DNA from: a virus
DNA: 25,450 nucleotides
Virus record (IMG/VR): IMGVR_UViG_3300007541_000193
Coordinates: 1-25,450 of that record
Reading direction: 5' to 3' (one strand)
In this document: piece by piece, positions 1 to 25,450 of the stretch
How positions within the stretch are numbered: the first letter of the stretch is position 1
Layout: each line of letters begins with the position of its first letter
Made by a program: the position numbers and the translations under genes
The notes under the pieces: model-generated
The model's input: only the letters and a program-made list of their open reading frames with translations
Told to the model about the DNA's origin: nothing
The model's database searches: none

Positions 1-349
1 TGTATGTCTCATTGAAAAAGTCACCGTCCCAATGGATACGGAATAGTCTTTCTGCATTTCTCTTCTCACAATCTTTATCAAACTCGTCTATCATCTGATA
101 GAGTAGTGCTTCCATTTCTTGTTGGCTAGCGTCCTTTAGTTGATTCCAATTGTCAACTAGGATTTCCTTTACGCCCTTATAGATTCTTTCGAGGTTGCCA
201 GCGTAGCAGATTTTCTCGCATACGCTTGTCGCTCCAGGACAGGAATAACTCTTCCCAGAAGGAAGGCCAAAAGTATTTGCGATAGTCGGCGTTTTGCCAT
301 TTGGGGAGACTGCATTTGTTACCTTTCTATCTTTCGAACGTCTTAGCAT
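1..349 (-). CDS. Gp88-like cysteine-motif phage protein (3' end outside window)
   Basis: The 116 visible residues begin MLRRSKDRKV and carry a GLPSGKSYSCPGA stretch, then three cysteines (C37, C44, C48) in the pattern C-x6-C-x3-C-Y-A, and later HWDGDFF near residue 107. From memory this matches the actinobacteriophage Gene 88 family (near mycobacteriophage L5 gp88) and resembles Gp37/Gp68 proteins, whose clustered cysteines suggest a metal or Fe-S site; the biochemical role is unknown. An AGAAAGG ribosome site lies six bases before the ATG. The gene overlaps the end of the upstream zinc-finger gene by 23 bases, so the two are probably co-transcribed. The C-terminus runs off the window, so completeness cannot be judged. 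Family call fairly confident, function not. Confidence 0.7.
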   Translation of the reverse strand, partial: MLRRSKDRKVTNAVSPNGKTPTIANTFGLPSGKSYSCPGATSVCEKICYAGNLERIYKGVKEILVDNWNQLKDASQQEMEALLYQMIDEFDKDCEKRNAERLFRIHWDGDFFNETY

Positions 350-488
350 TAGGGACCTTTCTACGTGCACTAGGGTGTTGCACTCTTATAGCATAGCACC
401 TGCCACAGACATTATCAAGTCCGTGACAGTATAAATATTCATTTCTAATTAGTTTTTCACAGTCTGAACAATTATAGGTCTTCATCAT
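327..488 (-). CDS. Small zinc-finger protein, 53 aa
   Basis: The frame starts with tandem ATGs (488 and 485) behind a GAGGAG ribosome site inside the preceding gene and encodes MMKTYNCSDCEK followed by a second pair in VCGRCYA. The CxxC...CxxC arrangement over about 24 residues is a typical zinc knuckle, and the C-terminal third is basic (HPSARRK). It overlaps both neighbours (472-759 upstream, 1-349 downstream), as in a translationally coupled phage operon. A candidate promoter (390-418) for the downstream Gp88-like gene lies inside it, which slightly weakens the coding call. Likely a nucleic-acid or protein binding accessory factor; no named family recognised. Confidence 0.6.
   Translation of the reverse strand: MMKTYNCSDCEKLIRNEYLYCHGLDNVCGRCYAIRVQHPSARRKVPNAKTFER
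390..418 (-). promoter_or_regulatory. Candidate sigma70-type promoter with AATGTC motif
   Basis: On the minus strand TTGATA (413-418) and TATGCT (390-395) are separated by 17 bases, with AATGTC (408-413) joined to the -35 box. It would serve the Gp88-like gene starting at 349. It lies inside the zinc-finger frame. Confidence 0.45.
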
Positions 489-759
489 ACTCCTCATCTA
501 GCTCTACCCAAAAGTCTAGGTGGTGTTGTTCGATAATTGCGTGGGTAGGTGCAACAGTTAGTCCTTTGTATCCTACGCCCTCAGGAAGTGATACATTCTT
601 CATCCAGTCACCTGCATTAGCATTCTGAATAGCCTCAATACATACTGGAACCATACTAACTGGGACTGGGGGGAAGTGATTAGAAGTTAGGTGCCAAGAA
701 ATGGCACTCTCAATCTCTAGTAGTTCTGCCATCTCTGCTGCTTGTATGCTACCCATCAT
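472..759 (-). CDS. Conserved-looking phage protein of unknown function, 95 aa
   Basis: I chose the ATG at 759 (protein MMGSIQAAEMAELLEIE...) because AGAAAG sits five bases before it and it overlaps the end of the previous gene; a TTG at 828 would extend the frame but deeply overlaps that gene. The N-terminal third is helical; the middle is rich in Pro, Val and Met around HFPPVPVSM; the end is acidic (DEEYDEDL). No catalytic motif or named domain is apparent. It is followed by the zinc-finger gene with a 17-base overlap. Codon use and the tight packing support a real gene; the function is unknown. Confidence 0.6.
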   Translation of the reverse strand: MMGSIQAAEMAELLEIESAISWHLTSNHFPPVPVSMVPVCIEAIQNANAGDWMKNVSLPEGVGYKGLTVAPTHAIIEQHHLDFWVELDEEYDEDL

Positions 760-928
760 TCCTACTTTCTCTAATAGCCTTAGCATTGTTGCTCTGGCGT
801 GTGCCCTTGTATTGCTTAGGGGTAACAACTAGGTGGGGTGCTTTCAGCATAGACTGAAACAGGGCAGCAGACTCAGCCTTACGCCTAGCCTCATTTGCCC
901 TACCTAGTTTCTTACCCTTTTTCTTCAT
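749..928 (-). CDS. Small basic protein, 59 aa
   Basis: The frame begins ATG AAG AAA AAG and encodes a lysine/arginine-rich protein (MKKKGKKLGRANEARRK at the start, KQYKGTRQSNNAKAIRES near the end) with a short hydrophobic centre. Such strongly basic phage microproteins often bind nucleic acid, but no fold can be named. It is the first gene after the promoter-like element at 940-958, whose -10 box ends 11 bases before the ATG, so the leader would be only a few bases. It overlaps the next gene by 11 bases. Confidence 0.6.
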   Translation of the reverse strand: MKKKGKKLGRANEARRKAESAALFQSMLKAPHLVVTPKQYKGTRQSNNAKAIRESRNDG

Positions 929-939
929 AGTTTCACTAT

Positions 940-958
940 AGCATAGGGGTCAGACATT
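940..958 (-). promoter_or_regulatory. Promoter-like element, AATGTC-N7-TATGCT
   Basis: The minus strand reads AATGTC (953-958), seven bases, then TATGCT (940-945). The same spacing recurs at 1625-1643 and 2573-2591. No good -35 box is seen here, so the AATGTC may be a regulator site rather than a core element. Confidence 0.45.
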
Positions 959-1015
959 TTTGGGATTTGATTTGCGAGTTCATAAATCTCTTTCGTAAAC
1001 CGATCATGGAGAGGA

Positions 1016-1048
1016 GGGGGGGCGGCCCCACATTCCCCCAACGGAATG
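1016..1048. repeat. G-tract/CGGCCC element, copy 1, with short hairpin
   Basis: A run of seven G followed by CGGCCCC interrupts otherwise A+T-rich DNA and recurs at 1875-1888. Immediately beside it CATTCC (1031-1036) and GGAATG (1043-1048) form a six-base-pair stem. It lies in the 929-1099 gap between two minus-strand units. The role is unknown. Confidence 0.5.
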
Positions 1049-1099
1049 AAAGGATAAGAAACTTTCCGCTTGAGGAATGGGGCTAGTCGCTTGGTTAGA

Positions 1100-1207
1100 C
1101 TAGAATGGTGGCTGATTCTTTCGGTATCCAATGCCGTGAGCAACGACATAGACAACAGCAACCAAAATCAAATCAACTAGCAAGTTGAACCCGTTATAGA
1201 AAATCAT
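1100..1207 (-). CDS. Single-segment membrane peptide, 35 aa
   Basis: A strong AGAGGAGG ribosome site precedes this 35-residue frame. The protein starts MIFYNGFN, has one hydrophobic segment (about residues 9-25, LLVDLILVAVVYVVAHG) and a short basic, polar tail ending NQPPF. Its ATG overlaps the stop of the upstream 34-residue gene (ATGA), so the two are translationally coupled. Single-span phage peptides of this size can act in lysis timing, superinfection exclusion or modulation of host membrane enzymes; nothing here distinguishes these. Confidence 0.55.
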   Translation of the reverse strand: MIFYNGFNLLVDLILVAVVYVVAHGIGYRKNQPPF

Positions 1208-1308
1208 TCTGCCTCCTCTGTTGAGAATAGACTACCATTGTCCTCCGACAACATCAAGTCTATTTTGTAGATTAGTTCTTCTAGTTCTGAAACTGATAGT
1301 TTAGACAT
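1204..1308 (-). CDS. Acidic helical microprotein, 34 aa
   Basis: Encodes MSKLSVSELEELIYKIDLML followed by an acidic tail ending STEEAE. The heptad-like spacing of Leu, Ile and Met suggests one amphipathic helix that may pair with a partner protein. It overlaps the upstream zinc-ribbon gene by eight bases (ATGTCTAA) and the downstream membrane-peptide gene by four (ATGA), so it sits in the middle of a coupled four-gene set (1593 to 1100). No family recognised. Confidence 0.5.
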   Translation of the reverse strand: MSKLSVSELEELIYKIDLMLSEDNGSLFSTEEAE

Positions 1309-1450
1309 ACTCGTTATACTCCTCTGGGAAGTCTTCGCCAAGATAAGTCTTGGCATCTGGAAGTGGCATTAGCCCGTCATACTCGTTGCAGTGAGGGCAG
1401 ACATAGTCGTTGACTATGTTTAGGCAGTATACGCATAGTGATTCACTCAT
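1301..1450 (-). CDS. Zinc-ribbon microprotein, 49 aa
   Basis: The N-terminus has two CxxC pairs (LCVYCLN, residues 5-11, and VCPHCNE, residues 17-23) only eight residues apart, a compact zinc-ribbon arrangement. The second half is acidic (KTYLGEDFPEEYNEYV). It starts within the stop of the upstream 48-residue gene (ATGA) and overlaps the next gene by eight bases. It belongs to a group of short CxxC proteins in this early region that look like variations on one theme, probably adaptors for protein-protein contacts. The exact role is unknown. Confidence 0.6.
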   Translation of the reverse strand: MSESLCVYCLNIVNDYVCPHCNEYDGLMPLPDAKTYLGEDFPEEYNEYV

Positions 1451-1593
1451 TTTACCAACCCCAATCTGACTTGCTCTAGGGCATAGTCCATTAGAACCAT
1501 TTCCATTTCTGTTAGGTCACGACCAATGATTTCCTGAGCACTAGCACAGACTTTTTCGATTGTGACATTCTTGTAGATTTTTGACTGCTCCAT
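1447..1593 (-). CDS. Helical microprotein of unknown function, 48 aa
   Basis: An AGAAAGG ribosome site precedes MEQSKIYKNVTIEKVCASAQ. The remainder (EMEMVLMDYALEQVRLGLVK) reads as one amphipathic helix. It is the first gene of a four-gene minus-strand set (1593 to 1100) driven by the promoter-like element at 1625-1654. No catalytic or metal-binding pattern is visible beyond a single cysteine. Tight ATGA coupling to the next gene supports it being translated. Confidence 0.55.
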   Translation of the reverse strand: MEQSKIYKNVTIEKVCASAQEIIGRDLTEMEMVLMDYALEQVRLGLVK

Positions 1594-1624
1594 TATTTAT
1601 CCTTTCTGATTATACGATTACTCT

Positions 1625-1654
1625 AGCATAGGGGTAGGACATTTTAGATGCCAA
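1625..1654 (-). promoter_or_regulatory. Promoter with AATGTC motif in spacer
   Basis: On the minus strand TTGGCA (1649-1654), an 18-base spacer containing AATGTC (1638-1643), and TATGCT (1625-1630). It drives the set beginning at 1593 and overlaps the 3' end of the upstream gene. Confidence 0.5.
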
Positions 1655-1754
1655 CCTCGTCAAGCATTGCTTGGTAGTCGTCGTCCATACTAGCGTTGTA
1701 GCAGTAGACGCAAATCTGGCCCTCAGCCTGGCAGTCGAAGCAGTTGTTGTCCAT
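1644..1754 (-). CDS. Zinc-ribbon microprotein, 36 aa
   Basis: The frame follows a GAAAGGAT ribosome site and encodes MDNNCFDCQAEGQICVYCYN: two CxxC pairs separated by six residues. An acidic helical tail follows (DDDYQAMLDEVGI). It is monocistronic between its own promoter (1781-1821) and the next promoter, which overlaps its stop region. Its cysteine spacing is close to the 49-residue protein at 1301-1450, suggesting a shared small zinc-ribbon design. Function unknown. Confidence 0.6.
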   Translation of the reverse strand: MDNNCFDCQAEGQICVYCYNASMDDDYQAMLDEVGI

Positions 1755-1780
1755 TTGGTTATCCTTTCGTTGATAGTGCT

Positions 1781-1821
1781 ACGCTATCACACCCCACCGA
1801 CATTGTCAACACGACACGCCG
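1781..1821 (-). promoter_or_regulatory. Promoter TTGACA-N17-TAGCGT with CGGCGTGT and AATGTC motifs
   Basis: On the minus strand a perfect TTGACA (1804-1809) is followed after 17 bases by TAGCGT (1781-1786). GACAATGTC is a perfect odd palindrome spanning the -35 box. CGGCGTGT (1814-1821) lies nine bases upstream of AATGTC, as it does at 2601-2608. Confidence 0.65.
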
Positions 1822-1874
1822 AGAATTTGGGAAAACTAAATGTGGTGTCATAAGCGGATCTTTCTACTAGATGT

Positions 1875-1919
1875 GGGGGGGGCGGCCCACCACCGACATT
1901 TTGTCAATGGGACACGCCG
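1875..1919 (-). promoter_or_regulatory. G-tract/CGGCCC element copy 2 joined to a promoter-like -35 motif
   Basis: Minus strand: CGGCGTGT (1912-1919), TTGACA (1902-1907), AATGTC, then a GGGCCGC-plus-C-run block (1875-1888) where the -10 box should be. The upstream half matches the other early promoters but no -10 is recognisable, so it may be a broken promoter or a pure regulator site. Confidence 0.4.
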
Positions 1920-1926
1920 TGAAAGC

Positions 1927-2073
1927 CTAGTTTATTTCACCATAGGCTTCCCAGCAGAGAAGGCAACCCTCCTCGCCAGCCTCATCAATGTAGACGTGAG
2001 GCGTGTAGTTATCGCATACCTCGCAAATGGCGGTATCGAAACCAATGAACTGAGTTTTTACAACTTCTAGCAT
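1927..2073 (-). CDS. Zinc-ribbon microprotein, 48 aa
   Basis: AGAAAGGAT precedes the ATG. The protein has a short N-terminal strand (MLEVVKTQFIGFDTA), then CEVC and, 19 residues on, CLLC: two CxxC pairs bracketing an acidic loop (HVYIDEAGEEG), a classical zinc-ribbon layout. It is followed by the element at 1875-1919 and preceded by the promoter at 2099-2127, so it appears to be its own transcription unit. No named family can be assigned; a regulatory or adaptor role is likely but inferred. Confidence 0.6.
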   Translation of the reverse strand: MLEVVKTQFIGFDTAICEVCDNYTPHVYIDEAGEEGCLLCWEAYGEIN

Positions 2074-2098
2074 TTTTATCCTTTCTTTATCTAAGATT

Positions 2099-2127
2099 AT
2101 TCAATCACACTTTGGTGACTTTGTCAA
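2099..2127 (-). promoter_or_regulatory. Promoter with perfect TTGACA
   Basis: On the minus strand TTGACA (2122-2127), 17 bases, TTGAAT (2099-2104); AAGTC replaces AATGTC after the -35. It drives the zinc-ribbon gene starting at 2073. The -10 is weak. Confidence 0.5.
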
Positions 2128-2154
2128 GTCTTTTTTGGTAACAAATTGATAACA

Positions 2155-2331
2155 TTACCAAGACCTCTTTGTTCCAAGAGACCTAGCGATTGACATCAAG
2201 CCCATTACATACTCGATGGTTTTGGAATCAACATCACGTTCACCAATGATTTCTATCATTAGGTCAATTTCTTGCTCTACCTCTTTGAGGTTTAGCAAAT
2301 CTAGTGTTCGGTATCTATCTAGTGAATCCAT
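2155..2331 (-). CDS. Helical protein of unknown function, 58 aa
   Basis: The ATG overlaps the stop of the upstream 70-residue gene in a TAATG junction, so translation is coupled. The protein starts MDSLDRYRTLDLLNLKEVEQ and is predicted to be entirely helical, ending in a basic tail (ARSLGTKRSW). There is no cysteine pair and no recognisable catalytic motif. Pairing with the upstream helical protein in a two-gene unit suggests that the two act together, for example as a complex; this is inference. Confidence 0.55.
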   Translation of the reverse strand: MDSLDRYRTLDLLNLKEVEQEIDLMIEIIGERDVDSKTIEYVMGLMSIARSLGTKRSW

Positions 2332-2543
2332 TAGACCTCCCCATTCTCAAACTTGGCTTTCCTCTCAAGGAACCTAGCCCAAGACTTGGAACCCTCTGCG
2401 AGAGTGATACCCATTAGGGCAATAACCCTACCTACAACACGGGGGTCCATAGTGGAGACACCTGTCTCACCATCACGCTTCTCAACAAAAGCAACCTGGG
2501 TTGCCTCGAACTCTGCGATTACATCTGCTACTGACTTTGACAT
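2331..2543 (-). CDS. Helical protein of unknown function, 70 aa
   Basis: A ribosome site AGAAAGGAT lies just before the ATG, and the promoter-like element at 2573-2608 lies directly upstream. The protein (MSKSVADVIAEFEATQVAFV at the N-terminus, KSWARFLERKAKFENGEV at the end) is mainly helical with mixed charge. No signature motif is visible. It forms a two-gene unit with the 58-residue gene through a TAATG stop/start overlap. Frames on the opposite strand here are shadows. Confidence 0.6.
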   Translation of the reverse strand: MSKSVADVIAEFEATQVAFVEKRDGETGVSTMDPRVVGRVIALMGITLAEGSKSWARFLERKAKFENGEV

Positions 2544-2572
2544 TTACTATCCTTTCTAACTACTATTACAGT

Positions 2573-2608
2573 AGCATAGGGCACCGACATTTTAGCACTA
2601 ACACGCCG
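2573..2608 (-). promoter_or_regulatory. Promoter-like element AATGTC-N7-TATGCT with CGGCGTGT upstream
   Basis: Minus strand: CGGCGTGT (2601-2608), nine bases, AATGTC (2586-2591), seven bases, TATGCT (2573-2578). It drives the two-gene unit starting at 2543. Confidence 0.5.
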
Positions 2609-2616
2609 TGTTGTTA

Positions 2617-2703
2617 TCATCTTGTTATAAAAAGACTCAAGGCGTACACTCCAGTGATTAGTAGGGACAGGGTCAGGGTCATTGATAAGAGTATGTTTTT
2701 CAT
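2617..2703 (-). CDS. Leaderless membrane peptide, 28 aa
   Basis: The promoter at 2710-2738 has its -10 box ending six bases before this ATG, so transcription should begin on the start codon itself. The 28 residues (MKNILLSMTLTLSLLITGVY, then ALSLFITR) are a short basic N-terminus plus one long hydrophobic segment, which could be a membrane anchor or an uncleaved signal-like peptide. There is no ribosome site, as expected for a leaderless gene. It is the only product of its transcript before the next promoter. Function unknown. Confidence 0.5.
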   Translation of the reverse strand: MKNILLSMTLTLSLLITGVYALSLFITR

Positions 2704-2709
2704 AGGTCT

Positions 2710-2738
2710 ATTGTAGTGGGGGGGTCTGACATTGTCAA
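2710..2738 (-). promoter_or_regulatory. Near-consensus promoter TTGACA-N17-TACAAT
   Basis: On the minus strand TTGACA (2733-2738), exactly 17 bases, TACAAT (2710-2715). The palindrome GACAATGTC covers the -35 region and a run of seven C lies in the spacer. This is the strongest promoter match in the early region. Confidence 0.7.
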
Positions 2739-2864
2739 GCATAAAGGCGGTGTGCTCACTAATTTGTTTGATTTCTTTCCCAAGATCGTGTATCGTACAT
2801 ATTTACAAAATATTCAGATTTTTGTGGAAATATATTATAACATTTTGGTAACGAAATATTTTTT

Positions 2865-2999
2865 TCAGATTTCGAGGGTAGATAATAGCAAAACAACACC
2901 CATAAAGATAAATATCCATACAGATGCTACAAATGTTGTATAGATAATAATCCAGAGCTTACCTGGATCCAGTTTCTTCTTTAATAATTTCGAGGGCAT
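2865..2999 (-). CDS. Single-segment membrane protein, 44 aa
   Basis: The frame begins inside the upstream 44-residue gene, behind AAAGG eight bases before the ATG. It has a very basic N-terminus (MPSKLLKKKLDPGK) and one long hydrophobic segment (about residues 15-40, LWIIIYTTFVASVWIFIFMG onward). The positive-inside rule predicts a cytoplasmic N-terminus. Size, topology and coupling resemble small phage membrane effectors, but no family is recognisable. Between this gene and 2710 nothing further is seen. Confidence 0.55.
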   Translation of the reverse strand: MPSKLLKKKLDPGKLWIIIYTTFVASVWIFIFMGVVLLLSTLEI

Positions 3000-3093
3000 A
3001 TCTCAATCCTTTGATGTATTCTTCTTGGTCCTTATGATCATCTATCTCTAATAGAAGTCTCATCATTATCATCTGAAAGTATTCTTGGGTCAT
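2959..3093 (-). CDS. Acidic helical protein, 44 aa
   Basis: An AGGAG site six bases before the ATG and a TGGTATAAT promoter on the minus strand (3111-3119) support the start. The protein (MTQEYFQMIMMRLLLEIDDH, then a charged helix ending IKEETGSR) looks like one or two amphipathic helices. It overlaps the membrane-protein gene by 41 bases in another frame. Unknown function; perhaps a soluble partner of that membrane protein. Confidence 0.5.
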   Translation of the reverse strand: MTQEYFQMIMMRLLLEIDDHKDQEEYIKGLRYALEIIKEETGSR

Positions 3094-3103
3094 ATAAATC
3101 TCC

Positions 3104-3119
3104 TGCTATAATTATACCA
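3104..3119. promoter_or_regulatory. Symmetric bidirectional extended -10 promoter
   Basis: The stretch TGCTATAATTATACCA reads as an extended -10 box (TGNTATAAT) on both strands: TGC+TATAAT on plus (3104-3112) and TGG+TATAAT on minus (3119-3111). The leftward transcript serves the gene starting at 3093. The rightward one would begin on the ATG at 3119. Plus-strand TTGGGT at 3085-3090 is a possible weak -35. Confidence 0.6.
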
Positions 3120-3178
3120 TGTGTGGAAACTGTGAAAATTGTAAATGTCCAGGAAAGAACACTCCTTCTGGGCTTTAA
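3119..3178 (+). CDS. Possible leaderless Cys-rich microprotein, 19 aa
   Basis: The frame encodes MCGNCENCKCPGKNTPSGL, with four cysteines as CxxCxxCxC in ten residues, a metal-binding pattern. The ATG lies exactly six bases after the plus-strand TATAAT of the symmetric promoter, the same geometry as several well-supported genes in this window, so a leaderless mRNA is predicted. Against it are the tiny size and the lack of comparison data. Three hairpins follow at once (3177-3244), so the transcript could instead act as RNA. Confidence 0.35.
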   Translation: MCGNCENCKCPGKNTPSGL

Positions 3179-3244
3179 GACTTATACGTCTTTATGAGCT
3201 ATCCGACATAGCTTGATAATGTACATATGTTATGTTTATTATCA
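3177..3244 (+). other. Three consecutive hairpins in a gene-free gap
   Basis: AAGAC/GTCTT (3177-3192), AGCTAT/ATAGCT with a CCGAC loop (3197-3213), and TGATAAT/ATTATCA enclosing ACATA/TATGT (3214-3244). None has a following U-tract on the plus strand, so simple intrinsic termination is not shown. The rest of the gap to 3306 is A-rich with nothing else recognised. Confidence 0.45.
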
Positions 3245-3306
3245 TAGGTGTCGATGGTGTCTCTTATTCCGCCGATTTCTTAAACTCAAAAAAAAATCGA
3301 AAAACT

Positions 3307-3843
3307 TTATTTCAACGCCGAAGCTAAATCAGAATGGTACTGATTATTTGTAAAGGCTACGATTACGTACCTGTTCCCACCGCCGACCTCTTTAACGCCG
3401 TGCTTTATATTTCCTGCGTGAATTGCAATTGATCCACGGGCGGGCTTTATTTCTACATCGTAATCTGGATAAAATATTTCTCCGCCAGAATAGGCTTCTG
3501 GGCCTGAGATATAAACTACAATTCCGTGTTCAACGTCTTGTCCTGAACCATTGCCATCAATGTGGACACTTTGGCCTGAGCCAGGACCGATAAACTGAAT
3601 CTCTTCTCTAGGGTAAAAATCGACAAATGGGATGTTTTGATCTTTAAGGAATTTAAAAATTCTATTACCAATGCTATCCATGATAGGGTCAGAAACTGGA
3701 AATGTCTTATAGCCGCCCAACTCTGGATCCGAAAGAAGCTCAGAAACTACATCAGAGTTCTCTTCAATAATCTTGTCTAAATACTCTAGCTCATAGTCTG
3801 ATAGAAAAGTTTCATGATAAAAAATCTTTTCATTAATCCACAT
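3307..3843 (-). CDS. 2OG-Fe(II) oxygenase, prolyl-4-hydroxylase-like, 178 aa
   Basis: I start at the ATG at 3843 because AGGAG sits six to seven bases before it; an ATG at 3876 lies inside the preceding gene. The double-stranded beta-helix core shows the iron triad H94-x-D96 (VHIDG) and H148 (IKHGV), with R158 as the expected 2-oxoglutarate anchor and SGGEIFYPDYDVEIKPARG between them, the usual P4H-like pattern. The family uses O2 and 2-oxoglutarate to hydroxylate protein side chains or other substrates. It is the last gene of the 5931-3307 operon. The substrate is unknown. Confidence 0.85.
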   Translation of the reverse strand: MWINEKIFYHETFLSDYELEYLDKIIEENSDVVSELLSDPELGGYKTFPVSDPIMDSIGNRIFKFLKDQNIPFVDFYPREEIQFIGPGSGQSVHIDGNGSGQDVEHGIVVYISGPEAYSGGEIFYPDYDVEIKPARGSIAIHAGNIKHGVKEVGGGNRYVIVAFTNNQYHSDLASALK

Positions 3844-4048
3844 CGCTATCTCCTGATTCAAGAATGCGAGTTTCATTCCTTACCGTATGTCCAAACTTCT
3901 CAACATATATCTGAATAAGTTTATAGGAAACGCCTAGCTCTTTAGAGAGTTCCCTTGCCGAACGATTCTTTGTTATATATTCGTTATATATCCACTGTTC
4001 GTCTTTGTAGGGCTTGTTACTCAGCAACGGTTTCAAAGTCTGTCTCAA
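3833..4048 (-). CDS. Small helix-turn-helix protein
   Basis: The core (SARELSKELGVSYKLIQIYV) is a clear helix-turn-helix of the homeodomain/resolvase-like type, followed by basic HTVRNETR, consistent with DNA binding. No ATG exists in the frame; TTG codons at 4048, 4036 and 4027 are possible starts and none has a convincing ribosome site, so the N-terminus is uncertain. It overlaps the upstream gene (stop at 4017) and the oxygenase downstream by 11 bases. It may regulate the phage or recruit another protein to DNA. Confidence 0.6.
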   Translation of the reverse strand: MRQTLKPLLSNKPYKDEQWIYNEYITKNRSARELSKELGVSYKLIQIYVEKFGHTVRNETRILESGDSDVD

Positions 4049-4235
4049 CCAGGTCCCAGGCTAGGATGTTTGAAACTGGCATTCTTGCTGACTTTGCCTC
4101 TTCTTCAGAATCTGCCTCTACAATTAGGGTTAGTGTTGACAAAACCTCATCAGTAACTGGGAAATCCAAATTTGTGTTATTTGCCCAGTCTGCTCTAACT
4201 ACATCTGGGATTGGCTTAAATACATACTTACTCAT
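4017..4235 (-). CDS. Protein of unknown function, 72 aa
   Basis: The ATG overlaps the stop of the upstream gene by eight bases. The protein begins MSKYVFKPIPDVVRADWANN and contains a strand-rich centre (LSTLTLIVEADSEEEAKSAR) that resembles a small alpha/beta domain, with an acidic end. No motif is recognisable. Together with the 62-residue gene it forms a coupled pair between the methyltransferase and the HTH gene; a joint function is likely but not defined. Confidence 0.55.
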   Translation of the reverse strand: MSKYVFKPIPDVVRADWANNTNLDFPVTDEVLSTLTLIVEADSEEEAKSARMPVSNILAWDLVETDFETVAE

Positions 4236-4416
4236 TAATTACTCCATCACTTACAAGTGCATCATAAATTTGCCCCTGAATTTTTTCAAGCTGGGGCCTT
4301 ACCTGGCTCATCATCTGCTCAATCTGATCATCTGGCAAGCTAGCACTCTGCATAGCCTCAAGATTGTTAGTCTCAGCAATAAGAACCATCTTCTCCACTA
4401 CTTCGTCTCGTGTCAT
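4228..4416 (-). CDS. Helical protein of unknown function, 62 aa
   Basis: AAGGA precedes the ATG by seven bases. The protein (MTRDEVVEKMVLIAETNNLE at the start, IEQMMSQVRPQLEKIQGQIY in the middle) is predicted to be nearly all helix, with Met/Leu spacing suggesting a coiled-coil or helical bundle. It follows the methyltransferase gene after nine bases and overlaps the next gene by eight. No family recognised. Confidence 0.55.
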   Translation of the reverse strand: MTRDEVVEKMVLIAETNNLEAMQSASLPDDQIEQMMSQVRPQLEKIQGQIYDALVSDGVINE

Positions 4417-4425
4417 TTTTATTCC

Positions 4426-5082
4426 TTACAATAATCTTTGTTTTGCTATATTAAATTGTTCTTCTGAAACATCATTATAAATAATATTTCTTCCTTTATT
4501 CTTTGCAGAAAGAAGGATAGACCCAGTTCCAGCCATTAGGTCTGCAACAGTATTACCTTTTTCTGTGAAAGCATCTATAATTATATCACACAACGCAAGA
4601 GGTACTGAGTCCTCAGTAAATCCTTCGTAGATATCTAATTCTAGCATGTGGAGCCAGGGGATGTCAATAACTAAACTATCAATTTTATCTGAATAGTAGG
4701 GACTTCCTTTGATAATATTTATAAAATACACCTGAGTATCTACATAGCCGTCATACATGGGATCATTACCAAATTCCCAAACAAGTGGTGCCTCAAACTT
4801 AAAATTAAAATTTTGAACAATCTTTGCAATAATTTCATACATGATAGGCCTGGCAGGCACACCCAAAAGTATTCTTCCATTATCTTTTAGTGCATAGTCC
4901 ATATGCCTAATAATATTCATTAGATTACTTAAATAGCTATCTTTGCCATCATTATGAATTTGTTGGTCCGCATTGCCATATAAATTTACTGTTGAGCTAC
5001 CTTCATACGGTGGATGTGTTACAAATAGGTCAACACTATTTTTTTCAAGAAAAATATTCCTTGCATCTTCACAATAAAACAA
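4426..5082 (-). CDS. DNA methyltransferase, beta-class N6-A/N4-C type, 218 aa
   Basis: Motif IV appears near the N-terminus as THPPYEG (residues 22-28) and the AdoMet-binding motif I near the C-terminus as DLMAGTGS (181-188). This IV-before-I order defines the beta class of amino-methyltransferases, with the target-recognition region between. Motif IV usually reads D/S/N-P-P-Y, so the histidine is unusual. The start is TTG at 5082, directly after the stop of the zinc-ribbon gene. No restriction enzyme gene is seen, so an orphan phage methylase that protects or marks phage DNA is most likely. Inactivity cannot be excluded. Confidence 0.8.
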   Translation of the reverse strand: MFYCEDARNIFLEKNSVDLFVTHPPYEGSSTVNLYGNADQQIHNDGKDSYLSNLMNIIRHMDYALKDNGRILLGVPARPIMYEIIAKIVQNFNFKFEAPLVWEFGNDPMYDGYVDTQVYFINIIKGSPYYSDKIDSLVIDIPWLHMLELDIYEGFTEDSVPLALCDIIIDAFTEKGNTVADLMAGTGSILLSAKNKGRNIIYNDVSEEQFNIAKQRLL

Positions 5083-5286
5083 TTACCATTTTCCAATCGG
5101 ACATTTTGCTCTTTGCAATGTTGTTTTTAATTGCATGAAACATCCACACTTAGAGCATCTTTTAGTTCTTGGCCTAAATGCTGGACAAGTGTTACAAATT
5201 GATAAACGATATTCTACCGTTTCTCTATCTGTTTTCTCTTCGCCAGGATTAAACAGGTCTGTAAACTTAACATCTTCTTCTGACAT
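5083..5286 (-). CDS. Six-cysteine zinc-ribbon protein, 67 aa
   Basis: Cysteines at 31, 34, 44, 47, 49 and 62 lie in the sequence ICNTCPAF, RCSKCGCFMQLK and AKCPIGKW. This matches a small phage/bacterial zinc-ribbon family (DUF6171-like, from memory). The start codon lies six bases after a TGCTATAAT box, so the gene is predicted to be leaderless and to head a transcript running into the methyltransferase. A clear paralogue lies at 11979-12224 in the tail region. Function unknown; metal binding is confident. Confidence 0.8.
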   Translation of the reverse strand: MSEEDVKFTDLFNPGEEKTDRETVEYRLSICNTCPAFRPRTKRCSKCGCFMQLKTTLQRAKCPIGKW

Positions 5287-5292
5287 TTTTAT

Positions 5293-5301
5293 ATTATAGC
5301 A
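5293..5301 (-). promoter_or_regulatory. Extended -10 promoter, leaderless
   Basis: On the minus strand TGCTATAAT followed by six bases (ATAAAA) and the ATG at 5286. It lies in the gap after the 2OG gene and would let the zinc-ribbon/methyltransferase part be expressed independently. Confidence 0.65.
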
Positions 5302-5307
5302 TGACTA

Positions 5308-5931
5308 CTAATCAGTAAAAAATTCAGTCTCAGAGACATTTCCCCGTTTGCCGTAAAATAAAACAAGGGTGTGTCTTTTCCCTGATTCCACTGGCTGCAC
5401 TTCGTGAATATGATCTACATCACCCTTAAAAAATATAAGAGATCCCTTGTCTGGAGATACCGAAAGATTATGTTGTGGAAAATAAATTTGCCCTCCACTA
5501 AAATCAACTCCAGACTGTGATGCATATAGCAAAGCAGAATATTCTATTTCTTCAGGAATCCCGTCGTCTCTCCACGGAGAGCCATCTAGCTTAGTACTAT
5601 CTGAATGCATCGGATTATATCCGCCTTCAGATATTTGAGAAAAGTTCATATTGACAAGATCTAAATCTATAGAGTAAAACTCTTCCATAGTGTTTTTAAT
5701 TTTATTTACAATATCTGATACAAACAATATTGCACTATTTTCTAGCTCGTCTTCTCCCAGCTCAGATGCTGGATTATTTATAGAAACTTTGGATGCCTCA
5801 AAAGAATTTTTCTGTCCAAGTGCTGAAGACATTCCTGGGCGGGGCTCTGGAATAAGTTTATTTTGTAAGCCACTTACAATCATATCTGCATCTTCATTAG
5901 ATATATAGTGCTTGATAATTTGAACTGACAT
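5308..5931 (-). CDS. 2OG-Fe(II) oxygenase, prolyl-4-hydroxylase-like, 207 aa
   Basis: Iron ligands are H109-x-D111 (MHSDS) and most likely H176 (HIHEV), with R186 as the 2-oxoglutarate anchor; SGGQIYFPQHNLSVSPDKG and LIFFKGD between them are typical of the fold. The first 100 residues are helical and less conserved, as usual in this superfamily. It is the first gene of the leftward operon; TAAACT six bases upstream of the ATG may be a weak -10 box for a leaderless start. It is divergent from the rightward gene at 5987. Substrate unknown; it shares the family with seven other genes here. Confidence 0.85.
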   Translation of the reverse strand: MSVQIIKHYISNEDADMIVSGLQNKLIPEPRPGMSSALGQKNSFEASKVSINNPASELGEDELENSAILFVSDIVNKIKNTMEEFYSIDLDLVNMNFSQISEGGYNPMHSDSTKLDGSPWRDDGIPEEIEYSALLYASQSGVDFSGGQIYFPQHNLSVSPDKGSLIFFKGDVDHIHEVQPVESGKRHTLVLFYGKRGNVSETEFFTD

Positions 5932-5972
5932 ACATATAGTTTACCAGAAAAAGAATTGTAAAAAACGGAAAC

Positions 5973-5978
5973 TATAAT
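5973..5978 (+). promoter_or_regulatory. Candidate -10 box for rightward transcription
   Basis: TATAAT eight bases before the ATG at 5987, giving a leader of at most two bases. No extended TG and no clear -35 are present. It lies back to back with the leftward operon start at 5931. Confidence 0.45.
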
Positions 5979-5986
5979 TAATTATT

Positions 5987-6265
5987 ATGTCGGAGCTAGA
6001 GATGTTTTATATGATAGTCGGTATTGCAGTGGGAGTTATCTCAATCATTGCAGGATTTGCAGGAGCAATACGCTGGCTAGTAAAGCACTACTTACAAGAG
6101 CTTAAGCCAAACGGCGGATCATCTTTGAAAGATCAAATAAATAGACTTGAAGCTCGTATTCAAAATTCAGAAACATGGGGCAAAGAAACTTACAGAAGAA
6201 CAGAAAAGCTCGAAGAGCAGATTGATGATCTTTATGCAAAACTTATTCGTCATTTAGACAAGTAA
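5987..6265 (+). CDS. Membrane-anchored coiled-coil protein, holin candidate, 92 aa
   Basis: One strongly hydrophobic segment (residues 7-32, IVGIAVGVISIIAGFAGAI inside it) is followed by a charged coiled-coil (SSLKDQINRLEARIQNSE and LEEQIDDLYAKLIRHLDK). This layout resembles small actinophage proteins annotated as DUF2746 and some holin or spanin-like lysis proteins; I cannot separate these. It opens rightward transcription just ahead of the tail-fibre array, and the only lysozyme-like gene in the window is 6 kb away on the other strand, so a lysis role is only a candidate. Confidence 0.65.
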   Translation: MSELEMFYMIVGIAVGVISIIAGFAGAIRWLVKHYLQELKPNGGSSLKDQINRLEARIQNSETWGKETYRRTEKLEEQIDDLYAKLIRHLDK

Positions 6266-6426
6266 TATATATAATATATAAATATAAAATATATTCAACT
6301 ACACTCGATACGAGTTACTATGAATAATATATATTAATAATCAACCCTTCATTATGTTATCAGATGTCAAGTACTTTTTTGATAACAAAGCTATAACTCT
6401 TTTATAACATTTCTATGTCTTGGATG
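6266..6426. promoter_or_regulatory. A+T-rich gap with operator-like palindromes
   Basis: After an alternating A/T stretch there is a 13-base palindrome ACTCG-ATA-CGAGT (6303-6315). An inverted repeat TGTTATCA (6355-6362) / TGATAACA (6380-6387) brackets GATGTCAAG (6363-6371). No gene is seen. Regulator binding is plausible but not shown. Confidence 0.4.
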
Positions 6427-6435
6427 TGTTATAAT
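6427..6435 (+). promoter_or_regulatory. Extended -10 promoter of the short RNA
   Basis: TGTTATAAT, with transcription expected near G6442, which is also the first base of the terminator stem. Confidence 0.6.
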
Positions 6436-6441
6436 ATATTT

Positions 6442-6496
6442 GCTAGCATTCAGGATGTCTCTCTCATACCCACTGCCCTGGATGCTAGCTTTTTTT
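6442..6496 (+). ncRNA. Predicted ~55-nt hairpin RNA
   Basis: The predicted transcript from the promoter at 6427-6435 is one hairpin: 13 base pairs (6442-6454 with 6477-6489, one G-U pair), a 22-base loop rich in CU (6455-6476), and a run of seven T (6490-6496) followed by ATTTTT. Because the RNA would end almost as soon as it begins, and no frame fits in it, a small structured RNA is the simplest reading. The loop holds UCUCUCUC and could pair with GAGAG-type ribosome sites; this is speculation. Confidence 0.5.
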
Positions 6497-6501
6497 ATTT
6501 T
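6442..6501 (+). terminator. Strong intrinsic terminator
   Basis: GCTAGCATTCAGG / CCTGGATGCTAGC stem followed by TTTTTTTATTTTT. It also insulates the fibre array from readthrough of the 5987 gene. Confidence 0.8.
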
Positions 6502-6504
6502 TGG

Positions 6505-6513
6505 TGGTATAAT
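6505..6513 (+). promoter_or_regulatory. Extended -10 promoter for the first fibre gene
   Basis: TGGTATAAT nine bases before the ATG at 6523, directly behind the terminator T-tract. The leader would be about three bases. Confidence 0.6.
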
Positions 6514-6522
6514 TTAGGTACT

Positions 6523-6906
6523 ATGGCATCTTGCGACCCACAAATTTTTGGAGCTGACCCTGCAAACATTACATGGCAGGTGGTCAGAGGCGATACTGCT
6601 GAACTGAGGGTAGAGTTCTACGAAAACGATGAGGCCACCGCTTACGACACAACGGGTTGGACTTACGAAGCATCGGCTTATGATTACAAAGCAGAAGTCA
6701 CAGATGAACTTGAAGTAACTGCAGCAGATGGATATGTCACAATCGTGGCTCCTGCAGATTTAACGCAGCAATGGGCAACAGGGTATGGCTCAAAGCTAGC
6801 AGAATTGGCTTTTGATCTCCAGGTGACTGTTGATGCAGATACGGTGTGGACACCAGTTATCGGCACAATTGTTGTACTCGGAGACGTTACAGGAGGTAGT
6901 TTATAA
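6523..6906 (+). CDS. BppU-N-like Ig-domain tail/baseplate protein, 127 aa
   Basis: I use the ATG at 6523, since the longer frame from 6415 would cover the terminator hairpin. The sequence VVRGDTAELRVEFYENDEAT near the start and a late strand ending VIGTIVVLGDVTGG match the pattern of N-terminal domains of phage baseplate-upper/receptor-binding proteins (BppU-N-like), a beta-sandwich that attaches fibres to the baseplate. Paralogous patterns occur at 8631-9017 and 13432-13836. It is joined by TAATG to the collagen-like gene, suggesting the two assemble together. Confidence 0.7.
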   Translation: MASCDPQIFGADPANITWQVVRGDTAELRVEFYENDEATAYDTTGWTYEASAYDYKAEVTDELEVTAADGYVTIVAPADLTQQWATGYGSKLAELAFDLQVTVDADTVWTPVIGTIVVLGDVTGGSL

Positions 6907-7145
6907 TGCCAACTATTAAGATTGTTCCCTTCCCAGGAGTTGAAGGACCGCAAGGTGCTAGAGGACTTCAGGGTATTCAGGGAGAAACAGGACTAACAGG
7001 ACCAATCGGACCCGCTGGAGCAGACGGTGATGCAACAGCTTACACGCCAGCAACACCGTCAGACTGGAATGTTGCACCAGCTACAATTGCAGCAGCTCTA
7101 GATGAACTTGCATCTAGAACAAAGGCCCTAGAGGAGGGTAGCTAA
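6906..7145 (+). CDS. Collagen-like short tail protein, 79 aa
   Basis: Residues 10-42 are Gly-X-Y triplets (GVEGPQGARGLQGIQGETG and further), a collagen-like stalk expected to trimerise. It follows a short hydrophobic N-terminal strand (MPTIKIVPFP) and precedes a helical C-terminus (TIAAALDELASRTKALEEGS) that probably nucleates the trimer. GGAGG lies about nine bases upstream and the ATG overlaps the previous stop by one base. Proline sits in X and Y positions, so it is a conceivable target of the phage's prolyl-hydroxylase-like enzymes; this is inference. Confidence 0.8.
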   Translation: MPTIKIVPFPGVEGPQGARGLQGIQGETGLTGPIGPAGADGDATAYTPATPSDWNVAPATIAAALDELASRTKALEEGS

Positions 7146-7426
7146 TGGCACAACACGAATTACACGTTCTTAGCAACGTAACAGAAACACGACTTACACC
7201 AAACGGAACACACTCTGGAATGGATATTACATTGCAGAATGTTAATGAAACAGGATTTGTTTATATCGGTGACGAGGGAGTAACATCCGCAAGCTACGGA
7301 TACAGAATCCCAGCAGGACACGCATGGTCAGTAGAACTTTCTGGACAAGATGCACTTTATGCAATTGCAGAAACAGATGGCATGGAACTTGCAAAACTAA
7401 CGGTAGGCCTAGAGAGCGGTAACTAA
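7145..7426 (+). CDS. Small beta-rich virion protein, 93 aa
   Basis: The sequence contains GFVYIGDEGVTSASYGYRIP and WSVELSGQDALYAIAETDGM, a strand-rich pattern seen in small phage structural proteins sitting between fibre genes (decoration or adaptor type). GGAGG precedes the ATG by seven bases and the ATG overlaps the previous stop by one base. The gene is the third member of the 6523-7878 unit. No precise fold or symbol can be assigned. Confidence 0.65.
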   Translation: MAQHELHVLSNVTETRLTPNGTHSGMDITLQNVNETGFVYIGDEGVTSASYGYRIPAGHAWSVELSGQDALYAIAETDGMELAKLTVGLESGN

Positions 7427-7878
7427 TGGCTAGGTTTACAAATCCAGTTACCCAGCAAGACCTAGCTGGAGTATTCCCACAGCCAGTAAATTGGACACCA
7501 GTACTTACATCTTCAAACGGTGACTTCGCACAATCAGGCAATCCAGCATATGGAACTTACCTGAAATACGGTCGCATGGTAGTAACAAACATTTTTATTC
7601 CATTTAATGAAGTTACAAATTTTGGAACTGGTCAATATATAACAACTCTTCCATTTTCTGCAACGTTCCACCAAGATGTTGTAGCAGGGTCATTGCACAA
7701 CACAAACGCTGGTGATCACTTTACAATAAAGGGACACCTGAGCGACGGAAGCAGTCTAATGACAATCTGGTATATTTCTGGAGCATCGAAGGATGAGCCA
7801 CTGGATCACAACTCACCAGTAAGTTTGGATACAACAGATCTGTTTCACATGTCCTTTATCTATGAAACAGATGAATAA
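7426..7878 (+). CDS. Tail-fibre head-like protein, 150 aa
   Basis: The N-terminus (MARFTNPVTQQDLAG) is followed by a beta-sandwich-like region with WTPVLTSSNGDFAQSGNP, YLKYGRMVVTNIFIPF and TTLPFSA, a pattern common to the C-terminal head domains of phage fibres where receptor contact occurs. Here it is a free-standing gene, so it may form the tip of a fibre whose stalk is the collagen-like protein two genes upstream. TAATG junction with the previous gene; last of the 6523-7878 unit. Confidence 0.65.
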   Translation: MARFTNPVTQQDLAGVFPQPVNWTPVLTSSNGDFAQSGNPAYGTYLKYGRMVVTNIFIPFNEVTNFGTGQYITTLPFSATFHQDVVAGSLHNTNAGDHFTIKGHLSDGSSLMTIWYISGASKDEPLDHNSPVSLDTTDLFHMSFIYETDE

Positions 7879-7880
7879 TC

Positions 7881-7889
7881 TGAGATAAT
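7881..7889 (+). promoter_or_regulatory. Extended -10 promoter, leaderless
   Basis: TGAGATAAT (5/6 match in the -10 box), then exactly six bases before the ATG at 7896. No ribosome site precedes that gene. Confidence 0.55.
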
Positions 7890-7895
7890 TGGTAT

Positions 7896-8615
7896 ATGGC
7901 AAATCCCGACATTGAATTTCCCAAATCTAAAGCGTCTAAATATGCAGACAAGGTTAGTCGTAATGATAGCTTACTGCAAGAAGCAGGGTACATAGCAGTA
8001 CCTGGACCAGCAGGACCCCAGGGCCCACAGGGCCCCGCAGGTCCAAAAGGTGAAAAGGGAGATGCGGGCCCAGTAGGACCCAAGGGTGAAAAAGGACCTC
8101 AGGGTGTACAGGGAAAAGACGGATCAGCCTATCTTCCAATACACGGACAGCACCCAGGATGGGCTAAGTATATCGACAAAGCTAATGCTGATCCAGTAAG
8201 ACTAGGTGCAACACGTGGCGAAGATGGCTGGGTAGTTTTACAACTTAAAAAGCCATTTGCAAAAGAAAACTATCAACCAAAAGGTTTTGTAGGAAACTTG
8301 TACAACGAAAATAGTTATCGCATAAATACCAAACCACTCAAGATTGGTGCAGGGCTTACAATAAAGTATGACTTTGAAATTGAAACATTCTCTTCAAATA
8401 CCGAAGTGTGGGTAAGGTCAGCTGTTCCAGGCACTCCAAAAGAAACAACCACATTTGGAGGATTCTTTAAATATGCCTACACTTATGAATTCTCAGTTGT
8501 CCATAATCTACATGTTACAGATGAGGCAGAAAGAACAGCAGGTATAAGGCCAGAAGTGCGTGCTGACCTTGATTCACTAATTAAGCTAAAAAGTATAACA
8601 ATTTCTGTATCTTAG
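7896..8615 (+). CDS. Collagen-like fibre protein with C-terminal beta domain, 239 aa
   Basis: Residues about 36-75 are near-perfect Gly-X-Y triplets ([19 protein letters not shown] and onward, rich in GPK/GEK), flanked by a short N-terminal region and a ~160-residue C-terminal domain containing [14 protein letters not shown] and several strands. Collagen-like stalks trimerise and project a binding head. The gene stands alone behind a leaderless promoter and is followed by another. High proline in the triplets makes it a candidate substrate for prolyl hydroxylation by the 2OG enzymes; not shown. Confidence 0.8.
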
Positions 8616-8624
8616 TGCTATAAT
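8616..8624 (+). promoter_or_regulatory. Extended -10 promoter, leaderless
   Basis: TGCTATAAT, then six bases (ATACCC), then the ATG at 8631. It overlaps the stop codon of the upstream gene. Confidence 0.7.
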
Positions 8625-8630
8625 ATACCC

Positions 8631-9017
8631 ATGGCTTTTCCAGGTACCTATAATATTTCATACTACAAGGGTGATACCCTTGAGTTTAATGTATATCCAA
8701 AAGACTCTAATGGGGATACCTTCTTGCTTACTAATTTTGGTAATGCAAAGTTTACTATTTCAACAGCACGTGGAGCAGATGGCGTTGCAAATCAAATTGA
8801 AGCCTATATCGCTATTTCTGATGATTTAACTCACGTAACCTGTGCAATCAGACCAGCTGATGGAATACAGCTTACAGCAGGAACAACCTATGTCTATGAC
8901 GTAGAGGTTACATTGCCTTCCAGCCAGCCACCCTACAACAGGTCGTACCCAACAACTCATACACTACTAACTGGTAACATTTCGGTAACAGACCACGTAA
9001 CTGGAGCAACTGCATAA
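8631..9017 (+). CDS. BppU-N-like Ig-domain tail/baseplate protein, 128 aa
   Basis: The pattern ISYYKGDTLEFNVYPKDSNG near the N-terminus, a middle beta segment (AIRPADGIQLTAGTTYVYDV) and a final strand GNISVTDHVTGATA repeat the layout of the 6523-6906 and 13432-13836 proteins: a baseplate-attachment beta-sandwich. The gene is leaderless and coupled by TAATG to the next gene, so it may anchor the product of 9017-9616. Family by pattern; exact role unproven. Confidence 0.65.
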   Translation: MAFPGTYNISYYKGDTLEFNVYPKDSNGDTFLLTNFGNAKFTISTARGADGVANQIEAYIAISDDLTHVTCAIRPADGIQLTAGTTYVYDVEVTLPSSQPPYNRSYPTTHTLLTGNISVTDHVTGATA

Positions 9018-9616
9018 TGGCAGAAGTAGTTCTTGCAACAGATGACCTAACCATTCTTGGAGGACCATCATCTATTGATGTAAATCTTGACATAGGACCT
9101 CAGGGTACAAGAGGCACATTGATTTTTGTCGGAAACGGCAAGCCAGATTTAGCAATAGCCCTACCTACTGGGTACACCGTAAGAGTGCTAGATATGTATA
9201 TCAACATTCTGTCATCAGATGATGAGTATATGTATCTTTATCAGTATGTAAACAATGGAGTTTCTAATGAGTGGGTAAAGCTAATGAAGCTTACTCCAAA
9301 CCAATACAGCGTAAACTCTAATACGACTTTTGTAAATGGAGTAGCAGATATAAACTTGCCACTTTCTGCAATTGTCCCATCATACCCAGAACTTCTTGCA
9401 AACATCACTGCTGAAAACTTTAATGTTCAAGCTACAGTGCCAAATCTAAATCCAATTTCTTCAGGAGTAATTGTTGGAGAGATTATTGTTGATCCAGTAA
9501 CATCAACACAGGTACTTCCAATTTCAATTACAGCCATTGAGTACGACTCTGACTCAAGTACTTGGTCAGATATCACAGGAGATAAAGTAGTTTATTTATA
9601 CATTACTGTGGTATAA
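9017..9616 (+). CDS. Tail protein with GPQG motif, 199 aa
   Basis: The N-terminal ~45 residues include DIGPQGTRGTLIFVGNGKP, a turn seen in actinophage minor tail proteins where a GPxGxRG stretch precedes a beta domain. The rest is strand-rich (YLYQYVNNGVSNEWVKLMKL; a V/P/S-rich segment; final KVVYLYITVV). It likely forms part of a fibre or baseplate appendage with the Ig-like protein encoded immediately upstream (TAATG overlap, GGAG ten bases before the ATG). No catalytic motif. Confidence 0.65.
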   Translation: MAEVVLATDDLTILGGPSSIDVNLDIGPQGTRGTLIFVGNGKPDLAIALPTGYTVRVLDMYINILSSDDEYMYLYQYVNNGVSNEWVKLMKLTPNQYSVNSNTTFVNGVADINLPLSAIVPSYPELLANITAENFNVQATVPNLNPISSGVIVGEIIVDPVTSTQVLPISITAIEYDSDSSTWSDITGDKVVYLYITVV

Positions 9617-9617
9617 T
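9609..9617 (+). promoter_or_regulatory. Extended -10 promoter
   Basis: TGGTATAAT overlaps the end of the 9017-9616 gene. The ATG at 9635 is 17 bases downstream with a GGTGAT-like ribosome site, so this unit would have a short leader. Confidence 0.5.
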
Positions 9618-9634
9618 AATGGCGGTGATGATTA

Positions 9635-10069
9635 ATGGCTGCTGAAGATATCGGTTCTTTATATAATACTAAAATGCCTGGCTACGAGGATGCCGCAGAC
9701 ATTCAGGCTGCCCTCAAGTTATTTCTATATGGGTCTACAGCCTATGATACAGCCAACACCGATCCAACACAATTGCCGAATCCATCCCTAGCCAGGCACC
9801 TTCAAGACCTTGATGACGCAATTACTACCCTAGAAGACCAGGGCCTAGGCTCTCTATACACAGCTACAGAGCCTACATCACCACAGGACGGACTCATTTG
9901 GGTAGATGCCGATGCCTCAGTACCAATTGTTTCTGGAAATATTTTTTATCAAGCAGATGCTCCTACAGGAACAATAGCGGAGGGCAGCATCTGGACAGAT
10001 AGCGACTCATCACCACTAACAATGTATGTCTACGACATCTCGCTAGGATGGAGAGAGGTGGGTGCATAA
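9635..10069 (+). CDS. Virion-associated protein, 144 aa
   Basis: The N-terminal half is helical (MAAEDIGSLYNTKMPGYEDA, then SLARHLQDLDDAITTLEDQG), while the second half contains the repeated phrase DGLIWVDADAS and EGSIWTDSDSS with a final YVYDISLGWREVGA. This 'label-like' pattern, where a W-V/T-D unit is repeated, occurs in structural genes of environmental phages next to fibres. It begins a three-gene unit (9635-10808) through two TAATG junctions. Function unknown beyond a likely tail association. Confidence 0.6.
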   Translation: MAAEDIGSLYNTKMPGYEDAADIQAALKLFLYGSTAYDTANTDPTQLPNPSLARHLQDLDDAITTLEDQGLGSLYTATEPTSPQDGLIWVDADASVPIVSGNIFYQADAPTGTIAEGSIWTDSDSSPLTMYVYDISLGWREVGA

Positions 10070-10179
10070 TGGCTGGTCAAACAGAACAGCAACTTAAAGA
10101 GGCAGCAATCGCAAAGTTAATTAAGGTAGTAGGCCTAACAGAGGCCGAGTTACGTGCATTGGGGTTGAGTTCTGAATAA
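10069..10179 (+). CDS. Helical microprotein, 36 aa
   Basis: The short frame encodes MAGQTEQQLKEAAIAKLIKV followed by GLTEAELRALGLSSE, a pair of helices. Both ends overlap neighbours by one base in TAATG junctions (10069 and 10179), and a GAGAGG stretch lies before the first. The perfect fit between two larger structural genes makes it very likely real. It may act as an assembly helper or small virion component for the adjacent fibre protein; this is inference. Confidence 0.65.
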   Translation: MAGQTEQQLKEAAIAKLIKVVGLTEAELRALGLSSE

Positions 10180-10808
10180 TGAGTACAATTAGTTCAAGTA
10201 GTAAGCTGGGTTATATTTATGATCAGGCAACAGACACCTGGCACCCAATTGCAGGTCTAGTAAATACCTCTACAAATTATCAATGGTCTGGAACACAAGA
10301 TTTTTCAAATACTGTAACATTTGAGGATGTTCTTAATGCAAAAGCGGGAGTTAATAACTTCCTAAATCCATCAGCACGAGATGCCGCTATTCCATCACCA
10401 ACAAACGGTATCGTTGCTTTTGTTAGGCAGACTGACTCAGGAACTCAAATTAATGAGCTACAGTATTATTACAACGGTGCATGGAGATTTGTAAATGATG
10501 CTACAAGACTTCTTGCACAAACTTCTAGCTATACACTTTCTTATACCGATGTAGGAAATACCGTAATCATTGATTCAGCCTCAGACACTCAGGTTACGGT
10601 ACCAGCCAATAGCACAACGGCATTTGTTATTGGACAAAGGCTAGAAATAATTCGTGCGGGAGCGGGAAATGTGGAAATCCTGGCAGACACTGGAGTTACA
10701 ATTAGAAGCAAGAATAGTAATCTTAAAATAGCAGCACAATATTCTGGTGCAGTTTTAATTAAAACAGACACAAATACCTGGCTTCTTATCGGAGATCTAA
10801 CAGCGTAG
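10179..10808 (+). CDS. Tail-fibre protein with shared C-terminal domain, 209 aa
   Basis: The N-terminus (MSTISSSSKLGYIYDQATDT) leads to a central region with NELQYYYNGAWRFVND, and the last ~95 residues (from SSYTLSYTDVGNTVIID to WLLIGDLTA) form a beta domain that recurs at the C-terminus of the 622-residue fibre (16924-18792: SYTLDTLDHQDNIVEM ... WVIYGDLTA). The shared module, with an AGAGNVEILADTGVT core, is common in fibres of environmental phages and likely trimerises or binds the host surface. Confidence 0.7.
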   Translation: MSTISSSSKLGYIYDQATDTWHPIAGLVNTSTNYQWSGTQDFSNTVTFEDVLNAKAGVNNFLNPSARDAAIPSPTNGIVAFVRQTDSGTQINELQYYYNGAWRFVNDATRLLAQTSSYTLSYTDVGNTVIIDSASDTQVTVPANSTTAFVIGQRLEIIRAGAGNVEILADTGVTIRSKNSNLKIAAQYSGAVLIKTDTNTWLLIGDLTA

Positions 10809-10820
10809 TAAGGATTTAAA

Positions 10821-11513
10821 ATGGTAATTTCAATTTTTGGATTTACCTCAGCTGGAATGGCAGAGGTACCAGATCTTGGGAGCGGAACAACAACCCAGGC
10901 TGCAGCAGAAACCCTAATTACTGATGCTGGACTTACCGTTGGCACAGTAACTACAATTACAACTTATAACAATGCACTCGATGGTCTTGTAGAAAGTCAG
11001 GCCATAGCGGCAGGCACACTTGTAGACTACGGAACAGCAATTGATTTTGTAGTTTATACCTACACTCCAGCTCCACCATTCTTCCCACCGTATTTCCCAT
11101 ACTTTCCTTATTTCCCATACTTTGTGCCAGCTCCATTCTTCCCGTATTTCCCATTCTTCCCCTACTTCCCACCAAACTTCCCGTTCTTCCCATTCTTCCC
11201 ATTTTTCCCATATTTTCCACCCTTCTTCCCATTCTTCCCATTTTTCCCGTTCTTCCCATGGTTCGATGCAGGTGGCTGCGACTCTGGATGTACTAACGAC
11301 AACTACACATTTGCCGATAGTGGCTGTGCTTCAGGCACTGCATGGGGCACAAGGTGTATTTCTCCAAATGGTACAGTTTGTGCTGATTATGGAAAGCAGG
11401 GATGTATTCCTCCAACAACGCCTCCGTTCTTCCCTTATTTCCCATACTTTGCGGGCTGTGTTCCAGCATGTCAAGCTGGCTTCCAGTGTGTAGGTGGACA
11501 ATGTATTGGGTAG
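10821..11513 (+). CDS. PASTA protein with (F/Y)-F-P repeats and Cys-rich segments, 230 aa
   Basis: Residues 14-80 form a PASTA domain (EVPDLGSGTTTQAAAETL, DAGLTVGTV, GLVESQAIAAGTLVDYGTAI), a module that binds peptidoglycan or muropeptides. Residues 84-147 are a Pro/Phe/Tyr repeat built from (F/Y)FP triplets. The final 80 residues hold ten cysteines (153 to 228) with a second short FFPYFPYF stretch at 203-210. An AAGGA site precedes the ATG. The combination suggests a cell-wall adhesion appendage with a stiff proline-rich spacer. Architecture clear; role inferred. Confidence 0.8.
   Translation: MVISIFGFTSAGMAEVPDLGSGTTTQAAAETLITDAGLTVGTVTTITTYNNALDGLVESQAIAAGTLVDYGTAIDFVVYTYTPAPPFFPPYFPYFPYFPYFVPAPFFPYFPFFPYFPPNFPFFPFFPFFPYFPPFFPFFPFFPFFPWFDAGGCDSGCTNDNYTFADSGCASGTAWGTRCISPNGTVCADYGKQGCIPPTTPPFFPYFPYFAGCVPACQAGFQCVGGQCIG
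11059..11262 (+). repeat. DNA repeat encoding (F/Y)FP units, short array
   Basis: Degenerate tandem repeats of a TTCCCATTCTTC-type unit, nine bases per FFP triplet, with occasional three-base CCA/CCG insertions that add one proline. The repeat stays in frame throughout. A similar but longer array lies at 19426-19707. Confidence 0.8.
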
Positions 11514-11518
11514 TGGTG

Positions 11519-11524
11519 TATAAT
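11519..11524 (+). promoter_or_regulatory. -10 box with downstream ribosome site
   Basis: TATAAT, ten bases before the ATG at 11535. AGGAG lies directly in the short leader, so this gene would not be leaderless. Confidence 0.5.
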
Positions 11525-11534
11525 AGGAGACATT

Positions 11535-11975
11535 ATGGCAGTAGATAGTAAATATGTAATTATGTCGGGAGATGAAATCTTTGACGTTTGGATGATTCCA
11601 GAGACACTTGGTGATCTTAGCGACAGGTATAAAGAATTTTTTAATTCTGACTTTTATATTGAAAAGGTAGTAGACGGAGAAACGGGTGTTACGAGCGGAT
11701 GGAAATATGTTCGAGGAACATTCATAAATCCAAATGAGGCAATTGATAGTCCCTTTGAAACTGATGCTGCAGAAAGGTATGCCTTTATTAATGATGTTGG
11801 AACTGTTTTTGCGGTTGTACAGCTACCAAAGCCAGGCTATATAGCAGATGCATACAATGCTGCATTTTATACAGGAAACCTTACCGTAATGGATATAACA
11901 GACAACCTAAATGCAAGCATCGGCATTGGGTACAAGCTTGTTGACGGAGAATTTGTTCCACCAGAAGAAAGCTAA
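11535..11975 (+). CDS. Virion-associated protein of unknown function, 146 aa
   Basis: AGGAG precedes the ATG. The protein (MAVDSKYVIMSGDEIFDVWM at the start; GWKYVRGTFINPNEAIDSPF in the middle; KLVDGEFVPPEES at the end) is acidic and strand-rich without a named motif. It sits between the PASTA protein and the second zinc-ribbon protein. Position argues for a tail-tip or appendage component; I do not recognise a family. Confidence 0.55.
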   Translation: MAVDSKYVIMSGDEIFDVWMIPETLGDLSDRYKEFFNSDFYIEKVVDGETGVTSGWKYVRGTFINPNEAIDSPFETDAAERYAFINDVGTVFAVVQLPKPGYIADAYNAAFYTGNLTVMDITDNLNASIGIGYKLVDGEFVPPEES

Positions 11976-11978
11976 CTA

Positions 11979-12224
11979 TTGTCTGAGCTAACACCTTTTG
12001 AAAAATGGAAGCAGAGTCTGGGAGAGACCAGGCCCTGGGACGTTCTTAATCCAAATACGGAGTGGGCACCAAAAGAAGTGGCCGCAGAGCGATACGAAAT
12101 ATGCAAAAAATGTCCATTTTTAATTTCTGCAACTAAGCAATGCTCTAAGTGCGGATGTATTATGCATGTTAAGACAAGGCTTGCTAATGCCGAATGCCCT
12201 GAAGGCAAGTGGCATAAGGTTTAA
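11979..12224 (+). CDS. Six-cysteine zinc-ribbon protein, 81 aa
   Basis: Cysteines at 42, 45, 55, 58, 60 and 73 fall in ICKKCPFL, QCSKCGCIMHVKT and ECPEGKWHK, matching those of the 67-residue protein at 5083-5286; the first 40 residues differ. The start is TTG at 11979, supported by AGAAAG seven bases upstream. The stop overlaps the convergent lysozyme-like gene's stop by four bases. The presence of paralogues in a leftward and a rightward unit suggests a general metal-binding or partner role rather than a tail-only one. Confidence 0.75.
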   Translation: MSELTPFEKWKQSLGETRPWDVLNPNTEWAPKEVAAERYEICKKCPFLISATKQCSKCGCIMHVKTRLANAECPEGKWHKV

Positions 12225-12838
12225 TTAGAAGAGTAATACTTTACAATCTTTTTTGCTTCAGAGTATGTAGTCCAAGCAGACCAATCAGTACCGCCATTAG
12301 ATATTTCCCAAGCTACCCTAGCGTTAATTCCAGGGTTAAACAAGTCTTCATTTTTAGAAAGCCCAAACTTCTCAAGTCTTTGTGCCTCTAGGTCTTTAAA
12401 CATATTAATTTGAAAAAGGCCATAAGAGTTGTCACCAGTTAAATGGTTTGGGTTATGGGCATACATTCTTCTATTTGATTCAAGTCTAATAATTGCTTGG
12501 GCCATTCTTAAAGAATAGCCCTCAAATCCTGCATACCTTAAAACACGCTTTAGCTGATCAACATCCATTTGTTTTGCAGCAACTTCTGGTTTTTCCCAAG
12601 GAGCTATCGTAATAACCTTATAGTCAGAGTTTCTTGCAAACTTAGGACCCTCTAGGTCAATCCAGCCATGGCTACTATCTTCAGTGCCAACCAGACTTCT
12701 TACCTTGCCTAATTGTAAACTTTGTATTTGGGGTTCTGAGTCATCAGCCAAAACGGCAGGGGCAACTATCATATGACATTCAGTAATTCCTAGAAGTACC
12801 AAACCTGCCACGCCTACTTTGGCAATAGTTTTGTTCAT
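12221..12838 (-). CDS. Secreted lysozyme-like (transglycosylase/muramidase) protein, 205 aa
   Basis: I start at the ATG at 12838; two earlier ATGs (12862, 12877) precede the likely transcription start. Residues 1-31 look like a signal peptide ending AVLA. The C-terminal domain carries the probable catalytic glutamate E120 in AIIRLESNRRMYAHNP and the SYGLFQIN motif (138-145), as in lytic transglycosylases/lysozymes that cleave the glycan backbone. The gene is opposite to all surrounding tail genes and has its own promoter, so it may be expressed independently (lysogenic, moron-like, or lysis). Confidence 0.8.
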   Translation of the reverse strand: MNKTIAKVGVAGLVLLGITECHMIVAPAVLADDSEPQIQSLQLGKVRSLVGTEDSSHGWIDLEGPKFARNSDYKVITIAPWEKPEVAAKQMDVDQLKRVLRYAGFEGYSLRMAQAIIRLESNRRMYAHNPNHLTGDNSYGLFQINMFKDLEAQRLEKFGLSKNEDLFNPGINARVAWEISNGGTDWSAWTTYSEAKKIVKYYSSN

Positions 12839-12848
12839 AAGACTTCTT

Positions 12849-12877
12849 ATTGTACCATTCATATACTTATTTTGCAA
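12849..12877 (-). promoter_or_regulatory. Promoter TTGCAA-N17-TACAAT for the lysozyme-like gene
   Basis: On the minus strand TTGCAA (12872-12877), 17 bases, TACAAT (12849-12854), ten bases before the ATG at 12838. It is divergent from, and only seven bases away from, the plus-strand promoter at 12884-12892. Confidence 0.55.
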
Positions 12878-12883
12878 CTTTCG

Positions 12884-12892
12884 TGTTATAAT
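12884..12892 (+). promoter_or_regulatory. Extended -10 promoter, leaderless
   Basis: TGTTATAAT, then six bases (ATTGAC), then the ATG at 12899. Confidence 0.7.
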
Positions 12893-12898
12893 ATTGAC

Positions 12899-13414
12899 AT
12901 GGCCACACTAGAAAACAGTCAATACGGCTTGCCATTTCCGCTGGCAACTGATGATGTTAACGTACACGGAGATCTAAAAACACTTGTAGAAAGCCTAGAG
13001 GCTTTGCTACCCACATTCGGCGTTGGCTATTTTCAGATTAACGTAATAAATGATTCTGGCGAAACCCTATTAGCTGGCACACCCGTGCATGCAGTTGGGT
13101 ACACAACAAGGACAACGGTCAACAAGTCATTACCAACCACGACAACACCTATTTTAGGTCTCATGAAGCAAAGTACTGCAGATGGCGAAGAGGGTATTTG
13201 CGTAGTTGCAGGACTTCTTGAAGATATTAATACAACTTCATATGCCGTAGGAGATGTGCTGTATGTCGCAGAAGGCGGAGGCCTTACTAATTCTAGACCA
13301 GCAAGCGGAAGCGGTGCTGTAGGCGTTGTAGCTTACTCAGCAACAGCTGGTATTATTATTGTTGAAGCTAAAGGCAACGGAACCTGGGGTGCACTCAGGG
13401 ATGGCCTAGCATAA
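12899..13414 (+). CDS. Tail-associated structural protein, 171 aa
   Basis: The ATG at 12899 fits the leaderless promoter; a longer frame from 12872 would overlap it. The protein contains GETLLAGTPVHAVGYTTRTT, ILGLMKQSTADGEEGICVV and VGDVLYVAEGGGLTN, the signature of a small beta-barrel structural protein common in environmental phage tail regions (it resembles capsid-decoration/DUF2190-like patterns). It probably forms a capping or decoration unit on the fibre/tail. Monocistronic. Confidence 0.65.
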   Translation: MATLENSQYGLPFPLATDDVNVHGDLKTLVESLEALLPTFGVGYFQINVINDSGETLLAGTPVHAVGYTTRTTVNKSLPTTTTPILGLMKQSTADGEEGICVVAGLLEDINTTSYAVGDVLYVAEGGGLTNSRPASGSGAVGVVAYSATAGIIIVEAKGNGTWGALRDGLA

Positions 13415-13417
13415 GGA

Positions 13418-13426
13418 TGGTATAAT
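13418..13426 (+). promoter_or_regulatory. Extended -10 promoter, near-leaderless
   Basis: TGGTATAAT, five bases, then the ATG at 13432. Confidence 0.65.
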
Positions 13427-13431
13427 AAATT

Positions 13432-13836
13432 ATGGCTACAAGAGGAAACGGAATTCAGAGCGTAGGAAGTGCACCACCGCAACTTTCCTGGACACTAGTC
13501 CGTGGAGATACTCCTGCATTTAAAGTTTATGTAACAGATGATGCAAAGCAACCACTAAATATCCCAGACTGGACAATTGATATGGAAATTAAGCGTCCCA
13601 CCAACTCTTCAGATGCTGGCATTATTACAGACAACGCAACTATTATTACTACGTTGACTCCAACACAGGACGCAGATGATGCTGCAGGTGAGTTTACAGT
13701 TAAGCTAACTGCATCACAATCTACTCTACTTGAAACTGGAGATATTTTTGATATTGAGTTATCGCTTCCACAAAACGAAACAGTATGGACAGTTGCTCAG
13801 GGAAGCATTACTGTTATTGAGGATGTTACAAACTAA
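13432..13836 (+). CDS. BppU-N-like Ig-domain tail/baseplate protein, 134 aa
   Basis: LSWTLVRGDTPAFKVYVTDD at residues 19-38 and a final VAQGSITVIEDVTN give the closest match to the 6523-6906 protein, so this is the third copy of the baseplate-attachment Ig-like fold in the window. WTIDMEIKRPTNSSDAG and FTVKLTASQSTLLETGDIF add the expected strands. A TAATG junction links it to the 63-residue gene. Each copy is followed by a different fibre component, which suggests that each one anchors a distinct appendage. Confidence 0.7.
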   Translation: MATRGNGIQSVGSAPPQLSWTLVRGDTPAFKVYVTDDAKQPLNIPDWTIDMEIKRPTNSSDAGIITDNATIITTLTPTQDADDAAGEFTVKLTASQSTLLETGDIFDIELSLPQNETVWTVAQGSITVIEDVTN

Positions 13837-14027
13837 TGGCCAAAGCAGTAATTCTAGAGGAAAGACCTGGAATTGCAAAAATTATTGACGTTCCTGGCAA
13901 AATTAAAATTGACAAAACATTGCCATTTCGTGTTAAATTTATAAATATTGGCATTGAGGCATACGGTCCAAACAATCCAGCACCAATCGGAATTGCTGTA
14001 GTTGGTTACAACAACTACGTTCTTTAA
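13836..14027 (+). CDS. Small conserved-looking tail protein, 63 aa
   Basis: The compact sequence (MAKAVILEERPGIAKIIDVP at the start, PAPIGIAVVGYNNYVL at the end) is strand-rich and glycine/proline-dotted, with no cysteines. I recall similar short proteins in environmental phage genomes beside fibre genes, but cannot name a family. It is coupled to the upstream Ig-like gene by TAATG, so it is probably a partner subunit of that baseplate protein. Confidence 0.6.
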   Translation: MAKAVILEERPGIAKIIDVPGKIKIDKTLPFRVKFINIGIEAYGPNNPAPIGIAVVGYNNYVL

Positions 14028-14045
14028 ATTATTAAAAATCCTATC

Positions 14046-14051
14046 TATAAT
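14046..14051 (+). promoter_or_regulatory. -10 box, leaderless
   Basis: TATAAT, six bases (ATAGGT), then the ATG at 14058. No TG extension is present. CCTAT/ATAGG arms surround the box. Confidence 0.55.
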
Positions 14052-14057
14052 ATAGGT

Positions 14058-14504
14058 ATGGCTAGAACATCTATTTCTTATATTAAAACACGCTATGAGA
14101 CGGGAGACCGTCCATCGCAAGAAGATTACGAAGATCTTATCGATACCGCTGCAGCTCAGGCAACTGACCTGGGAAGCTTCGGTAATAACGAAAACACAAT
14201 TACTGGAATTGAAAACGTAACAGTGATTGATAGTTTTGATGCAACAGTATGGCGTATGGTTAAGTACATCGTATCAATTGCAAAGACAACAGAGGGAGAC
14301 AATAAGTTCTACGCTACAGAGTTGACCTTGCTTGTTGACGGCACAAATGTAAACGTCAGCGAGTACGGAACAATAGACAACGATGGGAATATGGGCACCA
14401 TTAGCGTCTCAAGAACTGGAGACACTGTCGCACTGACAATTACTCCAGATTCAGCTATTAAGCCAGTCACCGTACGATTCGCTCGTATGGGACTTAAGGC
14501 ATAA
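14058..14504 (+). CDS. Fibre-associated beta protein, 148 aa
   Basis: After a helical N-terminus (MARTSISYIKTRYETGDRPS), residues about 55-148 form a beta domain (IDSFDATVWRMVKYIVSIAK, then FYATELTLLVDGTNV and VTVRFARMGLKA). The same layout recurs at the end of the 604-residue fibre (14524-16338: YSFDSGTYTSAKFLVKA, EVSEVLLTLDSSNNI, VTVSGTLLV), so it is a shared C-terminal fibre module occurring alone and as a fusion. Leaderless start; 19 bases before the large fibre gene, probably transcribed with it. Confidence 0.7.
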   Translation: MARTSISYIKTRYETGDRPSQEDYEDLIDTAAAQATDLGSFGNNENTITGIENVTVIDSFDATVWRMVKYIVSIAKTTEGDNKFYATELTLLVDGTNVNVSEYGTIDNDGNMGTISVSRTGDTVALTITPDSAIKPVTVRFARMGLKA

Positions 14505-14523
14505 AACAGGAGATGATTAATAA

Positions 14524-16338
14524 ATGGCTACAGTAACAAAAGACTTTAAGATTAAGTCTGGTCTTGTTGTTGAGGGTACAACCGCTACCGTTAACAACTA
14601 TGACATCCTAACCAAAGATCCTACAGACCAATCCTACATTACAAACCTTGTAGGTGGTTCTGGAAGCTCTACAAATGTTGCTGACACGCTGGTGCTTCGT
14701 GATTCAAACGGAGATTTTGCAGCAGGTACAGTAACAGCCGATCTAGTCGGTGACGTAACAGGTAATGCTGACACTGCAACAACACTTGAAACTGCTCGCA
14801 CAATTGAAATTAGTGGAGATGCAACTGGTTCCGTTAGCTTTGATGGCTCTGCTAACGTAAACATTGCCGTGACCTTGGATGGCAGTTTTGCAACAGATAC
14901 CGAGGTCTCTGCAGCTCAAACTGCAGCAGAAAGCTATACAGACACAAGAGAAACTGCAATTACAGCTGCTTACCAGTCATATGCTGACACAGCAGAAGCA
15001 GACGCAATTTCTACAGCTGCAGCAGATGCAACCTCTAAAGCAAATGCAGCTCTTGCAAGTGCTCAGTCATACGCTGACACAGCAGAGGCTGACGCTATTA
15101 CATCAGCTAACAGCTACACTGATGGAGAAATCTCTACCCTAGAGGCTTCTCTTCAAACATATGCTGACACAGCAGAAGCAGATGCCAAGAGCTACACAGA
15201 CCTGCTTGTTGGAGATGGAACTGTTGACGGTACTGGTGGTAACACTATTACAGACAGGATTGCTTCTGCAGTTGCAAACCTTGTAGATTCAGCACCAGCA
15301 GCTCTAGACACCCTAAACGAACTAGCTGCAGCACTTGGTGACGATGCTAACTTCGTAACTACAATCACCACATCTATTGGTGAGAAGGTTGCCAAGGCTG
15401 GGGACACCATGACTGGAGACCTGACACTTGCTCAGGACCCAACTAGTGCACTTCACGCTGCTACTAAGCAGTATGTAGACACAGCTGAGTCAGATGCAAT
15501 TTCTACAGCTTCAGCAGATGCAACTTCTAAGGCTAACACAGCTGAGTCTAACGCTAATACCTACACTGATGGTGAGATTTTAACTCTTGACACATCTCTT
15601 AAGGCATACGCTGATCAGGCTGAGGCAGACGCAATTTCTACTGCTGCTGCTGATGCTACTAGCAAGGCCAATACAGCTGAAAGCAATGCAAACACCTACA
15701 CCGATGGTGAAATTGCCACTCTTTCCGCTACAGTTGGTGCACTAGATACTGACGATGTTGCTGAGGGTACAAACCTTTACTTCACAGATGAGCGTGCTCA
15801 GGATGCAGTTGCAACAGCAATTGCTGCTGGAACCCACGCTAACATCACAATCACTTATGATGATGTAAACAACACAATCAGCTTTGAAGCTGAGAATGGT
15901 GTTGCAGACTCTGATACAGATGACCTTTCAGAGGGTACAACCAACCTTTACTTTACAGACGCACGTGCAGTATCTGCACTTGAGGCTGTTGTTCCTAACT
16001 TTACAGAGGTAGACATCAACTCTGTTGCTACACAGGTAGCTGCAACTCAGACAGTTGCTACAGCTAGCCAGGTAGTTGCATACAGCTTTGATTCTGGAAC
16101 ATACACTTCTGCTAAGTTCCTCGTAAAGGCTGACACTGGTACTCACACTGAGGTATCAGAGGTTCTGCTAACACTTGACAGCTCAAACAACATTGCAATC
16201 ACAGAGTTTGCGGTAGTAGGAACCAACGGTTCTCTATCCACAATCTCTGCTGGTATGAATGGAACTGACGTAGAGCTTCTTGTTACAACTGCAAACAACA
16301 ACACAGATGTAACAGTAAGCGGAACTCTACTTGTTTAA
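14524..16338 (+). CDS. Long tail fibre, 604 aa
   Basis: The protein starts MATVTKDFKIKSGLVVEGTT and contains: degenerate coiled repeats built on SYADTAEADAISTAAADA (residues about 140-240 and 320-400); a fibre motif GDTMTGDLTLAQDPTSALHA followed by ATKQYVDTAE (about 292-325); AALDTLNELAAALGDD (near 260); NLYFTDERAQDAV (about 417); and a C-terminal beta domain shared with the preceding gene. This is a classic trimeric tail-fibre architecture with adhesin at the end. AGGAG lies upstream of the ATG. Confident as a fibre; receptor unknown. Confidence 0.85.
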   Translation: MATVTKDFKIKSGLVVEGTTATVNNYDILTKDPTDQSYITNLVGGSGSSTNVADTLVLRDSNGDFAAGTVTADLVGDVTGNADTATTLETARTIEISGDATGSVSFDGSANVNIAVTLDGSFATDTEVSAAQTAAESYTDTRETAITAAYQSYADTAEADAISTAAADATSKANAALASAQSYADTAEADAITSANSYTDGEISTLEASLQTYADTAEADAKSYTDLLVGDGTVDGTGGNTITDRIASAVANLVDSAPAALDTLNELAAALGDDANFVTTITTSIGEKVAKAGDTMTGDLTLAQDPTSALHAATKQYVDTAESDAISTASADATSKANTAESNANTYTDGEILTLDTSLKAYADQAEADAISTAAADATSKANTAESNANTYTDGEIATLSATVGALDTDDVAEGTNLYFTDERAQDAVATAIAAGTHANITITYDDVNNTISFEAENGVADSDTDDLSEGTTNLYFTDARAVSALEAVVPNFTEVDINSVATQVAATQTVATASQVVAYSFDSGTYTSAKFLVKADTGTHTEVSEVLLTLDSSNNIAITEFAVVGTNGSLSTISAGMNGTDVELLVTTANNNTDVTVSGTLLV

Positions 16339-16362
16339 AAAAACTGAATAAAATATAAAAGG

Positions 16363-16393
16363 TGGGGGTGGCTACTTCGGTAGCCACCACCCA
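16363..16393 (+). other. UUCG-capped hairpin without U-tract
   Basis: GGTGGCTAC-TTCG-GTAGCCACC (16367-16388), extended by TGGG/CCCA with one bulged A. Very stable, but followed by CAACCAAAAAC, so it is not a standard rightward terminator. On the minus strand a weak T-rich tract follows. Possible mRNA processing or stability element in front of the 16417 gene. Confidence 0.65.
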
Positions 16394-16416
16394 ACCAAAA
16401 ACTAGGAGATAATTAG

Positions 16417-16869
16417 ATGGCAACAAGCGACAAAGACTTTAAAGTCAAAAATGGAATCCAGGTAGCTGGAGACGCAGTAATTGGTGGTACCATTTCAGCA
16501 TCTGCACCTACAGCAGACGGACATGTCGCAACCAAGGGGTATGTAGATTCCCTTTCTCTACCAGTTGTTGACTCAACTGCACCATCTTCTCCGAGTGCTG
16601 GCCAGCTTTGGCTAGACACTGTATCACTAAGACTTCACGTGTATGATGGCACACAGTGGATCACACTTGCTACAAAGGCAGATGCTGATTACCTAGCAGA
16701 CCACATTCACGACACAGCAATTGATGGAACTGGAAGAATCACCACAACATTTGTTGAGGGTGGAACTCCAACAACAACATTTGTTGCTACAACTGAAGCT
16801 GGAACAGCCTCTACGACTGACTGGGAAGACACTTGGTCGGGTGGAATTGTTACAGATCAATTTAACTAA
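16417..16869 (+). CDS. Short tail-fibre protein, 150 aa
   Basis: AGGAG precedes the ATG. The N-terminus (MATSDKDFKVKNGIQVAGDA) matches that of the 604-residue fibre, followed by a fibre motif (ADGHVATKGYVDSLSL) and a 'label' segment APSSPSAGQLWLDTVSLRL with VYDGTQWITLATK, then a threonine-rich tail. It looks like a truncated or accessory version of the large fibre that shares its attachment domain, perhaps competing for the same baseplate position. Confidence 0.75.
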   Translation: MATSDKDFKVKNGIQVAGDAVIGGTISASAPTADGHVATKGYVDSLSLPVVDSTAPSSPSAGQLWLDTVSLRLHVYDGTQWITLATKADADYLADHIHDTAIDGTGRITTTFVEGGTPTTTFVATTEAGTASTTDWEDTWSGGIVTDQFN

Positions 16870-16879
16870 AAAAAGCATT

Positions 16880-16908
16880 TATAATTAAATAAGTATGGGC
16901 AGAACCCA
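16880..16908 (+). promoter_or_regulatory. -10 box and 5' hairpin before the 622-residue fibre
   Basis: TATAAT (16880-16885) followed by ATGGG-CAGAA-CCCAT (16894-16908), a hairpin that would lie at the very start of the transcript, and then AGGAG for the gene at 16924. The hairpin could protect the 5' end. Confidence 0.4.
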
Positions 16909-16923
16909 TTAGGAGATAAAATA

Positions 16924-18792
16924 ATGGCAACTAGAATGCAGCAAAGAAGGGGTACCGCAGCAGAGTGGACCTCGGCAGATCCAGTACTAGCAGCTGGAGA
17001 AATTGGTTACGAAACAGACACTGGACGTTTTAAGTTTGGTGATGGTGCTACCGCATGGAGTAGCATTGAATACTTCAGCAGTGCTAATGATATCATTGAT
17101 GGTGCTCCTGCTGCCCTTGACACACTTAATGAGCTAGCTGCTGCTCTTAATGATGATGAAAACTTTGCTGCAACCGTAACAACAGCACTTGGAAATAGAG
17201 TACTTCTACGAGTTGATACCGCAGACAACTGGGCAAATAGTGCAGCATCAGATCCAATTGATGCCTACGCCCTTGTTATTGAAGCAGATACTGGCAAGGC
17301 TAAGGTAAACGGCAACGATGATACAGTTGTCTTTGCTGGCCTAGACTATCTAGCAACTGAGGTTTATGTAGACGGAGCAATTGCAGCAGCAATTCCATCA
17401 ACTGTTGACTCAACTGAGATTGGATATCTTAATGGAGTAACCTCTTCTATTCAAGACCAGATCAACACACTGTCTGGAGAGCTTGACACAGCAGAAGCAG
17501 ACATCTCAACTGCTCAAGCAGATATTGTTACCAATTCTGGAGATATCTCAACGCTACAGTCTAGCGTTGCAACTGCACAGACAGATATCACCAACCTGCA
17601 ATCGGCAGTTACTGGTAATGATACAGACATTGCTACTTTGCAAACAGACAAGGCAAATCTTGATAGCCCAACATTCCAGGGTACCGTTGTTCTTCCAGCA
17701 ACAACCTCAATTGGAAGTGTTGATGGAACTGAAATTGGTTATCTAGATGGAGTAACATCAGGAATTCAAGCTCAGATTGACGGAAAGCTTGGAACTACTA
17801 CAGCTACCGCTACATATGCTCCACTCTCAGGACCTACATTTACAGGAACTGTTTCTTTGCCATCCACAACCTCAATTGGTAACGTAGATGCAACTGAACT
17901 AGGATACCTAGATGGCGTAACATCGGGTGTACAGGCACAGCTTGACGCTAAGGCAGATCTTGCCAGCCCAACATTTACAGGTACCGTTTCTGGTATCGAT
18001 AAGGCAATGGTTGGCCTTGGAAATGTTGACAACACTGCAGATGCAGACAAGCCAGTATCTACAGCTACTCAAACAGCTCTAGACCTAAAGGCCAATCTTG
18101 CTGGAGCGACATTTACTGGAGATGTGACAGTTGACACCAACCTTGTTGTTGAAGGAGACTTCACCGTAAATGGTACAAACTTCTCTGCAAGTGCAACAAG
18201 CATTACAATTGAAGACAACATCGTTCAGCTAGCACACCAGAACTCAGCCAACACGGTTGACCTAGGTCTTGTGGTAGCCTACAATGACGGATCAGTAGGA
18301 CACGCTGGTATCGTAAGAGACGTATCTGATGACACATGGAAGCTCTTTAAGGGAGTTGCTACTGAGCCAGCTACCACAGTTGCTTTTGCAGAGGGATCGC
18401 TTGATGACCTAGCTTTGAACAACCTAACAGCTGCTGGAGTTGTCTTTACAGACGGAACTCAGACAAAGGCTGGTGTCCCATCACTTACAGAGTTTGCAGA
18501 GAAGACTGCAAGCTACACTCTTGACACTCTTGACCACCAAGACAACATTGTCGAGATGAACTCTGCTAGTGCAACTACCTTTACAATTCCAACAGACGCT
18601 GCACTGGCATGGCCAGTAGGAGCATCAATGGATATCTTCCAAACAGGTGCGGGACAGGTAACAATCTCTGGAGACACAGGTGTTACTGTAAACTACACAC
18701 CAGGAAACAAGCTCCGTACTCAGTGGTCTTCTGCTACAATATTAAAGAGGGCATCAAACAGCTGGGTAATCTATGGAGACCTTACAGCTTAA
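16924..18792 (+). CDS. Long tail fibre, 622 aa
   Basis: The N-terminus MATRMQQRRGTAAEWTSADP followed by GEIGYETDTGRFKFGDGATA is the typical attachment domain of tail-fibre proteins (hyaluronidase/major-tropism-determinant-like start). It continues with APAALDTLNELAAALNDD (shared with the 14524 fibre), three copies of an xEIGYLDGVTSxIQAQ repeat, coiled segments, a PTFTGTVSLPSTTSIGN repeat set and the C-terminal domain (last ~95 residues) also present at 10179-10808. It is a trimeric adhesin. AGGAG precedes the ATG. Confidence 0.85.
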   Translation: MATRMQQRRGTAAEWTSADPVLAAGEIGYETDTGRFKFGDGATAWSSIEYFSSANDIIDGAPAALDTLNELAAALNDDENFAATVTTALGNRVLLRVDTADNWANSAASDPIDAYALVIEADTGKAKVNGNDDTVVFAGLDYLATEVYVDGAIAAAIPSTVDSTEIGYLNGVTSSIQDQINTLSGELDTAEADISTAQADIVTNSGDISTLQSSVATAQTDITNLQSAVTGNDTDIATLQTDKANLDSPTFQGTVVLPATTSIGSVDGTEIGYLDGVTSGIQAQIDGKLGTTTATATYAPLSGPTFTGTVSLPSTTSIGNVDATELGYLDGVTSGVQAQLDAKADLASPTFTGTVSGIDKAMVGLGNVDNTADADKPVSTATQTALDLKANLAGATFTGDVTVDTNLVVEGDFTVNGTNFSASATSITIEDNIVQLAHQNSANTVDLGLVVAYNDGSVGHAGIVRDVSDDTWKLFKGVATEPATTVAFAEGSLDDLALNNLTAAGVVFTDGTQTKAGVPSLTEFAEKTASYTLDTLDHQDNIVEMNSASATTFTIPTDAALAWPVGASMDIFQTGAGQVTISGDTGVTVNYTPGNKLRTQWSSATILKRASNSWVIYGDLTA

Positions 18793-18823
18793 TAACTAAA
18801 TAAGAAATTGACAGGAGAAATTA

Positions 18824-19720
18824 ATGGCTAAGAAAGAAGCAGGTGGAAAGTCCTCTCAGCAGAATGACTTTCTACAACCACTAGCACCAACACTAAGCAG
18901 TGCTACAAATGTTGGAACAGGCAGGGCATACAATAACGGTGCTATTGAAGTAACATTTTCTCTAGATCCGCTATCTCCTCCTGCAACTTCTTATAATGTT
19001 TACGACAGCGGAAACAACCTGCTTGGATCTGGAAGCTCTTCGCCATTTACCGTAACTGGACTATCATCAGATACATCCTACACCGTATATCTTACTGCTG
19101 TAAACAATTCTGGAGAGTCAGACCCTTCTGGAACACAAACAGTTACAGTTACAACTGTACCAGCTACCCCAAGTGCTCCAACAGCATCCTCTACAACAGC
19201 AGATGTTGATGACGTTTCTTGGACAGCACCATCAAACGGTGGATCAGCCATTACCCTATATTCTTGGGAGTGTGATGATGGAAAGTCTGGAACTGATACT
19301 GGCACATCAATTACAGTTGCTCAGGAGGGTACAGGTAGCTCTACAAATGCATACCGTGTCAAGGCTACAAATGCTAACGGTGATTCAGAGTTTTCAGCTT
19401 ACTCTAATGCCGTTGATACCGTTGCACCATTCTTTCCACCATTCTTCCCGTTCTTCCCCCCATACTTCCCGCCATTCTTCCCATTCTTCCCCTTCTTCCC
19501 TTACTTCCCACCGTTCTTCCCATTCTTCCCGTTCTTCCCTTACTTCCCACCGTTCTTCCCATTCTTCCCACCGTACTTCCCACCATTCTTCCCATTCTTC
19601 CCGTTCTTCCCACCATTCTTCCCACCGTACTTCCCACCGTACTTCCCACCTAGGTTCGGACCATACTTCCCACCATTCTTCCCATTCTTCCCACCTAGAT
19701 TCACTAAGTACTTCCTCTAA
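18824..19720 (+). CDS. FN3 protein with long (F/Y)-F-P repeat tail, 298 aa
   Basis: Two fibronectin type III-like domains (about 20-112 with YNVYDSG, TGLSSDTSYTVYLTAVNNSG; about 113-198 with VSWTAPSNGGSAITLYSW) are followed by ~95 residues (203-298) of almost pure Pro/Phe/Tyr in FFP, YFP and PP units, ending PPRFTKYFL. AGGAG precedes the ATG. FN3 modules on phages bind carbohydrate on host cells; the repeat is likely an extended spacer or polymerising segment. It directly precedes the oxygenase cluster, the main reason to suspect hydroxylation of its prolines. Confidence 0.8.
   Translation: MAKKEAGGKSSQQNDFLQPLAPTLSSATNVGTGRAYNNGAIEVTFSLDPLSPPATSYNVYDSGNNLLGSGSSSPFTVTGLSSDTSYTVYLTAVNNSGESDPSGTQTVTVTTVPATPSAPTASSTTADVDDVSWTAPSNGGSAITLYSWECDDGKSGTDTGTSITVAQEGTGSSTNAYRVKATNANGDSEFSAYSNAVDTVAPFFPPFFPFFPPYFPPFFPFFPFFPYFPPFFPFFPFFPYFPPFFPFFPPYFPPFFPFFPFFPPFFPPYFPPYFPPRFGPYFPPFFPFFPPRFTKYFL
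19426..19707 (+). repeat. DNA repeat encoding (F/Y)FP units, long array
   Basis: About 280 bases of nine-base TTCCCATTC/TTCCCGTTC-type units with three-base proline insertions. Strong internal homology would allow in-frame length change by recombination or slippage. Antisense and +2-frame open frames here (Glu/Trp- or Ser/His-rich) are by-products of the repeat. Confidence 0.85.
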
Positions 19721-19731
19721 TAGGTAGCACA

Positions 19732-19761
19732 AAAAGCCCAGGGCACTAGTCCTGGGCTTTT
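19732..19761. terminator. Bidirectional intrinsic terminator closing the fibre array
   Basis: AAAAGCCCAGG (19732-19742), loop GCACTAGT, CCTGGGCTTTT (19751-19761): 11 perfect base pairs with an A-tract before and a T-tract after, so it can work in both directions. Confidence 0.85.
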
Positions 19762-19762
19762 G

Positions 19763-19771
19763 TGTTATAAT
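19763..19771 (+). promoter_or_regulatory. Extended -10 promoter fused to the terminator, leaderless
   Basis: TGTTATAAT begins two bases after the terminator stem; six bases (AGTGTT) later is the ATG at 19778. It starts the oxygenase cluster. Confidence 0.7.
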
Positions 19772-19777
19772 AGTGTT

Positions 19778-20515
19778 ATGAATGATTGGCATACAAAAGA
19801 TAGATCAGAAACATCTAGTAATAGGATGACAACAAGACAAACTGTAGAAGGTGTTACGGTAGAGAACCCAGCATTAGGCATTAATCTTTATAAAAATGCA
19901 ATATCAGCTGAAAACTGTCAAAAAATTATTAACACTTTAGAAAATAATTTAGGACCAGATAAAAAGTATGACTGGCAACCTGCCATGGTAACTGAGGCAG
20001 ACACCCCAGAAACATCTGCTAGACATTGTGTAGATTTTAAAATAGGCAAACACTTTAAGACACTGGGTGCCATAGATGATTTAAACAAAGAGCTGTACGA
20101 AGCTCACGAAATAACATTTGATTCAATTTTTCCAATATCTCAAGACTATGGACGTTATTGGGGCGTTGGGGTAAACTATTTTGAATCATTTAATTTTGTA
20201 AAATATGATGGGCCAGGAACTCATTTTAAAGTACATGCAGACCATGGTCCTGCTTATGTTTGTACTGTTTCCATTGTTGCTTATCTTAATGATGACTATG
20301 ACGGAGGAGAAATTTATTTCCCTAGGTTCGATCTAACCATTAAGCCAGAGCCAGGAGATGTAGTAATTTTTCCATCCACATATATTTATGAGCATGCATC
20401 ACAACCAATGATTGGTGGAACCAAGTACTCTGTCGTAGTAATGACAGACTACAACGATAGGGGAAACCTAAGGTACCACCCATATCGTCAAGAAGACCAG
20501 AAAGTAATATATTAA
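19778..20515 (+). CDS. 2OG-Fe(II) oxygenase, prolyl-4-hydroxylase-like, 245 aa
   Basis: The ATG at 19778 matches the leaderless promoter; a frame from 19760 would start inside the terminator. Iron ligands: H153-x-D155 (KVHADHG) and H206 (YEHASQP). The 2-oxoglutarate anchor position holds K216 (GTKYSVV) rather than arginine, as in its neighbour. NDDYDGGEIYFPRFDLTIKP is the typical P4H-like core. The N-terminal 140 residues are helical. It and the next gene form a paralogous pair. Probably hydroxylates a protein or small molecule; substrate unknown. Confidence 0.85.
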   Translation: MNDWHTKDRSETSSNRMTTRQTVEGVTVENPALGINLYKNAISAENCQKIINTLENNLGPDKKYDWQPAMVTEADTPETSARHCVDFKIGKHFKTLGAIDDLNKELYEAHEITFDSIFPISQDYGRYWGVGVNYFESFNFVKYDGPGTHFKVHADHGPAYVCTVSIVAYLNDDYDGGEIYFPRFDLTIKPEPGDVVIFPSTYIYEHASQPMIGGTKYSVVVMTDYNDRGNLRYHPYRQEDQKVIY

Positions 20516-20523
20516 GGTAAAAC

Positions 20524-21258
20524 ATGGTAGATAAACTAACAGCCACAGAGGGCAAAGAAGAACACGAAGACATCCAAAAAAGAATTGAAAGATTCTATAC
20601 TATTGACAAACAGACCTGGTCAAAAGTAGAAGAAGTCGGGCCAGGAATCTTTAAATTTAGCGACAATCTTCCAAAAGATATGAATATTATTCAACGACTA
20701 GAAGAAGTTATCCTAGATCCATCTAATCACTATAGCTATATGGATGCTATGGTAGGATATGGAATGAAAATTCCAGAGTATCGTGACTGTGTAGATTTTA
20801 AGTATAAGAAAACTGATATCGAGCATGATAAGTCAGAAGCTAGCCTAAAGCTGCAACAGTTATGGCAAGATGTATATGACAGAAATGTGCAGGCTGTTAA
20901 GTATTACGCAAGGCACTTTAATATTGGAGAACTTAGATACTGGGAAGCTATGAACTTTGTAAGATACGGCCCTGGGCAGCACTTCCAAGAGCACTCGGAC
21001 AACGGGTACTCCTATAACTGCATTGTATCCCTAGTTTCATATCCAAACGACGATTATGTTGGCGGGGAGCTTTATTTTAGACAACAAAATCTAACACTAA
21101 CACCAAAAGCAGGAGATCTTTTTGTCTTTCCGTCTAACTATATGTATGCTCACAGAGCAATGCCAGTAACTGAAGGTGTTAAATACTCTATCGTAACTAT
21201 GCTTGATTACTCAGACAAGTATCACAGGCCTGAATTTTATCAAGAGACTGGTAGCTAA
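20524..21258 (+). CDS. 2OG-Fe(II) oxygenase, prolyl-4-hydroxylase-like, 244 aa
   Basis: Iron ligands H157-x-D159 (QEHSDNG) and H210 (YAHRAMP), anchor K220 (GVKYSIV), core NDDYVGGELYFRQQNLTLTP. It shares with the preceding protein a (D/H)CVDFK motif about 70 residues upstream of the HxD and the lysine anchor, so the two are likely tandem duplicates. AAGG lies six bases before the ATG. TAATG links it to the DUF6065-like gene, which argues for joint expression. Confidence 0.85.
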   Translation: MVDKLTATEGKEEHEDIQKRIERFYTIDKQTWSKVEEVGPGIFKFSDNLPKDMNIIQRLEEVILDPSNHYSYMDAMVGYGMKIPEYRDCVDFKYKKTDIEHDKSEASLKLQQLWQDVYDRNVQAVKYYARHFNIGELRYWEAMNFVRYGPGQHFQEHSDNGYSYNCIVSLVSYPNDDYVGGELYFRQQNLTLTPKAGDLFVFPSNYMYAHRAMPVTEGVKYSIVTMLDYSDKYHRPEFYQETGS

Positions 21259-21977
21259 TGCAGATAAATGTTTACAAGGGCTTTAAGGATAAGCCAGCGA
21301 TTATTGATCAGCTGGCCTTAACTAGAGATTGGATGGATTTTACTTTTGATAGACACGCCTATCATTGCTTTCCAATGACCCTTGCAAATAGGTTAGGATG
21401 GGGAATTTCTTTCCCAGAAGATATTGTTATTAAATGGGACGGGATTAATGATTCTACACCAGACCATGTTGAAATAATTAAAGGACACGATTATGTTTAC
21501 GGGGGCAGGGGAAATAGTACAATAAGTTTTTCTACAGGGCTAGTGTTTAATTCAGAAGAAAACGTAAGTCTGCTAACCATGCCAGTTCCAAATCAATTTA
21601 TTCGTGGAACACAATGTATCACAACAATAATTAGCACTTCTGTGCTTGTAGGGGACATCCCAATTGCCTGGATGATAACAGAGCCCCACATAGAAATTAC
21701 AATACCAGCTGGAACCCCAGTTGCAGCGATTGTTCCAATTTCACTTTCAGACGTTCAGTCTTATGATCTAACAATTCATTCGGGGTCACCAGAATATATG
21801 AAAACTGCTGAATGGAATAATAGAATGCAAGAGCGAGGCAGAGTTTCTCAAGAAAAGAATCAGGCAGGAGAGTGGACACATTATTATCGAGATGCCACAG
21901 ACCATACAGGAGAGCCCCTAGGCAAGCATGAAACCAAAAAGATTTTAATGAAAGTAACAGACCTATCAGATGAATAA
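21258..21977 (+). CDS. DUF6065-like beta-sandwich protein, 239 aa
   Basis: FDRHAYHCFPMTLANRLGWG near residue 30, followed by FPEDIVIKWDGIN, matches from memory the DUF6065 family (unknown function, found in phages and bacteria). A second conserved part is EPHIEITIPAGTPVAAIVPI near 142-161; the C-terminal ~70 residues are polar and helical. The gene is TAATG-coupled to the upstream oxygenase. Its relation to 2OG enzymes is unexplained; it may present or bind the substrate. Family call moderate, function unknown. Confidence 0.65.
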   Translation: MQINVYKGFKDKPAIIDQLALTRDWMDFTFDRHAYHCFPMTLANRLGWGISFPEDIVIKWDGINDSTPDHVEIIKGHDYVYGGRGNSTISFSTGLVFNSEENVSLLTMPVPNQFIRGTQCITTIISTSVLVGDIPIAWMITEPHIEITIPAGTPVAAIVPISLSDVQSYDLTIHSGSPEYMKTAEWNNRMQERGRVSQEKNQAGEWTHYYRDATDHTGEPLGKHETKKILMKVTDLSDE

Positions 21978-22701
21978 AATTATTAAATTTATTAATACAC
22001 GAGCCTGGTCAAACATGGATAGTCCATCGGCCCCAGCACCCGCAGGTCAAAAAAATATTCCAGAGTGGTATCGTGATGCAGATAGGTTTGCCAAAATGCC
22101 AAACGGAGATCATTACGTAGACCCAATGAATCAGGGTAAAATTCCAACATGGAAGGCCTGTCCAGCCATATATGACATAATGACCACTGGGTATGTTTTT
22201 AGAACGCCATGCGATATTGAATTTAAAAAAGTAAATGGTAAAATTACTGGAAAAACGCTAGATTCAAGCTATGCAGATTTTTTGCACTCTAGAGACCCTA
22301 TGCCACAGTTTGTCGTACCACATGGCTATGATGAAGTGCACTTTGCATGGTACTCTGACTGGACTGTCTCTACTCCCGAAGGATATAGCGTTTTATACTC
22401 TCAACCATTTGGAAGATATGACCTACCCTTTATGACAACTAGCGGAATTATAGATAATGACAAGGTGGCGATGTCTGGCACAATGCCATTTTTTATACAA
22501 AAAGGCTGGGAGGGCATTATTCCAGCTGGAACCCCCTATTCACAACTAATCCCCTTTAAAAGAGAAGACTGGGATTCTGAGTGGGACAAGCAAAGCCCCC
22601 TAGATATTCATAAGAAAAAAATGGATGCCAATAGGACTTTTCGTGTAAAAGACGGTGGCGTTTATTTGAAAAGTTTTTGGTCTAAAAGAAAATATAGCTA
22701 A
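21970..22701 (+). CDS. Protein of unknown function with IPAGTP motif, 243 aa
   Basis: The N-terminus (MNKIIKFINTRAWSNMDSPS, then IPEWYRDADRF) and the middle (KACPAIYDIMTTGYVFRTPC) resemble a group of cyanophage/marine-phage hypothetical proteins. The segment GWEGIIPAGTPYSQLIPFK corresponds to IPAGTPVAAIVPI of the preceding DUF6065-like protein, and both have a long tryptophan/tyrosine-rich beta region, so a common fold is likely. The ATG overlaps the previous stop by eight bases. It is placed between two pairs of 2OG genes. Function unknown. Confidence 0.6.
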   Translation: MNKIIKFINTRAWSNMDSPSAPAPAGQKNIPEWYRDADRFAKMPNGDHYVDPMNQGKIPTWKACPAIYDIMTTGYVFRTPCDIEFKKVNGKITGKTLDSSYADFLHSRDPMPQFVVPHGYDEVHFAWYSDWTVSTPEGYSVLYSQPFGRYDLPFMTTSGIIDNDKVAMSGTMPFFIQKGWEGIIPAGTPYSQLIPFKREDWDSEWDKQSPLDIHKKKMDANRTFRVKDGGVYLKSFWSKRKYS

Positions 22702-22709
22702 GTTAATCG

Positions 22710-22718
22710 TGATATAAT
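22710..22718 (+). promoter_or_regulatory. Extended -10 promoter, leaderless
   Basis: TGATATAAT, six bases (GTAGCT), then the ATG at 22725. ATAGCTA (22694-22700) and TAGCTAT (22720-22726) form an inverted repeat around it. Confidence 0.65.
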
Positions 22719-22724
22719 GTAGCT

Positions 22725-23447
22725 ATGGAAAATCAAACATTAGCAAATGATATAAATCACGGACCTGAGCCAGAAAGAATCTCCATTACCCCATCGGGAT
22801 ATTATGGAGACTCTGCCGATATGATACAGGCTAGAGAAAACTTTATGACTGAGGAAGAGCTGACAAAGCTAAATGATTTTATTCGCAACAACACAGTCTG
22901 GGACATCACAGAAACTCATTATAATGACGAAGGAACTGTGATTTATGATTCCGATTATTGGAAAGATCGTGTAGCCTGCTATCCTTCAATAGCAAAAACT
23001 AACACAGAAGTTCCCGACATTATTGAGGGAATGGTTGCTAGGCTTAAAAAAGAGGTAGATGCATTTTATAGAGTAGATGCCTGGCCAACAAGCCCAGCAA
23101 TGGTAAGATGGCTGCCAGGCCAACTACAAATGCCACACGCAGACAAAGAGTTGCACGTAGGAGACGATGCGGGCAAGCCAAATGATTTTCCTTGGTATGA
23201 TCTAGCAGGACTATTTTATATTAATGATGATTACGAAGGTGGAGAGTTATATTTTCCAAATCAAGGAATTCAGTTTAAGCCCAAAAAGGGAGCTGCATAC
23301 TTTTTTCCAGGAGACATGAATTTTATACATGGAATTACAGCAGTAGAGTCTGGCATCAGGTACACAGTACCGTTTTTCTGGACTATTCGTAAACACTATA
23401 CTGAAGAAGAGTGGGCTGAAAAAATGGCTTTAGAGGAGCAAGAGTAA
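22725..23447 (+). CDS. 2OG-Fe(II) oxygenase, prolyl-4-hydroxylase-like, 240 aa
   Basis: Iron ligands H138-x-D140 (MPHADKE) and H202 (FIHGITA), anchor R212 (GIRYTVP), core INDDYEGGELYFPNQGIQFK followed by KPKKGAAYFFPGD. Residues 36-130 are helical, with an MTEEELTKLNDFIR segment. It starts a second leaderless transcript and is TAATG-linked to the next oxygenase. Unlike the first pair it has the usual arginine anchor, so the cluster holds at least two subfamilies. Confidence 0.85.
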   Translation: MENQTLANDINHGPEPERISITPSGYYGDSADMIQARENFMTEEELTKLNDFIRNNTVWDITETHYNDEGTVIYDSDYWKDRVACYPSIAKTNTEVPDIIEGMVARLKKEVDAFYRVDAWPTSPAMVRWLPGQLQMPHADKELHVGDDAGKPNDFPWYDLAGLFYINDDYEGGELYFPNQGIQFKPKKGAAYFFPGDMNFIHGITAVESGIRYTVPFFWTIRKHYTEEEWAEKMALEEQE

Positions 23448-24187
23448 TGGCATATATTTACACAGATATCAAAGATGAAGACTTTATTGTTTGGAAAGAT
23501 GAACCAAATGATAACCCAAAAAGTATTTTGGGAGTTAAAGACAATAGAATTGTAGAAATTCCAAATTTTGTAGACGATGAAACCGCAGACAGCATGGTAA
23601 AATATTTTGAGCACTATGCTGAAATGTGGGGACACATTGCATTTTACGGCTCATCTGGAATGGGAATTATGCCAGATGATCCGACAATTGACGATTTTAA
23701 TTTGCCCAGAAACTTTTTTGAACAAATCAAAAATGCTTATCAAGCAACCGTAGCACACGTATTTGGAAGGCCAGTAAAGCCTAACACATCTCATGCACAA
23801 AAGTGGATGGTTGGAGGATTTGCAGCCCCACATTCAGATAACTCTGATTTTGAAGGAGTCCCAAACTCTTTTCAGATTAATAAATACGTAGGCATTTTAT
23901 ATCTAAATGATGACTACGAAGGTGGACACCTATACTTTCCAGATCATGATATAGACTTTAAACCACAAAAGCTTTCATTTATTGTTTTCCCAGGTGGCGT
24001 TGAAAATGTACATGGTGTTAGCGAAATTACTGAAGGCACTAGGTACACAATGGTTTCTTTTTGGGACTATGAAGAAGCAGAATACTCTGAAGAGCAACTT
24101 GAGGCTTTTGAAGAAGAACTCAAGATTGTTCGTGAAGAGCAGGCAAAGCAGAGAGAAGAGTGGGAAAGCGGAAACAAGTATGCATAG
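23447..24187 (+). CDS. 2OG-Fe(II) oxygenase, prolyl-4-hydroxylase-like, 246 aa
   Basis: Iron ligands H129-x-D131 (APHSDNS) and H189 (NVHGVSE), anchor R199 (GTRYTMV), core LNDDYEGGHLYFPDHDIDFK. The last ~35 residues are a charged helix ending REEWESGNKYA, which resembles the end of the next protein (RQQWLETGDPGF), marking these two as tandem duplicates. GAGGAG lies before the TAATG junction with the previous gene. Substrate unknown. Confidence 0.85.
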   Translation: MAYIYTDIKDEDFIVWKDEPNDNPKSILGVKDNRIVEIPNFVDDETADSMVKYFEHYAEMWGHIAFYGSSGMGIMPDDPTIDDFNLPRNFFEQIKNAYQATVAHVFGRPVKPNTSHAQKWMVGGFAAPHSDNSDFEGVPNSFQINKYVGILYLNDDYEGGHLYFPDHDIDFKPQKLSFIVFPGGVENVHGVSEITEGTRYTMVSFWDYEEAEYSEEQLEAFEEELKIVREEQAKQREEWESGNKYA

Positions 24188-24195
24188 GAGATAGC

Positions 24196-24873
24196 ATGTT
24201 AGACGTAGAAAAGATTATTCATAAAGACGATATAGTAGAATATCCAGGATTTTTAAGTCCAGAAGAGTCGCAAAGGCTTATTGATTATTATGAGAGCGAT
24301 GCAGACTCCTGGGAGCTAACATGCTTTTTTAATGCTAGAGTAATGGATCCAAGGGCACCGATGGCTAAGGGTGTGTATCCAGAAATTAATGATGATTACT
24401 TTAATGGTCTTAGAGAAAAGGCAAAAGAGTATGGAGAGGCCGCTATGGGCAGAGGTTTGAGAAATCTTACTCTTAGTGCACACAAGTGGCTACCAGGAGC
24501 CTTTGCTTCAGATCATGCAGATAATGCGGAACTTGATGGAACTCTGAATGCATGGCAAGAAAATAAGATGGTAACCATTATTTATCTTAATGATAATTAT
24601 GAAGGTGGGGAGCTAACCTTTAGGGACCACGGGCTTTCAATTGCACCAAAACAGGGAACTATGGTTGCTTTTGACGTAGGATTTGGAAATATTCACGGGG
24701 TTAATGAAGTAACCTCTGGGGAAAGATGGACAATGCTCTTGTCGTGGGATTGGGCAGACTCTGTGTATCCAGAAGGATTTTTGGAACAGCTAAAGGCCGA
24801 AAGAGACGGTATGTTGCCAGAACAACAGGTGCAAAGACAACAGTGGTTAGAAACGGGTGACCCAGGATTTTAA
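24196..24873 (+). CDS. 2OG-Fe(II) oxygenase, prolyl-4-hydroxylase-like, 225 aa
   Basis: I start at the ATG at 24196, which has AGGAG immediately upstream; the longer frame from 24160 overlaps the previous gene. Iron ligands H107-x-D109 (SDHADNA) and H167 (NIHGVNE), anchor R177 (GERWTML), core LNDNYEGGELTFRDHGLSIA. The DNAxxxG(V/T)xN segment after HxD and the C-terminal helix match the preceding enzyme. It is part of the 22725-25450 run. Confidence 0.85.
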   Translation: MLDVEKIIHKDDIVEYPGFLSPEESQRLIDYYESDADSWELTCFFNARVMDPRAPMAKGVYPEINDDYFNGLREKAKEYGEAAMGRGLRNLTLSAHKWLPGAFASDHADNAELDGTLNAWQENKMVTIIYLNDNYEGGELTFRDHGLSIAPKQGTMVAFDVGFGNIHGVNEVTSGERWTMLLSWDWADSVYPEGFLEQLKAERDGMLPEQQVQRQQWLETGDPGF

Positions 24874-24874
24874 T

Positions 24875-25450
24875 ATGATTAAAGATATTCCTTATAAAGA
24901 AATTTTACCAAGGGTATTTGTATATCCTGGACTTATTTCTAATCATAAAGAATACTTGGCAATTCTTGATGGACTTCATAATGGTAAAAGAAAGCGATAT
25001 CTATTTAAAGAGCCCGAAAATTGGAGCATTTTTGGAACCACTATGTCTTATGAGGCAAGATTTAATGAAACTCGTCTTCTAGAGGATGTTACTAAAGCCA
25101 TACAAGAAAATCCTGAAAACGAAAAAGACATTCTTGCAGAAAAGAAAATGATTGAAGAAATTGAAAATGCATTTCTAATATCAACAGAACATTATTTACA
25201 ACACTTTCAGCTAACTGATGCAGCAAAAGATTGGATAATTTCTGCACCATCTTATGATAGGTATACTCCAACACCAGAGGAGCATATCAATGGAAAAGAT
25301 CACGGCCAAAGACTTGCTATGTCTCACCATAGCGACTACCAAATAGAGCGTGAAGAGATGCCAGGGTTTAAGTATGTGCTAACAGTAACTCACTATATAA
25401 ATGATGATTATGACGGCGGAGAAGTAAGATTTTTAAACTCTGGTAAAGAA
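24875..25450 (+). CDS. 2OG-Fe(II) oxygenase, prolyl-4-hydroxylase-like (3' end outside window)
   Basis: The 192 visible residues start MIKDIPYKEILPRVFVYPGL after an AGGA site and overlap nothing. The first iron-ligand pair is H152-x-D154 (SHHSDYQ), followed by YINDDYDGGEVRF, so the fold is clear, but the distal histidine and 2-oxoglutarate anchor lie beyond the window. The N-terminal 140 residues differ from the other copies and include a charged helix (about 76-100). It is the sixth consecutive-cluster oxygenase and the eighth in the window. Confidence 0.8.
   Translation, partial: MIKDIPYKEILPRVFVYPGLISNHKEYLAILDGLHNGKRKRYLFKEPENWSIFGTTMSYEARFNETRLLEDVTKAIQENPENEKDILAEKKMIEEIENAFLISTEHYLQHFQLTDAAKDWIISAPSYDRYTPTPEEHINGKDHGQRLAMSHHSDYQIEREEMPGFKYVLTVTHYINDDYDGGEVRFLNSGKE

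Follow-up and report, generated by a model that had tools for sequence, protein, structure and literature searches.

A conserved series of prolyl-hydroxylase-like genes behind a Phe-Phe-Pro tail protein in uncultured phages

A tail gene followed by an oxygenase array

We analyzed positions 1-25,450 of the IMG/VR virus record IMGVR_UViG_3300007541_000193, a stretch of 25,450 nt that we call the window. The features relevant here are the following:

3307..3876, minus strand: solitary 2OG oxygenase (phrog_61, 1.8e-10; HID, H159, R169)
5308..5931, minus strand: solitary 2OG oxygenase (PF13640, 8.5e-9)
7896..8615: collagen-like protein (PF01391)
10821..11513, plus strand: second FFP protein, with PASTA domain, FFP tract and Cys-rich end (PF03793, 1.9e-6)
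16924..18792, plus strand: tail-fibre-like protein with an Mtd N-terminal domain (PF18454, 3e-15)
18824..19720, plus strand: FN3 tail protein (PF00041, 3.4e-8; tail PHROGs 7440/382/6977)
19427..19696, plus strand: (F/Y)FP tract in the translation, about 90 C-terminal residues, presumed substrate
19760..20515, plus strand: slot A oxygenase, P4H-like (PF13640, 2e-11; H159, D161, H212, K222)
20524..21258, plus strand: slot B oxygenase, P4H-like (PF13640, 4.5e-14; H157, D159, H210, K220)
21258..21977, plus strand: DUF6065 protein (dDUF), invariant cassette member (PF19541, 4.9e-29)
21970..22701, plus strand: PHROG 7084 protein (d7084), invariant cassette member (phrog_7084, 1.8e-32)
22725..23447, plus strand: slot C oxygenase, prolyl 3-/4-hydroxylase-like (PF13640, 2e-6; H138, D140, H202, R212)
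23447..24187, plus strand: clade I oxygenase (PF13640, 3.7e-8; H129, D131, H189, R199)
24160..24873, plus strand: clade I oxygenase, second copy (PF13640, 4.8e-12)
24875..25450, plus strand: oxygenase cut by the window end (HSD motif; whole in L438)

The FN3 part of the tail protein (18824-19411) has homologues across hundreds of contigs, and the Mtd-domain fibre gene directly 5' of the cassette keeps this position in most related loci. Downstream of the FN3 gene lie six oxygenases on the same strand, the last truncated, as the original prediction had stated. The contig L438, near-identical to the window (2724/2726 bases), carries the cut gene whole (ORF 3882-4865), followed by one further oxygenase (4858-5448) and then tail genes; the array thus has seven members. 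It is interrupted by the two non-oxygenase genes at 21258-21977 and 21970-22701, which the original prediction had not mentioned. The true start of the second clade I copy is probably the ATG at 24196, after a GGAG.

Six of the eight window oxygenases score above the PF13640 cut-off, namely five of the six array genes and 5308-5931. The cut-off is not reached by 3307-3876, which is recognised by PHROG 61 alone, and no Pfam model recognises the cut gene. The active-site residues named in the original prediction were confirmed: all eight enzymes contain HxD, and each of the seven complete ones also has the distal His followed ten residues later by a Lys or Arg (Lys in A and B, Arg in C and I). 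Within each clade, the HxD...H residues are invariant. PHROG labels of "DNA endonuclease V" and "ferrochelatase" for some of these genes were discarded, as the matched region is a plain oxygenase domain. The two minus-strand genes, which the original prediction listed alongside the array, are solitary 2OG oxygenases with HxD and lie outside the conserved slots.

Conservation of the cassette and its link to the tract

In many uncultured phages, a tail protein with dozens of Phe-Phe-Pro repeats at its end is directly followed by such a series, fixed in its make-up and comprising some seven distinct prolyl-hydroxylase-like enzymes. An array oxygenase (slot A or B) lies at most 3 kb downstream of 163 of 176 Phe/Tyr-Pro tract genes, and conversely, such a tract lies upstream of 132/135 clade-A oxygenases. 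When applied to random ORFs, the tract filter passed one of 3795, a poly-Pro ORF. The density of oxygenase ORFs is 4.02 per 10 kb over 120 FFP loci vs 0.30 over 120 random IMG/VR loci, a 13-fold difference, and at least three oxygenases were found in 75 of the former and in none of the latter. The position of the array beside the tract is not due to chance. Between tract length and the number of enzymes there is a weak correlation (rho 0.34, p 0.018, loci pooled regardless of lineage). The association of tract composition with the enzyme set (D, E, I; p 0.001-0.05) was set aside because it is confounded by lineage. Some loci that appeared to lack FFP carry diverged tracts (FCPSFCP, FPHFPP), and in others slot A is preceded by genes resembling sulfotransferases or methyltransferases.

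The members of the array fall into distinct orthologous slots, arranged in a fixed order and usually present in one copy each. Slots A, B and C form separate clades, each with a single copy in 49-52 of the 53 non-redundant cassettes; identity is 23-39% between slots and about 60% within a clade. Dosage is disfavoured because the slots are separate, ordered and mostly single-copy, which supports the earlier suggestion that the copies serve distinct target sites. The tract peptide is itself conserved while its proline codons vary (68 loci).

The second FFP protein and the collagen-like protein, both named in the original prediction as further proline-rich products, are real (PF03793 and PF01391, respectively). 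The PASTA-type protein is a possible second substrate. Tracts of its type also occur without an array nearby, which weighs against the main explanation; their modification may take place in trans, or they may stay unmodified. Collagen-like proteins were rejected as a linked substrate: their protein cluster occurs in only 22 loci and has no fixed place in the cassette, so the proposal that the array targets collagen-like stalks found no specific link. The tract found in linkage with the enzymes is (F/Y)FP, and no gene for a Gly-X-Y substrate showed such linkage.

Among bacterial FFP proteins, the cassette was found in 0/119 stretches of genome_contigs, where the hits are simple-repeat ORFs; the single oxygenase hit in this set was in L226.

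Tract type, enzyme class and candidate function

Homologues of the FN3 protein that end in another tract provide a natural control. Slots A/B/C accompany 74/74 clusters (80% identity) bearing the FFP tract and 0/7 bearing FSFxPFG or YSFVP tracts. In non-redundant rows of the FN3 tree they occur in 68/68 FFP rows vs 0/8 other-tract rows, a contrast that reflects three to four independent tract changes (conservative sign test, p = 0.25), and at the level of records, close clade-A matches (>330 bits) were found in 8/8 FFP records vs 0/13 others. As the enzymes are missing where a different repeat takes the tract's place, their most likely target is the phage's own tail fibre, which they would hydroxylate. 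With the two-way link and the relationship of the enzymes to peptidyl-prolyl hydroxylases, this gives strong comparative support to the original idea of an array dedicated to the FFP tail protein.

Gene neighbourhood alone cannot fully separate acting on the tract from travelling with the tail module. Tract and array could be swapped together as one tail-module block with no enzyme-substrate relation, as tail modules recombine as blocks, independent tract changes are few, and the array sits inside such a module, preceded by the Mtd-like fibre and followed, in L438, by a structural protein of 1233 aa. We regard this as very improbable: between tract types, the FN3 backbone stays while the tract and the genes just downstream are replaced, and the slots retain their catalytic residues and order.

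Alternatively, the array might modify host proteins or surface molecules to aid infection, its adjacency to the tail gene being operon history. EF-Tu is a binding partner or target of some prokaryotic P4Hs that share the slot A fold (PDB titles 5v7y, 4iw3), and the solitary oxygenases in 21/120 random viral loci indicate that other roles exist. A host substrate, however, would be expected neither to make the array follow the tract type on homologous FN3 proteins nor to keep about seven conserved slots beside the tract, and we consider this explanation unlikely.

The enzyme class fits a proline substrate. For the slot A model (pLDDT 84), the 50 best PDB fold matches are prolyl hydroxylases, one PiuC among them. 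B. anthracis P4H is the best PDB profile for slots A and B, and P3H1 for slot C (2.1e-7) and the clade I enzyme at 23447-24187 (1.1e-11); profile matches over slots A, B, C, E and I comprise the prolyl and lysyl hydroxylases BaP4H, LH3 and P3H1. By these profiles, and for slot A also by predicted fold, the array enzymes are closest to peptidyl-prolyl hydroxylases. Slots A and B, in which Lys anchors 2OG, are similar to prolyl 4-hydroxylases; slots C, E and I, in which Arg does so, are similar to prolyl 3-/4-hydroxylases. These nearest solved relatives argue against a reading in which the enzymes act on the FN3-FFP protein mainly at Phe/Tyr or through cross-links rather than at proline. In its favour, the tract is about two thirds aromatic, at least seven enzymes are more than proline 3- and 4-hydroxylation requires, and one clade I enzyme weakly matches the model of the cyclophane-peptide oxygenase YhhC (1.2e-4, far below cut-off). 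We give this reading little weight.

We therefore favour, as the probable explanation, a tail-protein maturation cassette in which ordered hydroxylases act on the prolines of the (F/Y)FP tract during virion assembly. We infer enzymatic activity, with the tract as substrate, and some role for the two accessory proteins. The FN3 protein would present its long tract, and its prolines would be hydroxylated late in infection, with every enzyme specific for its own position or sequence context. The products would be 3-Hyp and 4-Hyp, possibly with Phe/Tyr hydroxylation at some sites, and a very hydrophobic stretch would become polar and stiffer before tail assembly.

The FSFxPFG tract is accompanied by the unrelated family HKFFE, whose members show an HDH...H...R pattern and stand there in one to four tandem copies. 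HKFFE is not exclusive to this tract, as the records of L404 and L546 contain it with no tract nearby, and an assignment as remote oxygenases gained no hhalign match to slot A and nothing in PDB. It is nearly as likely as not that these loci are exchangeable units, in which a constant FN3 carrier bears an aromatic-Pro tract and a matched enzyme set is swapped with that tract: the ordered prolyl-hydroxylase array and two accessory proteins with (F/Y)FP, HKFFE copies with FSFxPFG. This would yield virion proteins with dense hydroxyproline, glycosylated in some lineages, outside any eukaryotic system. RiPP pathways follow a similar logic: a fixed carrier bears a repetitive core, the modifying enzymes are encoded in tandem beside it, and core and enzymes change together. 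The phage cassette resembles them in each of these features; it differs in that its product is a virion tail protein instead of a released peptide.

Related systems and accessory genes

Aquatic viruses carry prolyl-hydroxylase-like genes as one of their more frequent kinds of auxiliary gene; a recent survey states that their viral use "remains cryptic" (PMC9301287), and in structural annotation of phage proteins the most-hit human protein was EGLN3 (PMC12774648). The cassette names a concrete candidate substrate within one gene neighbourhood. If our reading is true, phages produce tail fibres rich in hydroxyproline by means of a set of enzymes no less elaborate than the one behind animal collagen, and the slots would offer a ready panel for what each hydroxylase recognises. 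Collagen-type hydroxylation (P4H, P3H1, LH3) likewise combines mixed 3-/4-hydroxylase-like enzymes with a repetitive Pro-rich protein, whereas the presumed substrate repeat here is (F/Y)FP(P), not Gly-Pro-Pro.

For chlorovirus PBCV-1, the viral collagen prolyl hydroxylase vCPH and 4-hydroxyproline in viral proteins have been described (Eriksson 1999, cited in PMC9301287). The best fold matches to slot A include structures of vCPH (5c5t). In both viruses, a virus-encoded P4H-fold enzyme is thought to act on the virus's own proline-rich proteins. PBCV-1 is not known to have a comparable ordered array. It is a eukaryotic virus, whereas here seven diverged enzymes lie beside one tail gene, with no Gly-X-Y repeat and with two accessory proteins (DUF6065 and PHROG 7084).

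The closest named phage relatives are the cyanophage 2OG-Fe(II) oxygenases (PHROG 61), of the same superfamily and 27-40% identical, with a proposed role in 2OG/nitrogen or DNA repair (PMC3037559, PMC12774648). Unlike these, the cassette DNA and DUF6065 found no match in cultured phages (50,697 records). For cyanophages, a role in 2OG metabolism or signalling has been proposed, with the enzymes consuming 2-oxoglutarate and so shifting nitrogen or energy status in the host (PMC3037559). Such a role would leave the distinct ordered slots and the tract-type dependence unexplained, and we find it hardly credible here.

The two accessory families are distant homologues of each other (hhalign E 2e-6), and the maturation reading would give both a context, neither having had an assigned function so far. 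The top Foldseek matches of the d7084 model (pLDDT 88) in PDB are all dUTPases or dCTP deaminases, at E 2.5e-3 at best and TM of at most 0.32 by query. From this weak match we predict a dUTPase/dCTP-deaminase-like fold for d7084, the comparison covering its model and DUF6065 being tied in through hhalign. Such a pair has no obvious role, which we count against the main explanation. In haloviruses, relatives of d7084 have no oxygenase annotated beside them.

Some related cassettes, though not the window, encode a PF11397 (GT60-like) glycosyltransferase (3.7e-15 to 9.3e-23, above cut-off), a family whose founding activity is GlcNAc transfer to Hyp; in these relatives, it might add a sugar to the hydroxyproline once formed. 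The usual metal-binding motif of GT60, DxH, reads CGH in the copies beside slot A and DSH or DGH in more distant ones, which makes the activity of the subgroup beside slot A doubtful. In the Dictyostelium/Toxoplasma Skp1 pathway, the prolyl 4-hydroxylase PhyA acts first and Gnt1 then places GlcNAc on Hyp (PMC3515798, PMC11570480). In some relatives of the window, a P4H-like enzyme similarly shares its cassette with a PF11397/GT60-like transferase; the window without a transferase, and the CGH subgroup, depart from that pathway. In several lineages, the PF11397 gene lies between the tract and slot A, compared to 0/120 random loci.

The oxygenase array and its surroundings

The window is a partial genome of an uncultured tailed phage, a linear IMG/VR record of 25,450 bases. 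Six oxygenase genes lie downstream of the gene for an FN3 tail protein ending in Phe/Tyr-Phe-Pro repeats (the FFP tract), all on the same strand as that gene. In the list below, letters denote orthologous groups (slots) of Fe(II)/2OG oxygenases.

18824-19720, FN3 tail protein, last third an (F/Y)FP tract
19760-20515, slot A oxygenase
20524-21258, slot B oxygenase
21258-21977, DUF6065 protein, between the second and third array oxygenases
21970-22701, PHROG 7084 protein (d7084), between the same oxygenases, after DUF6065
22725-23447, slot C oxygenase
23447-24187 and 24160-24873, two clade I oxygenases
24875-25450, oxygenase cut by the window end

The near-identical contig L438 (2724 of 2726 bases) extends beyond the window end; it holds the cut oxygenase complete, then a seventh oxygenase and then a 1233-aa structural-type gene, which places the array within the tail module. 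The array noted in the original prediction behind the FN3-FFP protein is confirmed, with six genes in the window and a seventh in L438, as are its motifs: HxD is present in all eight oxygenases of the window, and the distal His with a Lys or Arg ten residues on in all seven complete ones. The names of PHROGs 2297, 274 and 3531 ('DNA endonuclease', 'DNA endonuclease V', 'ferrochelatase') were rejected because the matched region consists of plain 2OG oxygenase domains; in phage records, genes of this kind are probably misannotated under these names.

Away from the array, 10821-11513 encodes a PASTA protein that carries an FFP tract and has a Cys-rich C-terminus; related contigs encode proteins like it. 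The window also has two small CxxC proteins resembling DUF6171 (5083-5286 and 11979-12224), from a family recurring in about 30 FFP loci.

Linkage of tract and array

FFP loci were retrieved with the peptide-level DNA pattern FP(F/Y)FP(F/Y)FP(F/Y)FP, which matches at least 120 IMG/VR stretches, nearly all of which encode the tract as part of an FN3 or PASTA protein. As a control we used 120 IMG/VR loci picked by an arbitrary 14-mer, the median G+C being 0.37 in both sets. The original prediction asked whether oxygenase number follows the (F/Y)FP repeats across related genomes. Oxygenase ORFs number 450 in the 120 FFP loci listed and 27 in the random loci (4.02 and 0.30 per 10 kb), and three or more oxygenases occur in 75 and 0 loci, respectively. 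Those in FFP loci lie downstream and on the same strand, with almost no exceptions. Among the loci collected for this count, slot A or B was found within 3 kb of 163 of the 176 tract ORFs with room, and 132 of the 135 clade-A genes with room were preceded within 3 kb by a tract ORF rich in F/Y/P, both figures including near-copies and some contigs twice. The tract filter was passed by one of 3795 ORFs in random loci, a poly-Pro ORF.

Tract and array are also lost together. In a search with the FN3 part alone, tract excluded, A/B/C were present in 74/74 clusters (80% identity) of FFP-tract homologues with at least 2.5 kb downstream, and in 0/7 clusters of homologues with another tract (FSFVPFGVFGFSPF, or YSFVPYSFTP); the Fisher p of 3e-10 for these clusters ignores relatedness. 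A thinned set of 76 rows gave 68/68 and 0/8. The FN3 tree requires four tract changes, three of them forced by well-supported branches, and an independent-pairs test found agreement in every pair (p = 0.25), the pairs being too few for it to reach significance; the strength of this control is its consistency, not a p-value. Over whole records, which may be fragments, strong clade-A matches occur in 8/8 FFP versus 0/13 other-tract cases.

Other-tract FN3 loci carry, directly after an FSFxPFG tract, one to four copies of an undescribed family of about 220 aa with an HDH...H...R pattern (HKFFE), possibly another modifying enzyme. At record level it is found in 13/13 other-tract cases versus 1/26, the exception being the record of L404. 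The family is not exclusive, since the L404 and YSFVP (L546) records carry it elsewhere, in other modification-gene clusters. Tandem runs of one to four (HKFFE...HDH...GHPH...RITIAYD) follow the FSFxPFG proteins of L509, L511, L516, L529, L531, L541, L562 and L564.

Orthologous slots and predicted enzyme class

A tree of 451 array oxygenases resolves into a few large clades. Members of one clade share about 60% identity (47-69%), members of different clades 21-39%. The order FFP-A-B-DUF6065-d7084-C, that of the window (followed there by I, I and two more), is seen in 29 of 53 non-redundant cassettes, and FFP-A-d7084-B-DUF6065-C in 13; D/E/F or G/I members come after slot C. Single copies predominate: of the 53 cassettes, 49 have one A, 50 one B, 52 one C and all 53 one DUF6065 gene. 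The proposal of distinct target sites rather than dosage is therefore backed: single orthologues long maintained in fixed order argue for slots that serve different tasks.

The predicted fold class is that of prolyl hydroxylases. For an AlphaFold2 model of slot A built from 22 relatives (pLDDT 84, pTM 0.83), the best 50 PDB matches are prolyl hydroxylases and one PiuC, including Chlamydomonas P4H-1, PHD2, the B. anthracis and P. putida P4H, PBCV-1 vCPH and human C-P4H-II. In profile searches of PDB sequences, slots A and B matched B. anthracis P4H first and LH3 next, slot C prolyl 3-hydroxylase 1 (P3H1; 2.1e-7) and P4H, clade I P3H1 (1.1e-11) and P4H, and clade E P3H1 (1.5e-3). By these matches some array members are P4H-like and others P3H-like, a mix that may mean both 3- and 4-hydroxylation. 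No Pfam model recognises a family found between tract and slot A in L404 and L427 (MPINADTSPNI...HMDQ...H), which appears to be one more diverged 2OG oxygenase.

The best reading, which we consider probable, is that the tract would be hydroxylated post-translationally in late infection, by slots that would differ in regiochemistry or in context. The genes, motifs, slots, linkage and co-loss behind it are observed and the fold class is predicted, while activity, substrate and effect are inferred. A chlorovirus P4H is reported to act on the virus's own proteins (Eriksson 1999, cited in PMC9301287). Cyanophage 2OG oxygenases have been tied to 2OG/nitrogen or DNA repair (PMC3037559). Full-text searches, over a collection that leaves out most subscription papers, turned up no account of the FN3-FFP cassette, and its DNA matched no cultured phage record; it would therefore represent a new form of virus-encoded virion-protein modification.

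Companion genes and hosts

A PF11397 (GT60) protein lies between tract and slot A in some lineages (3.7e-15 to 9.3e-23) and was found in none of the 120 random loci; no glycosyltransferase was seen in the window. In three cassettes the DxH motif of this glycosyltransferase-like gene is changed to CGH:

L404:8971-9978, PF11397 gene with CGH
L427:8404-9414, PF11397 gene with CGH
L434:6466-7479, PF11397 gene with CGH

Phage copies adjoining slot A have CGH and more distant ones DSH or DGH, so the activity of the adjoining copies is uncertain. The PF11397 family was founded on Gnt1. This enzyme puts GlcNAc on PhyA-made hydroxyproline in Dictyostelium and Toxoplasma (PMC3515798, PMC11570480). Other related loci hold sulfotransferase-, methyltransferase- and Asp/Asn-hydroxylase-like genes.

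The DUF6065 protein and d7084 are distant homologues. The top structure matches of a d7084 model (pLDDT 88) are all dUTPase/dCTP-deaminase, and weak; against BFVD they are mostly uncharacterised phage proteins, then dUTPases. The haloviruses HF1 and HSTV-2 hold a solitary PHROG 7084 relative.

WhiB (PF02467), an actinobacterial family, is encoded in 6 of 30 FFP records, all six being among the 10 records longer than 60 kb. Some members of the group therefore probably infect actinobacteria. Several FN3-FFP proteins (L045, L065, L099, L100, L118, L500) appear to end, after the tract, in an intein/Hedgehog-like (Hint) domain, which suggests self-processing of the tail protein.
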